Shown: positions 1-53,637 of the stretch, piece after piece | How positions within the stretch are numbered: the stretch's first letter is position 1 | Layout: each line of letters opens with the position of its first letter | Source: a virus | Virus record (IMG/VR): IMGVR_UViG_3300044707_000458 | Coordinates: 1-53,637 of that record | Strand: one strand, 5' to 3' | Length of the DNA stretch: 53,637 bases | Position numbers and translations under genes: made by a program | Notes under the pieces: generated by a model | Told to the model about the DNA's origin: nothing | What the model saw: only the letters and a program-made list of their open reading frames with translations | Database searches by the model: none

Positions 1-3000
1 AAGGCCTAATTCCTGTTTTTGTAACCAAGTCCGAGCCTTTGTACCCAGCGATGCTGGATGACATCGAGGACGTAGGATTCGAGGGGCAGATCAAGCCTCT
101 CATCACAAATAACAACTGGAGTTCGATGCGTAGCAAGGGTCGCCCAGTTACGATGAAGAACCCGATCCAGAAGCTCCGACTCACCGCACAGACTGGCAAG
201 ATGCCAAGCGAGCATAACGCAGTCTTTACGACCTATGCCCAGATCTCCTCGGTAGCCAAAAAGGATGTTATCCCTGCCCTTAATGCAATCGCAGACAGGG
301 CGATCTTCATCTTGGATGAGAGCCACAATGCGGCGGGAACAGACAGCTCTATCGGCGAATTCTTTAGAAGCGTAATTCCAAAATCACGAGGAGCGGTGTT
401 CTCTTCGGCAACGGCTATCAAAAGCCCCGCCAACATCGCCACCTACTTCCCCAAGACCAGCATCCCAATGGCTGTGCCTACCGCAAGTGAGTTCGAGAGA
501 CTCGCCAAGCGGTTCGGCAATCCATTTATGCAGATGACCAGCAGTATGCTGTCTCGAGCTGGGCAGATGTTCCGACTCCAGAGTGGGTTTACTTGGAAGG
601 GTCAGAAGATCCCATTCATCCCATCCCCGATCAAGGCCAAGCAAGAGGTCATTGATGCCCATAACGCCGCCAATGAAATTCTTGGTGAAATGAGGCAGAT
701 CGAGATCGGTGAAAAGATGAAGAAGCTGACCCAACAGCTCGTACAGGATGCACAGGAAGCCTACGAGGGAACGGAAGCAAAAGCCCTTATCTATCCCCTT
801 TCTGGTCAGTTCCACAATGTCGCCGCCAATATGGTTCTTGGAGCGAAAATCAAGGACACAGCAGACTTGGCCGAGGCTGAAATCAAAGCTGGTCGCAAGG
901 TGTTCATCTCAATGGATACGACTGGCGAGGCCTTCCTTCGGGATGCAAAGGAGATTATGGAGGGCGGAACCCTTCAAAACTACGACAAGGTCTCGAAGGT
1001 CACCTTTAAGGATTTCATGGAGCGGTACGCAAGGAAGCTCAACACAAACAAGGTCAAGATCGAGCCAGCGGATGAAAAGAGCAACGCCCCTGCCCTTGAG
1101 TTCACCATTGATTGGAATAAGACAAGCGGGAAATCAAATATCCCCAACTGGGTAAGCCAAAAGTCCATCGAGCTTCACGACTCCCTAATGGAGACTGGCT
1201 TCAAGGATCTAGCCCTAATCATCAAGGACAATGCCGAGACCCTCAATAAGCTCCCGATCAGTCCATTTGATGCCTTGCGTGCTGAACTGCAAAGACGGCA
1301 GATCCTAAGTGCCGAGATATCGGGTCGGGACATCGCAGTCACCCCTTCTGGTGCTTTCTCACAGAGATCCGTCACCGACCAAGACAAGCAAAACTCCCTA
1401 ATCGCTTTCCGTAACAATGACCAGACGAAAGTTCTAATCGTCAGCCGAACTGGCTCGACTGGGCTGTCGGCACACGACGATCCCCGCAACAAGAGTTCAG
1501 CTCCACGAACCCATATAGTGATGCAACCAGCCCCCGACATCGTCGACACAATCCAAGTTTTGGGCAGAACAAACCGCAACAATCAGCAAAGTGCGCCCAA
1601 ACTTGTCTACATCTACAGCGAAGACATCCCTGCCGAAGTACGGATTATGGCGATGACCCAGAAGAAGATGCGCCGTCTTGGTGCGTCCACGACTGGTAAA
1701 GACGCAACCGCCGCTGGCGAAAACCTTGGGCTGGATATGCTCAATACCTACGGAGACAACGCCGTAGCTCTTGTGCTGGCAAACGAGCCAGAACTACGCA
1801 CGGCCTATAACACCAGAGCTGGAACTAACTTCCCCGAGAAGTTTGAGGATATCCGAAAGATCCTAACTTCTGGTGAGCCAGGGGATGGAATGCGGAGGAT
1901 GATCCACAAGGCGTTGATCTTGGATATCGAGGATCAGAGGCATTTCTTCGAGGAGATCACAGCCGAATACGTTGCGATGGTTGATTTCGCCAAGCAAAAC
2001 GGAACCTACGAGCTGGAATCACAGGACAAGGACTACAAGGCCGAGAAGCTGTCTGACGAAAAGGCTTGGGATGCGTATGGAGTTGCTACTGAGCCACAAA
2101 AGGGAGCGGAATCAAGCAACTCAAAGGCAAAAGAAATTGATTTCCTCAAGACAGCAACACCTCCAGAAGACACCTCGTTTGTTTGGTCTCTTGGCGGATA
2201 TACAATCAAGAAAACTTCTGGATTAGGTCGTGACGCTGGGCCAGCGGGCAAAGAAGGACAACCAATATTTGAACTTACCTCAACCTCGAAAAAGGAAGAC
2301 GGACTTTCGATCAGCTCGCAATCTTGGGCAACAATAACAGAGACAGCCATTAAATGGATTGAAGAGGGTAAAATAGAGACTGGAGAAAACGAGGACTCCA
2401 AGACTGGTGAAGACGCATTTTCCAAACCAGCCCGCATCGCCAAATACCGATTCAATAACCCTACCCCTCCCCCAACCTCGGCAGAGGTAATCCCGACCCT
2501 CGAACAGGCCAAACAACAGGCCGAAACAGCCGTATCAGACTTCTTAAAAGCCAGCGACTCTGTCCTAAAGGACAAGCTGGCCCGTATTTCAAGCAACCCA
2601 CGAATGGAGCAACTGGCGAAGGTAAGGGCTTTGGAGAAGTCTCGGAAGCAGTACGCCCAGACCAAGTACAATGTGGAACGAGCCTTAGACCTCGTTGGTA
2701 AGGGAGCTTGGTTCGGCAAGGATACAAAACAGATCCCCGCCTATGTCGTAGGTGTTGAGCTGAACAACCGCTTCCCTCACGCCGAAAGTCGGCAGTACCT
2801 AGTCATCCAAACCTCTGGGTTCGAGAACAAGATCCGAATCCCGCTACAGGCATCGGAACTCGCTCACGTCAATCCTTTCAAGATCTCTTTAGATAAGTCA
2901 CCTATTGGCGAAAACGAAGCCCCTACTCGTGACCCCAGTATTCCAATCGGAAGCCTCCCCATTGGCATTTACCGCAATGCAGACGGATCTGGGTTGGTAA

Positions 3001-6000
3001 TTGCCTCTAGCATGCAACGTGGTGCTAGCTGGGTAGACAACCTTCCCCCCGAACAACTGCGAGAGGTTAATGCGGTTGCATACGAGCTTGCAGTCCAAAT
3101 GCACGAAAACGGAGTGGATGAATCCACAATCGAGAAACAAGTATTTGATGAAGCCTTAAACAAAGTCATTTTCTATGGGGACACATGGGAAAAGTACGTC
3201 GAAGAAAAGATGCCAGAAAGCCGCAAGGGTGACGGATTCGGAAAGACCTACGATAGATCAAGGCAGAATGCGACCCAGAGAGACCAGTTTGTGGTCGAGG
3301 GCAATCTCCTCACAGGGGCGAATTTCGTTTCCTCTATGTTCGGGGCTAATGTCCCAGCGGCGGTCACCACCTTCACAACCAAGGATGGTGGCAAGACAAC
3401 TGGCGTAGTGATGCCCGCTGGGGTCAACTCCGACAACCTAGTAAATCTCAAAGCAGAAGTAGCCAAAGGCCAAGGATCCCTGCTTGGCCCAGTCGGCAAG
3501 GTAATGGATAACATTATCGACGAGGAAGGCAGACCTCGGGCTGTTGTGTTCAGCGACGGGTCAATGATCTCTGGGCAAAGCCTCTACATCCCAGACAAAG
3601 CGTTCCTCGATGACAAGAACGAGGGTTACAGGAAAGAGGCATTAGACAACAGCAACGCCATCGCAACGATGATCGTGGCTAAAATCAATCAAGGACATGA
3701 TGCTTGGATGTATCGAGGACCAAAGAATGGGTTCTCGCTACGCTCAAGGGGTCTACGCCGTGAAGCTGGTCAAGGCCGAGCCAAAGAGCAAATCGTTGAA
3801 GGATTCTTGACCGACGATAACGCAAAAGACTTCGCACCAGAAGGAGTCATCGGAAGAAACATTCGCATCAAGGCGATGAAAGCCTCGGATGACGGATGGC
3901 TCGAAGCTGGAAACCTGGGTGAGGACGAGATCTACGAGAACCTATACGACTACGCAATCGCCCTACAGGCACAGATTAACCAGCGTCACGGCCAAAACAC
4001 CAAGGGCGAGCTGATCGAGAACGTGCCTAACTTCATCCTGTCTGCCGTAGATAACCGCATTAAGCAGATGCAAGAAGAGGCCAAGAGCCGTGAGACAATC
4101 TCTAAAGATGCTCCGATAAGCGGGACATTTAACGAAGAGGGCGATGTCGAACAAGAAGAAGCCTCCGTGGGTGATTACATGGCTCAAAAAGAAGCCCCAG
4201 AATCCAACAAGGAACTCTACGACAAGCTCGAAAAGGTACTGGCCTCGCTGGCCGATTCCGACAGGAAGATCTTTATGATGTATGTGAGCGGGGCGAGCTA
4301 TCAGCAGATCTCCGAGACCCCCGAAGCCTACAAATCTAGGAACGTGGGCAACCTCGATGGCGAAGTCGCTCCAGACAGATCTTGGACGTTTAAGCATATC
4401 CAGAGCCTCAAAGGCCAGCTCGCCAAGTACGCAAATTTCCTAGGGATCGAAGCTCCCACAGCAAAAGAAGAGCCTACCGAAGCCAGCCCGATGGAAGGCT
4501 TTAAGGCTATTGAAGAAAGCAAGGGTCAGATGACTCTGTTCTCTCGTGGTTTGGTGGACTACTTGGACAAGAACGCTGGAAATAGCGTCCTGTTTAGGGA
4601 TCTCCTCACAGCCGTTGCGAACGAGCCAGACGCACTACCTAGCCAGAGAGCCTTGGCTAAACTACTGACCACCCCAAACACCAAGCAAAGCATGATGACC
4701 GCTGGGCTTTATGTGCCAGCCGAAATCAATCCAGATCCGAGCTTTGTAAGGTCGTACTACAAGCCAGCTAAAGAAGGCAACGGAATGGTCGTGTTGAGTC
4801 TTTATGGGATCAAGAACAGCGGTGAACCGATTGAAACAACGATTCACGAGTATAAGCACGTTCTGACTCACAACCTTTTAGTCAAAGAAGGAATCGGTAC
4901 GGCCACAGGCAAGAAGGAGCTGGATAGACTTGTCGAGTACGCAAACCGCCCAGATATCGAGATGGATGCAGAAGGCAATCCCCTGCCCTTGGCAAGCGGA
5001 AGCAAGGGCGGATACAAACCACTCAAAGCTCTGATTAAGGCCTATTTGGCGGCCGTCAACGCATCCAAAGATACCGCTGGCAACCCTGTGGCAGACGCTG
5101 TTTTCGGGACTGGATTGGCATCTACCTACGATGTGACCCTGCACATGGCCCCATACGAATGGGCTATTGGACAGGATGGGATCCACATGAAAGCCGAGAT
5201 TACCAGCGAGAACACCTTCCCTCTCCTTAAGTACCTCAAAGATCAAGGGCTGGAAGGAACTCGCCCGATGGGTCGGAACTCTGGAATGAGCCTTGTCGCC
5301 TCGAAGGGATCCCCAGATTTCGTGTTCTTGAACCAGACGGATGAAGAGGCATTGGGCGGAATGGAAACAAGCGGAGTGCAAAACACGACCCTTGTTATAA
5401 CCCCAAGTGGTATTGAGAAACTCCGCCAGCAAGACCTAGAACCCCTCTTCTACGCATCTTACAAGGTTCGTGCGACAGCCCCGATGTTCCGAACAAAGGT
5501 TTCAGACATCCAGACTGACCCGCAGAAGGTTCGCTCGATCTACTACGGCCTTGGGAACATTCACGAATTCGTTACCGAAATGTACAGCGACAATCGTTTC
5601 CAAACCGAGATGGCATCGATACCAGGACAATCTGGAATTGAGATCAACGGAAACCTCAAAGAGTATATGCAAGCCTTGGCCGCCGAGCTTCCGCAAGAAG
5701 CTAGGAACGCAATGATGCAGAACTCGGCAATCAAGCCGACCATTCTGACCCAAGGACAATCGGCCGCCTTGGAACTATCCAGCCAGCCATTCGACTTTAT
5801 GAAGATGGTTGAGAATCTCCGCCAAGGGAACGTCGAGAAAAAGCTCGAACAGGCCACCCTGTTTTCTCGTGGAATCAAGATCCAAGACAAGGACAGGAAC
5901 AACATTGATGTCCTAAAGAGCAAGCTCCTCCAGCTCCACAAAAAGAAGCACGGATCCTACCAGAAGGAGGACGATGGTTATTATCGGCCAATTCCTCCCC

Positions 6001-9000
6001 AGCAGTTGTCCTCCCAAGAAGAGACTCTTTACACAATGCTGATGGACAAGGCTCGTGCAGAAAAGTGGCCTGGAATCGCCTTCCAATCAGACCTTATGGA
6101 TGTTGAGACAACCACAAGGCCAGAGAATCTTGTCCTAGAACAGCAGTCGGCAGTCCCAGAAGTGGAAGCTCCAAAAATGGAGCAACTCTCCTTGTTCTCA
6201 CGAGGGCTAATGGAGGTAACGTCGGCGTTAAGCGAAGAGTTCCCAATAGCAAAGGCAGTAGAGGCTCTCCCTAGAGGCGGTCTTTATGGGCAACAAAGAG
6301 AAAATGCTTTCACAGATTTCATGCAAAACGCAATGCTTCCAGAGTCGTTTGAGGCCAAGTACAAGGGCAAAGGATTGAGTCCAGTTAAACTCCGAGCCGA
6401 GTACCTCAAGCAAAATCCAGAAGCACTCAGAAGGTTGTTGTATAAAGAAAGCGGTAAAAACCCTAGCAGTAAGCTCTTCTCAAGAGGCCTACCAGCAGAC
6501 CCAGACCCGATGAGCAACGGAGATCAGCAAGCCCCGCTGAATGACCTACTGGCTTCATTCTTGGGTGCGTCTGGAAACATCATTACCGACGAAGAAATTG
6601 ACGCCACCTACCAAAGGGCATCCGAAGAGAACGCCCCTTTTGAAGTCGGCGCACCCTATGTAGGCCAAGATGTCCGTAGTGCTGGCCCATTCGCAAACGA
6701 TCAGTTCCGTGATGTGCAAAGGGTAGCCAGAGAACTACGCAGACCCATTGATACAGTTGAGACTGACGCATCTGTTTTGGCGGCCGCCAGAGCCTTGGTC
6801 GCTACTCACAAAGCACAACTTTACGAGGATCTCCTTGAAGGAACTCTCGAGACATCAGCAACGAATCAAGCGGCGGTCTACCTAGCCCTTGCCGAGGACG
6901 CAAAGAACGCCAAGACACCAGAGGAACTCCGTGAAATTGCGATTCTCACAATGGCTAACGATATCCAGAGGACAAATCTGGCTCGTGCAATGCGGATCGG
7001 GCGTGACAGCCAGATGACCCCAGAAGAGCGGAATCGGTCATTCTTCAATGCGGAACTCTACAGAAGAAGCCCAGATTCTAATGAGCTGTACAGGAACGCC
7101 ATCTCAAGAACACTCAAAACGAGGTCGATTGCCTCAAATGAAGAGCAGATCCGCCTCCTCCAAGCCGAGCTAGACCTAGCAAGAAGCCAAGCTGGGGAAG
7201 CCTTTACTGCTAACGAACAATGGCAGAAGTGGGGAGCGTATATGGAGGGACGGATTAAAGAGTTCCAAGACGCCAATCAGCTCTGGGCAGATCAGTTGGA
7301 TAAATACCAAGTCCTAGAACAGGAATCCGCAAGGAAGATCGAGGCCTTACAGGCAGAGCTGGCAAAGGCAAATACCAGCCTCGAGCAGATGGACTGGGAG
7401 ACAGCCCAGCTCAAGATCCGTGAGAGCAAATCAGCTCAAGACGTACTGGACACAATCAAGATGTCCAATGATGACGCCGAGGCGATCCGACTCGTGATGG
7501 CTGGTATGGTTCCGATGGCGGCCGCTAAACAAGCTGGGATCAAGCCAGCCAGAGTGATGCAGTTGATGAAATCTCTTGAGACAAACACAAAGCAGAGGTT
7601 TGACCAAGTAGCTGGAGAGCTTGCGACCCAAGGGATCACACGAAGCCAGCTAAAAGCGAAGTTGACCGCATTTGCCAACGGAGCATCCCTGCGGTCTAGG
7701 GGTATCGAAGCCAACCAAGAAGAGGCTCCCCTCACCAAGGAAGAGATTTTGGCAGAGATCGTGTCAGCAATGGGATTCGACTATGCAGGGCAGTCCGATA
7801 CTTCTGGTAAGGCCGATTGGCACAATGTTGACGGCAAAAGCTCTCTGTTTGACTGGAGAAAGCCCAGCAACGTCGGAATTGCAATGCAGATGGTTCGTAG
7901 GTCGCAAGGCAAACAGGCCAGCGTTGGGGACGCATTATTTGAAGCTTACGTTGCCCTGCTTGTATCCAGCACCTCGACCCAGCTCGCCAACGTATCAAAG
8001 ACCCCTTTCACACTTGCTAACCCATTTTACAGAATGGTCGAGGCGGGGATGTCCTACCTTATGGGCAAGACTGGGCTAAATGTAAGGCTTCCAGACGGAA
8101 CGATTGGCAATCCATACGCCAGCGTGGCTGATGTAGTCAACGGAGCTACCGAGGAAGCGAAACTCGGATTTAAGGCGATGATGCCCTCAATTATCAACGG
8201 ACTGCGGTACGCTCGCTTGGCATTCAACACAGAGAAGCCTTTCTACAATATCGACCATACCGACGCGACCCTTCTGGATGAAGGCGATCAGAAGTTCTAT
8301 GAGAACGATCCCAAGGTACCTGGCAAATTAGGAAAAAAGCTCCGCTTGCCCCTGCGAGCATTGTTGGCCGCCGACGAGTTTGCCAAATCATTCACAGCCC
8401 AAACCCTTGTAGGATCTATCGCATTCAGAATGGCAAAAGCAAAGGGGCTAAACGGACAAGAACGGCTCGAATATGTGAGAAACCAAGTCAGCGAATTTGG
8501 TTCTGACTCTTGGAAGATTGCGGTTGAGCGGTCTTCTCGTGAAACCCTTAACGAGGATGTAGCCGACAACAAAGATGAGCCATTTACATTTAAGAGACTC
8601 GGTAAGGCCGCCCCTCGAGCATTGAACAAGTTTAGCAAAGGCATCTCTGATCTTACAGAAAGCATCGAGAGCTGGGGCTATGACCCTAATAATGGAGCAA
8701 GGGCTGTCACCGCTCCTGTGGCCTTTACTGGGGCAATGGGTCTCCAAGTTCTTCGAGGCCTTACCCTGTTCGCCAGAATCTCCTACAATGTGCTGGCTCG
8801 TGGACTTGCCTTCACCCCTATCGGCCTTGCCGACTCCGCAATCGGAGCAATGAATTCCATTAAGAAAAACAGAGAAGGCCAGAGGTTTATGGATCTGAGC
8901 AACTACGAGAACTCCGTAGCTGGGCTTACCGAGGGAGCGATTGGAACAGCAATTCTGATGGCTTTGTTCAGAAGCATGGAAGGCGACAAGGATGACGATA

Positions 9001-9968
9001 AGAAGTTCCTGTTGATTACTGGCCCAGCCAAGGACGCTGATACTGCTGGAAGGACAACTAGGTACGGAAACAGATCCTATATGATCCGAGTTGGCGACAA
9101 GGAGTTCGATATCAGCAGAATCGAGCCTCTTACATCGACCATGGCATTCGGAGTTGCCCTTTCAACCGCAGTAAAAGACGCAGTTAATCGTGGCGGTGGA
9201 ATTGATGTATCTAAAAACCTCTTCCTAGATTTTGGAAGAATCCTTTCCCAGAAGACATTCGGAGGACAGCTACGGACAGGAAAGACCTTAATGAAGGGCG
9301 ATTTGGCAGATCCATTGATTGATTTTGCGTCTGTGTTCACAGCCCCTCCACTAGCTAGAGGACTAGCAGAAGCGTCGAAGGACTATGTCTCCAGAACTAA
9401 ATCAGAAGAGGCCACCATATTTAATAAGGACAGAATGCTGTCGAAGTTCGCCCCTGCCATCGGAGCATACCCTTCAGCTACTGGCTACAGGACTCCATAC
9501 GCTTACGACTATGAAGGTAAGAAAGTTGTTAAGCCATTCACAGAGGTCTTGCCCAACAGCACGGCTGGCAAGATTGCGAAGTTCGCACTTAGGAATCTCT
9601 CCCCTGTCGCCGTCTACAAAAAGAAGCCAGCCTCCAAGCTCAATAGGTTTGTTGAGTCTTACAACAGGCAACAGATCTCAACGGATGGGAAGACTTGGGT
9701 TCTTGATGCGCCCAGAGCCGAGGTCACGGATCCCTACAGCAAAAAGAAGGTTCGGTTGACCCTGCGGGAGCAAGAGACACTCAACTCCATCGTCCAACCC
9801 CAGCTCCAAGCCTTGTTTGAGGTCAACATAACAGAAGCCGATATCGCCAACCCAACCGACAAAAAGAAGCAAAGAATCCAGAATCTAGCTTCCCAGCTAC
9901 GCAATAAATACGAGGAACAGATTATCAGACAGCGATATGCAACGGGCGACGCAAAGCAGACAAAGTAG
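1..9968 (+). CDS. Giant polyvalent protein, 5'-truncated (strawberry-notch/DarB-type helicase + metallopeptidase + LPD38-like)
   Basis: The frame is open to the left edge, so the true start lies outside. Residues are numbered from the TTG codon at 39. Residues 1-610 are an SF2 helicase of the strawberry-notch type: Walker B DESH at 93-96 and motif VI QVLGRTNR at 506-513. About 1401-1425 resembles sigma-70 region 4 (DSDRKIFMMYVSGASYQQI). A zinc metallopeptidase signature HEYKH is at 1603-1607, with a second HEFVTE block at 1842-1847 in a tyrosine/glycine-rich context typical of peptidases in phage polyvalent proteins. A coiled coil spans about 2367-2452. From about 2640 the sequence resembles the LPD38 domain found at the end of such proteins, with hydrophobic helices near 2900-2970. 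Six L(F/R)SRG motifs separate these parts. In phage P1, DarB-type proteins are packaged and protect incoming DNA; a virion-injected anti-host role here is inference. The portal gene follows 34 nt downstream. Confidence 0.85.
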   Translation, partial: GLIPVFVTKSEPLYPAMLDDIEDVGFEGQIKPLITNNNWSSMRSKGRPVTMKNPIQKLRLTAQTGKMPSEHNAVFTTYAQISSVAKKDVIPALNAIADRAIFILDESHNAAGTDSSIGEFFRSVIPKSRGAVFSSATAIKSPANIATYFPKTSIPMAVPTASEFERLAKRFGNPFMQMTSSMLSRAGQMFRLQSGFTWKGQKIPFIPSPIKAKQEVIDAHNAANEILGEMRQIEIGEKMKKLTQQLVQDAQEAYEGTEAKALIYPLSGQFHNVAANMVLGAKIKDTADLAEAEIKAGRKVFISMDTTGEAFLRDAKEIMEGGTLQNYDKVSKVTFKDFMERYARKLNTNKVKIEPADEKSNAPALEFTIDWNKTSGKSNIPNWVSQKSIELHDSLMETGFKDLALIIKDNAETLNKLPISPFDALRAELQRRQILSAEISGRDIAVTPSGAFSQRSVTDQDKQNSLIAFRNNDQTKVLIVSRTGSTGLSAHDDPRNKSSAPRTHIVMQPAPDIVDTIQVLGRTNRNNQQSAPKLVYIYSEDIPAEVRIMAMTQKKMRRLGASTTGKDATAAGENLGLDMLNTYGDNAVALVLANEPELRTAYNTRAGTNFPEKFEDIRKILTSGEPGDGMRRMIHKALILDIEDQRHFFEEITAEYVAMVDFAKQNGTYELESQDKDYKAEKLSDEKAWDAYGVATEPQKGAESSNSKAKEIDFLKTATPPEDTSFVWSLGGYTIKKTSGLGRDAGPAGKEGQPIFELTSTSKKEDGLSISSQSWATITETAIKWIEEGKIETGENEDSKTGEDAFSKPARIAKYRFNNPTPPPTSAEVIPTLEQAKQQAETAVSDFLKASDSVLKDKLARISSNPRMEQLAKVRALEKSRKQYAQTKYNVERALDLVGKGAWFGKDTKQIPAYVVGVELNNRFPHAESRQYLVIQTSGFENKIRIPLQASELAHVNPFKISLDKSPIGENEAPTRDPSIPIGSLPIGIYRNADGSGLVIASSMQRGASWVDNLPPEQLREVNAVAYELAVQMHENGVDESTIEKQVFDEALNKVIFYGDTWEKYVEEKMPESRKGDGFGKTYDRSRQNATQRDQFVVEGNLLTGANFVSSMFGANVPAAVTTFTTKDGGKTTGVVMPAGVNSDNLVNLKAEVAKGQGSLLGPVGKVMDNIIDEEGRPRAVVFSDGSMISGQSLYIPDKAFLDDKNEGYRKEALDNSNAIATMIVAKINQGHDAWMYRGPKNGFSLRSRGLRREAGQGRAKEQIVEGFLTDDNAKDFAPEGVIGRNIRIKAMKASDDGWLEAGNLGEDEIYENLYDYAIALQAQINQRHGQNTKGELIENVPNFILSAVDNRIKQMQEEAKSRETISKDAPISGTFNEEGDVEQEEASVGDYMAQKEAPESNKELYDKLEKVLASLADSDRKIFMMYVSGASYQQISETPEAYKSRNVGNLDGEVAPDRSWTFKHIQSLKGQLAKYANFLGIEAPTAKEEPTEASPMEGFKAIEESKGQMTLFSRGLVDYLDKNAGNSVLFRDLLTAVANEPDALPSQRALAKLLTTPNTKQSMMTAGLYVPAEINPDPSFVRSYYKPAKEGNGMVVLSLYGIKNSGEPIETTIHEYKHVLTHNLLVKEGIGTATGKKELDRLVEYANRPDIEMDAEGNPLPLASGSKGGYKPLKALIKAYLAAVNASKDTAGNPVADAVFGTGLASTYDVTLHMAPYEWAIGQDGIHMKAEITSENTFPLLKYLKDQGLEGTRPMGRNSGMSLVASKGSPDFVFLNQTDEEALGGMETSGVQNTTLVITPSGIEKLRQQDLEPLFYASYKVRATAPMFRTKVSDIQTDPQKVRSIYYGLGNIHEFVTEMYSDNRFQTEMASIPGQSGIEINGNLKEYMQALAAELPQEARNAMMQNSAIKPTILTQGQSAALELSSQPFDFMKMVENLRQGNVEKKLEQATLFSRGIKIQDKDRNNIDVLKSKLLQLHKKKHGSYQKEDDGYYRPIPPQQLSSQEETLYTMLMDKARAEKWPGIAFQSDLMDVETTTRPENLVLEQQSAVPEVEAPKMEQLSLFSRGLMEVTSALSEEFPIAKAVEALPRGGLYGQQRENAFTDFMQNAMLPESFEAKYKGKGLSPVKLRAEYLKQNPEALRRLLYKESGKNPSSKLFSRGLPADPDPMSNGDQQAPLNDLLASFLGASGNIITDEEIDATYQRASEENAPFEVGAPYVGQDVRSAGPFANDQFRDVQRVARELRRPIDTVETDASVLAAARALVATHKAQLYEDLLEGTLETSATNQAAVYLALAEDAKNAKTPEELREIAILTMANDIQRTNLARAMRIGRDSQMTPEERNRSFFNAELYRRSPDSNELYRNAISRTLKTRSIASNEEQIRLLQAELDLARSQAGEAFTANEQWQKWGAYMEGRIKEFQDANQLWADQLDKYQVLEQESARKIEALQAELAKANTSLEQMDWETAQLKIRESKSAQDVLDTIKMSNDDAEAIRLVMAGMVPMAAAKQAGIKPARVMQLMKSLETNTKQRFDQVAGELATQGITRSQLKAKLTAFANGASLRSRGIEANQEEAPLTKEEILAEIVSAMGFDYAGQSDTSGKADWHNVDGKSSLFDWRKPSNVGIAMQMVRRSQGKQASVGDALFEAYVALLVSSTSTQLANVSKTPFTLANPFYRMVEAGMSYLMGKTGLNVRLPDGTIGNPYASVADVVNGATEEAKLGFKAMMPSIINGLRYARLAFNTEKPFYNIDHTDATLLDEGDQKFYENDPKVPGKLGKKLRLPLRALLAADEFAKSFTAQTLVGSIAFRMAKAKGLNGQERLEYVRNQVSEFGSDSWKIAVERSSRETLNEDVADNKDEPFTFKRLGKAAPRALNKFSKGISDLTESIESWGYDPNNGARAVTAPVAFTGAMGLQVLRGLTLFARISYNVLARGLAFTPIGLADSAIGAMNSIKKNREGQRFMDLSNYENSVAGLTEGAIGTAILMALFRSMEGDKDDDKKFLLITGPAKDADTAGRTTRYGNRSYMIRVGDKEFDISRIEPLTSTMAFGVALSTAVKDAVNRGGGIDVSKNLFLDFGRILSQKTFGGQLRTGKTLMKGDLADPLIDFASVFTAPPLARGLAEASKDYVSRTKSEEATIFNKDRMLSKFAPAIGAYPSATGYRTPYAYDYEGKKVVKPFTEVLPNSTAGKIAKFALRNLSPVAVYKKKPASKLNRFVESYNRQQISTDGKTWVLDAPRAEVTDPYSKKKVRLTLREQETLNSIVQPQLQALFEVNITEADIANPTDKKKQRIQNLASQLRNKYEEQIIRQRYATGDAKQTK
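3738..7703 (+). repeat. Six copies of an L(F/R)SRG(L/I) peptide motif in the giant protein
   Basis: The motif is encoded at 3738-3752 (LRSRG), 4536-4550 (LFSRG), 5859-5873 (LFSRG), 6192-6206 (LFSRG), 6474-6488 (LFSRG) and 7689-7703 (LRSRG). The next residue is always Leu or Ile. Three copies share a longer form with Gln three residues before the Leu (QMTLFSRG, QATLFSRG, QLSLFSRG). Codons differ between copies (TCT/TCA, CGT/CGA/AGA/AGG, GGT/GGA/GGG/GGC), so the peptide rather than the DNA is conserved. The motifs divide the protein into pieces of roughly 1237, 266, 441, 111, 94, 405 and 755 residues that follow the visible domain borders. Confidence 0.85.
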
Positions 9969-10002
9969 TCGCACACCTAGCCATTGATGGTTGAAATCGA
10001 AT

Positions 10003-12228
10003 ATGGCTGAGAATCAAGTAGATAACCTCGTAAAGAAGGCCGAAGAACTCGAGAAGGCTCTTGATTCTGCTCGTAGTGGACCGAACGCACGAGCTTTGGG
10101 TGGCGGAAGCCCGACTGCGGTTGCCTTCCCAACAGCCTATAAGCTGACCGAGGAACAGGAAAAGGAGCTGGTTCGCCACGCATCCGAACGCCTCCGCAAG
10201 CTCGAGGTTGAGATGGGACGAAGCATCGTCCGTAGTACCGCTTACAACACAAACCCAACTTCCTTGATGGCCTTTGAGACTTTCCTAGGTCGCCGTCAGA
10301 TCTACGAGTGGGTCTATGAGAACAATGTCTCGTGGCGTCCAGCGGTCATGGGCGGGATCTTTGAACAGAGCAATCTTATCGTGCCTGTCACCCGCCGTAT
10401 CGTTCGGCAAATGATCGCAAAGGCACAGAAATACTTCCTTGGAACAGATCCTTGGTTCTCTGCCCTGCCCGAAGGAGCGGCCGACAGGGACATCGCAGAC
10501 AAGGTTGAGCGGTATGCTCGCTATAAGTTCAACAGGCTTGGGGTTAAGGATGCGATGGCAATGGCTTTGCAACTGGCCTTTGTCCGTGGTGAATGTGTCG
10601 TCAAGACAACCCACGTTAAGAAAGAGCAAGTCTATCAGCGGAATGCCAAGGTTCTTGTGGATCTAAACGGCCAGCCGATCCTCGCAACGGACGGAGATTT
10701 CATTACCGACAAGGACAGCTTTGTCCCAGCCCAGAACGAAATCGGTGAGCCTATTATGCTTTTAAGGCGGGATATGGCGACGATTCAGCCCCCTGTTCCT
10801 GTTTTCATCGAGCAAACGATCAGCCGAAAGGCAATTATCTCCGAAGGGCCAACTGCCGAGGCCGTCTACTACCAAGACTTTATTTGCCCTCTAAACGCAA
10901 CATCGGTGGATGATGCCGACTTTGTGGCTCATCTTTATGATGCCCCTATTATGGAGCTGGCCGACCTCTACAATAAGAAAGGGTCGAAAAGCGAGGAGAC
11001 CCCCGAAGAGGAGATGCTCCGAATCCAAGCGGCGATTGACCAGATCCGTATGTCTGCAACCGAGTCTGGGATCCCCAAGACTGGGGCTAAACAGGCCAGA
11101 ACAGAGCGTGGCGAGGCTTACGAGCCAAACAATACCTTCAATAACCCGACGATGGAGATTGCAGAATGCTACTTGCGGTATGATGCGAACGGAGACGGAA
11201 TCACCGAAGAAATCATGCTTCTTTTGGATGTTCGTAATCAGCGGGCAATCTTCTACGAGTATGTGGCTAATGTGACCTCCGATGGCCGTAGACCTTTCAC
11301 AGTAGTCCGAGTGAACCCTGTGGACGGACGCTGGTACGGAATGGGCGGAGTGGAGCAGTTCAAGACCTCACAAGACTTCATGGATCTGACTATTAACCGA
11401 CTCAATTTCAGCCAAAGCTCAAGCGGGCGAGTAACCTTCTGGCGTCCAGATGCGACCTTTGAAGGGTCAGCGAATCCCAATCTGATCCTCAATTCTGGAG
11501 GCACTTATACGCTTCGCCCAGGTTTTGCGGCCGCCGATGCCTTGACCTATGTGGCTCTCCCAGAGTCCAAGGAAAAGGATCTCAATTTCATGCTCCAATA
11601 CTTTACCCAGCTCGTACAACTCGAGTCGGGCGTGATGACTGGTGGAGATCAAGAGTTCTCTGGTTTGCCATCGAGCAAACTGGCTACTGGCATCCGAAGC
11701 ATCGACCAAGCGGGCAATGAAATGTTCTCGCAGTACCTAATGTCGTTAGAGCCAGCCCTGTCCCAAGTAGTCAATCGGCTGGTGTTGATCCTGTTGGACA
11801 ACATGAACAAAAAGGAAATGTTCAACTACCTTGAAGGCGATGCACTCCAACTTGTGACGATCACCCCAGAAGAAATTGCTGATATTAACATCAATATCCG
11901 CCTCCTACTGACGCGCTATCACGGAGAGCAACAGCTCCAGAGCAATGCTCAAGCGGCGGGTCTTGTAACCCAGTTCTATGGATTGCCCCCAGAAGTTCAG
12001 CAGAAGGTCGCCCTGTTTTACAACCAGAGCCTCAAAGCCCTTGGGATCGTGGATGCAGAGTCGATCATTCAGCCCTTTGCCCCGCCTCCTACACAGAATG
12101 GGATGACTCCAGACGGACGAGTATTCGGCCAAGCTGGATCCCCTGGCTCACCTCCGCCTAGCGTTGGTGGAACGAAAAGCGTCCCTGTTGACGCTGGCCT
12201 AGCTGGCGGTAATCCGACACCCGCATGA
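10003..12228 (+). CDS. Portal protein
   Basis: This 741-residue protein has the size and layout of podovirus-type portals, the ring at the capsid vertex through which DNA enters and leaves. Visible features are an N-terminal helical region, a core with FETFLGRRQIYEWVY followed by a basic helical stretch, an acidic beta-rich wing, a stem/crown segment with many Asn, Gln and aromatic residues (FMLQYFTQLVQLESGV; SSKLATGIRSIDQAG), and a Pro/Gly-rich tail. An in-frame TTG at 9991 would add four residues; I prefer the ATG at 10003 (MAENQ). It lies between the giant polyprotein and a small gene coupled to it by an ATGA overlap, and the scaffold and capsid genes follow after the antisense cassette. 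The family assignment is by pattern; no catalytic motif is expected. Confidence 0.85.
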   Translation: MAENQVDNLVKKAEELEKALDSARSGPNARALGGGSPTAVAFPTAYKLTEEQEKELVRHASERLRKLEVEMGRSIVRSTAYNTNPTSLMAFETFLGRRQIYEWVYENNVSWRPAVMGGIFEQSNLIVPVTRRIVRQMIAKAQKYFLGTDPWFSALPEGAADRDIADKVERYARYKFNRLGVKDAMAMALQLAFVRGECVVKTTHVKKEQVYQRNAKVLVDLNGQPILATDGDFITDKDSFVPAQNEIGEPIMLLRRDMATIQPPVPVFIEQTISRKAIISEGPTAEAVYYQDFICPLNATSVDDADFVAHLYDAPIMELADLYNKKGSKSEETPEEEMLRIQAAIDQIRMSATESGIPKTGAKQARTERGEAYEPNNTFNNPTMEIAECYLRYDANGDGITEEIMLLLDVRNQRAIFYEYVANVTSDGRRPFTVVRVNPVDGRWYGMGGVEQFKTSQDFMDLTINRLNFSQSSSGRVTFWRPDATFEGSANPNLILNSGGTYTLRPGFAAADALTYVALPESKEKDLNFMLQYFTQLVQLESGVMTGGDQEFSGLPSSKLATGIRSIDQAGNEMFSQYLMSLEPALSQVVNRLVLILLDNMNKKEMFNYLEGDALQLVTITPEEIADININIRLLLTRYHGEQQLQSNAQAAGLVTQFYGLPPEVQQKVALFYNQSLKALGIVDAESIIQPFAPPPTQNGMTPDGRVFGQAGSPGSPPPSVGGTKSVPVDAGLAGGNPTPA

Positions 12229-12494
12229 GCGATCCAGCCAGCCAACTGGCACTCATCGAGCGGTTAAAAGACAATTCTGGGTACACCGAGTGGTACTTGC
12301 CGACCCTTTCAAGGCATTTGGAAGGTCTTAAAGAAGCGGTCTTGGAAGCTGGAATCACCCCCGAAGAGCGTCAAAACAGGCACTCGGCCTATATGGCGGT
12401 TAAGGAAGTGCTGGCTCTGGTTCCGTCACAGGAGGCCGCACTTTATAGGATTCTGCAAGGCCACGAATCACGGCCAGAGCCTCGTCGTAAGTAA
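12225..12494 (+). CDS. Small protein coupled to portal
   Basis: The ATG overlaps the portal stop (ATGA), so translation is probably coupled. The 89-residue product is mostly helical and charged, with no signal peptide or membrane segment. A small gene directly after the portal often encodes a head-assembly or packaging accessory, but no family is recognised here. Its last 95 bases overlap the 3' end of the opposite-strand gene ending at 12400, so this is a tail-to-tail junction without an obvious terminator. Confidence 0.7.
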   Translation: MSDPASQLALIERLKDNSGYTEWYLPTLSRHLEGLKEAVLEAGITPEERQNRHSAYMAVKEVLALVPSQEAALYRILQGHESRPEPRRK

Positions 12495-13773
12495 AGAATT
12501 TATCCACGAACTTAACTAGACGAACCTTTTCGTCGGCCAAAACCTTATGGGCGGTGCATTTGTCCTCAGTAGTATTGTGTAGGCAAACCTCCTCGTAAGA
12601 AGCAGATCCTGGCACTCTGACCCCAACTAGAAAAGTTGTGGCTTTGCTACCGCTCTTATCGGCGAAGTCGGCTTCTTTGATAAGCTCTAGGGCTTGTTCT
12701 TGTGTGATGTTTTGATCCATCAGCATAAAGATCTGAGAGTGGGTGTAAGAGGTCGAAACTACGGAAGCTTGGCAGTCTTTTGGAATTGGACGGTCAACGT
12801 CTAAGACGAGCATTGAAACTCCCTCCCCATTTTCTGGTTTGGCGTTTATTATCTTAAAGGAAAACACGCCATCCTTTAAAACCTTTTTAGCTTCGGTAAT
12901 GTCGTTGAACTTTGGCGCGGAATGATGAAGAACCCCGTCAGAATCAATCGTATTTCCAATATAATACCTAGAATCTGGATCATGCTTCATCGATACAGAC
13001 ACGCCCTCACCACCCCAGATCATTGATAGAAACTCAACCGCCTTGTTGAATCCAATATGCTCTGGGGACTCTGCAAGAACCTCTGCCTTAAGGTCGTCTG
13101 CGCTTGGAGTAATCAAAGCTCCTGTTCTTTGTTCTTTAGCGATTTTCTTAAGCATCATGGTGCTCACTTGCTTGCGAGGGCTGTGACGGAATGCCCTACA
13201 TAGCAAGTCGGAATGGCTGTGCCGTATCCCTAAAATTCCCGATCCGTAGGCAATCGGCCAATCGTGAGATGATAGCCCTTTTTTAAAAGAAAAGTGCCTT
13301 CGCAATAAGAACTGACTACCCGAAGATATGTTCTGAATTGCCGAATCTAGCAGAATATACGAGTCGACCAGTTCTCTTGCCGCATTCCTGTATATCGCAA
13401 AAGTACTAGAGCAAATATAACCACTTTGCGGCGTGATCTCACCCAGAACTCCCATCCCTACTTTATCTAGCTCATCCTCAAGACCTTCCTGTGCTGAGAT
13501 TTTTGTATTTGGATCTATCTTTACAATTACCCTCCCAGACAGGCGAAGGCCAAGCACGAGCAACTCATGGATAGCCAGACCACCGCTTCGTTCGTGGTAA
13601 ATATCCTCAGATGTTGTCTGTATTAGGTCTGCGTAATCCTCCAGATCCTTTGGGTATATGCAATTATTAGCCAAGACTCCAAGCTGGCAGTTGGGGTAAG
13701 ATTCCTTAACCGCTTTAGCTGTTTGAATGGATAGCTCTTTGTCGCCATCCCATATCTGCATGACAACGATCAT
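12400..13773 (-). CDS. Glycosyltransferase-like protein
   Basis: The start is the ATG at 13773, which overlaps the stop of the upstream gene (ATGA); a longer in-frame reading from 13845 exists but lies inside that gene. The 457-residue product opens with a beta-alpha GT-A-like pattern (MIVVMQIWDGDKEL, then QLGVLANN, then VIVKIDPNTKI). The KIDPNTK segment sits where GT-A enzymes carry the metal-binding DxD motif. An aromatic-rich middle follows (SSHDWPIAYGSGILG). The C-terminal 200 residues are unassigned. A sugar-transfer role is inferred from the fold-like pattern only. It is the last gene of a four-gene antisense cassette with a large Cys-rich protein, which could be its target. Confidence 0.5.
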   Translation of the reverse strand: MIVVMQIWDGDKELSIQTAKAVKESYPNCQLGVLANNCIYPKDLEDYADLIQTTSEDIYHERSGGLAIHELLVLGLRLSGRVIVKIDPNTKISAQEGLEDELDKVGMGVLGEITPQSGYICSSTFAIYRNAARELVDSYILLDSAIQNISSGSQFLLRRHFSFKKGLSSHDWPIAYGSGILGIRHSHSDLLCRAFRHSPRKQVSTMMLKKIAKEQRTGALITPSADDLKAEVLAESPEHIGFNKAVEFLSMIWGGEGVSVSMKHDPDSRYYIGNTIDSDGVLHHSAPKFNDITEAKKVLKDGVFSFKIINAKPENGEGVSMLVLDVDRPIPKDCQASVVSTSYTHSQIFMLMDQNITQEQALELIKEADFADKSGSKATTFLVGVRVPGSASYEEVCLHNTTEDKCTAHKVLADEKVRLVKFVDKFFTYDEALAVIRGLAESYKVRPPVTEPEPALP

Positions 13774-14381
13774 TCTTCCTTGCCCCATTTTCCCTTTGGA
13801 CAGCTTTGAGATGGCATGTGCAACTTGCCAACTCCACACCCACATACCCTACATCTACCAGTACCCAAAAAAGCCGACGGATCGTAATACTCACACCCAA
13901 CGCAAATCTCCTTACGTAATGCAAATGTTTCTGGTCTTACTTTTGTGGCAAGCGTCCCATCTGCTGTGGCCTTCTTGATTGCTGAACCAAGGGACAAAGC
14001 TTGCTGTAGTATTGATGGAGACTTAAAAAATAACTCCAGAACAGCTCTCGGGGAGGCAAGAATATCTCCATCTACAGAGCATACCCAATCTGCGCTTATT
14101 GGTTGACGAGTTAGGGCGTTAGGCTCATAGCATCGACCGATCATTCCTCTTCTTACAAAAGGCCTCAGATGCTTAACATCTTCTTCCATTGGAGCCGAGA
14201 AAAGATAGGCAGTCCTGCAAGAGCTTTCGTACTGCAGAGTCTTTGTGCGTGAGAGTTCAATCATAAGTTGGTCTGTAGTTACGGATCCCACCTTGAATAT
14301 CCTCCTGTCGACCTCAAGGCACATAAGGCCGTGGGTCAGCACGATTCCAGTTTCGTCCCATATTAGTTCGGTTTTTTTCAT
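13770..14381 (-). CDS. Zinc-ribbon-ended hypothetical protein
   Basis: This 203-residue protein begins 3 nt after the stop of the 907-residue gene and ends in an ATGA overlap with the glycosyltransferase-like gene. Its last 50 residues hold a dense Cys pattern, CVGC, then CRVCGCGVGK, then a final CPKGKW, which looks like a zinc-binding knuckle seen at the C-terminus of various phage proteins. A segment with WVCSVDGDI near the middle could be a DxD-type motif like that of GT-A enzymes. No family was assigned. Context suggests a role in making or modifying the Cys-rich protein encoded just upstream. Confidence 0.6.
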   Translation of the reverse strand: MKKTELIWDETGIVLTHGLMCLEVDRRIFKVGSVTTDQLMIELSRTKTLQYESSCRTAYLFSAPMEEDVKHLRPFVRRGMIGRCYEPNALTRQPISADWVCSVDGDILASPRAVLELFFKSPSILQQALSLGSAIKKATADGTLATKVRPETFALRKEICVGCEYYDPSAFLGTGRCRVCGCGVGKLHMPSQSCPKGKWGKEE

Positions 14382-14384
14382 TTC

Positions 14385-17108
14385 TTACTCCATTTCTGTT
14401 AGTAGTTTGAATTCTATTGTGAGATCTAACGTAAATTGGTGCTTATCCTCCTCGTGGGCTGAACCGTAGCACGAAAGATTCTTGAATTGTGTGTACTCGA
14501 GCGGCGCACACTGTTTAAATGGTTCACAAGGATCTGCAGCGCAATCGTCGTCCTCTTCTGACGGGGCGCAATTACAACATCCACATTCATCTACAAGAAT
14601 GCATTGCCCCTCGCACGTCGTTTTAGAGTTGTCATCACACGTTTTTTTCGCTCCAGAAACACGAAACGAAATACCGCACGGATCATCGATGACATGAGGA
14701 GTCGCGTTGCAACACGGTGATTGGCCGATAACTCCATTGCATCCACCTGGATCACAGCAAGATTTATCATCTACGCATTCCTTACAGCCTTTGTAAGGAT
14801 TACCCAATTCAAGTGCTGATTGCACATTGTAGCCACCATTCCCCACCCCAAAACTAACAAAAGGGGCTGCTGGGGTTATGCACGCAGTTTCCTTTTCTAT
14901 CCTTAAGACAACCCAAATCTCGGCCGTATCCTGCCAGTCTTCACATTTAATTGTAAGAGTACCAGCCTGCTTCTTTTCGTATCTGTAAAGGGAATTATCC
15001 GATGGCTTATTTTTGTCAGCAGTCTCAGAGTTGATGAATATAGCCGTACCTAAACTGGGTTCTTGCTTATAAAAGTAATATGGAAGTACATCAGATATAT
15101 ATCCAGAAAACCAGAGCGTTAGGTCTTCTTTTGCTTCATTTTCTACTTTTGTTATCAGCGGGACGGGGGCAGTTTCATACAACCCGCTATACTCAGTAGG
15201 ATGACCAACATATTTTCCTATGGCAAATGTTATGCCGTAAGTGCCGTCGCAGGATTTTTTCTCCGTGGAAATCAGCATAGGCTCTTGGCACGAATTTATC
15301 GCTGGGTCGGGGTTTGTGCATGGCCCTTGGCATTCGCATATTAACTTGAGTTCGCCCCAGTCCGACCCGCAATCCTTTAATTCAGACGGGCATTTGCAAG
15401 TATTTGCCTTCTTGTTGTAACGATCTAACGGTTCAAATCCTTGAGGGCAGTTGCCTTTAAATGTTGTTTTTAATCCTGTGCTATTCCAAGTCATTTTCCA
15501 ATCGTTATGGTGAAACGTCAATTCCTTGGACGCACACTCATCCTTTTCCCATAATGTTTCGGGAGTTTCTTTTCCTATCTGGCTATAGTCCCAGCCTATC
15601 CCATTAAAAGAACAGAAAAGACTCGGACCGCTTACGTGTAGCGGTCTAACAAACGTATCTTCATTATTGAAATAACTCCTTAAAAGTTGCCCACCCTCAT
15701 AGCAAAGCGTCTGATTGCTAGGGTATGCCGAGTCAAAGCCAAAGCCATATGTTTTCTCAATAAATGGCGAGGCAGTGCTTTCAAGATAGTTATATGCTAT
15801 TGCTGTATTTGTTTCGCAGTCGGGATTTTCAAATCTTTTCGACTTCATATTGTCTTCTTCTGAAGCAACTAGCATGCTGTTATTTGTTATTGGATACGGA
15901 AGGCAACCAGAGCTTAGTTTTGTTTGCTTCTGGAAGACGTAAACCTGTTTGAGCGTAGGGTCTGGGAGCGGTTGTTGTGGCAACGAATCCGCATCTTTAA
16001 ATAGGCAATCTGGTCTTGTAAGCTTTCGCAAGGCAGCCTCTTCAAGGCTACCAAAGAATGCGTTCCCCGAGATATCAAGGGTCTTCTGTTTTTCTTTTTC
16101 TTCCCAGACATCTGCGGCTTGTTTGTATCTGTAGGCCGTCATTTCCAGATCACCATCCAAGCTAATCGTTGTAGTTTGTTTTGATGACAAGCACTGGACC
16201 GTGAAAGTATGCGACACATCAGTGCATGTGCCTGGGGGGCAAGGTGAAAACATCATTTCCCCCGTTTGTTTAGCCTCACTTTTGTCTGGCCCCTCATTCC
16301 CAAGCCAATCCTTGCATTTTATGCTGTTTCTTTCGATTGAATGCGAAACCGAACCAGTAAGCACTATCTCTTTACAACAGTTTATTATCTTATGAGCTGT
16401 TTCCAATGGAACAGACTTCAATATATGTGCATGGTGCAAGCGATTGGTTGGTATTGGCTGTCCTTCTTTCAGCCCGCCAAAACCCGACCCGAAGGTTGAA
16501 TAGTAGCCGTTCTTCATTGGCTCGGCACTTTCGGTAAAACGAAGCGGTCTAATTAAGGCTCCAGAAGTAAATCCGATGCCCTTTGGAATATCTATTACCA
16601 GATCATCCCCATATTCCTCTATCCCGCTTCTTGAGCAGTATTTCATCGGAAACTTTGAATTGACCGTCAATGGAAGGTTTTCTTGCGGGATGGCGGCATA
16701 GTCCTCGTAAGACTTTTTTGGATCTGCGTGATACCACTTTCTCTTATTTTCTTCATAATGCGGGGAGTCCTTTATTGTGGCTTTTCTGCAATTTATCGCT
16801 GTTTTTGAATCCTTCTCCTGCAGGGCGTCTTTACCGAATGGCTTGGCTATACATCCGTAAACCTCTTCGCCAAAATTACCCCCCTCCTCAAAATCATATT
16901 TTAGATCATCGCCACTTTTTACTGTTTTGTTATATATCCCTTTTCCATCGGACTTGTCGACTCCAGCAGGCCCATCGCCAAGCAGTTCCCTGTCTCTCCC
17001 TTCTTTCTCACCCACATCTCCAAGGGATCTAATGAACTTATGTAAGACCGATCCAGTAGTCCCAAGAGAAGAGCCAAACCGCTGAAAGGATGTTATTCTG
17101 CCCTTCAT
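14385..17108 (-). CDS. Large Cys-rich protein, putative surface or virion protein
   Basis: The 907-residue product is unusually rich in Cys, Asp, Gly and Pro. Cys pairs occur throughout, for example CPPGTCTD and CKCPSELKDCG, and are densest in the last 200 residues (CKECVDDKSCCDPGGC; DECGCCNC). This looks like an extracellular or virion-exposed protein with many disulfides or metal sites, although no signal peptide is visible. Many short beta-prone segments with Ser, Thr and Tyr fit an adhesin or fibre-like fold. Its ATG overlaps the stop of the 180-residue gene upstream (ATGA). By eye the coding sequence is more AT-rich than the flanking head genes. No known family was recognised. Confidence 0.7.
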   Translation of the reverse strand: MKGRITSFQRFGSSLGTTGSVLHKFIRSLGDVGEKEGRDRELLGDGPAGVDKSDGKGIYNKTVKSGDDLKYDFEEGGNFGEEVYGCIAKPFGKDALQEKDSKTAINCRKATIKDSPHYEENKRKWYHADPKKSYEDYAAIPQENLPLTVNSKFPMKYCSRSGIEEYGDDLVIDIPKGIGFTSGALIRPLRFTESAEPMKNGYYSTFGSGFGGLKEGQPIPTNRLHHAHILKSVPLETAHKIINCCKEIVLTGSVSHSIERNSIKCKDWLGNEGPDKSEAKQTGEMMFSPCPPGTCTDVSHTFTVQCLSSKQTTTISLDGDLEMTAYRYKQAADVWEEKEKQKTLDISGNAFFGSLEEAALRKLTRPDCLFKDADSLPQQPLPDPTLKQVYVFQKQTKLSSGCLPYPITNNSMLVASEEDNMKSKRFENPDCETNTAIAYNYLESTASPFIEKTYGFGFDSAYPSNQTLCYEGGQLLRSYFNNEDTFVRPLHVSGPSLFCSFNGIGWDYSQIGKETPETLWEKDECASKELTFHHNDWKMTWNSTGLKTTFKGNCPQGFEPLDRYNKKANTCKCPSELKDCGSDWGELKLICECQGPCTNPDPAINSCQEPMLISTEKKSCDGTYGITFAIGKYVGHPTEYSGLYETAPVPLITKVENEAKEDLTLWFSGYISDVLPYYFYKQEPSLGTAIFINSETADKNKPSDNSLYRYEKKQAGTLTIKCEDWQDTAEIWVVLRIEKETACITPAAPFVSFGVGNGGYNVQSALELGNPYKGCKECVDDKSCCDPGGCNGVIGQSPCCNATPHVIDDPCGISFRVSGAKKTCDDNSKTTCEGQCILVDECGCCNCAPSEEDDDCAADPCEPFKQCAPLEYTQFKNLSCYGSAHEEDKHQFTLDLTIEFKLLTEME

Positions 17109-17647
17109 GCTGTTGTAATCAAAACCCCACGATATCCGTTTACGCAGGCAGGCATAACTATCGGAACAGAAAACGAGCTTTGAATGACTGGATATGTGAG
17201 ATTGTGTCCAAACTTGGGGAACGGCCTCGCCTTTTTAACAAGACCAAGGAAGTGACGAACCTTTGTTTGTTGTGCCAGTTCTAATTCTGGTTCAAATAAA
17301 GTTTTCGGCACATTATACCCCTTGATCTCTGCTGATGTAATTGCCGCATCACTTACATCACATTCAATATAGACGTAAGTAGTATCTCCCTGCGTGGGCT
17401 GCTCCTCGTCCAACCCCTCCACTACTATTGGGGAACCATAAATAAATGATTCTTTTGGGCCAACGAAATACTTCTGCATCATGCCGTTAGAGAATTTTCC
17501 AGGCCTAATCTGGAAGAAGGCGTGCCACGCGAAAAACCTTGCATTCAGTAAACCCTCACCAAAAAATCTAGCGGCTGTCCCGACAACATGGCCGTACCCA
17601 GACGCTGGGCTAACCCCTAGAGGGCCAAGGGATTTGGGTTTGCTCAT
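17105..17647 (-). CDS. Hypothetical protein heading the antisense cassette
   Basis: This 180-residue protein starts at ATG 17647 (MSKPKSLG); a TTG two codons upstream is less likely. It has a Gly/Ala/Phe-rich N-terminal segment (VGTAARFFGEGLLNARFF) and beta-prone stretches later (TTYVYIECDVSDA). It contains no recognised motif. It is the first gene of the leftward four-gene unit and overlaps the next gene by ATGA. The 108-bp gap to the scaffold gene must hold the promoter of this unit. A structural partner of the Cys-rich protein is a reasonable guess from position. Confidence 0.6.
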   Translation of the reverse strand: MSKPKSLGPLGVSPASGYGHVVGTAARFFGEGLLNARFFAWHAFFQIRPGKFSNGMMQKYFVGPKESFIYGSPIVVEGLDEEQPTQGDTTYVYIECDVSDAAITSAEIKGYNVPKTLFEPELELAQQTKVRHFLGLVKKARPFPKFGHNLTYPVIQSSFSVPIVMPACVNGYRGVLITTA

Positions 17648-17755
17648 CCTCAACTAATCCGCCAAGGATCCTATTCAGCAACCTCCTCTATCACTATGCG
17701 TCGCATCCACTAACAAATCTCTTCCGTTCTCGCTCTGAATGTTTTGTCTTGTCTA
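17648..17755. promoter_or_regulatory. Divergent intergenic region between antisense cassette and scaffold gene
   Basis: This is the only space between the leftward cassette and the rightward capsid unit, so it should carry promoter elements for one or both. No convincing -35/-10 pair was found by eye. On the minus strand a GAGGAGG run lies about 40 nt upstream of the 17647 start, too far to be its ribosome-binding site. Confidence 0.3.
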
Positions 17756-18724
17756 ATGAGCGAAAATAATACTCTGGCGCAAGCCGAGAAAACCCCTCAA
17801 ACAACGGGTGCAGAACCACAAGTTACTGCACGGACGGAAACTGGTGTGGCGACACTTGATGAGCGTGCTTATCACGAACTCGTTCAAGGCTTAAAGGAAA
17901 CGGCGGAACCCGCCCCGACTCCAGAGGCTCCCAAGGAAGAGCCTACGGCTGAACAAGCCCCTGCGGTCGAGGAAGCTCCAGTCGAACCCAAGGCCGAAGA
18001 CGAGACTCCAGAGGCAGAAGCCGAACTCCCCGAAAGGGTGCGTATCGGAAGCTGGTCGGAGAATGAACGCAAGGCTCTCAAGATTCGGGCTAGGAATCCA
18101 GACCTCACCCTTGAACAGGCTATGGCTATGGTCAAAGGAGAGGCGGAACCCGCCAAGGCACAAGAGGAGCAGTTTGTTGCTCCCGCCGACATCGAAACCA
18201 AGATCGACGAAGTAGCGCAGGCGAAAGCCGCCGCTTTTAAGAATCTTGAATTCGACAAGGTTGCCGAGCTTGAAGTCGAAATGCTGAAACTGAACAAAGA
18301 ACTTCGGAAGTCTGAAAGAATGGCTACCGAACGCGAATCTGTTCAGCAGACGCAACGTGCCAAGGGAATTGAAGAAGCAAAGGCTCGTGCCGTGGAGTTT
18401 TATCCCGATGCGGGCAAAGCCGATTCAGCCCTTGTTAAGAAGATGAATGAGATCTTCGACACAATGGTCGATACAGGGAATCCCCTCGTAAAAGACCCTT
18501 CGATGCCCTTCAAGCTGACACAAATGGCCGCTAATGAGCTTGGGATTGCACCTCGCAACCCTAGTGCAAAAGCACCCTCGCCAAGTGTCGCCCGCAAGGC
18601 TCCGTCAATTCAACCAGCGAGCGGTAACGCCCGCACAACTCCACAAGCCCCGCTTAATGCTAGAGATTTAGCCGACAAACTGGACGACCTAGAGGCGTAT
18701 CAGCTCTTGATGGCAAAGCTTTAG
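17756..18724 (+). CDS. Scaffold-like protein
   Basis: The start is taken as ATG 17756; an upstream in-frame TTG at 17744 adds four residues. The 322-residue protein lies directly before the major capsid gene, the usual place for a scaffold. The composition fits: an acidic Pro/Ala/Glu-rich N-terminal half (EAPKEEPTAEQAPAVEEAP), a helical charged middle with coiled-coil character (about residues 145-220, many Glu/Lys/Ala), and a short C-terminal helix (DLADKLDDLEAYQLLMAKL) of the sort that contacts coat protein. Scaffolds shape the procapsid and then leave. No protease signature is visible. Confidence 0.7.
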   Translation: MSENNTLAQAEKTPQTTGAEPQVTARTETGVATLDERAYHELVQGLKETAEPAPTPEAPKEEPTAEQAPAVEEAPVEPKAEDETPEAEAELPERVRIGSWSENERKALKIRARNPDLTLEQAMAMVKGEAEPAKAQEEQFVAPADIETKIDEVAQAKAAAFKNLEFDKVAELEVEMLKLNKELRKSERMATERESVQQTQRAKGIEEAKARAVEFYPDAGKADSALVKKMNEIFDTMVDTGNPLVKDPSMPFKLTQMAANELGIAPRNPSAKAPSPSVARKAPSIQPASGNARTTPQAPLNARDLADKLDDLEAYQLLMAKL

Positions 18725-18745
18725 GGCGAGGCTTACAAACAAAAT

Positions 18746-18751
18746 AGGAGG
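18746..18751 (+). promoter_or_regulatory. Strong Shine-Dalgarno for major capsid gene
   Basis: AGGAGG lies 8 nt before the ATG at 18760. It is one of the few full-length Shine-Dalgarno sites in the window and matches the high expression needed for coat protein. Confidence 0.85.
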
Positions 18752-18759
18752 ATAATAAG

Positions 18760-20319
18760 ATGCCTAATCTTTTAATCCCAACAAACAACACGACGAGCGA
18801 TATCTCGTCACAAGCTTCCAATTTTCTACCCGAACTTTGGAAGAAAGGGGTTCAACTCTCGGAAGCCGCTGAGAATTTCTTTCAGCAGTTCGAGGGACCC
18901 ACAGAAAGCTACCCAGTCATGTCAGTCCGTGACTTGAGCAAGGGGGCGGGGACGAAAATCACGTTCCGCACCATGTCTCAGCTCTACGGCGAAGGCGTGC
19001 AGGGTGAAACCTTAATCCAAGACAACACGGAAGACTTCCGAGTCGGATCTTATAATCTGACTGTGGATTTCTTGCGTCACGCTGTCTCTTACAATCGTCG
19101 GCTCGAGGAGAAAACTGCTCTCGCCTCCGAATTGAAGAGCAATGTGCCTGTGATGCTCGGTAACTGGCTCGGACGGATGAAAACCGAACGACTCCAGAAG
19201 CTGTTCCTCCACAGGGGTACTGCGAAAAACTACTACCAGGCTAACGGAAAGGCCTCGATCAATGCGCTGTCGCATACCGATACCCTCTCCTATGACGGCT
19301 TAATCGCCGCTGGTCAGCAACTCCGCACTCGTGGGGCTCGCCCTGCGACCATCGGCCAAGTTGGCAAGAACAAGATCCAGAAGTTCGTTATCGTTTCCAC
19401 AGGCGAAGGCTTGCTTTCCCTTAAGAGCGAATCGAAATATCTGGCCGCCTTGAACGCCGCCGCCGCCGCTGAAGGTGAAGGTGCGAAGCAGTTCACTGGT
19501 GGATACGTCGATCTCGATGGTCACGTCATCCGTCAGTTTGACCCTGCCGACCACGATGGTTTCGGTGCGATCGGATCTCCGATCAATGCCAAAGCCAGCT
19601 TGGGCGTCGCCATCACCTCAGCTGGTGTCTTGGCCGCAAGCGCGACTTCCTTCACCCTCAAGGGTGGTGGATCTGCTACCGCCGCCGCCAAAACCGCTCC
19701 GAAGTACTTCAAGTTCTTCAGCGGGTACACCTATCCGACTGGTCTCGACCAGAGCGAAACCGCCATTAACTTCTCGAATCCTACTGGCACAGCCAGCGGG
19801 ACGAGCTACACGGCTGGATACGTTCTGATCCTGTCGAGCGGTAAGTACGGCTTGTACAAATACACCACCAACGACGGAAACACGCTGAACATCACCAAGG
19901 CATTGGTTCCTTCCGACGCAACTATCGGCGCAAGTAACACCCTTGCAGTCAAAAAGGCTACGGCCACGACTGGATGGGATGCGTCCGAAGCCACCCTCAA
20001 TGCAAACGCATTTGCTGATTCAAAGATCACCAACGCACACGCAGTTGGGGATTTGATTATCGAGTGTAACTCGTCGGGCGTACCGATTGGGCGCACGATG
20101 GTTCTCGGAGCTATGGCCGCAGTTCGCGGTTACGGATCCTTGGACGGCGAGCGTTCCGAAGAGACGTTTGATGGCGAGTTCATTCGCAAGACCTACATCA
20201 CGAGCATCTTTGGGCAAAGCCCTTATGTCCGTGTTGACGGCGAACAACCCAACTACCTCGTACTGAACCACGCTGTTCGTTACGCAGGCTTGGTGTTGCC
20301 CGTGGACAACTTGACCTAA
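18760..20319 (+). CDS. Major capsid protein (N4_gp56-like)
   Basis: The 519-residue product follows the scaffold gene and a perfect AGGAGG site. The N-terminal third matches the pattern of N4_gp56-type coat proteins: GTKITFRTMSQLYGEGVQG, a conserved Asn-Thr-Glu-Asp segment, and VDFLRHAVSYNRR. The C-terminal part ends in a beta-rich region (SIFGQSPYVRVDGEQPNYL) typical of the capsid P-domain. Residues about 275-415 are a Gly/Ser/Thr/Ala-rich insertion that breaks the conserved core, probably a surface-exposed added domain. The protein forms the icosahedral shell. A GC-rich terminator follows at 20332. Confidence 0.85.
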   Translation: MPNLLIPTNNTTSDISSQASNFLPELWKKGVQLSEAAENFFQQFEGPTESYPVMSVRDLSKGAGTKITFRTMSQLYGEGVQGETLIQDNTEDFRVGSYNLTVDFLRHAVSYNRRLEEKTALASELKSNVPVMLGNWLGRMKTERLQKLFLHRGTAKNYYQANGKASINALSHTDTLSYDGLIAAGQQLRTRGARPATIGQVGKNKIQKFVIVSTGEGLLSLKSESKYLAALNAAAAAEGEGAKQFTGGYVDLDGHVIRQFDPADHDGFGAIGSPINAKASLGVAITSAGVLAASATSFTLKGGGSATAAAKTAPKYFKFFSGYTYPTGLDQSETAINFSNPTGTASGTSYTAGYVLILSSGKYGLYKYTTNDGNTLNITKALVPSDATIGASNTLAVKKATATTGWDASEATLNANAFADSKITNAHAVGDLIIECNSSGVPIGRTMVLGAMAAVRGYGSLDGERSEETFDGEFIRKTYITSIFGQSPYVRVDGEQPNYLVLNHAVRYAGLVLPVDNLT

Positions 20320-20331
20320 GTCTATTGGAGA

Positions 20332-20370
20332 GCGGGGTCGGGGGGAAACCCTCGGCCCCGCCTTTCCTTT
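20332..20370 (+). terminator. Rho-independent terminator after major capsid gene
   Basis: A 13-bp stem (20332-20344 with 20349-20361, two G-T pairs) closed by a GAAA tetraloop is followed by a pyrimidine/T-rich run up to the next ATG at 20372. It would partly stop transcription after the coat gene and so lower expression of the adaptor genes. Confidence 0.8.
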
Positions 20371-20371
20371 T

Positions 20372-20665
20372 ATGAAGCTCCTCATCACAATTACTGGTTC
20401 TTCTCGATACAACCCAGCCATCAGACTCTCTGGTGGATCTGGTCGGTACTACACTTTTATCTGGAACAACGAATTTAATGCCCATGTCTGGAATCGAGGC
20501 GTTATTAGCCAAGATGATTCCTCATCGGTGGATGATATTTTCGCTACTAAAGATGCTTTTTACAGGCCAGCGGTTAAAATTGTTAAAGAAGATGAGAGGC
20601 CTGTTGATAAAACCCCTGCCCCTGTTGCAAAGACTAGGAGGCCTCGCAAGGCGGTGGCTGTATGA
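20372..20665 (+). CDS. Small basic-tailed head protein
   Basis: This 97-residue protein starts directly after the terminator T-run. The N-terminal half is compact and aromatic (GSGRYYTFIWNNEFNAHVW). The C-terminal third is Lys/Pro/Ala-rich (PAPVAKTRRPRKAVAV), suitable for contact with DNA or another head protein. It overlaps the next gene by ATGA. No family was recognised; its position suggests a head-completion or decoration role. Confidence 0.55.
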   Translation: MKLLITITGSSRYNPAIRLSGGSGRYYTFIWNNEFNAHVWNRGVISQDDSSSVDDIFATKDAFYRPAVKIVKEDERPVDKTPAPVAKTRRPRKAVAV

Positions 20666-21339
20666 ACGTCACCCAAGCCATAGATGCAATTTATGAAGTG
20701 TTCGGCATACCAAATAATGCGTCTGCCCCCGAAATCATGCGAAGGCGGATATTCAACGACCTTAATTCGGCATTGCAACTCATCTGGTCAAAAGGGCATA
20801 GGCTTTTGGATTACTACACTCGTCAGACGATTACTGCGACCATCACGGCCAACTCAAATAATGTTGTCCTCAGTGACTCGGTGTCGGCGGTTCTAGGGCC
20901 TGTAAAGCGTGTTTCTGATAATGTTGGCCTTCGCCCGATCCGCACAAGGGGCGAGTACGATTCATTTGCCTCCATCTATGCTGGATCTCTTACAGCTCTT
21001 ACTGGTGCACCACCTCAAGCCTATTTTGCAGATCAAGAACGGCCTACCCCAGACTCAGCCGACTCAACAAAGATCACGATGTTTGTAGTGCCATCACCAA
21101 CCACAAACACATCTCTCTCGATAGAGGTTTCGCTCAAAGCCCCAGCTTTCACTACTGCCGACTACGCAAGCTCCACAGCGATCCCGATACCGCATAACTA
21201 TGCTGAGACCCTTCTGTTGCCTATCGCTCGCTACTTATCTAGCAGTTCCCTGTTCTTTGCCGATAAATCCAAACAGAGAGAGCCTTTGCTAAAGGCTGAG
21301 TATGACAGGGCATTGAAAACCCTAGAGGAGGCCAAATGA
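20662..21339 (+). CDS. Head-tail adaptor-like protein
   Basis: This 225-residue protein is coupled to both neighbours by ATGA overlaps. The N-terminal helices (NVTQAIDAIYEVFGI; RRIFNDLNSALQLIW) and C-terminal helices (KSKQREPLLKAEYDRALKTLEEAK) around a beta-rich middle resemble the adaptor proteins that dock below the portal in podoviruses (the T7 gp11 type). The assignment rests on length, predicted layout and position after the capsid gene. Confidence 0.5.
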   Translation: MNVTQAIDAIYEVFGIPNNASAPEIMRRRIFNDLNSALQLIWSKGHRLLDYYTRQTITATITANSNNVVLSDSVSAVLGPVKRVSDNVGLRPIRTRGEYDSFASIYAGSLTALTGAPPQAYFADQERPTPDSADSTKITMFVVPSPTTNTSLSIEVSLKAPAFTTADYASSTAIPIPHNYAETLLLPIARYLSSSSLFFADKSKQREPLLKAEYDRALKTLEEAK

Positions 21340-22205
21340 CATCATTACAGCTCGCCCAAAGGGTCATTTCATTCACTAATCTTCCGAGTGATCCAATCTC
21401 TATACCAGCCGATCTGGCCGCAACTCTGATCGGTGCGATCAATGCTGGGTTTGCGAAATACTACTTTTCAGCTCCTTCTGGCCGTAAGACAACTCCTGTC
21501 ACATCGTTCCAGCTTGCCCCTGTAAGCGTGTCCGTTGGCCTTACCCAAGGATCTAGGAATGTGACAGGCCTTACCCTGTCCTCTGATACTGACAGGATCG
21601 GCGATACGCTTGAGATCGGTGACCGCAAGTGTCCTCTTGGTATTGGATCTACCCTTCGGGATCCGTGGTCTTTGGCTACTGGGACATATACTGGTCTGCT
21701 TTATGACGATGCGATCCCCTTGTGGGCTCCAATCCGTCGCATTGAAGGATCTGTAATCTGGGACGAAGACCATCGCCTAACCTTTCTTTCTGAAGCTCCA
21801 GTACGCCAAGACACACTCACTTACTACAGGCAGAGTGGCCTTCCAGCGTATTATACCGCCGAATACCTCGGAGACACTATTGGCGGCGGGGCCAGGGCTT
21901 TGGTTCGGGTTATCCCCTTGCCTACAAAGGCTTCTTCGATCCGTTTCTCAGCATCGTTAGAGCCACAGCAGTTGGTACTTTCAGATCTCCAAACCTCTAT
22001 CGTAATCTACACCCCAAGCTCTGATATCGAGGCTTTTTTGATTCCGATCATTGTTGGGGAACTGGCGACAACTTCCCTGCTTAAACCAGAGCTAGACAAA
22101 AACCTTATCGTAAAGAAGGCGTCGGAGTCCTTGGCCTTCTTGAAGTCGTACCACGAGCCTATAAGCGGTGCGATGAACAAGATGATGACTCCTGTGGGGT
22201 TCTAG
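21336..22205 (+). CDS. Putative neck or tail-tube protein
   Basis: The 289-residue product starts in an ATGA overlap with the adaptor-like gene. It has a helical N-terminus (SLQLAQRVISFTNLPSD) and a long beta-rich body (RIEGSVIWDEDHRLTFLSEAPV; QDTLTYYRQSGLPAYYT), then C-terminal helices. A phage protein in this place and of this shape is often a head-completion or tail-nozzle part. No sequence family was recognised. Confidence 0.45.
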   Translation: MTSLQLAQRVISFTNLPSDPISIPADLAATLIGAINAGFAKYYFSAPSGRKTTPVTSFQLAPVSVSVGLTQGSRNVTGLTLSSDTDRIGDTLEIGDRKCPLGIGSTLRDPWSLATGTYTGLLYDDAIPLWAPIRRIEGSVIWDEDHRLTFLSEAPVRQDTLTYYRQSGLPAYYTAEYLGDTIGGGARALVRVIPLPTKASSIRFSASLEPQQLVLSDLQTSIVIYTPSSDIEAFLIPIIVGELATTSLLKPELDKNLIVKKASESLAFLKSYHEPISGAMNKMMTPVGF

Positions 22206-22206
22206 T

Positions 22207-23019
22207 ATGGCTCTTGTCGTACCACTTGCCTCTTCTGCCAGCGTCATCGAAAATATCCTCTTCAAGGTGCGGAGAGGGATTGCGTTGTCTCGGAATGCTT
22301 CACAGGCAAATCCAAACACAGGGGTAATGGTGGATCTCCCAGAAAAGATTGATTTTGAGATGACCCTTTTGAAATCTCACCAGAGCTTAACAAACAGCAG
22401 AGTTCTGGATAGCCTTGACGAAGTTATATCAAGCGAAGTTTCTGGGGATAGCGATTCAGAGACTTCTTACTCCATAGAAGAGAATGCCGATAGCACTAGA
22501 TCAAGTTCGGCTGAGACTGACGACAGTAAGGCTGGAGATACTTCAAAAGGAAATGGCAGAGGAAATGGATTTGAAAAAGGATTTTCCGAAGGACAAGACA
22601 AAGGCAACGGGCAAGGCAAAGGCCAAGGCAATGGAGAAAGCAAAGGAGAAGGCAAGGGGCAAGGTAGAGGCAACGGGCAAGGTAAAGGCAACGGGCAAGG
22701 TAAAGGCAACGGGCAAGGTAAAGGCCAAGGCAAGGGCAACGGGGGAGAGAAAGGCAACGGGCAAGGCAAAGGCCACGGTCAAGGTAAAGGCAACGGGGGA
22801 GGGAAAGGCAACGGACAAGGCAAAGGCAACGGACAAGGTAAAGGCAACGAACAGGGGAAAGGCAACGGACAGGGTAATGGAAACGGCAAGGGCAATGGAA
22901 ACGGCAAGGGCAATGGAAACGGCGACGAAGAGCGATGCACATACCAAGACCACAAAGCCAATAGGGAATATGACAAATTCGACACCGACACGGGGGACAT
23001 AACTGGAATCTCTCTCTAA
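22207..23019 (+). CDS. Low-complexity protein with basic Gly-Lys-Gly-Asn-Gln repeats
   Basis: The 270-residue protein has three parts. Residues 1-60 form a compact domain (FKVRRGIALSRNASQANP; GVMVDLPEKIDFE) shared with the protein at 23936. Residues about 75-115 are Ser/Asp/Glu-rich. Residues about 115-240 are a Gly/Lys/Asn/Gln repeat (GKGNGQ) with strong positive charge and no hydrophobic residues. A short charged C-terminus contains one Cys. The repeat is likely disordered. It follows the neck gene by 1 nt and precedes a poly-Ser protein. The function is unknown; a virion appendage or a condensate-forming protein are both possible. Confidence 0.7.
   Translation: MALVVPLASSASVIENILFKVRRGIALSRNASQANPNTGVMVDLPEKIDFEMTLLKSHQSLTNSRVLDSLDEVISSEVSGDSDSETSYSIEENADSTRSSSAETDDSKAGDTSKGNGRGNGFEKGFSEGQDKGNGQGKGQGNGESKGEGKGQGRGNGQGKGNGQGKGNGQGKGQGKGNGGEKGNGQGKGHGQGKGNGGGKGNGQGKGNGQGKGNEQGKGNGQGNGNGKGNGNGKGNGNGDEERCTYQDHKANREYDKFDTDTGDITGISL
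22602..22925 (+). repeat. Tandem DNA repeat coding GKGNGQ units
   Basis: The 18-bp unit AAAGGCAACGGGCAAGGT is repeated almost exactly near 22675-22730, with degenerate 12- and 18-bp derivatives on both sides. The near-identity of adjacent units shows recent expansion by slippage or unequal recombination, so the tail length should vary between relatives. Confidence 0.85.
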
Positions 23020-23031
23020 TAAGGAGCATTT

Positions 23032-23691
23032 ATGGGATATCAATTAGTAGACACAAAGAACGACTCGATTGCCAATAATTCGGCGAGCGTATCGAATAGC
23101 TCGTCTAATAGCAGTTCTTCGAGCAATTCAAATAGCTCGAGTAGTTCCAGTTCCAGGAGCAACTCCAGCTCGAACAGCTCGTCAAACTCGCAATCTAATT
23201 CAAACTCCAGCAGTACGTCTAACTCTAAATCTTCGTCTAATTCTCAGAGCAATTCAAGATCTTCATCTAGCTCCCAGAGTAACTCAAGCTCGTCGTCTAA
23301 CTCTCAAAGCAACTCAAGCTCAAGGTCCCAAAGTAACTCGAGCTCTCAAAGCAATTCAAGTTCCAGCTCTAAATCTTCGTCGCAATCCAATAGCAGTTCG
23401 ACCTCTCAGTCTTCTTCAAGCTCCACGAGTTCGTCAAGTTCACGCTCTAACAGCAATTCGACCTCCAGCTCCACCTCGTCGTCATCCTCAAGAAGCTCCA
23501 GCAGTTCTACTTCTTCAAGTGGAAGCAAAAGCAGTTCAAGTAGTACTTCTACCTCCAGAAGCTCTAATACCAGTAGCAGTCGCTCTACGTCTGGGCAGAC
23601 AACCAAGACGGAGACGCAAAAGGATGACGTAGGGTGCGTCATAAGGTTTAGCGTCCCAATCGTTGTCCAGTATCCAGGAGATGTCACATGA
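23032..23691 (+). CDS. Poly-serine protein
   Basis: The 219-residue protein has an N-terminal stub (MGYQLVDTKNDSIANN), about 170 residues made almost only of Ser with Asn, Gln, Thr, Arg and Lys, and a short non-repetitive C-terminus (DDVGCVIRFSVPIVVQYPGD). All six Ser codons are mixed along the tract, so the amino acid content rather than a DNA repeat is kept. An AAGGAG site precedes the ATG. It overlaps the next gene by ATGA. Such a chain is a flexible hydrophilic linker or spike, and Ser is a possible site for glycosylation or phosphorylation. No family is known to me. Confidence 0.7.
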   Translation: MGYQLVDTKNDSIANNSASVSNSSSNSSSSSNSNSSSSSSSRSNSSSNSSSNSQSNSNSSSTSNSKSSSNSQSNSRSSSSSQSNSSSSSNSQSNSSSRSQSNSSSQSNSSSSSKSSSQSNSSSTSQSSSSSTSSSSSRSNSNSTSSSTSSSSSRSSSSSTSSSGSKSSSSSTSTSRSSNTSSSRSTSGQTTKTETQKDDVGCVIRFSVPIVVQYPGDVT

Positions 23692-23939
23692 GCCGATCCG
23701 AGCATCGTGAATTTATGTCCGAGAGGATGGCGAGGATGGAGGAGCGTATGATCTCCATGTCCAACGATGTATCCGAAATGAAGGCGGTTATGGAGAAAAG
23801 CTTCGCGAGCTTCGGGGATCTAGCCAACAGAGTTTCGGCACTTGAGGGCTTTAAGAAGTTCTTCATTTTAGTCGCATCGGCTTTGGGAACTATTGTTGGG
23901 CTTGCTGTAGAGGCGGCGATGAATTGGAGGAGTAGATGA
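23688..23939 (+). CDS. Holin-like coiled-coil membrane protein
   Basis: The 83-residue protein has an N-terminal charged coiled coil (residues 1-50, rich in Glu, Met and Arg) and one membrane segment near the C-terminus (FFILVASALGTIVGLAVEAA) followed by a short basic tail. This is the layout of XhlA-type phage lysis accessory proteins and of some holins. It is coupled by ATGA overlaps to the poly-Ser gene before it and the acidic low-complexity gene after it. Spanin, a second membrane protein and endolysin genes follow, which supports a lysis role. Confidence 0.55.
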   Translation: MSRSEHREFMSERMARMEERMISMSNDVSEMKAVMEKSFASFGDLANRVSALEGFKKFFILVASALGTIVGLAVEAAMNWRSR

Positions 23940-24781
23940 CAATCGTTGATCTTGCCGATCTCGATACGTTTATTCGCGACTCTCTGTTTGAGGTTAGAAG
24001 AGGGATTGCCAACTCACGAAATGCAACACAGGCAAACCCCTTAAATGGGGTGATGGTCGATCTTCCAGAAAAGATAGATTTCGAGGTAATGGTGGTTTCT
24101 GGCTACCAATCCTTAAAAAGAGTCTCCTCGATAATCGAGAGCACTAAGGAGAGCTTACATGGATCTGGTTCTGCAGGGTCTCTCGAGCGAGCAAGGGGAG
24201 GATCTAAGGATGGAGAGTCTTCCTCCTCAAGTTCGAAAAGTTCGGAACAATCTGAGTCAAAAGAAACCTCAGAATCTTCGGACAGCTCTTCGTTGGCGGA
24301 GTCTGACGCTACGGCCAAAGCCGAGTCTTCAGCTGACGCGCAAGCCACAAGTTCCAGCGATAGCGACTCTGATTCTTCCTCTGAAAGTGAGAGCAAGTCT
24401 GAGGGTTCCTCGGAAAGCGAGGCTCAGTCAGACTCCAAAGCGGAGGCAGACTCCAAGGCAGACTCAAATGCGGAGGCGGATGCCGATTCAGACTCCAAAG
24501 CGGAGGCAGATGCTGACGCAAATGCTGACGCCAGAGCCGAGGCATCGGCAGATGCTGACGCTAGGGCAAATGCAGAAGCAGATGCTGATGCTGATGCGGA
24601 AGCCAAGGCTGATGCGGACGCAAAAGCTACATCGGAAAAAAGCAACAGCAGACAAATTGAGGTTCACAAAGAGGCTAACGACAGGGCTTCTAAGACATTT
24701 GACGAAGAAGAAGGCGAATGGGGCGGGCAAGGCCAGCTTTCAACGCCAGCATTACCAGGAGGTAAGGCGTGCAACTGCTAA
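23936..24781 (+). CDS. Low-complexity protein with acidic Ala-Asp-Glu-Ser tail
   Basis: The 281-residue protein begins with the same domain as the 22207 gene (FEVRRGIANSRNATQANP; GVMVDLPEKIDFEV), so the two are paralogues. Residues about 65-150 are Ser/Glu-rich. Residues about 150-235 are Ala/Asp/Glu/Lys-rich (AEADADSDSK units) with a large net negative charge, the reverse of the paralogue's basic tail. The end is a short acidic, Gly-rich segment closing with CNC. It overlaps both neighbours. It sits inside the lysis cassette, between the holin-like gene and the spanin. The function is unknown. Confidence 0.7.
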   Translation: MTIVDLADLDTFIRDSLFEVRRGIANSRNATQANPLNGVMVDLPEKIDFEVMVVSGYQSLKRVSSIIESTKESLHGSGSAGSLERARGGSKDGESSSSSSKSSEQSESKETSESSDSSSLAESDATAKAESSADAQATSSSDSDSDSSSESESKSEGSSESEAQSDSKAEADSKADSNAEADADSDSKAEADADANADARAEASADADARANAEADADADAEAKADADAKATSEKSNSRQIEVHKEANDRASKTFDEEEGEWGGQGQLSTPALPGGKACNC

Positions 24782-25158
24782 TTCTTTTGGCCGTTTTCTT
24801 TTGCGGGTGTTCAACACCTAGGCAGTCGGCTGACTTTTCTGTGGCGGAAGCTCGTATCGACGAGGCTATTGCTGTCGCCAACCCAGAAGCCAAGAAGCAT
24901 CTAGTCGTAGCTAAAGCCCAACTAGAAAGTGCCGTACAGGCCTGTAAGCAGACCTCTGTGGATCTAGACGAGGCGGTCAAAGAAAAGAACGAGGCAATCA
25001 AGAATGCTGGAGTATGGAAGGATAAACAGCGGAAGGCCTTGAAAGAGCTTTGGATCTATCGTGGTGCGCTTATCGCTTTAGGGATATGGATGTTTAGAGG
25101 GGTCATATTCGGCGGTATTATGTTTGTGGCTAGGAAGTTCGTGGGGATCCCTTGGTGA
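24769..25158 (+). CDS. Unimolecular spanin (u-spanin) candidate
   Basis: The GTG start at 24769 is set by AGGAGG at 24757-24762. The 129-residue protein begins with a lipoprotein-type signal (LLILLAVFFCGC, Cys 12 or 14 as the lipidated residue), has an alanine-rich coiled-coil middle (residues 22-90), and ends in a membrane segment (ALIALGIWMFRGVIFGGIMF). An N-terminal outer-membrane anchor plus a C-terminal inner-membrane anchor in one chain of about 130 residues is the u-spanin design, as in phage T1 gp11. U-spanins fuse inner and outer membranes in the last step of Gram-negative lysis. The lipobox is slightly atypical. The gene lies next to membrane-protein and endolysin genes. Confidence 0.7.
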   Translation: MQLLILLAVFFCGCSTPRQSADFSVAEARIDEAIAVANPEAKKHLVVAKAQLESAVQACKQTSVDLDEAVKEKNEAIKNAGVWKDKQRKALKELWIYRGALIALGIWMFRGVIFGGIMFVARKFVGIPW

Positions 25159-25502
25159 AGAAGTTCCTGTCCAAGTTCCAAGGTCTTGGCTCTTTTTGTA
25201 TAGCCATCATTGTGTTCTGGTCGGCCGCCCCGCTGATCCAGCACTTTGATCCATCGGCTGGGACGTATGACCGAGGATCCCTACATGGTCTGATTTTAGG
25301 GTCTTCTGCCTATTTACTGGCGGTGTGGCTGGCGTGGTTTGTTGTGCAAATGGAGTGGCCTTCGATCAACGAGTATATCGATACCTTGAGCTGGCTACAG
25401 GACTGGAGATCTACAACCAGAACCGTTCGCCTCGTCATTGTGCTTTGCCTATGGTGCGTCCTTTTTATAGGAGCCGTGGTATGCCTTCTTGGCTGGCGTT
25501 AA
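25155..25502 (+). CDS. Holin candidate with three membrane segments
   Basis: The GTG start overlaps the spanin stop (GTGA). The 115-residue protein has three hydrophobic stretches (around residues 10-28, 47-70 and 90-113), a layout like class I holins, which open the inner membrane to release endolysin. The end of the gene overlaps the first 22 bases of the endolysin gene. With the 23688 product this gives two possible membrane lysis proteins; either could be the holin or an antiholin. Confidence 0.55.
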   Translation: MKKFLSKFQGLGSFCIAIIVFWSAAPLIQHFDPSAGTYDRGSLHGLILGSSAYLLAVWLAWFVVQMEWPSINEYIDTLSWLQDWRSTTRTVRLVIVLCLWCVLFIGAVVCLLGWR

Positions 25503-25972
25503 TCCTAATCCCCTTCCTGTCTTTTGCCGATGACCGAGGATGCGTCCTTGTCCAAGCCAGAAAGCTTGTTGGCGTAAAGGAGTGGGGTGTAAATACAGGC
25601 CCAGAGGTAGATCTGTTCTTGTCCTCGGTTGAACTCGAACCAGGAAATCCTTGGTGTGCCGCTTTTAACTACTATGTGTTCCGTGAGGCTGGATATGGCG
25701 ACCTAGTACCCAAAACAGGCTGGAGTCCTTCTTGGGTGGTTGGTGGCAAGAGGGTCAGCTACTCGCCCCCTGCTTCCGTCTTTGGGATCTACTTTAGTTC
25801 CCTTGGTCGGATAGCCCATACAGGACTGATTGAGCGAACCGAGAATGGGTTTGCGACCACAATCGAGGGCAATACCAATTCGGCTGGGGATCGGGGTGCT
25901 GGCGGGGGTGACGGCGTATACCGAAGGAAAAGGTCGATGAGGACGCTCGTGTGCCGAGATTGGCTAAAGTGA
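25481..25972 (+). CDS. Endolysin with signal peptide (CHAP-like cysteine peptidase/amidase)
   Basis: The start is ATG 25481 behind TAGGAG; the reading frame extends upstream but only as overlap with the holin gene. The 163-residue protein opens with a hydrophobic signal (WLALILIPFLSFA). It then shows a CHAP-like catalytic pattern: KEWGVNTGPEVDLFL, the nucleophile Cys 59 in NPWCAAF, His in RIAHTGLIE, and a polar EGNTN segment. Such enzymes cut peptidoglycan peptide or amide bonds. The signal peptide means export could be Sec-dependent, with activation on membrane collapse. Confidence 0.75.
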   Translation: MPSWLALILIPFLSFADDRGCVLVQARKLVGVKEWGVNTGPEVDLFLSSVELEPGNPWCAAFNYYVFREAGYGDLVPKTGWSPSWVVGGKRVSYSPPASVFGIYFSSLGRIAHTGLIERTENGFATTIEGNTNSAGDRGAGGGDGVYRRKRSMRTLVCRDWLK

Positions 25973-26166
25973 TAATCGCCCAATTCATCAAGGGTTTAAT
26001 TGAGTTGTGGGTTGAAAGAAAACCCGAACAGGAAAGGTCAACCTTCTCTCGGTGGCTGTGGAGCAAGCGTCCTGGTACTCGGACTCCGTGGGATTTTAGG
26101 GATGAAGACAGAGACGGATACGACGACAGATTTGAGCCCCAGAAAGACGACAACTACTACCGATGA
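25951..26166 (+). CDS. Small protein after endolysin
   Basis: The GTG start lies inside the endolysin 3' end and the stop overlaps the next ATG (ATGA). The 71-residue product has a hydrophobic/amphipathic N-terminal helix (VIIAQFIKGLIELW) and an acidic C-terminus with DEDRDGYDD, which resembles a calcium-binding loop. No family was assigned. Confidence 0.45.
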   Translation: MPRLAKVIIAQFIKGLIELWVERKPEQERSTFSRWLWSKRPGTRTPWDFRDEDRDGYDDRFEPQKDDNYYR

Positions 26167-26909
26167 AAAAATACCAAAAGTTCATGGCGGGGTTCGATCT
26201 TCACGGAGATATGCAAGATAGAGCTGTGACAAAGAAGTTCTTCCAGTTTTCAGAAGCATTTAGACCAGATATAAAAATAATGGGCGGAGACCTCTTTGAC
26301 TTTCGTGGATTGAGAAAGAAGGCCGACAAGGCCGAACAGGCAGAAAGCCTATCAGACGACGTAGCCTGTGGGATCGAGTTCTTGAGTAAATGGATGGATG
26401 GTAAAGGCACAAAGGTCTGGCTTCGCGGGAATCATTGCCAGCGACTCTGGGATGTGGCCGAAAGCGAATCGGACGGACTAAAGCGAGATGCGGCGATTAA
26501 AGGAGTCCAAGAGCTAGACGATCTGTGCAAAACCCTTGGGATTAAAACCTATCCTTACTCAAAGAGACTTGGGATCCATCGGGAGGGTCGCCTTTGCTTC
26601 CTTCACGGATATGCCGCTGGGGTCTATGCCCTCCGCAAAACCCTCCAGAGCTATGGAGAGAATGTGATTATGGGGCATACCCACACCATCCAATCTGTCT
26701 CCGTTGAGGGGCTTGTTCCCAAGCAAGGTTGGGTCGCTGGATGCTTATGTCAGTTAGACTATGAGTACAACCGCTCAATGCTTGGCACTCTGAATCACGA
26801 GAATGGCTGGGTATATGGCCTTATCTTTGACGATGGTAGCTTTGCCGTCTACCAAGCCAGACAGATCGCTGGCAAGTGGATCTTGCCGACAGAGTTTAAG
26901 GAGATTTAG
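26163..26909 (+). CDS. Calcineurin-like metallophosphoesterase
   Basis: The 248-residue protein carries the ordered metal-binding motifs of the superfamily: DLH near residue 12, GGDLFD near 40, RGNH (followed by Cys instead of the usual Asp/Glu) near 90, HGY near 140 and GHTH near 170. It would hydrolyse a phosphoester in DNA, RNA or a nucleotide; the substrate cannot be read from sequence. It is the last gene of the rightward late unit and its 3' end overlaps a leftward gene by 14 bases, with no terminator visible between the converging units. Confidence 0.8.
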   Translation: MKKYQKFMAGFDLHGDMQDRAVTKKFFQFSEAFRPDIKIMGGDLFDFRGLRKKADKAEQAESLSDDVACGIEFLSKWMDGKGTKVWLRGNHCQRLWDVAESESDGLKRDAAIKGVQELDDLCKTLGIKTYPYSKRLGIHREGRLCFLHGYAAGVYALRKTLQSYGENVIMGHTHTIQSVSVEGLVPKQGWVAGCLCQLDYEYNRSMLGTLNHENGWVYGLIFDDGSFAVYQARQIAGKWILPTEFKEI

Positions 26910-27147
26910 CTTTTGGAAGCAGTCGGTAGTGGGGAATCATTCTGCCACTACCATTTGAGATCAATGCTCGGAATGACTTCCTTTCGGCAAGCCCTAGATT
27001 CATCAATCTTGTAACAGCCTTGGATGCGTGGCCGTGGGTCTTGCCTAGCTCCTTAGAGATTTGTTTTATTGTTTTCCAGCCATCTGGGATTGGACTCACT
27101 TTTTCTAATAAGTGCTTTTGCAAGGCTACTGCCCATTCGCTTTTCAT
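26896..27147 (-). CDS. Winged-helix DNA-binding protein
   Basis: The 83-residue protein has a helix-turn-helix (TIKQISKELGKTHGHASKAVTRLMNLGLAERK) followed by a basic wing, as in small MarR/ArsR-like regulators. It ends the leftward operon and is coupled to the methyltransferase gene by ATGA. Binding to phage promoters is inferred. Confidence 0.55.
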   Translation of the reverse strand: MKSEWAVALQKHLLEKVSPIPDGWKTIKQISKELGKTHGHASKAVTRLMNLGLAERKSFRALISNGSGRMIPHYRLLPKAKSP

Positions 27148-27671
27148 TCGTAGATTACGAGTCCTCCGAACCCATCTTGGATATTGTAATCACGCCGTTT
27201 GAACCAGCCGTCACCTAGCTCATAGGCACAGACAAGCCGACCAAGCGGTGCTGTGGCGTATAATAGACCTTGGGGGCTGAACAACTGAAAGTGGTATTGG
27301 CTGTCGGCGTTGAATGGGGCAGATATGACCACATACCCGCAACTCAAACGACGAAGGTTTTCAAGAAACGAGGGAACATCTTTGACGTGCTCGATTACAT
27401 CAAAGGCAGAAACCACCCCAAACTGACCAACTACCTCTTCCAGAGGCAGGGATATATCCACATTTAGATCGGGCGCTGGATCCTGTGTTACTGGGATGAA
27501 GCCGTGATTGGAGATCCTCCCTTTTGAATAGCCAAGGCCCGCCCCGACATCCAGCCAGAGCCTATTCTTGATAGGCATCGCAGAAAGGATCGAGGACGCT
27601 AACCCCTGTGTGAACCATTGGGTGTCTTCCCTGCCCTCCACTCCGCCTATGTTTGCTAGGTCAGTTTTCAT
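27144..27671 (-). CDS. Class I SAM-dependent methyltransferase
   Basis: The 175-residue protein shows the SAM-binding motif I (LWLDVGAGLGYSKG), a motif II acidic position (NVDISLPLEEV) and a post-motif SAFDVIEHVKDV typical of methyltransferase families that act on small molecules or sugars. It lies directly after a family-4-type glycosyltransferase and overlaps it by ATGA, so the two may build or alter a glycan. Confidence 0.75.
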   Translation of the reverse strand: MKTDLANIGGVEGREDTQWFTQGLASSILSAMPIKNRLWLDVGAGLGYSKGRISNHGFIPVTQDPAPDLNVDISLPLEEVVGQFGVVSAFDVIEHVKDVPSFLENLRRLSCGYVVISAPFNADSQYHFQLFSPQGLLYATAPLGRLVCAYELGDGWFKRRDYNIQDGFGGLVIYE

Positions 27672-28723
27672 ATATATTTAGAGAATCTTCCAAAGGCACA
27701 TTTCGGGCATCCAATACCCTTCTTTAGGTTGTCGTATGCGTTATCAGCCATCCGCCTTGATTTATTGGGGCTAAAGGCAAGCTGGGAAAGTCTGTGAGAG
27801 GCCTCGTCGTTACTTGAGACCAGAAAGCCAGTCTCTTGGTCTTTAATGAACTCTGGGACTCCGCCTTGATTCGCCCCGACCACCACAGCTCCGCTGGCGA
27901 CGGCCTCAAACAAGACACGTGGGGCGTTTTCCTTTACTGGATACCACATCAAAAGGGCGTGGGCGTCTCGGAAGTAGTTAGCCAGAGTTGCGGGGCTGTA
28001 GATATGAGGGACTAGCTCGGCATTGATCTTGCCGTGGTATGGATGCCCTTCTTTGCCTACATCGCCCAATAGATCCTCGCCTTCCCTGCCCCATCCGACG
28101 ACATTCAGCCTTGTTGTGACCCCAAGAGGAGCTGTCACCTTGTAGAACAGATCCCACATATCACGAGGGTACTTGAAGGGTTCATCGTCCCTGCCAATTC
28201 TTAATACATTGAGAGTATCTAGGGACTTGTTGGAAAACCTTAGCTTTCCCCACTTGCTATCAATGTTGAAGAAGGGAAAAACGTGCTGGAGATCCGCCGA
28301 AAGCCCTACTTCGTTTAGGCGTTTAGTTAGCTCTCCAAACTGGAAAGCAGACTGGCAAAGGATCTTTAGGTTCTTGGTCTTGGCTATGCCGACCAGCTCC
28401 TTGTCCCGAAGCACATTCATACAAGGCCAGTAAACCACTTGCCGAGGGGTCTCCTCGTTCTTCATCAAATAATCAAACATCCCATCCTCGCACCAGCACC
28501 AGACATTTTGGTCGTTGAACATACCAGGACTATAGGCTTCCGTAGCTACCCCAAGAGAATCCAGATACCGCCTCCTTGGTTCGGACGCAGAAAGAACATC
28601 TGTTCCCTGTGGAACAACGCAAGTGACCTCGACTCCGTTGTCTCGGAATAGCTCGATGGCGTGGCCTGTCTCGGGTCCCGCCCCACCGCATTGGTGAAGA
28701 TACCCCCAGATATAGATCTTCAT
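27668..28723 (-). CDS. Glycosyltransferase, GT4-like
   Basis: The start is ATG 28723, in ATGA overlap with the upstream stop; the frame extends to 28756 but inside that gene. The 351-residue protein has a GT-B layout: an N-terminal domain (MKIYIWGYLHQCGGAG) and a C-terminal nucleotide-sugar domain with LNVLRIGRDD, then ENAPRVLFEAVASG (the E-x7-E region) and GGVPEFI. Such retaining enzymes move a sugar from a nucleotide donor to an acceptor, perhaps phage DNA, a virion protein or a host surface glycan. Confidence 0.75.
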   Translation of the reverse strand: MKIYIWGYLHQCGGAGPETGHAIELFRDNGVEVTCVVPQGTDVLSASEPRRRYLDSLGVATEAYSPGMFNDQNVWCWCEDGMFDYLMKNEETPRQVVYWPCMNVLRDKELVGIAKTKNLKILCQSAFQFGELTKRLNEVGLSADLQHVFPFFNIDSKWGKLRFSNKSLDTLNVLRIGRDDEPFKYPRDMWDLFYKVTAPLGVTTRLNVVGWGREGEDLLGDVGKEGHPYHGKINAELVPHIYSPATLANYFRDAHALLMWYPVKENAPRVLFEAVASGAVVVGANQGGVPEFIKDQETGFLVSSNDEASHRLSQLAFSPNKSRRMADNAYDNLKKGIGCPKCAFGRFSKYI

Positions 28724-29031
28724 AGCCGAGGCAGTTTCCTTTTTAGCTGAAACCACGCAAAGAGGCCACGAACGATAGTCCTCTCTAGGTGATCTATGGC
28801 CGTCTCCCCATTGTTGTCGGGCTGGGGTTCGTTGAGGTGGATCTGTTGCTGGGCTGTTACTGCGTGTTTGATTGCCCTGCTAATATGATAGTCGTAGGTC
28901 GGCTTGTCTTTATAGAGCCATTCTCCAAAGGATGACTTGGCGGATCCGTTGCTCATAATTCTCCAAGTTATCTCGGCGGCCGCACTAGCCATCTCCGCAA
29001 TAGATGGAACGTGTTTCTGGTCTTCGGTCAT
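28720..29031 (-). CDS. Hypothetical early protein
   Basis: The start is ATG 29031, overlapping the preceding stop (ATGA). The 103-residue helical protein has a conserved-looking centre (SSFGEWLYKDKPTYDYHISRAIKHA) and an amphipathic C-terminus (GLFAWFQLKRKLPRL). The centre recalls helical phage proteins linked to nucleotide metabolism, but no catalytic motif is visible, so no function is given. Confidence 0.55.
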   Translation of the reverse strand: MTEDQKHVPSIAEMASAAAEITWRIMSNGSAKSSFGEWLYKDKPTYDYHISRAIKHAVTAQQQIHLNEPQPDNNGETAIDHLERTIVRGLFAWFQLKRKLPRL

Positions 29032-29657
29032 AATGAATCTCCTCTTTTTTGGATGTCGTAGTAAAACGAGTCGGTATCTTCTGTGACCCACTTGTCGGAC
29101 TGGTTCTCAACCGACGGAAGCTCAGTATCCACACGAAACTGCTTTAGGTTGTCGGGTAGCTTCTTCGTTACCCAATTTGAATCCCTCCAAAAGATGCGGT
29201 TATTGGGCATACACAAGAGATACCCATCGTCGCCCGCAAAAACGTGACCGCACTTGTAGTCGGACGGCTCGTCGGAGTAAGGGTTATTGTACCAATCAAT
29301 CGTGAACATATAAGTTCCCCAGACCTTGGATCCGTCACGCAAGACAATCTGCGCTCGGTGATACGCAAGAAAGTTGTACTCGGTAACCGCTACGTTCTCG
29401 GAGAAACAATCCCAGAGCTGTTTGTAATTGAAGGGGATGTCGTTAGTTGGCTCGTGTGTGTAAATCTCAGAAAGGGGAACTCGACTGCGAAGCATTCCCG
29501 AATCAGTCATCACATGGAAGGTGGTGATAGTTCCAGAACAGGACTGCAACCCGAACACATAGACTGCGTAGAACTCCTTGTCCGATTCGTTCTTGGTAAA
29601 GAAAGACTTTCTGACCATTGCCTTAAAGCTGGGGATGTTTTCGTTGAGCGTTGCCAT
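29028..29657 (-). CDS. Hypothetical beta-rich early protein
   Basis: The 209-residue protein is rich in aromatic residues and short beta strands (KEFYAVYVFGLQSCSG; KVWGTYMFTIDWYNN). It lacks Cys clusters, membrane segments and known motifs. It is coupled at both ends: its stop overlaps the next start, and its ATG overlaps the TAA of the 57-residue gene upstream (TAATG). Confidence 0.6.
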   Translation of the reverse strand: MATLNENIPSFKAMVRKSFFTKNESDKEFYAVYVFGLQSCSGTITTFHVMTDSGMLRSRVPLSEIYTHEPTNDIPFNYKQLWDCFSENVAVTEYNFLAYHRAQIVLRDGSKVWGTYMFTIDWYNNPYSDEPSDYKCGHVFAGDDGYLLCMPNNRIFWRDSNWVTKKLPDNLKQFRVDTELPSVENQSDKWVTEDTDSFYYDIQKRGDSL

Positions 29658-29830
29658 TACTTCTTCCAGGGCAAATCGTTCTTAACCTTCTTCCAAACTG
29701 ACTCGTCTTTGTCGAATTCAAGAGACCAGTTCATGACCTTGCTGTAGATCGAATATCCCCATCCAAACCGCATGAACGTCCTTGAGATCAAGTCCCCGAT
29801 CCAATAGAGAGTCCAAGCCAAAGCCCTCAT
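29657..29830 (-). CDS. Small protein MRALAW..., 57 residues
   Basis: This short gene lies between two overlaps (ATGA with the upstream gene at 29830, TAATG with the downstream gene at 29657), which supports it as real. The product has an amphipathic or membrane-seeking N-terminal helix (LAWTLYWIGDLISRTFMRFG) and a Trp/Lys-rich C-terminus. Similar short proteins occur in phage early operons, from memory; the function is unknown. Confidence 0.6.
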   Translation of the reverse strand: MRALAWTLYWIGDLISRTFMRFGWGYSIYSKVMNWSLEFDKDESVWKKVKNDLPWKK

Positions 29831-30348
29831 TTAACCTCACAGGGCGGAGACGCTTGCCTTGCGTCAAATGCCCTCCTCCAAAGAGTTTTCTTTAGTCCGT
29901 CAAAGTCCTTCCGTTTAACTCTGTCGGTAATAAACCAGAGTTTAGATCCGCTCATTTCGCAGGGAGCAGAAGCCTTCTTCACCTCCTCCGTAAAGCAGTA
30001 GGCCTCAATCGTGTAGGTGGGCATCACGCCCTTAACAAGGATCAGCTCTCCTTCGTCCTTGTCCTTCACCTTCCACTTGCCGTCTTGGGAATGCTTAACA
30101 TCAATGTTGGTGTAAGGAAGATCCCCGCTACCAGATCGGTAGGTGTCCACAGATCCGTCCCAGTAGAGGCCTAGATACTTTGCCACAGCCATTTCAGCCC
30201 CAGCGGCCTCCACGTGCTGACCCCAAGACATCACAGGGTTACAGGGGTAAACATCCCTAGACTCTTTTTTAAGAGCAGACTTGTTCCTAGAGGATCCGAC
30301 AAGAACAGCCACCTCGGCCTCGTACCCTTCAAGTCTGACAACTATCAT
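29827..30348 (-). CDS. PD-(D/E)XK-type nuclease candidate
   Basis: The start is ATG 30348, in ATGA overlap with the preceding gene; the longer reading frame lies inside that gene. The 173-residue protein shows a pattern of restriction-like nucleases: a helix with GAEMAVAKYLG (Glu), then SGSGDL (Asp), then a strand ending in IDVKHS (D-x-K). Acidic and basic beta strands follow. It could be a structure-specific or single-strand nuclease of the replication operon. Confidence 0.6.
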   Translation of the reverse strand: MIVVRLEGYEAEVAVLVGSSRNKSALKKESRDVYPCNPVMSWGQHVEAAGAEMAVAKYLGLYWDGSVDTYRSGSGDLPYTNIDVKHSQDGKWKVKDKDEGELILVKGVMPTYTIEAYCFTEEVKKASAPCEMSGSKLWFITDRVKRKDFDGLKKTLWRRAFDARQASPPCEVK

Positions 30349-30551
30349 AGCCGATTCTCCACAGCCTTGGCTTTGTGCTTCTTGGCGAGTTCCAGCGATT
30401 CCTTTGCCATTAGGGTGACAGCCTCGTAGTGATTGAGGCATTGCTGGATAGAGTGAACCATTGGAGTTGGAGCTGTCTTGGAAATCGAGCGAAGTAGCCT
30501 GTTCCCGTGATCGAGGCTGTCCAATAGTCTTGAGAATCGTTTTACGCTCAT
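30345..30551 (-). CDS. Small helical protein
   Basis: The 68-residue helical, basic protein starts at ATG 30551 in an ATGA overlap with the preceding gene and overlaps the nuclease gene the same way. It has no motif that names a function. Confidence 0.5.
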   Translation of the reverse strand: MSVKRFSRLLDSLDHGNRLLRSISKTAPTPMVHSIQQCLNHYEAVTLMAKESLELAKKHKAKAVENRL

Positions 30552-30874
30552 AGCCTCATCTCCGCTCGCTTTGAGGACTCGAACGAACGCCAGACCTCGA
30601 TCTTGGCTTGCGCTCCGATCATCAGCCAACGAAGACGCTCCTCTTCTTGGACGGCTTCCTTTAATCCAAGCAACAGCTTCTGGTACTCCTCGTGGGAGTA
30701 GGCCTCTCGCTCCTGGGCGGCGATTGTGACCATCCCATCGTCGCTGGCGTCCCGCATCAAGATGGCCTTCTTGGTCTTTCTGAATTCCTCCAGATAGATG
30801 CGGTTGGCCTTGGCCTGTGCCAATGGCAAGGCGTTGTCTCGAATGAAGTCTAGGGCTTGGAGTGGTTCAGTCAT
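30548..30874 (-). CDS. Helical protein of the replication operon
   Basis: The 108-residue protein is almost wholly alpha-helical and charged, with coiled-coil character over residues 20-100 (QEREAYSHEEYQKLLLG). It is coupled to both neighbours by ATGA. No family is certain; an accessory to recombination is a guess from position. Confidence 0.55.
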   Translation of the reverse strand: MTEPLQALDFIRDNALPLAQAKANRIYLEEFRKTKKAILMRDASDDGMVTIAAQEREAYSHEEYQKLLLGLKEAVQEEERLRWLMIGAQAKIEVWRSFESSKRAEMRL

Positions 30875-31059
30875 TTTCGTTTGCGTAACTTTTTGATTTG
30901 GTTTTGGTAGTTCTCGATAAGTTCACGCAAGACACTTGAGTGCATTTGCACGGCTTCGTAGGGCTGATGACCAAAGCTAATTGCCTCTTCAACAAAAGCC
31001 TTCCGAACAGCTCTGTTCATAAGCGTGCATACAAGCGTATCCAGATCGTGTAGCCTCAT
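30871..31059 (-). CDS. Small helical protein
   Basis: The 62-residue protein is helical with a very basic C-terminus (NQIKKLRKRK) that could bind nucleic acid. ATGA overlaps at both ends support translation. No family was recognised. Confidence 0.5.
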   Translation of the reverse strand: MRLHDLDTLVCTLMNRAVRKAFVEEAISFGHQPYEAVQMHSSVLRELIENYQNQIKKLRKRK

Positions 31060-31370
31060 ATCATCCTCTGGATTGAGCGAACTGACCGACGAAGAACCCT
31101 AGAGATCCTTCGAGTGTCCCAGCCTAGCTTGCTTAGATTGCGAGCGACTTGGTATCGGGCATCAGCTCCAACGCCGTATCTGTCGTGGCGTAGGACGATA
31201 TCCATTGAAACGCCAACATTCTGGCATTCCTTCTCAAGTTGATCGTCATCGGTTTCTGTGGGCTTCATGAGACGCTTGCCCTCTAGGACTTCGACTCGTT
31301 CTTCCACCTTCTTTACTCGCAACCCGAGGGCCGCGACCATTCCTGTAGTTAGATCTTGTTGGCTTATCAT
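31056..31370 (-). CDS. Helix-turn-helix protein with coiled coil
   Basis: The 104-residue protein has an N-terminal coiled coil (LRVKKVEERVEVLEGKRL) and a C-terminal helix-turn-helix (LSKLGWDTRRISRVLRRS). It may be a DNA-binding factor for replication start or regulation. It is coupled by ATGA on both sides. Confidence 0.5.
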   Translation of the reverse strand: MISQQDLTTGMVAALGLRVKKVEERVEVLEGKRLMKPTETDDDQLEKECQNVGVSMDIVLRHDRYGVGADARYQVARNLSKLGWDTRRISRVLRRSVRSIQRMI

Positions 31371-31771
31371 TGTTTTGTGACCTCTTTTATGTTTTGTGCT
31401 TTTATGGTGTGGGTTTCTTCTTTCTCATCGAGTAACTCTCGAAGTGCTTCTTTGAGTGCTGGCGATCCCTTCACCAGCTCTGCGGGATCCTTGATCTGTT
31501 GATGGGCGACCATAATCTGCTGGCGTTCCATCGGGCGTCCGATGGCGTAGGCCAATGCCAGTTCGCAAGACTTGAGGCGGGTCGGGAAATCCACGACCTC
31601 GTCGGCCTGTTGCCTTTGTCCGTCCCATTGAAACTTGGTTGCACCCAGACCTTCCTTCAAGACCGCCAAAATGGTCTTCTGCATCTCTGGGGAGTTCAGC
31701 TCATTTTCGAGCCACTCGGTCTTTTTCTTGGATAGTTCGGATACTTTTTCTCTGGTGGTTAGGGTTGGCAT
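31367..31771 (-). CDS. Hypothetical helical protein
   Basis: The 134-residue helical protein has an alternating charge pattern and a central segment (LKSCELALAYAIGRPMERQ) that recalls small-terminase-like or helix-turn-helix phage proteins. The match is weak. The gene overlaps the end of the replication-protein gene by 13 bases. Confidence 0.5.
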   Translation of the reverse strand: MPTLTTREKVSELSKKKTEWLENELNSPEMQKTILAVLKEGLGATKFQWDGQRQQADEVVDFPTRLKSCELALAYAIGRPMERQQIMVAHQQIKDPAELVKGSPALKEALRELLDEKEETHTIKAQNIKEVTKQ

Positions 31772-32559
31772 ACGGCCTCCTTATTCTTCGCCATCTGGAA
31801 TGCTTTTTCCCAGACAGCCTTGGGGGTTGACGCTTGGAGCATCGCTAGGCTTAAGCCTTCTTTAACTGCGGTGCTGACTAGACCAGCCACGACATCTGGC
31901 GAATTGAAATCAATCGGCTTGGGAGCGGGGCTGTCACAGGAAGACTTTTGGACTGGCTTGGCTTGGATCTTCGGCCTTATGTCATTTGAATCCGAGCGGC
32001 GGGCGCAGTTCCTAGCACAGGCTTTCCAGTCTACGACAGCGGTACGGCCACCGACCTTCCAGCCGTTGGCTTCGTAGTAGTCAAAAGCCTTCTCCGCATC
32101 CCCAGCATTCCAGCCCTTGATGGTATTGGCGTACTCAAGCCACTCTTCACGAGTAGGCTTCTTGTTCTTTGGGGCTATATCCCTTTTAGGACATTCCTTT
32201 TTAGGCTCTGGGGTCTTGGCTCGGTGGCGGATCTGACGCTCACGATCTGACTCCCTAACAGCCTCATCCCTCCGCATTCTTCTTGAAAACACGACATTCT
32301 TTTCATCCCTGCTGAAAACCCCATTGGCCTCCAACTCCTCCAACAATTTCCTCGTGGTCTGGGAATCCTCGCCAATGATCCGAGCTATTTGCTCCACGGA
32401 TGCAGGGCTTCCTCCAATCAGCAAGAATCCGTGGGTATTGGACTTTGCCATCATTGCCAGTAGATCCATCCAGAGACCCCTTGCCCCAATCGAGCAAGAG
32501 CGAAGGCTTTCGTCGGAAAGCCAGTCGGATGGGAAGAATTTAATCCAAGGTAGTTTCAT
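31759..32559 (-). CDS. Replication initiation-like protein
   Basis: The 266-residue protein opens with the pattern common to phage replisome-organiser N-termini (LPWIKFFPSDWLSDESLR, then GARGLWMDLLAMM), followed by a winged-helix segment (VEQIARIIGEDSQTTRKLL). A Lys/Pro-rich linker leads to a C-terminal domain with conserved Trp residues (GWKVGGRTAVVDWKACARN). Proteins of this design bind the phage origin and recruit helicase. It is coupled to the RusA gene by ATGA. Confidence 0.65.
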   Translation of the reverse strand: MKLPWIKFFPSDWLSDESLRSCSIGARGLWMDLLAMMAKSNTHGFLLIGGSPASVEQIARIIGEDSQTTRKLLEELEANGVFSRDEKNVVFSRRMRRDEAVRESDRERQIRHRAKTPEPKKECPKRDIAPKNKKPTREEWLEYANTIKGWNAGDAEKAFDYYEANGWKVGGRTAVVDWKACARNCARRSDSNDIRPKIQAKPVQKSSCDSPAPKPIDFNSPDVVAGLVSTAVKEGLSLAMLQASTPKAVWEKAFQMAKNKEAVCQP

Positions 32560-32954
32560 AGTTTTGTAATTTTCACTTCGATGCAGGGCTTTTCTGTCTT
32601 CCCCGCATATAGTTTCAAGGTTTCGCCAGCAACGATCTGGCTGTCATCCACCCAGAACATCGCCTGTGTTAGTGCGTCCTGTAGTGGTTTAAGTAGGTTG
32701 TCCCTGTCTGGACGGACTGGAGCTGGCTGACGGCCATTAGCCTTAAGCCTTTGAGGTCGCCTTAGTACAAAAGTAACATCGCAACGGAGTGGCCCTTGGA
32801 TCTGCTCCTTGGCGTATTGCTTGGAAGCAAAGATCAGCTCCCGCACATAGGCCTTGGAAGTCGAGTCACGGAACACCCTTGGCCTACCGCCCTTGCTAGA
32901 GAAGCGGAGACCAGACTGAATCGTCTTAGGTTCGATGTTTAGTTTGAATTCCAT
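32556..32954 (-). CDS. RusA-family Holliday junction resolvase
   Basis: The start is ATG 32954 (MEFKLNIEP). The 132-residue protein carries the RusA signature RPDRDNLLKPLQDAL followed by FWVDDSQI, supplying the Asp residues that bind catalytic metal. RusA enzymes cut four-way junctions during recombination-dependent replication and packaging. It lies beside the replication initiator and near the nuclease and annealase genes. Confidence 0.85.
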   Translation of the reverse strand: MEFKLNIEPKTIQSGLRFSSKGGRPRVFRDSTSKAYVRELIFASKQYAKEQIQGPLRCDVTFVLRRPQRLKANGRQPAPVRPDRDNLLKPLQDALTQAMFWVDDSQIVAGETLKLYAGKTEKPCIEVKITKL

Positions 32955-33211
32955 GTTTGCCAGCACGCTTTCAGTTTCTGCAAGACGCTTCGTTTGTTAC
33001 CCCGAAGAGTCACCACAAGGTTCTCCCCTGTCCTGTCCAGATCCACGACGGCTTGCTCAGTGCTTTTTAGCACTTCAAAAGCACACTCCTCGGTGATCTC
33101 CATCGCCCCATATCGGAAGGCGTACAGGGCAACCACGTTTTGCCAGAAGTTTGTCTGCTTCCGTGCAGATCCAATAACTTGTTCGGGTTTGGTTTTTTGA
33201 GGCCTATTCAT
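32939..33211 (-). CDS. Hypothetical protein
   Basis: The start is taken as ATG 33211 (MNRPQKTK), which overlaps the upstream stop by 8 bases. The 90-residue product has an N-terminal Lys/Pro segment and a helical body (QNVVALYAFRYGAMEI). The function is unknown. Confidence 0.5.
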   Translation of the reverse strand: MNRPQKTKPEQVIGSARKQTNFWQNVVALYAFRYGAMEITEECAFEVLKSTEQAVVDLDRTGENLVVTLRGNKRSVLQKLKACWQTWNSN

Positions 33212-33413
33212 CGTCTTTCTCCTTTGCTTTGGGTTGCCCAGACCAATGGTGGTACAGGGCTTGCATGAACTTGCTTCGCTGTCCTTTCGTCTGATCTCCA
33301 CGGCTGTCGACAAACACATCGGGGCTTTCTTGGAACTCGACCAACACCAAATAGGTGGCGTTGGATTCCTTTAGGCTCGAAAGAGCCTTGATTGCCTTTT
33401 CGTCTGCCTTCAC
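33204..33413 (-). CDS. Small hypothetical protein
   Basis: The 69-residue product is charged with a Lys/Glu/Asp tail (KAKEKDDE). It overlaps the gene upstream by ATGA and the gene downstream by 8 bases. No motif was found. Confidence 0.5.
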   Translation of the reverse strand: MKADEKAIKALSSLKESNATYLVLVEFQESPDVFVDSRGDQTKGQRSKFMQALYHHWSGQPKAKEKDDE

Positions 33414-33907
33414 GCCGCCAACCTAAGATGAGTTTTGTTTTTGCGGGGTCCCTTGCGGGTCGGAGGAAGTGAAACAAGCTCGTGACCAATGAGGCTGGCT
33501 GGTACTGAACTTTTCGCATACGGCTTGTATGGGGTGACAGCAAACCCCTTCTGCTTTGCGTATCTGATAGTAGCCTTATCGACCTTGTATCGGTTCGCTA
33601 TCTGGGATGGTGGCATACCAGCCTCATCCAAGGCTTTCCATTCTGCCCATCGCTTCGATACCTCTGTGGCCGATCTTCCGTACCGCTTCCTTGGGGTAGT
33701 CCTCATCCCTGCGAGGTTGATTTGAAACCTAACCTCTTTTGCCAGATCCATCGTGACTTTCGTATAGGCGTGCATCATCCGCTCAAAAGCACTTACCCGC
33801 TCCTCAAGGAACATAATGGTTTTGTGCTGTTGCCAGATCTGTTCGTTTAGGAGGCTAACCTCCGAACCAGCTACTATCGTCTTAATTTTCTCGTATAGAG
33901 TTTCCAT
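33410..33907 (-). CDS. DNA-binding helix-turn-helix protein
   Basis: The 165-residue protein has a helical N-terminal half, then a homeodomain-like helix-turn-helix (AGMPPSQIANRYKVDKATIR), then a basic C-terminus (RKGPRKNKTHLRL). A good Shine-Dalgarno (AAGGAGA, 33911-33917 on the minus strand) overlaps the stop of the preceding gene. It could be an operon regulator or a replication accessory. Confidence 0.6.
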   Translation of the reverse strand: METLYEKIKTIVAGSEVSLLNEQIWQQHKTIMFLEERVSAFERMMHAYTKVTMDLAKEVRFQINLAGMRTTPRKRYGRSATEVSKRWAEWKALDEAGMPPSQIANRYKVDKATIRYAKQKGFAVTPYKPYAKSSVPASLIGHELVSLPPTRKGPRKNKTHLRLAA

Positions 33908-33915
33908 ATTTCTCC

Positions 33916-34998
33916 TTATGACCTCATCAGTCGTTGTGAATTTTTCATTTCAATGATGTCGGCAAGCACCGACTCGATTTTCGCCTTTGCTTCCTTTTCC
34001 TTGAGACCCGCCTTGGACGCCAAGCTCCTTGTCGCATCGGTCAACGAAACAGAGGAAGCACCCATCGCTACTTCCTCGCCGAACGCCTCTTTGATGAGGT
34101 GATAGGCAGAGGCAGAGCTGGTGATCGATCTCCGCTTGCTGTTGATTAACTTCCAACCAGGAATCTCGCCTCCAGCGTCAAGGATCTCCCTCGCCCGCTT
34201 GCGAACATTCTCAATCACGCTCTCGGCAAGGGTACAAACCTCCAGAAGCCTTGGGAGCTGGCTGGGGTCGATAATGGCAGAGGTCGACGTGGTCAGAGTC
34301 TTTGTGGCTTCCTGTGCTTCTGGGCAGATCCCTGTGGCTTTGCAGTACTGACACCAAGGGCCAACTTGGCGGGCGGCAGACTTATCGGCGATCCTGTCCA
34401 AGGCCAACAAGGTGCGTTCCCGCTCCAGTCGGATCTCTGACCGAGTCATCTTCTGCAACACGATGGGATTGTTGGGCTGGAGAATGGTCACATAGACCTC
34501 CTCAAGTCCGTATTCGTCGGCCGCCAAGAAGGCCAACACCCGAAGCTGGTGGCTCTTCTCGGTGGGAACGATCCCCATCCCTGTCTTGTAGTCTACGATC
34601 AGACCACGCTTAACGATGGTATCCGTCCAGAGAACAAGGTCGGGTTTCCCTGTCATCAGCGGAGTTTCCCCACGCTTCAAAACAAGTCGCTGTTCCCTGC
34701 TGGCCGTCAGCTTGCCCTTAAAGGTTTCGTCAACGGCTTTGACCTCAAGACGGAAGGCCTCCACGGCTTGCTTCTCCATCTCTTGCAAAAGCTCGGCACA
34801 TTCCACCTCGTCAGCGTTGGGTAGGTCATTGACCTTTCCGTCAGCCAAGGCGAAGTGAATCCGATCCCCTCTTTTTGCCTCTGGGCCAGTTTCCGTGTCT
34901 GGGATCAGCTCCTCCAGTTGCACCGAGCCGACGCAGTTTGTCCACCGCTCGGCCTTCGATGCACTAGGAAGCCCCATCCGTCCGTCATCAAATGTCAT
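33916..34998 (-). CDS. DUF2800-type RecB/Cas4-like nuclease
   Basis: The 360-residue protein has the PD-(D/E)XK pattern of phage RecB-like exonucleases: an N-terminal SKAERWTNCVGS, GDRIHFAL, TGKPDLVLW, and IVDYKTGMG (Asp and Lys of the active site). A Cys cluster WCQYCKATGICPEA, with the N-terminal Cys, matches the four-Cys iron-sulphur arrangement of Cas4/AddB nucleases. It probably resects DNA ends for the annealing protein encoded at 35334-36197. It is coupled to the 60-residue gene by ATGA. Confidence 0.75.
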   Translation of the reverse strand: MTFDDGRMGLPSASKAERWTNCVGSVQLEELIPDTETGPEAKRGDRIHFALADGKVNDLPNADEVECAELLQEMEKQAVEAFRLEVKAVDETFKGKLTASREQRLVLKRGETPLMTGKPDLVLWTDTIVKRGLIVDYKTGMGIVPTEKSHQLRVLAFLAADEYGLEEVYVTILQPNNPIVLQKMTRSEIRLERERTLLALDRIADKSAARQVGPWCQYCKATGICPEAQEATKTLTTSTSAIIDPSQLPRLLEVCTLAESVIENVRKRAREILDAGGEIPGWKLINSKRRSITSSASAYHLIKEAFGEEVAMGASSVSLTDATRSLASKAGLKEKEAKAKIESVLADIIEMKNSQRLMRS

Positions 34999-35177
34999 AT
35001 TGCTCCCTCCGAGGCTCTAGCCTGTATTTCAGATTGCAGATGTTTGTAGTAGAGGCTTCCAGTCTCCCGACCCTTCGGGAATTCAGTCCAAGTCTTCTTG
35101 TCCTGTTCAGCCGTCCACTTTCCGCTTCGCATTGCCTCAAGCCTGTCGATGGCCTCCTTGATGGAGGCGGTCTTCAT
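34995..35177 (-). CDS. Small hypothetical protein
   Basis: The start is ATG 35177 (MKTASIKEAI). The 60-residue helical, charged protein overlaps the nuclease start by ATGA, so it may aid that protein. No family was recognised. Confidence 0.5.
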   Translation of the reverse strand: MKTASIKEAIDRLEAMRSGKWTAEQDKKTWTEFPKGRETGSLYYKHLQSEIQARASEGAI

Positions 35178-35188
35178 TTTGTTAATTT

Positions 35189-35359
35189 TCAATTCAACTC
35201 CTTCCGCACCCAGTCGATGAGGGCACAAAAGCAAGCCACCAAGAAAACCAGACCCGTCACCCCCATCCCTACGCCAAGTAGGACAAAGACGACGATGCGG
35301 ATCCATTCGATGAGTTCTTTCCAGAGCGAAAAATCAGAAGGGGAGATCATCAGATTCAT
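35189..35359 (-). CDS. Small membrane protein
   Basis: The start is ATG 35359 (or 35350). The product of about 56 residues has a single long hydrophobic helix (IVVFVLLGVGMGVTGLVFLV) and a charged C-terminus. It overlaps the 3' end of the annealase gene. Its role is unknown; small membrane proteins in early operons often act on the host envelope. Confidence 0.5.
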   Translation of the reverse strand: MNLMISPSDFSLWKELIEWIRIVVFVLLGVGMGVTGLVFLVACFCALIDWVRKELN

Positions 35360-36197
35360 CGCCTCCTCCTTGGGGTTTCTCGGGGTTTTCCAGCAACACT
35401 TCGGCAATGATCTCGTTCCGCTCGACATCCTTTTTGAAAGGCTTGCCGTCATTCGCCAGTTTCAAGTCTTGGGAGGCCAGCCATTCGAGGTAGCGAAGAC
35501 CATCCTCATCCTTGGCAACTTGGCGAATGGTCAGACCCTTGTACTTCCCAAAGGTCAGAGCCATATCACGAGTCGGGGCGTTGGGATCACGCTTCGGCAA
35601 AGCCTTCGCTTCACGCACGATTGCCTCTGCAAAGTCCTTCTTCAACGCCTTCTCCTCAACGATCTCGAGCTTGGGGGCTGAAGCGGGAGTCGATACGATC
35701 TTAACAGGGGCTTGGGTTGCGTAGGAGGAAGAAGAAGGAAAGCCACCTTCTGGAACTTCCTCGGCTGGGGTGACAGAGAGGTTCTTTACTCCCATCAAAG
35801 GCACGCAAGAGGCCAGAGCCATCTTACAAACCTTGGACGCCGCACGAGTCTGAGCCATAGAGCGTACTGCGTACTCTGGGGCTGATTTCCAGCGGGGTTC
35901 TGTGCGATCACAATATCCTTCGGCCTCTGCCACCACTACTCCGTCATCCACACGTTTTAGATATGCCTTGGCAACAAACCCGTCGCCTTCCTTGCGAACT
36001 TCACCACCGCTGACTACGAATCCAAATGCGTTCGCCATCATCGCCCAACCTGGGGACTGGATATATTTCTTTCCTTGAATCTCGATGGTCTGTCCAAGCA
36101 CTCCTTCACGCACAGCGTTGGCAACAGCGATATTCCGACGATGCAACAATGTCGGATCTGCTAACTGATTTTCTGGAACGACTAACTGAGTTGTCAT
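35334..36197 (-). CDS. Strand-annealing-like recombination protein (Erf/RecT-type pattern)
   Basis: The 287-residue protein has an N-terminal core seen in phage annealing proteins: GKKYIQSPGWAMMANAFGF, an EAEGYCDRTEPRW segment and YAVRSMAQTRAASK. A Pro/Ser-rich linker is followed by a second module with FGKYKGLTIRQVAK and YLEWLASQ, like the small domain of exodeoxyribonuclease X-type proteins. The last residues are DDLPF, the acidic tip used by SSB-like proteins to contact partners. It forms a recombination module with the 33916 nuclease and RusA. TAGGAG precedes the start. Confidence 0.65.
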   Translation of the reverse strand: MTTQLVVPENQLADPTLLHRRNIAVANAVREGVLGQTIEIQGKKYIQSPGWAMMANAFGFVVSGGEVRKEGDGFVAKAYLKRVDDGVVVAEAEGYCDRTEPRWKSAPEYAVRSMAQTRAASKVCKMALASCVPLMGVKNLSVTPAEEVPEGGFPSSSSYATQAPVKIVSTPASAPKLEIVEEKALKKDFAEAIVREAKALPKRDPNAPTRDMALTFGKYKGLTIRQVAKDEDGLRYLEWLASQDLKLANDGKPFKKDVERNEIIAEVLLENPEKPQGGGDESDDLPF

Positions 36198-36207
36198 TTA
36201 TATTCTC

Positions 36208-36543
36208 CTATACTTTTTCTATTTTGGGTTGGAGAAGGCGTTCGGCCTCCTCCGCAGGGATAAGTCCGTTACGGCAAATAATTGAGCCAGCTTCGATCAA
36301 CTCGAAGATTTGGCAGAGAGAGAAGCCCAGTCGTTTAGCGAGGACTGAGGAGGAGATTCGAGAATCTGCTGTTAAGGACTTAGAAGTCCCAAGCGATACA
36401 TTTGACCAAAAATTTTTTTCAACTGCGGATTTTTTTTCGGTTGGGAGAGCGATTTCGCTCTCAGATAATACTATGTCGATGCCAAGCGGGACTCTCTTCG
36501 GAGAGTAAATATTGTATCGAATTTGAGAGCTATCGCTTGGCAC
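36208..36543 (-). CDS. Putative DNA-binding regulator
   Basis: The best start is GTG 36543, overlapping the upstream stop by 14 bases; the frame stays open to 36615. The 111-residue product is Ser-rich and contains an excisionase/MerR-like helix-turn-helix (VLAKRLGFSLCQIFELIEAG). It may regulate the operon or help recombination. Confidence 0.45.
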   Translation of the reverse strand: MPSDSSQIRYNIYSPKRVPLGIDIVLSESEIALPTEKKSAVEKNFWSNVSLGTSKSLTADSRISSSVLAKRLGFSLCQIFELIEAGSIICRNGLIPAEEAERLLQPKIEKV

Positions 36544-37153
36544 TCCATCGTTTGAGTGCGTTTGCTTTTGCGGCGAGACGCTTTTTTTCACTCTTAGCTC
36601 TCCCACCTTTTGCACCGAGAATTTTCATCAGACTGGAAACTTTTTCTGAGGTGCATCCACCAGAGATTGCTAAATGGAGCTCAGATGACAACAAAAATCT
36701 TTCGACTCTTTTTTTTGCCCTCTGGGAAGCGACGACAGCGGGCGACATTAGGGCTTCACGCCTCGCTTTGACTGCGGGATCGATCTCTGGACAGGCTCTG
36801 GAGCAGTCCACACAGCCCTTCCTAGAGCCTCGCCAGCAAGAGAGGACAGGCTGGAACTCCGACTCTATCTGCGCCTCGTGGTGGATGGGATATGTGTTAG
36901 TCCCCCTCTCCGACTTGGCGTACCAACGGCCATCTACCTCCGTCAGAATGCAATCAGCCCCAGCCTTGAACCCGACTGGCAACGCTCCCCACGGAGAATC
37001 CGACACGCTCCGAGAGGGGCAATACCTTAATTTCTTCATACAATCGTGTACGAATGCGTGCGTTATCGCCATAAATCCATGACTTATAGGGCTTAAACAC
37101 CCCCCCCGTGTCCCCTCTGGGGTATAGCTTGGATCTGCAAAGATAATCTTCAC
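36530..37153 (-). CDS. First gene of leftward operon, Cys-containing protein
   Basis: The 207-residue reading starts at GTG 37153, about 30 nt after the predicted transcription start; an internal ATG at 37072 (MAITHAF) is an alternative. A Cys cluster (CWRGSRKGCVDCSRACPE) could bind metal. The C-terminus is Lys/Arg/Ala-rich (GGRAKSEKKRLAAKANAL), suitable for DNA contact. A run of eight C at 37100-37107 lies near the 5' end, where another frame is also open, so the start or a frameshift is uncertain. An early regulator is a reasonable guess. Confidence 0.45.
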   Translation of the reverse strand: MKIIFADPSYTPEGTRGGCLSPISHGFMAITHAFVHDCMKKLRYCPSRSVSDSPWGALPVGFKAGADCILTEVDGRWYAKSERGTNTYPIHHEAQIESEFQPVLSCWRGSRKGCVDCSRACPEIDPAVKARREALMSPAVVASQRAKKRVERFLLSSELHLAISGGCTSEKVSSLMKILGAKGGRAKSEKKRLAAKANALKRWSAKR

Positions 37154-37190
37154 AACTTATGGATAAAACCAAAGGACAGCTAATTCAGCA

Positions 37191-37219
37191 AATATAAAAA
37201 GGGGTGTAAAACACCGCAA
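37191..37219 (-). promoter_or_regulatory. Predicted leftward early promoter
   Basis: Read on the minus strand, TTGCGG (37219-37214) is followed by a 17-nt spacer and TATATT (37196-37191), close to a sigma-70 promoter. It would start the leftward operon near 37184. One operator palindrome fills the spacer. Confidence 0.55.
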
Positions 37220-37232
37220 GGTGTTGAACACC
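37203..37232. promoter_or_regulatory. Twin operator palindromes
   Basis: GGTGTAAAACACC (37203-37215) and GGTGTTGAACACC (37220-37232) are dyads with the same GGTGT/ACACC arms, 17 bp apart, plus a half-site GTGTT at 37241. The first sits between the -35 and -10 boxes of the leftward promoter, so a bound repressor would block it. The ribbon-helix-helix protein starting at 37278 is a candidate ligand. Confidence 0.65.
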
Positions 37233-37277
37233 ATGCTTTAGTGTTGGCATGATTACTGCATGTACCTACGCCTAGGT

Positions 37278-37496
37278 ATGCCTAATAAACGTCATCCAGC
37301 CAGAAAGTTCATGGGATTCTGGGCTACAACTCTCCTCAAGGAGAAGCTACGGGAACACGCAATTAAAGAACGGACTACCCTATCTGTCTTGATGCACGAC
37401 ATATTGGATGATTACTTATTGAAGCTCCGAAACAGAAAAGGACGCTTACGCAATGAGAGCAATTTTAATAGATCCGAAAGCAACCCCAGCAATTAG
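37278..37496 (+). CDS. Ribbon-helix-helix regulator candidate
   Basis: The start is ATG 37278 (an in-frame ATG at 37260 is possible). The 72-residue protein has a strand then two helices typical of Arc/CopG-like repressors (GFWATTLLKEKLREHAIKE; LSVLMHDILDDYLLKL). It is divergent from the leftward operon and lies next to the twin palindromes. The gene overlaps the DUF3846 gene. Confidence 0.6.
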   Translation: MPNKRHPARKFMGFWATTLLKEKLREHAIKERTTLSVLMHDILDDYLLKLRNRKGRLRNESNFNRSESNPSN

Positions 37497-37752
37497 CGAA
37501 ATTAAGATCAAGGGTGATCTGGCTGGGATCCAGAATTTGGTCGGCGGCTACATCGAGGCTATTGGAATTGGTAGCGATGTTTTGTTTGTGGACGAAGACT
37601 GGAGCGTCAAAGAGCCATCGAAACGGCACAAGGGCGAGTTCCTTATCGGTAAAACTAAGGTTGGTGGTCGTGGCCTTATCCTTGGCCCAAAAGGCGAGAA
37701 GAGTACGAAGCTCAAACTGCTGGAAGCCTCCAGCATGATTACGATTCTTTAA
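37453..37752 (+). CDS. DUF3846-like protein
   Basis: The 99-residue protein starts MRAILIDPKATPAISEIKI, the N-terminal pattern of DUF3846 proteins common in phages and mobile elements, then continues with DLAGIQNLVGGYIEAIGI and a Gly-rich region. The function of the family is unknown. It overlaps the preceding gene by 44 bases and meets a leftward gene tail to tail. Confidence 0.65.
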   Translation: MRAILIDPKATPAISEIKIKGDLAGIQNLVGGYIEAIGIGSDVLFVDEDWSVKEPSKRHKGEFLIGKTKVGGRGLILGPKGEKSTKLKLLEASSMITIL

Positions 37753-38204
37753 TTAAGACTGACTCGACTTGCTTGGAGTCTGACGGCCTCTGCTTTTAAG
37801 TGAGCCATAGCCAAACGAGTCCCCTGTTTGCATTTTGTGATACTCGTAAGGGTCTTGTCTAAAGCGTCTGTCATATCCCCTGCACTCTCCTCGATCTGCC
37901 ATTCCAGTCCGTGTCCTGGTGCCTGTTTCATTTTTCCCCATTGGAACGGAGGTTGCACCTCTACTCCCCACTTCTCGTAAAGTATTCCCATTGGATCTAG
38001 GTGACACCACAGGAATGCTCTGGTTGACCAAGTATCCGTATTCTTCTTAATCGAGATCATCGCCGTCCAAGTCTGGCTTTCCACATTCGGCCCGACTAAA
38101 GCCACAAGGCTCTCATCCTCGGTAAGTATTCCAGAAATGGTGAAAGGATGTTCCTTTTTTAACTGCTCAAGTGAGGGAATTCCCTCTATCTGATATAGTT
38201 TCAC
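37749..38204 (-). CDS. Hypothetical protein
   Basis: The 151-residue protein is beta-rich with many Trp residues (TWTAMISIKKNTDTW) and ends in helices. An AAAAGGTGTG stretch precedes the ATG. With the gene at 38255 it forms a short leftward pair among rightward genes. No family was recognised. Confidence 0.55.
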   Translation of the reverse strand: MKLYQIEGIPSLEQLKKEHPFTISGILTEDESLVALVGPNVESQTWTAMISIKKNTDTWSTRAFLWCHLDPMGILYEKWGVEVQPPFQWGKMKQAPGHGLEWQIEESAGDMTDALDKTLTSITKCKQGTRLAMAHLKAEAVRLQASRVSLN

Positions 38205-38218
38205 ACCTTTTCTTGTAC

Positions 38219-38235
38219 CCTCGCGAAAAGCGAGG
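38219..38235. other. Small hairpin between two leftward genes
   Basis: CCTCGC and GCGAGG form a perfect 6-bp stem with a GAAAA loop (TTTTC when transcribed leftward). There is no T-run after it, so it is more likely an mRNA stability or attenuation element than a full terminator. Confidence 0.4.
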
Positions 38236-38254
38236 TCAAGCGTAAGGTGAAAAA

Positions 38255-38608
38255 TTAAGCAGATTCGTTGGCAACATCTAGGCCAGTAGCCTGCAGAACG
38301 AACTGGAAAGTGTAATTGGCGGTAATTAAGCCAGTGGTCGAATTGACGCTCGCTGATTTACTGACATCCAGCCTGTTCGGCTGATCTGCTGTGGGCTTGG
38401 CCAAGTAGGCTTGGTAAAGCTTTTCCACTATTCCGTAGTAAATCATACGGATATCGCCAGTAGTTGCGTTTGCCTCGGCAGTAGTGATCTCTGGGAGAGT
38501 TTCGTTTGTATTCCCGCTGATCCCAAAATTGATTGCCGCTGTAGTTCCGCTACCCGAGAGGGTGTAACCCGCTCCCAGCCAGCCCGATGGTGCTTTTGTA
38601 AATGCCAT
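38255..38608 (-). CDS. Hypothetical beta-rich protein, possibly virion-associated
   Basis: The start is ATG 38608 (MAFTKAPSGW). The 117-residue product is rich in Gly, Ser, Thr, Ala and Asn (LGAGYTLSGSGTTAAINFG) with short strands and no Cys, like small tail or decoration proteins. Its position among early-type genes on the opposite strand argues for caution. Confidence 0.5.
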   Translation of the reverse strand: MAFTKAPSGWLGAGYTLSGSGTTAAINFGISGNTNETLPEITTAEANATTGDIRMIYYGIVEKLYQAYLAKPTADQPNRLDVSKSASVNSTTGLITANYTFQFVLQATGLDVANESA

Positions 38609-38676
38609 GAGTTGAAAATTGGCTACTCCCTCAAATAAGACAAAAGGTTTCTGCGTATAGGCGACGCATAGCTTTT

Positions 38677-38702
38677 GGAACAGATGCGTACTCCAACCTA
38701 TG
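38677..38702 (+). promoter_or_regulatory. Start-codon module, degenerate copy
   Basis: GGAACA begins 23 nt before the ATG at 38700 and GTACTCCA then CCTATG follow. This is a weak match to the block described at 38955, but at the same spacing. Confidence 0.4.
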
Positions 38703-38981
38703 ACCCAAGTTGGAATACTGAAATACATCGCTGACAAGTGGCACGTCTCCATTGACGGCTACTGCATCCCCTTCCCCGACTTAAAGCTGGCACAGGCCTA
38801 CTTGGAATACATCCGACTCTGGGAGGGGGCTGGCGAACGCATCTCCTACGACCACGCCAACAAGACTCTTTTTTGGGTGAAGAAGGATGCTCCAAAAGTT
38901 CCCAAACGCCACAGGGGCATACACCGAGACAAGCAATCCAGCCAATTCAAATCGGCAACACGAAAGGACTCTGACTTATGA
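38700..38981 (+). CDS. Hypothetical small protein
   Basis: The 93-residue protein has a compact N-terminal part with aromatic residues (DKWHVSIDGYCIPFPD) and a Lys/Arg-rich C-terminus. Its last codons double as the start-codon module of the next gene. No family was recognised. Confidence 0.55.
   Translation: MTQVGILKYIADKWHVSIDGYCIPFPDLKLAQAYLEYIRLWEGAGERISYDHANKTLFWVKKDAPKVPKRHRGIHRDKQSSQFKSATRKDSDL
38955..38980 (+). promoter_or_regulatory. Start-codon module, copy 1
   Basis: GCAACA, then AAGGACT, then TTATG, with GCAAC 23 nt and GGACT 12 nt before the ATG at 38978. It overlaps the coding end of the upstream gene. AAGGA can act as a partial Shine-Dalgarno. Confidence 0.7.
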
Positions 38982-39313
38982 AAACACAACTAACCATAAT
39001 CGGAACTAACCACGGAAAAGGAACGAGCCGTATCTGGCTGGAAGGCAAACGCCTCGTAGAGGCGGGGTTCGAGGTCGGCACTCGGTATGACCGATACGCC
39101 AGCCTCACCCAAAATGTCATCGAGCTTACCGCCAACCCCAAGGGCAAATACAAGGTCTCTGGCAAAGGCGACAAGCCGATCATCGACATCAGCGGTGGTG
39201 TAGTAACTAGCACTTTTGCGGAACAGATCTCCAAGTGTTCCCCGCAAACCCCTGTTGTTGAGGTCAAGTACTCCAAAAGCGAAATCCGTATCACTGGGGC
39301 GGGCTGTCGGTGA
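38978..39313 (+). CDS. Hypothetical protein, possible methyltransferase partner
   Basis: The 111-residue protein is beta-rich (LTIIGTNHGKGTSRIWLEGKRL begins it in two pieces: LTIIGTNHGK and SRIWLEGKRLVEAGF). It ends in a GTGA overlap with the cytosine-methyltransferase-like gene, and the segment LVEAGFEVGTRY resembles a SymE/AbrB-like strand pattern. A partner or DNA-binding role is inferred from coupling only. Confidence 0.5.
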   Translation: MKTQLTIIGTNHGKGTSRIWLEGKRLVEAGFEVGTRYDRYASLTQNVIELTANPKGKYKVSGKGDKPIIDISGGVVTSTFAEQISKCSPQTPVVEVKYSKSEIRITGAGCR

Positions 39314-39909
39314 CTATATTGTCACTATTCGATTACTCTGGTGCGTGGTCACGGCCTTATCACGAGGCTGGCTACAAAACGATCCAAGTAGACATCAAGC
39401 ACGGCGACGATGTTTTAGACATCACCGAGGCTCGGCTCGCCAAGTGGGGAAAGATCCACGGCATCTTGGCCGCCCCGCCCTGCACTCACTTCTGCGTCTC
39501 TGGGGCTAGGCACTTCTCCGCCAAAGATAAAGACGGACGCACCTCCGAAGGCTTGAAGCTACTCCACAAAACTATGTGGATTATCCAGAAGACAGATCCC
39601 AAGTGGTGGGTCATCGAGAATCCTGTGGGTCGTATCAACAGCCTGTTCCCCGAAATGGAATACTTCGGCCCGACCTACTTCCAGCCTTGGCAGTACGGCG
39701 ATCCCTACACCAAGAAAACTGGTCTGTGGGGCAAGTTCAAGATGCCTCCTGTACGCAATCCCGTACGCCCGATTATGTATACCAACTCCAAGGGTCAGAA
39801 GGGTTCGTGGATGTGGGCGAAGCTGGGTGGCAACAGCGAGAAGACCAAGGAACTGCGATCACTCACCCCTGCTGGCTTTGCTCAAGCGTTCTTCGAGGCC
39901 AATCCGTGA
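39310..39909 (+). CDS. Compact cytosine-C5 DNA methyltransferase-like protein
   Basis: The GTG start overlaps the previous stop. The 199-residue protein shows MTase motif I-like LFDYSGAWSRPY, an acidic end of strand 2 (QVDIKHGDDV), the catalytic loop APPCTHFC, and VIENPVG in place of the ENV motif. It is much shorter than the roughly 330-400 residues of most C5 methyltransferases and lacks a clear target-recognition domain. It could methylate DNA with a partner, or use the fold for another base change. Confidence 0.65.
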   Translation: MTILSLFDYSGAWSRPYHEAGYKTIQVDIKHGDDVLDITEARLAKWGKIHGILAAPPCTHFCVSGARHFSAKDKDGRTSEGLKLLHKTMWIIQKTDPKWWVIENPVGRINSLFPEMEYFGPTYFQPWQYGDPYTKKTGLWGKFKMPPVRNPVRPIMYTNSKGQKGSWMWAKLGGNSEKTKELRSLTPAGFAQAFFEANP

Positions 39910-40253
39910 GCAAGCATATCACTCAAGGCCGTCACAAGTTCAAGGCGTGGAAGAACAGCCCTTGGCTGATGGTCACCAGACGAATCAAAAATCGGGGCGG
40001 GCTATGGCGTTGCTACTGGTACAACCCGCTTACTGGTCAGTTCACAAAATACCTTATGGAACACTCGTATTACCGAGCCATCGGGAAGAAGGGTAAAGAC
40101 TCTGCCCATTCCCTGTTTACTGGAGAGCCTTTCACCGAAAACCCAAGGACTGGCTATCCAGTAGACGATCCTTTGGCATTTGTTCGCCAAGGACGCAAAT
40201 ACCTTTCTGGGGCTGGACGGCAGATCGAGCTGTTCCCAGAGATGCAATTTTAA
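39906..40253 (+). CDS. Hypothetical protein
   Basis: The GTG start overlaps the methyltransferase stop (GTGA). The 115-residue basic protein has many Trp, Tyr and Lys residues (SPWLMVTRRIKNRGGLW) and ends with RQIELFPEMQF. Coupling suggests it works with the methyltransferase. No family was recognised. Confidence 0.55.
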   Translation: MSKHITQGRHKFKAWKNSPWLMVTRRIKNRGGLWRCYWYNPLTGQFTKYLMEHSYYRAIGKKGKDSAHSLFTGEPFTENPRTGYPVDDPLAFVRQGRKYLSGAGRQIELFPEMQF

Positions 40254-40278
40254 GAACGGCAAAGGACTCTAAGATATG
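40253..40278 (+). promoter_or_regulatory. Start-codon module, copy 2
   Basis: GAACGGCAAAGGACTCT then GATATG ends on the ATG at 40276. It is 22 of 26 positions identical to the copy before 44724. Confidence 0.7.
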
Positions 40279-40578
40279 AAGACAACCAAGTACGACTGGG
40301 TCGATTACAGCAACGGCCTCCACGAGGTTCACGCTTGCGGGTGTTCGCATCCCAAGCGTTCTGTTTTAGCCCAAGTCGAAGCCCGATCCTTCTCCGCCAC
40401 CAACCTAAAGGATCTATGCCGAGAAATCTCAATGGATTTCAATAAAGACCTAGCGGGAGACCACGATATGACCATCGAGGAGTTCCTAGACTCTGGCAAA
40501 GGCTGGGAAGTTTCAACAAAGGCCACGAGGTCTTACCGACAAGGCGTTCGCATAATGCCTTGCGTCAACTTCAAGTAA
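40276..40578 (+). CDS. Hypothetical protein
   Basis: The 100-residue protein has a Cys/His pair (HACGCSHPKR) and a helical centre (ATNLKDLCREISMDF). The start is set by a copy of the start-codon module. The function is unknown. Confidence 0.55.
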   Translation: MKTTKYDWVDYSNGLHEVHACGCSHPKRSVLAQVEARSFSATNLKDLCREISMDFNKDLAGDHDMTIEEFLDSGKGWEVSTKATRSYRQGVRIMPCVNFK

Positions 40579-40601
40579 CCCAACCAAAGAAAGAAAACCA
40601 A

Positions 40602-40853
40602 ATGAAAACCAAAAACCGCACCAAACTAAAACCCACCCCGAAACACACCACCGACCTCGTCTGGGTCGATATCGCCCAAACCTCATCCCCATCGGATGCC
40701 TTGGCCTATGGGTTTATGTCTCCAGACCTCGTCCCAATCGTGAATAGTCTGCTCACCCAGCATTCAGTCGTTATCGGTGGGACTTGCTACGAGCATCAAT
40801 ACAAAGAAGAGCTTCTCAGCAATACCACCAAGTGGGAGGAGGTCTCCAAATGA
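40602..40853 (+). CDS. Hypothetical protein
   Basis: The start is ATG 40602 after an A-rich AAGAAAG stretch. The 83-residue protein has a Lys/Thr/Pro-rich N-terminus (NRTKLKPTPKHTT) and ends in an ATGA overlap. No motif was found. Confidence 0.5.
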   Translation: MKTKNRTKLKPTPKHTTDLVWVDIAQTSSPSDALAYGFMSPDLVPIVNSLLTQHSVVIGGTCYEHQYKEELLSNTTKWEEVSK

Positions 40854-41116
40854 CCAGCATCAAGTTTGAAATCACTTGGGAAGATGTCCAAGACATCGCC
40901 AAGGAGCGGGATGGTCAGAACCTCAACAAGAAGCTGGCTTGCAGACTGCTGGCAGACATTGAAAGCGGAGTTCGTGGCTGGTTCGACCACACCAAGGGAG
41001 ACGCAATTAGCGATTCGCTTGCAATGTTCCTTCCAGAACGGCGGATCAATGATCCCCACGAGCCTCGTGACCATAACGATGCCGAGGGCGTAGTGACAAT
41101 GGGGGATCTGGCGTGA
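40850..41116 (+). CDS. Hypothetical protein
   Basis: The start is ATG 40850, overlapping the previous stop. The 88-residue helical protein carries Trp residues and an acidic C-terminus (NDPHEPRDHNDAEG). It overlaps the next gene by GTGA. The function is unknown. Confidence 0.5.
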   Translation: MTSIKFEITWEDVQDIAKERDGQNLNKKLACRLLADIESGVRGWFDHTKGDAISDSLAMFLPERRINDPHEPRDHNDAEGVVTMGDLA

Positions 41117-41352
41117 AGCAAGAAGTCAGACTCAAACTCGATGTCAGTCTTACGATTGACGCAAAGCATAACAGAGACGAGGTGAGGAACATTCTTCGCC
41201 GAGGAATCCGCTGTATGTTCATCAATAACGACAAGGCCTACAACTCCGCATCTTTCGCCGAGGAGGCCGACATCTACGGATCGTCGGCTGACATCGGAGA
41301 CCAGCTACGGCACGGCGAGGTTAAGTGGGAGGGGTTCAAGGTAATTGTATGA
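41113..41352 (+). CDS. Hypothetical protein
   Basis: The GTG start overlaps the previous stop. The 79-residue protein has alternating strands and helices (VRLKLDVSLTIDAKHN; VRNILRRGIRCMF). It overlaps the next gene by ATGA. No family was assigned. Confidence 0.5.
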   Translation: MKQEVRLKLDVSLTIDAKHNRDEVRNILRRGIRCMFINNDKAYNSASFAEEADIYGSSADIGDQLRHGEVKWEGFKVIV

Positions 41353-41681
41353 ACCGCCTATTCCCCTTGTTCCTAGCCATCATCCTTGCCATCGGTGGCG
41401 AGTATAAGATCACCCACACTTCTGGGCGGTCTGCCTTCTGCAAGGTCGATGCAGTCACCCCAGACGGAGACTATGTCGTTCGTCGGCCAAAAAAGATAGT
41501 CGGATATAACAACGGAGGACGGACTCCGATCATCGTCTGGAATAAGGAACAGATCCTTATGTCTGCCCTCGACATATCCGAGGCCAAGCTCATCCGTCCA
41601 CCGAAGGCCGCCGAGGACACTTCTTGGAACAGGCTTAACAAGACTTGGATCCCGCAATCCGAGATGGAGGACATTCAATGA
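41349..41681 (+). CDS. Exported small protein, paralogue A
   Basis: The start is ATG 41349 (ATGA overlap). The 110-residue protein opens with a signal-like hydrophobic stretch (LFPLFLAIILAIGG) and then EYKITHTSGRSAFCKVDAV and PDGDYVV. The next gene repeats this plan, so the two are tandem paralogues. They may act in the periplasm or membrane of the host. Confidence 0.55.
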   Translation: MNRLFPLFLAIILAIGGEYKITHTSGRSAFCKVDAVTPDGDYVVRRPKKIVGYNNGGRTPIIVWNKEQILMSALDISEAKLIRPPKAAEDTSWNRLNKTWIPQSEMEDIQ

Positions 41682-41944
41682 AGCTCCTTCAGACGCTTCT
41701 CCTGGGCTTGATCCTAAAATGCGGGGTCGAATACAGGATCACGGACGATAAGGGTGCGGTCTTTTTCTACAAGATCGAGGAGGCCTTACCCAACGGAGAC
41801 TATGTAGCCTATTCCCCTGCCCGCTGGCTGGGACTCAAAGGCCACGGCAAGACCCTCCGCCCCTGTTACGAATACAAAAAAGACCCCCGCTGGAGGGTCA
41901 TCCTCACGCCATCCAAAATCTTGGAAGCAGAGGAGATTCTTTAG
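41678..41944 (+). CDS. Exported small protein, paralogue B
   Basis: The start is ATG 41678, overlapping paralogue A. The 88-residue protein has the same order of parts: a hydrophobic N-terminus (LLQTLLLGLILKCG), EYRITDDKGAVFFYKI and PNGDYVA, with about one third identical positions. The C-terminal parts differ. The stop TAG begins the next start-codon module. Confidence 0.55.
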   Translation: MKLLQTLLLGLILKCGVEYRITDDKGAVFFYKIEEALPNGDYVAYSPARWLGLKGHGKTLRPCYEYKKDPRWRVILTPSKILEAEEIL

Positions 41945-41969
41945 CAACACCAGAGGACTACACATTATG
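41944..41969 (+). promoter_or_regulatory. Start-codon module, copy 3
   Basis: GCAACACC, then AGAGGACT, then CATTATG before 41967. The upstream stop codon TAG shares its G with the module. The 17-nt core is identical to the copy before the recombinase gene at 48743. Confidence 0.75.
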
Positions 41970-42554
41970 ATTAACCTAAATGGATTCACAACAACGACGG
42001 AAAAGAAGAAGAAAACCGAGAAGCCTATCATCCCCTGCCCTGCGGAGGCGGTGACTAGCTTCGTGGAAGCCAAGGCCTCCTTTGAGAGTGCCGAGGGAGT
42101 CCTCAAGGCAACCAAGGGTATTCTCCTTGAACACGCTTCCCAAGAGTTCTGGAAGCTCAACAATCAGCGGGCTTCGCAAGGCCAAGAACCCGCCTCAACG
42201 GCAGAGATGCTCGGTGACAATGTCATCGCCCGCATCACTTGTGCGAGGATCTATCCTGTGGTGACGGATACTGCTCCCCTTGTTGCCATCGTTGGCGAGA
42301 AGGTTGCCTTGTCTGGCTTCCGTCAGACCTTCGATTTCAAAGTCGAGGGTGCAAAGCTCCCCGCTGGCTCGGCTCAAGCATTCGTCGATGGGCTTCGGGA
42401 TCTGGTCGCCAAGTGCGGTGGTGGCGAGGCTGTCACCATCAAGGCTGGCATCCAACCCACCGAGCAGTTCCACACCGAGCGTCACAAGCTCCTTACCCCA
42501 GAACAGAATATGGCGTTACAGGCCGTATGCCCTGCGAGGATCTATGTTGCTTGA
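41967..42554 (+). CDS. Hypothetical protein
   Basis: The 195-residue protein has a Lys-rich N-terminus, a helical middle (EAKASFESAEGVLKATKGIL) and a beta-rich second half (PLVAIVGEKVALSGFRQTF). It lies before and overlaps the ligase-like gene by 11 bases, so a role in DNA repair or recombination is possible. No family was recognised. Confidence 0.55.
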   Translation: MINLNGFTTTTEKKKKTEKPIIPCPAEAVTSFVEAKASFESAEGVLKATKGILLEHASQEFWKLNNQRASQGQEPASTAEMLGDNVIARITCARIYPVVTDTAPLVAIVGEKVALSGFRQTFDFKVEGAKLPAGSAQAFVDGLRDLVAKCGGGEAVTIKAGIQPTEQFHTERHKLLTPEQNMALQAVCPARIYVA

Positions 42555-43128
42555 GAGGCGTATGCCCTTTTTGACTTACCCCCTGCGACCATTCAGTTGC
42601 AGAGGGGCGAGTCAGAACAAAGCCTTTTCAAACTGGGCTTTCGAGCCAAAGGCAAACGGCTGGCGTTGCTTGGTCGATCTTCAAGATGGGGTCGTGTGGT
42701 CAAGGCACGGCAAACCTTTCTCGATGGCCTCCCAAGTGATGTCAGTCGTTCGGGGTGACGGATACAACTTCGGGGCTGTGCGTTGGCTGGATTGCGAGTT
42801 GCTTGGCCGACGCACCAAGACAGGAGCTGGGTCAGTCCTCTTGTTAGATGTCGTGGGCGATGGGACTTACGCCGAACGCAGAGACTGGCTCTCTGTGCTT
42901 CTGGAGTGTCCTTGGGATGATATTCCCAAAGGTCGTTTCCTTCGCCTACCCAGCTTCACGCAGTCCGAGGCCGTCCAAGCGATTGAGACGATGAAGGCCG
43001 TCAATGCTCTACGAAAAGAAGTGGTATGGGAGGGAGTGGTCTGCAAACACCCCCTTTCCAAATATGAAACACAAACCCGCTCGCCCGATGCGGAATGCAG
43101 ATTTTGGGCAAAGGACAGATTTATATGA
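42544..43128 (+). CDS. Minimal ATP-dependent DNA ligase-like nucleotidyltransferase
   Basis: The start is ATG 42544 or 42562. The 194-residue protein has the ligase adenylation motif I EPKANGWR (Lys 36), a motif III region (WLDCELLGRR), motif IV WEGVVCKH and a C-terminal Lys (FWAKDRF) placed like motif V. This is a complete adenylation core without room for the OB-fold domain that follows in most ligases, so it is a truncated or minimal enzyme. It would seal nicks or adenylate a nucleic acid end. Its stop overlaps the next ATG. Confidence 0.7.
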   Translation: MLLERRMPFLTYPLRPFSCRGASQNKAFSNWAFEPKANGWRCLVDLQDGVVWSRHGKPFSMASQVMSVVRGDGYNFGAVRWLDCELLGRRTKTGAGSVLLLDVVGDGTYAERRDWLSVLLECPWDDIPKGRFLRLPSFTQSEAVQAIETMKAVNALRKEVVWEGVVCKHPLSKYETQTRSPDAECRFWAKDRFI

Positions 43129-43220
43129 TCGCCACCCTAACTCCCAACGAAGAATGGCTCTTTATAACCCTGTCTCTGCTCATCCTTGTGTTTGTCGGAT
43201 GGGTCGTTTGGAAAAGTTAG
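43125..43220 (+). CDS. Small membrane protein, 31 residues
   Basis: It starts in an ATGA overlap with the ligase-like gene and ends in TAG, which opens the next start-codon module. The product has one membrane helix (LFITLSLLILVFVGWVVW) with a charged end. Coupling at both sides supports translation despite its size. Confidence 0.5.
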   Translation: MIATLTPNEEWLFITLSLLILVFVGWVVWKS

Positions 43221-43243
43221 CAACAGCAGAGGACTCCATAACA
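43220..43243 (+). promoter_or_regulatory. Start-codon module, copy 4 (interrupted)
   Basis: GCAACAGCAGAGGACTCC is intact, but the ATG is 33 nt rather than 12 nt after GGACT. An A-rich insert with its own AAAGGA site lies between the block and ATG 43264. Confidence 0.55.
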
Positions 43244-43263
43244 AAGAAAGGAAACTAAAAAAT

Positions 43264-43674
43264 ATGGGATATGAATTATATATGAAGGTCGGGAAAGTTC
43301 CCGAAACTGACATTCTCAAAAATAAGAGAGGCCAGCTTTGGTTCAACGAGGAGTGCGTCATTGATATGAGCAACTGCGGTGACTCAAATGTGGGGCGACT
43401 TGCGGGCAAGCATCTATTAGAGAAGGGCAAGCCTCTCCTGTACTGGTATGAGAACGACAAGGAGGTGACAGAGGATTCCTACGGAGCGAAGCCTACGCCT
43501 ATTCCAACACAAGAAGTTATCAACGCCCTTCGCAAGGATGTGAAGGTGCTAGATCACGGCGACAACGACCGACCCTACAGACGCTTTGAGTGGGCGTTAT
43601 CCCTGCTTGAAGCCATCGAGAAGCGGGACAACGGCAAAAAGAAAGAGTTCTGCGTCATCTTCAACGGACACTAG
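43264..43674 (+). CDS. Hypothetical protein
   Basis: The start is ATG 43264, behind AAAGGA. The 136-residue protein is acidic to neutral with mixed alpha/beta content (MGYELYMKVGKVPETD; RRFEWALSLLEAIEKR). No motif names a function. Its TAG stop is joined to the next module. Confidence 0.55.
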   Translation: MGYELYMKVGKVPETDILKNKRGQLWFNEECVIDMSNCGDSNVGRLAGKHLLEKGKPLLYWYENDKEVTEDSYGAKPTPIPTQEVINALRKDVKVLDHGDNDRPYRRFEWALSLLEAIEKRDNGKKKEFCVIFNGH

Positions 43675-43699
43675 CAACACGAAAGGACTACAACCTATG
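43674..43699 (+). promoter_or_regulatory. Start-codon module, copy 5
   Basis: GCAACACG, then AAAGGACT, then ACCTATG before 43697, with the standard 23- and 12-nt spacings. Confidence 0.75.
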
Positions 43700-44104
43700 A
43701 CAACCAAACTAAAATCTACTCCACAACCGCAACCACAACCCCCCACACACCGCTCCCCAGACTTGAAGGACAGGCTTCTGACATTCACCAGCAATATGCT
43801 GGGAATCTCCGCCTCCCTTCCAGAAGATCGGGCTGGTGGACATCTTTCCGAGATGTTGCTCCGCTCTGCCACGGCGATGTATTTCCGTCACGGCGAGGCA
43901 GAGGGGTCTCCGTCTGCCAAGGAGTTCGCCGAAAAGTTCCGTGCGTGCTTGACCGAGATTCGGATTACCCGCAGGGCTTTGGAGCTTATCAAGGCTTCGA
44001 GTATTCCCTGTGACGGCTTGGCGGTGCGTCAAGGCTTGGAGGATGCAGACATTCTCATCCGCATCTTCTTTTCCAGCGTCCGAACCTTGGAGGCAAATGT
44101 ATGA
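43697..44104 (+). CDS. Four-helix-bundle (IVP/S23-like) protein
   Basis: The 135-residue protein has a disordered Gln/Pro N-terminus (residues 1-25) and then the pattern of the S23 four-helix-bundle family: RLLTFTSNMLGISASLP, HLSEMLLRSATAMYFRHGEAE, SAKEFAEKFRACLTEIR and a final helix. Members are encoded in intervening sequences of 23S rRNA and in many bacterial genomes, and Avd proteins of diversity-generating elements share the fold. No reverse transcriptase or template repeat is seen here, so its role is open. Confidence 0.7.
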   Translation: MTTKLKSTPQPQPQPPTHRSPDLKDRLLTFTSNMLGISASLPEDRAGGHLSEMLLRSATAMYFRHGEAEGSPSAKEFAEKFRACLTEIRITRRALELIKASSIPCDGLAVRQGLEDADILIRIFFSSVRTLEANV

Positions 44105-44349
44105 GTTTCTATAAAGACACCTTCTTTTCTGAGGACGGAAGCTACGGCTCAACCAAGGGCAAGTTTATGATAATCGACACCGAGCATTGGTCGGCAAGAG
44201 ATTGGGAACGCATTGACGAGGCAAGTGACGATCATCGGGTGTATGTCGCTCAAGAGATTGAGGAAGAATGGACAATACGGAGGCGACAGGAGGCCACGAA
44301 AAAGCTGATTGCTAAACTCAACGCAAAACTTGGTCTGGAGGTTGTATGA
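44101..44349 (+). CDS. Hypothetical protein
   Basis: The 82-residue protein is coupled by ATGA to both neighbours. It is acidic in the first half and has a basic helical second half (RRRQEATKKLIAKLNAKLG). The function is unknown. Confidence 0.5.
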   Translation: MSFYKDTFFSEDGSYGSTKGKFMIIDTEHWSARDWERIDEASDDHRVYVAQEIEEEWTIRRRQEATKKLIAKLNAKLGLEVV

Positions 44350-44549
44350 TCGCCCTTGCGACACATACTGAGGAAAAGCCTTCCCTGTTTAGTTTTTCGC
44401 TAAACATTAACCAAGTGGAAAGCCTGTTGTGGATTCTGGCGGAGTGGGGCGGCCAACCCGCAACACGAAAAGAATCTGTGACTCCAGACCAGTTCAACGA
44501 GCTGGTGGACAATCTGGTCGCCCAGACCAAGAAAGGCTTTTCCCTGTAA
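44346..44549 (+). CDS. Hypothetical protein
   Basis: The 67-residue protein starts in an ATGA overlap and is the last gene before a structured intergenic region. It has a hydrophobic centre (SLLWILAEWGGQ). No family was recognised. Confidence 0.5.
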   Translation: MIALATHTEEKPSLFSFSLNINQVESLLWILAEWGGQPATRKESVTPDQFNELVDNLVAQTKKGFSL

Positions 44550-44582
44550 GATTTCAAAAACTCAAAAGTTGGTCGTAAGTAA

Positions 44583-44646
44583 GCACAGGCTGGCATGACG
44601 GACAAGTAGTGGGTGACGGAGCCGACCCTAATCCTGTGCGGGTTTT
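44583..44646 (+). ncRNA. Putative structured RNA or tandem terminator hairpin
   Basis: GCACAGG (44583-44589) pairs with CCTGTGC (44633-44639), enclosing about 43 nt that contain a GGGT/ACCC stem, and is followed by GGGTTTTT. The large closed loop is unusual for a simple terminator and may be a small RNA domain. A second, stronger terminator follows at once. No known RNA family was recognised. Confidence 0.4.
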
Positions 44647-44649
44647 TGA

Positions 44650-44700
44650 TTGGCGGGGTGGGTGTTCGTTGTTGTTCTGCCCATCCCGCCAACTTTTTTT
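44650..44700 (+). terminator. Rho-independent terminator
   Basis: A 13-bp stem (44650-44662 with 44680-44692, one G-T pair) with a 17-nt loop is followed by C and seven T. It ends the unit that began upstream. The next start-codon module begins on the base after the T-run. Confidence 0.85.
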
Positions 44701-44726
44701 GCAACGGCAACGGACTCCACGATATG
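44701..44726 (+). promoter_or_regulatory. Start-codon module, copy 6
   Basis: GCAACGGCAACGGACTCC then GATATG before 44724. It begins directly after the terminator, so either the module or something in the short gap must let expression restart, or read-through occurs. Confidence 0.75.
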
Positions 44727-44840
44727 AACGACAACCTTGATATATTCGAACTTTTCCGAGAGGTATTCTCGGTCAAGACAACTGACATCGCAGACCTTAT
44801 GCCTACCAAGGCGGAACAATTAGAGGAGGTGATGAGATGA
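44724..44840 (+). CDS. Small hypothetical protein, 38 residues
   Basis: The start is fixed by the module and the stop overlaps the next ATG (ATGA). The acidic helical product (NLDIFELFREVFSV) has no known family. GGAGG near its end serves the next gene. Confidence 0.55.
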   Translation: MNDNLDIFELFREVFSVKTTDIADLMPTKAEQLEEVMR

Positions 44841-45382
44841 GTTACGAAGTCCTAACCCCTGCCCCCTATACAGACTCGCACGGCTTCTACTGGAAAAACG
44901 CCCATCGGGTCTTTTCCTTCGACACCTTTGAAAAAGCCAAGGCACACGCAACGACGGAGGGTGGCGAGGTAGTCGAAAACTTTTGGGACAAATGCCCCAT
45001 CACAATCGACACCCCGAAAGATCATCCCCTGCACCCAAAAAAGAAAGGCAAAAAAAAAATGAGCCAAGTATCCGACGACACGAAGTTAAATTGTGCGGGC
45101 GAGTTTATGATGGCGTGTGACGACCCCTACCAAATGTCTCAAGTGGTTGGGGCGTTGTCTGCCTTAGCTGACATCAATTCATTGAATGGAGGATGCACAA
45201 CATTGGGGTTTTTGGAGGAATTTTCCAACGCTCTAAATTATTGCATTGAACAAGCCAAGGAGGAGCGAGCAAAATCCTCGTCCGAAAATCCAGAACTTGC
45301 GGATAATTTCCTTTGCGAAATCCTAGAGTTTGCCCACACCTATCTAGCCAAGGCCTACGAAAAGAAAGTGGGTCGGGCGTGA
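44837..45382 (+). CDS. Hypothetical protein
   Basis: The 181-residue protein has an aromatic N-terminal part, a Lys-rich linker (HPKKKGKKKMSQ) coded by a run of A, and a helical C-terminal domain with several Cys residues (LNGGCTTLGFLEEFSNAL). An internal ATG at 45059 could give a shorter product, and the A-run is a possible slippage site. The function is unknown. Confidence 0.55.
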   Translation: MSYEVLTPAPYTDSHGFYWKNAHRVFSFDTFEKAKAHATTEGGEVVENFWDKCPITIDTPKDHPLHPKKKGKKKMSQVSDDTKLNCAGEFMMACDDPYQMSQVVGALSALADINSLNGGCTTLGFLEEFSNALNYCIEQAKEERAKSSSENPELADNFLCEILEFAHTYLAKAYEKKVGRA

Positions 45383-45543
45383 CTTGGGAGGAGCGGGTAA
45401 CACAACTGGAGGCCGAAGGCTGTGACCGAAGCGATGCCCAAGGGGGCGTGGATGTTGAGATTCTCAACGGATGGAGGCCGTCCGACTTTCAGCCGTGGAT
45501 GCTTCTGCCGAAACTAGCAACGCCGAAGGACTCCAAAGTATGA
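45379..45543 (+). CDS. Small protein of a phage RSDAQ-type pattern
   Basis: The GTG start overlaps the previous stop. The 54-residue protein has TWEERVTQLEAEGCDRSDAQ, a pattern I have seen in short phage proteins of unknown role. Its last codons read through the next start-codon module (ATPKDSK), much as the 38700 gene does (ATRKDSD). Confidence 0.55.
   Translation: MTWEERVTQLEAEGCDRSDAQGGVDVEILNGWRPSDFQPWMLLPKLATPKDSKV
45517..45542 (+). promoter_or_regulatory. Start-codon module, copy 7
   Basis: GCAACGCCGAAGGACTCC then AGTATG before 45540, lying inside the end of the upstream gene. Confidence 0.75.
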
Positions 45544-45896
45544 ACAAACAACAAAGAGAAAAACATATCGAAACCGAGTTAGAGAAGCGGGTCAAAGACC
45601 TTACCCCTGTCAACACCGAGGAGCTTTACTCCGATTATCTGGACGAGATTAACCCGCCCATCGTTATCCAAGGCGGGACAGGCTCGACTGGCGGTTTGAC
45701 CTATTGTGCGTCCCGACTGCTCGAAATGGTGGACAAGGTCGCCTTCCGTTGCGGGGTCTGCGACTACGCCGACTCGCTTGTCGGTGAATCCATCTCCGAG
45801 GAAATCGGGGGCGAACACTACGACCTTCGGGAGGTTGAGGAAATCCGTGAAGCCATCGAGGCCGAGCTGGACGAAAAAGAGGAGGTAAGCAAATGA
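45540..45896 (+). CDS. Hypothetical acidic protein
   Basis: The 118-residue protein is acidic and helical, with a central Gly/Thr segment (IQGGTGSTGGLTYCAS) and a Cys pair (RCGVC). It overlaps the next gene by ATGA. No family was recognised. Confidence 0.55.
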   Translation: MNKQQREKHIETELEKRVKDLTPVNTEELYSDYLDEINPPIVIQGGTGSTGGLTYCASRLLEMVDKVAFRCGVCDYADSLVGESISEEIGGEHYDLREVEEIREAIEAELDEKEEVSK

Positions 45897-45997
45897 CAAA
45901 CGACAGGCTTGCCGAGCTGTTGAAGTGGTGGTGCGTCCTGTCCTTCGGCGTTTTGATTGGGATGGCCTTCGTTGATTGGCTGGAGCTTCTGAAATGA
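45893..45997 (+). CDS. Small membrane protein, 34 residues
   Basis: ATGA overlaps at both ends support this tiny gene. It encodes one hydrophobic helix (WWCVLSFGVLIGMAFVDWL). The function is unknown. Confidence 0.5.
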   Translation: MTNDRLAELLKWWCVLSFGVLIGMAFVDWLELLK

Positions 45998-46161
45998 AAG
46001 ACCCCCATTGGGCAGAGCCTTCCTACAGCTACTGGGCGAAAAGACTCTACGAAAACTTTTTAGCAAAAGGAGGAACGCCAGACTTTTTTTGTCGATGGGC
46101 AGAACTAAACAAACTGCCAATTAAAAAAAGAGACGCTCAAAAACTTGTGAGGTCAAAATGA
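45994..46161 (+). CDS. Small basic protein
   Basis: The 55-residue protein starts in an ATGA overlap and is basic and aromatic (EPSYSYWAKRLYENFLAKGG). No family was recognised. Confidence 0.5.
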   Translation: MKDPHWAEPSYSYWAKRLYENFLAKGGTPDFFCRWAELNKLPIKKRDAQKLVRSK

Positions 46162-46162
46162 T

Positions 46163-46188
46163 GCAACGCATTCGGACTCGTGGGTATG
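46163..46188 (+). promoter_or_regulatory. Start-codon module, copy 8
   Basis: GCAACGCATTCGGACTC then GGGTATG before 46186. The middle differs from other copies but GCAAC, GGACT and TATG keep their exact spacing. It fixes the start of the following gene at 46186 rather than GTG 46180. Confidence 0.7.
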
Positions 46189-46680
46189 AACAACCCACAA
46201 GTCACACTATCAAACGACTACCGCTCCGCCCTTTGCCCTGTTGGGAAGTGGCGGGGCGTGGCCGTCTCCAATATGCCCGCAACCTCCTTGCGTTGGTTTG
46301 CAGAAAACTTTCTGCCCAATCACCGCTATGCCGATTCGGTGGCTTTCCGACAAGCCCTCGACAGATGGCAAGAGGCTAATCCAACCCCGACCAATTCCCC
46401 GAAGGCGGAAGGAATGTATCGGGACGCATCGGGCATCGTCTACAGGGTTCAAAAAGCATCGGCGGGGCATCTCTATGCCCTCACCCTCAACACCCAGACA
46501 GGAAAATTCGACTTCGTGCGGGGTGCGATGGGAAGCCTTGACGAATCAATGCGTCTGACGCTCGCACAATGCCAAGAGATCGGGCGAGCAATCGGGCGGT
46601 GCATTGTTTGCGGGGCAAGGCTGACAGATCCCGACAGCGTGGAGCGTGGGATTGGGCGGGTGTGTGCGAGCAGACTCTAA
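46186..46680 (+). CDS. Zinc-ribbon protein (DUF6011-like C-terminus)
   Basis: The 164-residue protein has an N-terminal domain with GKWRGVAVSNMPATSLRWFA, a Pro-rich linker, a beta-rich middle, and a C-terminal CIVCGARLTDPDSVERGIG ending with a last Cys. The C-terminal pattern (CxxCGR-L-T-x-P-x-S, GxGxxC) is common in phage proteins and probably binds zinc. The role is unknown. Confidence 0.65.
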   Translation: MNNPQVTLSNDYRSALCPVGKWRGVAVSNMPATSLRWFAENFLPNHRYADSVAFRQALDRWQEANPTPTNSPKAEGMYRDASGIVYRVQKASAGHLYALTLNTQTGKFDFVRGAMGSLDESMRLTLAQCQEIGRAIGRCIVCGARLTDPDSVERGIGRVCASRL

Positions 46681-46683
46681 ACG

Positions 46684-46709
46684 GCAACAGACACGGACTC
46701 CAGACTATG
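46684..46709 (+). promoter_or_regulatory. Start-codon module, copy 9
   Basis: GCAACAGACACGGACTCC then GACTATG before 46707, with standard spacing. Confidence 0.75.
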
Positions 46710-46823
46710 AGCAACAACAACGAACTAAACTGGACGGAAACCCACAACGAAACCTCTACCGACCTCACGCTGTCCGTGTATGACCTTTGCGGGTCGTATC
46801 ACGGCGAAATGGCGTTGAGCTAA
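46707..46823 (+). CDS. Small hypothetical protein, 38 residues
   Basis: The start is fixed by the module. The product is Asn/Thr/Glu-rich (NNNELNWTETHNETSTD). Its size and lack of motif allow no function. Confidence 0.5.
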   Translation: MSNNNELNWTETHNETSTDLTLSVYDLCGSYHGEMALS

Positions 46824-46861
46824 CACGAACGGCCAAGGTTCAACCCCAACGGCCACACACA

Positions 46862-46918
46862 ATGACACTCAGCAAACAGCGGAAACTCTTTAAGAAGCTA
46901 ACCAAAGGAGGCAAATGA
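46862..46918 (+). CDS. Possible 18-residue leader peptide
   Basis: A short frame encodes a very basic peptide (SKQRKLFKKLTKGGK) and stops in an ATGA overlap with the DUF3768 gene. The AAAGGAGG that serves the next gene lies inside it. It may be a translational coupler rather than a functional protein. Confidence 0.35.
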   Translation: MTLSKQRKLFKKLTKGGK

Positions 46919-47271
46919 ACACAACAAACTCAGAACAGATACGAAACCTAAACGACACCTTCCGCAAGCTAGAGCCGTTTGAAGCACAGGTGCAAGGCTT
47001 GGGGCGGTGGGTGATGACCAGCGGGGTGAGTGCCTTGGTGAGCCGTGAAGGCGGGCAAGCCCTAGTCAAGAGGGTGCAGACCTTCAACGAGTTTACCGAA
47101 GGCGACGACCCCTACGGCGAACACGACTTTTTTGCGTTTGAGTTTATGGGGTCGAAGTTGTTCGGGAAAATTGACTACTACGACAAGGCGATGGAATACG
47201 GCTCAGAAGACCCAGCAGACACAAGCAAGACGGCAAGGGTGCTGACGCTGATGTTGGCGAGCGAGTACTAA
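46915..47271 (+). CDS. DUF3768-like protein
   Basis: The 118-residue protein matches the family pattern: NDTFRK near the start, VMTSGVSALV, then NEFTEGDDPYGEHDF, KIDYYD, and a C-terminal SEDPADTSKTARVLTLMLA. The family occurs in phages and plasmids and has no known function. AAAGGAGG precedes the ATG, so this gene uses a normal Shine-Dalgarno site instead of the module. Confidence 0.75.
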   Translation: MNTTNSEQIRNLNDTFRKLEPFEAQVQGLGRWVMTSGVSALVSREGGQALVKRVQTFNEFTEGDDPYGEHDFFAFEFMGSKLFGKIDYYDKAMEYGSEDPADTSKTARVLTLMLASEY

Positions 47272-47297
47272 ACAACCCACACAGAAAGGACGCAAGG

Positions 47298-47325
47298 GGG
47301 GAGGCTTTACGGCCTCCCCTTTTTG
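47298..47325 (+). terminator. Rho-independent terminator
   Basis: GGGGAGGC and GCCTCCCC form an 8-bp stem with a TTTACG loop and a run of five T. It follows the DUF3768 gene. The 5' arm abuts a decayed copy of the start-codon module (AAGGACGCAAGGG, 47286-47298). Confidence 0.8.
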
Positions 47326-47330
47326 CTTTA

Positions 47331-47356
47331 GCAACAGGCAAGGACGCAAGGGTATG
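47331..47356 (+). promoter_or_regulatory. Start-codon module, copy 10
   Basis: GCAACAGGCAAGGACGC then GGGTATG before 47354, placed a few bases after a terminator. GGACG replaces GGACT. Confidence 0.7.
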
Positions 47357-47635
47357 AATACAACGAACTGGAAGACATTGTGGAACGGATTTAAGGAAGA
47401 CCCACGGCTAGAGCTGGCAAGGCAGAGTTTTCGACTGCCCGAAGACGAATACACCTTAGAAGAACTAGAAAACGGCTCGGCGTGGATATCTTCACCCGCT
47501 TTGCCTGTATGTGCGGAAACGCCCGACCTGTCAGCGGTTGAAAGGCTATGGGCGGAACTGAAGACGCAACCCCGAAACAGGCTGGCAATCTTTAAGCGGG
47601 CAAACCACAAGACCAGAACGATTACCTTGGACTAG
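47354..47635 (+). CDS. Hypothetical protein
   Basis: The 93-residue protein is acidic in the middle and basic at the end (RLAIFKRANHKTRTITL). It begins with the same MNTTN residues as the DUF3768 product. Its TAG stop is joined to the next module. No family was recognised. Confidence 0.5.
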   Translation: MNTTNWKTLWNGFKEDPRLELARQSFRLPEDEYTLEELENGSAWISSPALPVCAETPDLSAVERLWAELKTQPRNRLAIFKRANHKTRTITLD

Positions 47636-47660
47636 CAACAAAGGAGGACACGAAAGTATG
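47635..47660 (+). promoter_or_regulatory. Start-codon module, copy 11
   Basis: GCAACAAAGGAGGACACG then AGTATG before 47658. The middle has drifted towards a stronger Shine-Dalgarno (AAGGAGG). Confidence 0.65.
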
Positions 47661-47759
47661 AATAAACAAAACTCAGATGCGGTAGAGGCGAAGCCCTTGG
47701 TGAAGCTGGAGCTGGGGGTGAACTTAAACAAGCTCAACAACCTAACGAGGCACGACTAA
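47658..47759 (+). CDS. Small hypothetical protein, 33 residues
   Basis: The start is fixed by the module, and the stop is one base before the next ATG. The product is Leu/Asn/Lys-rich (VKLELGVNLNKLNNL). No function can be given. Confidence 0.5.
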   Translation: MNKQNSDAVEAKPLVKLELGVNLNKLNNLTRHD

Positions 47760-47760
47760 A

Positions 47761-47943
47761 ATGGATTACAAAGCCAGTCTGAAAGAGTGGATGGGGAAAC
47801 ACTTGCTAAGTACGCTTGATGTCAGAGACCTGTTGAGGGAAATCAAGCTAGACAACGACAGCAAGCCGAGGCCTGTAAAGACAGCAGAAGACAGGGAGTT
47901 TGAGGAGGCTTACAGACAGCACGAGGAGAGGACGCATAGGTAG
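47761..47943 (+). CDS. Small helical protein
   Basis: The 60-residue charged helical protein (KASLKEWMGKHLLSTLD) is the last gene before the non-coding region. A hairpin GAGGGGA/TCCCCTC follows the stop without a T-run. The function is unknown. Confidence 0.5.
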   Translation: MDYKASLKEWMGKHLLSTLDVRDLLREIKLDNDSKPRPVKTAEDREFEEAYRQHEERTHR

Positions 47944-48010
47944 GGAGGGGATGTCCCCTCTTGCGTTCGGGGGTTCGTGCGTGAGAGGGGGGAGGGTCGA
48001 GGGTCGGGAG

Positions 48011-48701
48011 TGTCCGAAAGGGTGGGCGGTTTGGGCGGTGTCCGATGGGGGAGGCTTTCGGACGCTGGACACAGGCAACGCTTGAGTACACACAGGCAAC
48101 GACAGGCCTCGAATCTTGGTGAGCCACCCCTACCCAACCCCCAAATCCACGCATCCCAGTCGTTCGTGTTCTACGATAAAAAGAAATAGATACCTACCCT
48201 CCCCCACTTCAACAGCCCACCCACCCCCTGCCGCCAACATTGTCCTGGTACTTCAAAATAGCCACCCCCCCATAAAATTTTTTTTACCCTATAACCCCCC
48301 TCCCCCTTTTTTCTAACACGCCTCTCTTATAAAATCTAACGTCAGACTCTATTATTAAAAGCCCCACAATCGCTTTGTAATGCCCCTAGAAACGATCCGA
48401 GTCGTTAGATTGCGTAATGTTAGCATAGCCCTTCTAATTCGAGTTTAATAAAGAAAAACACGAACGTATGTGGCGACAGCCACTCCCCTGTATATCTAGC
48501 TTCTGGCCTCTGGCTTCTGGCTTCTGCCCCGTGATTATTTCGTTGCAAGGGCGTGACAGAGCGTGACGTGTCACGGCTTGTTTTTGGAATAGCTTAATTA
48601 TGAATAACTACCAAGGCGTGACATTTGCGTGACAAAACCGTTATGTCACGATTTCTGTCACAGAAACCTTGTCCGAAAGGGTACCCCTTTTTAATTCGGA
48701 C
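48011..48701. repeat. GTCCGAA/TTCGGAC dyads, two clusters
   Basis: A 13-bp direct repeat TGTCCGAAAGGGT is at 48011-48023 and 48670-48682. Inverted partners TTCGGAC occur at 48057-48063 (with GTCCGA at 48040) and 48695-48701. Each cluster can form a stem. They lie before the serine recombinase gene and could be its binding or crossover sites. Confidence 0.55.
48551..48662. repeat. GTGAC iteron-like repeats
   Basis: GCGTGACA or GCGTGACG occurs at 48551, 48561, 48616 and 48627 on the plus strand, and TGTCAC on the same strand (inverted) at 48570, 48644 and 48656. One pair forms CGTGAC-GT-GTCACG. Multiple copies of one half-site in both orientations suggest a protein-binding array. Confidence 0.65.
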
Positions 48702-48719
48702 ACCCTGCCACAATTTTGG

Positions 48720-48745
48720 GAACACCAGAGGACTACAGGGATATG
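48720..48745 (+). promoter_or_regulatory. Start-codon module, copy 12
   Basis: GAACACC, then AGAGGACT, then GATATG before 48743. The core matches copy 3 for 17 nt, with one extra base before the ATG. The dyad at 48671-48701 lies just upstream. Confidence 0.7.
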
Positions 48746-49381
48746 ATTACATCAAATGCTGGTATCTATTTAAGAGTATCTACAGACGAACAGAACACCG
48801 ACCTCCAAAAGGATAACCTTACCCAGATCTGCAAGGCTCGGGGTTGGACTCCTGTATTCTACGAGGATCACGGAATATCTGGGTCGGTTACAGAACGCCC
48901 AGCCTTGGACAAGATGATGCGGGCGGCGATGGACAAAGAGATCCAAGTTATCTTGGCTTGGAAGCTCGATAGGCTTGGTAGGTCTACCCAACACTTGGCT
49001 GGATTGATTAACGACCTTCTTTCGTATGATTGCGGGTTATGTGTACCCTCCCAAGGTATCGACACGACAGGCGGTACGATGAACCCCGCTTCCAAGTTAC
49101 AGCTCAATGTGCTGGCGGCCGTGGCCGAGTTTGAGCGGGATCTGATTCGTGAGCGTACCAAAGCTGGGATGCGTGCCGCTATGGATCGAGGCGTACATTG
49201 TGGTCGGCTTACATCCGTTACCCAAGAACAGCTTCAGCTCGCTAGGCTTGTGATTGATTCTGGCGAGGTGGTAAGCGTCCGTCACTTGTCCCGCACACTA
49301 GGACTTTCACCAGGAACAGCTTGGCGTCTGTGGCGAAAGGTGCTTAAGGAAAAGGCAACAACGAGAAGCCAAGATGATTAA
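48743..49381 (+). CDS. Serine recombinase (resolvase/invertase family)
   Basis: The start is ATG 48743, fixed by the start-codon module. The 212-residue protein has the catalytic YLRVSTDEQ (Ser 13), a DHGISGSVTERPAL loop, the LAWKLDRLGRS motif, and a C-terminal helix-turn-helix (VRHLSRTLGLSPGTAW). This length is that of small Tn3-type resolvases and Hin/Gin invertases rather than large integrases. It would cut and rejoin DNA at short sites for inversion, multimer resolution or plasmid-like upkeep. Dyad repeats in the upstream gap are candidate sites. Confidence 0.85.
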   Translation: MITSNAGIYLRVSTDEQNTDLQKDNLTQICKARGWTPVFYEDHGISGSVTERPALDKMMRAAMDKEIQVILAWKLDRLGRSTQHLAGLINDLLSYDCGLCVPSQGIDTTGGTMNPASKLQLNVLAAVAEFERDLIRERTKAGMRAAMDRGVHCGRLTSVTQEQLQLARLVIDSGEVVSVRHLSRTLGLSPGTAWRLWRKVLKEKATTRSQDD

Positions 49382-49431
49382 ACTACTTACAGGAATCCCT
49401 AAAGCTGGAAGGTCTGCTGTCTTTAATAAAC

Positions 49432-50010
49432 TTACTGGCTGGTCTCGGCTTGTGCTTCTACCGAAGTTTCGACAGGGCGTGGATCCGAAGACTCAGTACG
49501 AGATGTCGGACAAGAATCAGAAGTGGCCGACGCTGTACCATCAACCACCTTGTTATCGGGGGGAGAACTAGCCTTACAATATCGGTTGTAATACCCCTGC
49601 CCCCACCAAGTCAGAATTTCCTCCCCAGCTTTAATAGGCTTGATGGCAAAGAACACGACCAGCTTCTCCCTTGCTATGACTAAATATCTACAGTTAGCTT
49701 CTTCCTTGGTTTCAGCAGTATTGTAAATACATCCATTGCCCAATGGAACTACGGCTTGGGATCCGTGCGTTTTGCATTCCGCACAATCGCAATTAGCCCA
49801 GTACGAATATCTGCGAAACTCTGGGTCGTGTTGGTACTTGTTTCTAAATTCCATGACTACTGAATGGCAGAATTCTATGGGAGCATTTTCGGCAATATCT
49901 TGATTTGCAAATACCCCAAGCCCTTTTACGCCAGCCTCCATTACCCTCAAGTGCGGGGTAAAGTATCCGCCCTTTTTCAACTTGGCCCACGCCTCGGTTA
50001 TGTCGGACAT
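49432..50010 (-). CDS. SET-domain protein (putative lysine methyltransferase)
   Basis: The start is ATG 50010 (MSDITEAW). The 192-residue protein has the SET order: GVKGLGVFANQDIAENAPIE, a Cys cluster (CDCAEC), LGNGCIYNTAETKEEANC, a strand LVVFFAIKPIKAGEEIL and WWGQGYYN. These correspond to the N-terminal Gly motif, the NHS/pseudoknot region (here YNTAE) and the final GEEL-x-Y motif. The C-terminal 45 residues are Ser/Pro/Glu-rich and disordered. SET enzymes methylate lysines; a virion or host protein may be the substrate. Confidence 0.75.
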   Translation of the reverse strand: MSDITEAWAKLKKGGYFTPHLRVMEAGVKGLGVFANQDIAENAPIEFCHSVVMEFRNKYQHDPEFRRYSYWANCDCAECKTHGSQAVVPLGNGCIYNTAETKEEANCRYLVIAREKLVVFFAIKPIKAGEEILTWWGQGYYNRYCKASSPPDNKVVDGTASATSDSCPTSRTESSDPRPVETSVEAQAETSQ

Positions 50011-50082
50011 TTCAAAAACAAATATCTGAAATAAAAAGCGATACCACACCCCATAGAGCTATGCGTCGCTTAATAACTAAAA

Positions 50083-50334
50083 GTGCTTTTGAAAAAATAT
50101 CGCCGTTCCCATTCTCGCCGAATGGGAGACATGAATAAATACGCTGGCCCCGAAGATACCTACGGAGCAACTGACGCCGAGAACCAGAATAACGCCCTGC
50201 GAATGGGTGCGGATAATTCCATTAACGATCCAAACTGGCAAATGCGTAAGCTGAAAAAAGGCGTTATTCGTGACTTCGTTCCGAAGAAGGCCTCCAAAAA
50301 GAAAATCAACGTAGCCAAGTCCTACCAAGAGTAA
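50083..50334 (+). CDS. Small basic protein with KINV-KSY C-terminus
   Basis: The GTG start at 50083 is uncertain; ATG at 50122 or 50131 would give a shorter product. The 83-residue form is basic at both ends, with an Asn/Asp-rich middle (GPEDTYGATDAENQNNA), and ends KKKINVAKSYQE. The next small protein ends KKINVRKSYAE, so the pair share a C-terminal tag. The TAA overlaps the next ATG. Confidence 0.6.
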   Translation: MLLKKYRRSHSRRMGDMNKYAGPEDTYGATDAENQNNALRMGADNSINDPNWQMRKLKKGVIRDFVPKKASKKKINVAKSYQE

Positions 50335-50501
50335 TGAAAGGTCTCTACGCCAACATTCACGCCAAGCGAAAACGAATCGCCGCTGGGAGCGATGAGAGAA
50401 TGCGTAAGCCTGGGTCGGAAGGTGCGCCGACAGCAGAAAACTTTAAGCGGTCAGCCAAGACAGCAAAAAAGATTAACGTCCGTAAGTCCTATGCCGAGTA
50501 G
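50334..50501 (+). CDS. Small basic phage protein (MKGLYANIHAKRKRI type)
   Basis: The 55-residue protein starts in a TAATG overlap and is too short for most gene finders. The N-terminus (LYANIHAKRKRIAAGS) and the GAPTAENFKRSAKTAKK segment match a small protein I recall as widespread in environmental phages, often near packaging and structural genes. Its function is unknown; strong basicity suggests nucleic acid or capsid binding. Confidence 0.65.
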   Translation: MKGLYANIHAKRKRIAAGSDERMRKPGSEGAPTAENFKRSAKTAKKINVRKSYAE

Positions 50502-50763
50502 TCCCGCTTGGCAACGCAAGCAAGGGAAAAACCCAGACGGAGGCCTCAACGAGGCTGGGAGACGTAGCTACAACAGAGAAACTGGTGGCACGCTTAAAGC
50601 TCCAGCAAGTCGTGAAGAAGCCTCCAATTCAGAAACATCGGCCGCAAGGCGGAGATCTTTCTGTGCCCGAATGGAAGGCATGAAACGAAAGCTTACCTCC
50701 AGCAAAACAGCCAGCAACCCAGACAGCCGAATCAATAAAAGCCTTCGCAAGTGGGACTGCTAG
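50491..50763 (+). CDS. Small basic phage protein (AWQRKQGKNPDGGLN type)
   Basis: The start is ATG 50491, overlapping the previous gene by 11 bases. The 90-residue protein has SPAWQRKQGKNPDGGLNEAG, RRSYNRETGG and RRRSFCARMEGMK, a set of motifs I recall in small phage proteins (possibly the family named DUF6321). They often occur beside MKGLYANIHAKRKRI-type proteins, as here. The function is unknown. Confidence 0.65.
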   Translation: MPSSPAWQRKQGKNPDGGLNEAGRRSYNRETGGTLKAPASREEASNSETSAARRRSFCARMEGMKRKLTSSKTASNPDSRINKSLRKWDC

Positions 50764-50764
50764 A

Positions 50765-50959
50765 GTGAAAAAAAACCTTGGGATAATCAAGTTTGGCAAA
50801 TCTCGGCCAGCTCCGAAAATGGTCGAAGTTGACGTTACCTTTGACAAGGTAGCCGAGAAAAGGCTTTTCCAGAGTGGAATGAAGTTGTTAAAAAAAGACA
50901 GACAGGCCGTCATTGGCTTTGCAATTCAAGAAGCTCTAAAACAAATAGCAAAGTCTTGA
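50765..50959 (+). CDS. Small helical protein
   Basis: The GTG start is one base after the previous stop. The 64-residue basic protein has helices (VAEKRLFQSGMKLLKK; VIGFAIQEALKQIAKS). It overlaps the HNH gene by TTGA. Confidence 0.5.
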   Translation: MKKNLGIIKFGKSRPAPKMVEVDVTFDKVAEKRLFQSGMKLLKKDRQAVIGFAIQEALKQIAKS

Positions 50960-51225
50960 AAAGGTCGCCCCTACGCAGGGTGTCCAAGAAGCGAGCCAAA
51001 CAGAACAGGCTCTACACAAAAATCCGTAAAGATTACCTAGACAAGAAACCTATGTGCGAAGTTTGCCATTCCAGACTCGCCGACCAGATCCACCACAAAA
51101 AAGGTCGCTTTGGAGATAGGCTGACCGACGCTGGCTACTTTCTAGGGGTTTGCTTCAGTTGCCACGACAAGATCCATAAGAACCCAGCTTGGGCATATTC
51201 AGAAGCTCACATGATTATGCGATAA
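50956..51225 (+). CDS. HNH-family nuclease
   Basis: The TTG start overlaps the previous stop (TTGA). The 89-residue protein has the HNH core: CEVCHSRLADQIHHKKG, then a second pair CFSCHDKIHKNP. The N-terminus is strongly basic (KRSPLRRVSKKRAKQ). Small HNH nucleases close to terminase and portal genes often aid DNA packaging, but homing or free nucleases look the same. No terminase gene is in this window, though one may lie beyond the right edge. Confidence 0.75.
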   Translation: MKRSPLRRVSKKRAKQNRLYTKIRKDYLDKKPMCEVCHSRLADQIHHKKGRFGDRLTDAGYFLGVCFSCHDKIHKNPAWAYSEAHMIMR

Positions 51226-51282
51226 CGACGCATACCGCAGATCCTGTTTGCTGGATTGGTTATAGGTTGGAGCGTGTGATCT

Positions 51283-52299
51283 GTGCCAATACAACTTCCA
51301 TATACAGGCGTCACGACCACCGAGACGATCCCAGCTCCGTACACAAATGGAAATGAGGCGATCGATCTTACGCTTAAAGAAGACAAGGCAAACAAGGGGG
51401 TAGCCAACGGCTATGCCCCGCTGGACGCAAACGCAAAGGTACCAGTAGCCAATCTTCCAGACCAAGCCTCACTAGACGCAGAGGTTGACGGAAAAATCAC
51501 AACGCACAACTCTGTAACCACATCAGTCCACGGAATTGCGAATACGGCCAATCTGGTTTTGACAGACGATGCAAGGCTTTCAGACACAAGAGATCCCAAG
51601 GCACACACTCACACCAAGTCTAACATAACAGACTTTGCACATACCCATGCCATCTCTGATGTAACGAACCTCCAATCGAAACTTGATACAAAACAAGAGT
51701 ATTACTATACGCCAGTAACCTATTCTTCCGACTACACAATACAGTCCACACTGTCCGATACGGGTTCAATCGAAAGGCATTTCCACTTTACTATTTCTGG
51801 CACACCAACTTATAACCCAGCGACAGATTCGGGAATCTACATAAACTTTCCCACTACTGGCAAATTGGGTGATATAATTACTATTACAAACTCATTCCTC
51901 AAGACCGATGGTTTCGCAAATAATGTTGCGTTGCTTTTGAGGGAAAGAAGTGGGACAACAAACAACAACTTTGGCACTTTGGCGGTGGGTACAACTCAGA
52001 GCTATGTAAGAAAATCATCAAATTCGGGTTTTGGCAACTGGACTTACCTAGCCCCAACAGTGCACACTCACGCTATTGCCGATGTAACAGGGCTACAAAC
52101 AGCCTTAAACGGCAAACAAGCTTCTGGAAGCTACGCCCCCGCAACTGGGATTGCCCCTTCCGCCATTACTGGGACAGCAGTTGTTACGAACGATTCTAGG
52201 CTTTCAGACCCAAGAACGCCGACAGCCCACACGCACACCATGTCGGATGTTACTAGCCTTCAAGCAACCTTAACCGCATTTGCTATCGCTTTAGGATAA
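51283..52299 (+). CDS. Tail-fibre-like protein with HTH repeats
   Basis: The start is GTG 51283. The 338-residue protein has an N-terminal anchor-like part with YAPLDANAKVPVANLPDQA, a segment common at fibre N-termini, and several repeats of the form HTH-(A/T)-(I/M)-SDVT-LQ (AHTHTKSNITD, AHTHAISDVTNLQ, VHTHAIADVTGLQ, AHTHTMSDVTSLQ). His-Thr-His repeats bind iron along the trimer axis in tail fibres and needles. The middle has a Tyr/Thr-rich beta domain. It likely forms part of the receptor-binding fibre. Confidence 0.75.
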   Translation: MPIQLPYTGVTTTETIPAPYTNGNEAIDLTLKEDKANKGVANGYAPLDANAKVPVANLPDQASLDAEVDGKITTHNSVTTSVHGIANTANLVLTDDARLSDTRDPKAHTHTKSNITDFAHTHAISDVTNLQSKLDTKQEYYYTPVTYSSDYTIQSTLSDTGSIERHFHFTISGTPTYNPATDSGIYINFPTTGKLGDIITITNSFLKTDGFANNVALLLRERSGTTNNNFGTLAVGTTQSYVRKSSNSGFGNWTYLAPTVHTHAIADVTGLQTALNGKQASGSYAPATGIAPSAITGTAVVTNDSRLSDPRTPTAHTHTMSDVTSLQATLTAFAIALG

Positions 52300-52301
52300 A
52301 C

Positions 52302-53637
52302 ATGAAACAAATCGCCCCAAATTATACCTATAATAAAACCACTGGAGTAATCACTCTTACAGGAGTGAACATCGACAGAGATCAACTACTCTTAATCGTC
52401 AATACGACGAGGAACGTGACTTATTACAACTTCGCCGACTCAGCGACAACGCTTCAAGCCTTTACGCAGGGAGCAAACACATCGTTCACGTTAAACAGCA
52501 CAGTCATATCTGCCTCTTCATCTCACGCAAACGCAGATGCTTTGGTTATTTATTTTGACGACCAAACAAACACGGTGACGGCGAATGTTCAGCCACAGCA
52601 ATCAGACGACAACGATGCAAACATTAAGTTCGTCCCTATTGGATGGGCTTTAACTGATTCCAATACCCAGCTGGATCAATGGAAAGCCGTTACGCAAAAT
52701 ACCCCGCTCCCCATCTCTGGCACGGTAACGGCGAATGAGGGGGGAGAAACTCCGACTTCGGGTACAGCTACACTTACAAACGACACTCGATGGGAGCTAA
52801 ACACCGAGGGCTTCGGTCATATAGCTTTAGAAATTGTTTCAACGGGAGTAACATGGAACGCAAATGGAGTTGTTGCCCAAGCATACAACGGAACTGCCCC
52901 AAGCAACCCTGATATATTCGCGCCAGCGGGAATTAGGTATAGACACTCTAACGACACATCGGTAGCTCCAACTACGGCACTTAACAATATCTATTATAAT
53001 CTTGGAATTGGGCCTACAGTTGGAAATGCATTTGGAACTAATCTTGTAAGAGTAGATGGAATTAACGCAGGGTCATTAGCTCTTCCGACAGCTGGAACTA
53101 GGTACTTTTTATTTGATTTGACTACAAGCCGTTTCGCTATTCGTCCATTTTTTTCGGCGGGAACAGTTCAAGTAAAATATCGACTCTATCGCGGCAAACA
53201 CCCATTCTTTTCCGCTAGAAATATAGTTGCAACTGGCGAAGGTACAGCGGGTGCAGTTAAGGTTGAAGGTGTTGGCGGAAGTGTTGGTGTGAGTGGAGGC
53301 AACATCTACGTCGATGGAGGCTATCTTGACAGTGGCACTATAAGTTATGTAGGCGCGATTGCAGATGGCGATGGAAACACATTTGGAGTAGATCGAAACT
53401 TTCCTGTTGATGTTCAAAGTGTATCTGGAGCAATCGGAGCATTTAACAACTCTTTAGTTAACGCAGGAACTATATTTAGTTATGGCAGTGCTGGTAATTA
53501 CGGATTGTTTGATGCTGGAACTGATGCTGACTATGTCGAGTTTAGGGTAAATGGTGGAGGCGGAGGATTTACTCACAACATTGCTTTATCTGTTGGCAAC
53601 TCCCCCTTTACAACGGGTGCTGGAACTTCCAATGGCT
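52302..53637 (+). CDS. Fibre-like or tail protein, 3'-truncated
   Basis: The start is ATG 52302, two bases after the previous stop. The frame is open to the right edge (445 codons), so the C-terminus is missing. The product is beta-rich with many Asn, Thr, Gly, Val and Ser residues (QLLLIVNTTRNVTYYN; GGSVGVSGGNIYVDGG) and near-repeats of Gly-rich turns after residue 310. This fits an extended beta-helix or host-contact protein. The coding sequence appears more AT-rich than the head genes, as is common for receptor-binding genes that are exchanged between phages. Confidence 0.65.
   Translation, partial: MKQIAPNYTYNKTTGVITLTGVNIDRDQLLLIVNTTRNVTYYNFADSATTLQAFTQGANTSFTLNSTVISASSSHANADALVIYFDDQTNTVTANVQPQQSDDNDANIKFVPIGWALTDSNTQLDQWKAVTQNTPLPISGTVTANEGGETPTSGTATLTNDTRWELNTEGFGHIALEIVSTGVTWNANGVVAQAYNGTAPSNPDIFAPAGIRYRHSNDTSVAPTTALNNIYYNLGIGPTVGNAFGTNLVRVDGINAGSLALPTAGTRYFLFDLTTSRFAIRPFFSAGTVQVKYRLYRGKHPFFSARNIVATGEGTAGAVKVEGVGGSVGVSGGNIYVDGGYLDSGTISYVGAIADGDGNTFGVDRNFPVDVQSVSGAIGAFNNSLVNAGTIFSYGSAGNYGLFDAGTDADYVEFRVNGGGGGFTHNIALSVGNSPFTTGAGTSNG

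Follow-up and report, generated by a model that had tools for sequence, protein, structure and literature searches.

Known systems and the present locus

Zincin-like domains were proposed in 2017 to process polyvalent proteins (Iyer et al. 2017, PMC5512222). As far as the available parts of that source describe the phage-type polyvalent proteins, the giant protein studied here resembles them in joining ddrB-ParB, a strawberry-notch helicase and a putative zincin-like module in one chain, in the addition of LPD1, LPD5, RadC, Kinase-PolyVal and sigma domains in its relatives, in its domain mosaicism and in the position of its gene next to a portal gene. It differs from the descriptions in those parts by a repeated junction peptide, which has a lineage-specific form and precisely at which exchange takes place, and by the LPD38 domain, which was undetected here.

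Another system to be compared is CdiA, in which the VENN motif delimits exchangeable effector regions and is needed for cleavage (PMC9424206). In both cases a short conserved peptide stands at the border, where in CdiA it lets foreign units be fused (PMC9424206). CdiA has one VENN copy before the C-terminal toxin, with a PT-VENN domain, in comparison to six to eight lineage-variable copies per protein here. None of the proteins scanned had PT-VENN or DPxG pretoxin or C-terminal toxin Pfam domains of the CdiA and Rhs kind, and the likeness to CdiA/Rhs polymorphic toxins lies in the way of working only.

Prohead proteases also cut ejected head proteins, such as SPN3US gp245 (PMC10052503) and P1 DarA, the latter cut by Pro (PMC12810830). 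Short lineage-typical motifs at several points per head protein are common to these and to the present case, in which cleavage is putative; their cuts mostly concern N-terminal propeptides, whereas internal borders with a basic residue are concerned here. The N4 vRNAP, a giant ejected podovirus protein of about 3,500 aa, is like the giant here in its HExxH domain and its helical C-terminal region, and is distinguished by its RNA polymerase core and its packaging as one chain, with no repeated junction peptide described in the available part of the source (PMC12633501). Our search of the open-access literature brought up no account of a junction peptide that is both repeated and lineage-specific, and nothing relevant on the letters of the motif.

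The giant protein and its domains

The window, that is, the whole stretch of DNA analysed, comprises 53,637 nucleotides of the IMG/VR record IMGVR_UViG_3300044707_000458, and its features are collected in Table 1.

Table 1. Features of the giant protein gene and its neighbour in the window
Feature	Position	Strand	Evidence or remark
Giant polyvalent-type protein, open reading frame	3..9968	+	C-terminal 3,321 aa only; frame cut at window edge, 5' end outside window
Strawberry-notch-type SF2 helicase C-terminal domain (Helicase_C_4)	1311..2015	+	Pfam E 1.1e-24
Junction peptide copy 1, LRSRGL	3738..3755	+	aa 1246
Weak sigma-70 region-4-like helix-turn-helix	4221..4316	+	E 0.0015; between copies 1 and 2
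Junction peptide copy 2, LFSRGL	4536..4553	+	aa 1512; D-lineage equivalent INAQRI by context
HEYKH zincin-like active-site motif, metallopeptidase-like module	4845..4859	+	sequence
EFVTEMYS, candidate second zinc-ligand helix of HEYKH module	5565..5588	+	sequence
Junction peptide copy 3, LFSRGI	5859..5876	+	aa 1953; LFARGI in some relatives, LFAQRI in D
Junction peptide copy 4, LFSRGL	6192..6209	+	aa 2064; left edge of variable short cassette
Junction peptide copy 5, LFSRGL	6474..6491	+	aa 2158; right edge of variable short cassette
Junction peptide copy 6, LRSRGI	7689..7706	+	aa 2563; before conserved C-terminal region
SU10-type portal protein	9991..12228	+	PF23899 E 3e-26; directly downstream of giant frame

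Full-length counterparts of the giant frame in relatives on longer contigs (L012, L016 and L017) have about 5,445 residues, and AAA_34 and ddrB-ParB were found by Pfam upstream of Helicase_C_4 in L017. The chain thus combines ddrB-ParB, AAA_34 and Helicase_C_4, in comparison to the at least two effector or nucleic-acid domains per chain by which the polyvalent set was defined. The giants of lineages F and G carry LPD1, LPD5, RadC, Kinase-PolyVal and sigma-70 domains, and the giant gene adjoins the portal gene in all lineages reached. The giant is best explained as a polyvalent protein of the phage type, composed of effector cassettes that can be exchanged, and, judging from the portal neighbourhood and the known family members, it is probably packaged in the head and ejected into the host.

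Among the domain labels given by the first-pass annotation, the helicase stood (E 1e-24), the sigma-4 label was kept as a weak match (E 0.0015; 18.6 bits against a cut-off of 25.7, region 4 only), and the LPD38 label was not confirmed, with no match to PF18857, as expected in the C-terminal region, in the window or in L017 and a probability of 0.2% in an hhalign comparison with the LPD38 region of BS-TP4. The module with HEYKH and EFVTEMYS had no Pfam match, its motif being readable in the sequence; clades A and D have this module between copies 2 and 3, and its identity within clade A, to which the window belongs, is 96-99%, with HEYKH and EFVTEMYS conserved. An AlphaFold model of window residues 1490-2180 was discarded at a pLDDT of 34.

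Repetition and constraint of the peptide

The six in-frame copies of L[FR]SRG[LI] that had been reported at first reading were all found at their places, and none was found in the other window genes. Shuffling the residues of this protein 20,000 times gave an expectation of 0.001 such matches and a maximum of 1. The clade-A relatives on longer contigs (L012, L016 and L017) have a seventh copy spelled LSSRGL (RLSSRGLPAPDP), which lies N-terminal to the helicase and outside the window. The N-terminal third of the clade-A giant has no copy in the clade-A spelling. In an unbiased search with gapped 4-mers, no internal repeat of the full-length protein was stronger than L.SRG, with 7 copies and p about 1e-10.5 in comparison to 1e-7.7 for the best of 25 shuffles.

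The copies are encoded by differing codons, namely CTACGCTCAAGGGGTCTA, CTGTTCTCTCGTGGTTTG, CTGTTTTCTCGTGGAATC, TTGTTCTCACGAGGGCTA, CTCTTCTCAAGAGGCCTA and CTGCGGTCTAGGGGTATC. The claim that codons vary and that the peptide is selected was borne out by these codons together with the constraint on amino acids in relatives. Among near relatives the percentage of amino-acid-variable positions was lower in the motif columns than in the flanks (4/36 against 99/360, p 0.044), and synonymous variation in the motif columns was not lower than in the flanks.

With respect to domains, 0 of 16 copies fell inside a Pfam domain, and copies followed LPD1 at a distance of 8-9 residues and the sigma domain at 13-15; the flanks of the copies were more disorder-prone than average in three of the five proteins tested. 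About 575 residues between the helicase and copy 1 have neither a domain assignment nor a copy, so copies are absent from some domain borders.

Lineage-specific spellings

Further lineages were reached with the portal as anchor. In agreement with the expectation that the motif should be conserved in relatives, the copies were kept and placed at the borders of exchangeable modules, with a spelling specific to the lineage: L[FRSY][SA]RG[LI] in lineage A, Lx[AS]RxP[DE] in B and B2, L[GFL]AK in C, [LIM]xAQR[IL] in D, L[FM][TA]RP[LF] in E (two copies seen), LxSRRA in F and L[LFY]SR[RG][ASV] in G. One spelling accounts for nearly all copies of its lineage, and the lineage-by-form count table is near diagonal, which illustrates and does not prove the point since the regular expressions were written by hand after inspection of the sequences. 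Independent support comes from the unbiased search, in which the motif ranked first of the internal repeats in A, B2, D and F, with p from 1e-8.4 to 1e-10.5 in comparison to 1e-6.9 to 1e-7.7 for the best of 25 shuffles each. The repeat score of the motif does not stand out in B, C and G, and in nine other giants of DarB, ddrB or LPD38 type the motif was not the strongest internal repeat by the same search.

The most constant part across lineages is the core L-x-[SAT]-[RK or Q], followed by a lineage-specific tail. Corresponding copies in A and D changed jointly, SRG[LI] in the one against AQR[IL] in the other, and the position of copy 6 reads LLARAPE in B, MLAKMPD in B2, LLAKGMD in C, IMAQRI in D and LMARPF in E. 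A signal with a single reading partner would be expected to change jointly in this way in the copies of one lineage.

The sigma module provides an example of the placement of copies. Lineages F and G have clear sigma-70 regions 2 and 4, whose profile matches FliA and RpoS structures; the A-D profile of the weak sigma-like region did not align to this F/G profile. In these two lineages a sigma-70 module comes after one copy and another copy closes it. In L083 and L086 copies flank the module, which extends from region 2 to region 4, on both sides, and in L084 and L085 the copy before the module is missing. For the sigma segment of lineage F, AlphaFold returned a partial predicted model (pLDDT 54) with the preceding copy in a low-confidence stretch.

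Exchange of cassettes at the peptide

In the sequences compared, related phages have swapped parts of the protein at points that the repeated peptide marks. A 682-aa stretch with a GHKL ATPase and a HEITH peptidase in lineage B is absent from B2, which retained both flanking copies 17 residues apart, and an 858-aa stretch was gained in B2 between two copies; these breakpoints fall 0-11 residues from copies. In lineage F, L084 and L085 have 97% DNA identity upstream of a junction, and their divergence begins 0-2 codons before the peptide, which reads LRSRRA (CTTAGGTCCCGACGCGCC) in one and LLSRRA (CTCTTATCAAGAAGGGCA) in the other. The peptide is thus kept with different codons, which indicates that the peptide, not the DNA, is selected. 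The cassette that follows is RadC in one phage and a HEWGH zincin in the other, and in L086 a Kinase-PolyVal fills the same slot; the sigma-70 module comes next in the chain. Within clade A the short cassettes between copies 4 and 5 vary, with DNA junctions inside TTCACGAGG (the SRG codons); in contig 3300032266_000694 the right-hand junction was read from the other contig end, so that a mis-join is possible there. Swaps of smaller size (80-180 aa) occur away from the peptide, both beyond the helicase and in the N-terminal third.

Interpretation and candidate cutting enzyme

At the level of sequence, the repetition of the peptide, its constraint as a peptide, its position at cassette borders, the exchange at it and its lineage-specific form are established. 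With about even confidence, we take the peptide to be the signal at the junctions of effector cassettes that can be exchanged, and most likely a site of processing. Where such a signal stands between independent enzymes of one chain, processing is its commonest reason; this, the precedent of the CdiA VENN motif and the earlier proposal, made on other grounds, that polyvalent proteins are processed (PMC5512222) make processing the preferred reading. The lineage-specific peptide would stand as the signal between the cassettes of the giant protein, and one lineage-specific partner would read all copies in a phage; this partner would most likely be a protease that cuts the chain into separate units, one of them a sigma factor in some lineages, and the cutting would take place in the head or after injection. 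Against this reading count the smaller swaps away from the peptide, the N-terminal third of the clade-A giant with no copy in its own spelling, the prolines and the peptidase searches described below, and the N4 vRNAP, which has a similar domain and is packaged whole. More tentatively, and below even confidence, the peptide may constitute a lineage-specific cleavage code with up to eight junctions, read by a dedicated co-evolving protease, that makes cassettes interchangeable in the injected chain. The cassettes named for such a code are the sigma factor, kinase, RadC, GHKL and peptidase.

As to the site of a cut, proline comes right after the basic residue in lineage E and one residue further in B, and a simple trypsin-like cut is thus excluded there. 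Together with the constant core L-x-[SAT]-[RK or Q], these prolines would make a cut after the small residue a better fit than a trypsin-like one after arginine. The motif has no glutamate, in comparison to the glutamate at P1 in prohead-protease substrates of the T4 gp21 and phiKZ type, and no protease was found in the window genes searched; in the selection of window genes compared with Pfam and PHROGs, no peptidase gene was recognised. A gene upstream of the capsid gene was considered as a scaffold or prohead protease; its 326-aa product had no database match and a composition that looks like that of a scaffold.

The first-pass annotation had suggested the protein's own HEYKH peptidase as the enzyme. 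That this metallopeptidase type cuts every copy is a special case of processing, the confidence in the one overlapping with that in the other, and we consider it unlikely. The location of the zincin-like module between copies 2 and 3 in A and D, the presence of HEXXH domains in most lineages and the earlier proposal, in the available parts of PMC5512222, that MPTase domains self-process polyvalent proteins are consistent with it. On the other hand, all frames of B2, a sister phage on a circular contig of 64.9 kb, gave no credible HEXXH protein, yet 8 copies are kept; in lineage F a HEWGH peptidase forms a swapped cassette of its own, present in one of two near-identical phages where the other has RadC, although F and G retain a further HEWFH domain, and A and D retain theirs; and the N4 vRNAP, which bears HEXXH, is packaged unprocessed according to the same parts of PMC5512222. 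The suggestion is thus not general, and may apply in the window's clade. We infer, less firmly, that the enzyme would not simply be the giant protein's own HEXXH domain.

Equally unlikely in our estimate is a role of the peptide without proteolysis, as a tag for docking or packaging, by which a head, portal or ejection component binds each cassette for loading and threading out. A short linker motif with a lineage-specific form, as with co-evolving binding partners, would suit such a tag, as would the adjacency to the portal gene and the capsid localisation signal of P1 DarB (PMC9024508), but a single tag per protein should be enough, and the placement at cassette borders is better explained by the separation of units. 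We think it improbable that the copies are structural linker caps or remnants of old segment duplications with no recognising partner. Copies with known neighbours do sit in linkers, with the disorder-prone flanks mentioned above, whereas the residues are kept despite differing synonymous codons, change jointly to AQR or L-x-A-K in other lineages, and come with the incoming cassettes, which bring their own copy.

That the peptide arose as a side effect of cassette shuffling at a DNA recombination site, as the recent clade-A swaps joined inside the SRG codons might suggest, is very improbable given that codons differ among copies in one protein, that a peptide and no single DNA word is repeated, and that L084 and L085 keep the peptide over different DNA on two sides. 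Slightly less probable still are bacterial beta-sliding-clamp sites (QL[SD]LF) that bring injected units to the replisome: copy 4 has an exact QLSLF, copies 2 and 3 have QMTLF and QATLF, the other three window copies have neither, and lineages B, D, E, F and G also have Q-x-x-L-F or QLxLxL, but the Q stands at that place in only three of seven clade-A copies and the constant L-x-[SAT]-[RK] extends downstream of the clamp motif and varies with lineage.

Generality and significance

The peptide bears on the question of how ejected giants of several thousand residues act in the cell. If the peptide is a readable junction code, every product boundary could be predicted from sequence and the separately acting units identified, and new effector cassettes could be found by looking between copies; the joint change of copies per lineage would be a direct handle for finding the reading partner. 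No relative was found among cultured phages queried with the peptidase region, the C-terminal region and the portal, and no match among bacterial genomes queried with the portal. The phage polyvalent proteins of Shewanella Y11, Pseudoalteromonas Y3 and a Psychrobacter locus also have an LFSR element behind LPD1. We do not take the motif as universal among polyvalent proteins, since four of the five plasmid-borne LPD1 proteins examined have no LFSR element and the fifth only a distant MYSR, and since [FY]SR is not clearly enriched overall in other polyvalent proteins (15 in comparison to 9.2 expected).

Beta-clamp-like sites and cassettes of the giant proteins

A Q-x-x-L-F sequence was found ahead of three copies of the junction peptide (the repeated L[FR]SRG[LI]) in the window, and its spelling resembles the consensus by which proteins bind the beta clamp of bacteria. 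Among the related phages, lineages B, D, F and G likewise have QLxLF or QLxLxL-like sites, one instance being QLPLDF ahead of the sigma module in L083 (lineage F). This complete sigma-70-like module (L083 6127-6780), which comprises regions 2 and 4 and shows likeness to FliA and RpoS, lies within the giant polyvalent protein adjoining the portal gene. In the giant ORF of L051 (lineage B), at about aa 2066-2766, a GHKL ATPase domain resembling phage rIIA proteins is fused to a HEITH peptidase-like region, and the giant ORF of L085 (lineage F) carries at about aa 590-820 a HEWGH metallopeptidase cassette where the near-identical L084 has RadC.

Segments were also exchanged at a hypervariable stretch 3' of the helicase (window 2163-2423), where near relatives have unrelated segments of 80-140 aa, some of them GYF-like, and the junction peptide is not used in these swaps. 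On contig 3300032266_000694 (L013, L009), a clade A relative, ERAKRNWGPNVQLRSVN is common to both ends and the sequences diverge after it; this difference reflects either cassette variation within the population or an assembly error.

Window coordinates of the Q-x-x-L-F sites and of other genes
Feature	Window position	Remark
QMTLF	4527-4541	Q-x-x-L-F before junction-peptide copy
QATLF	5850-5864	Q-x-x-L-F before junction-peptide copy
QLSLF	6183-6197	Q-x-x-L-F before junction-peptide copy
Glycosyltransferase group 1 gene	27668-28756	among phage genes
Tail protein with phage tail repeats (PTR)	51283-52299
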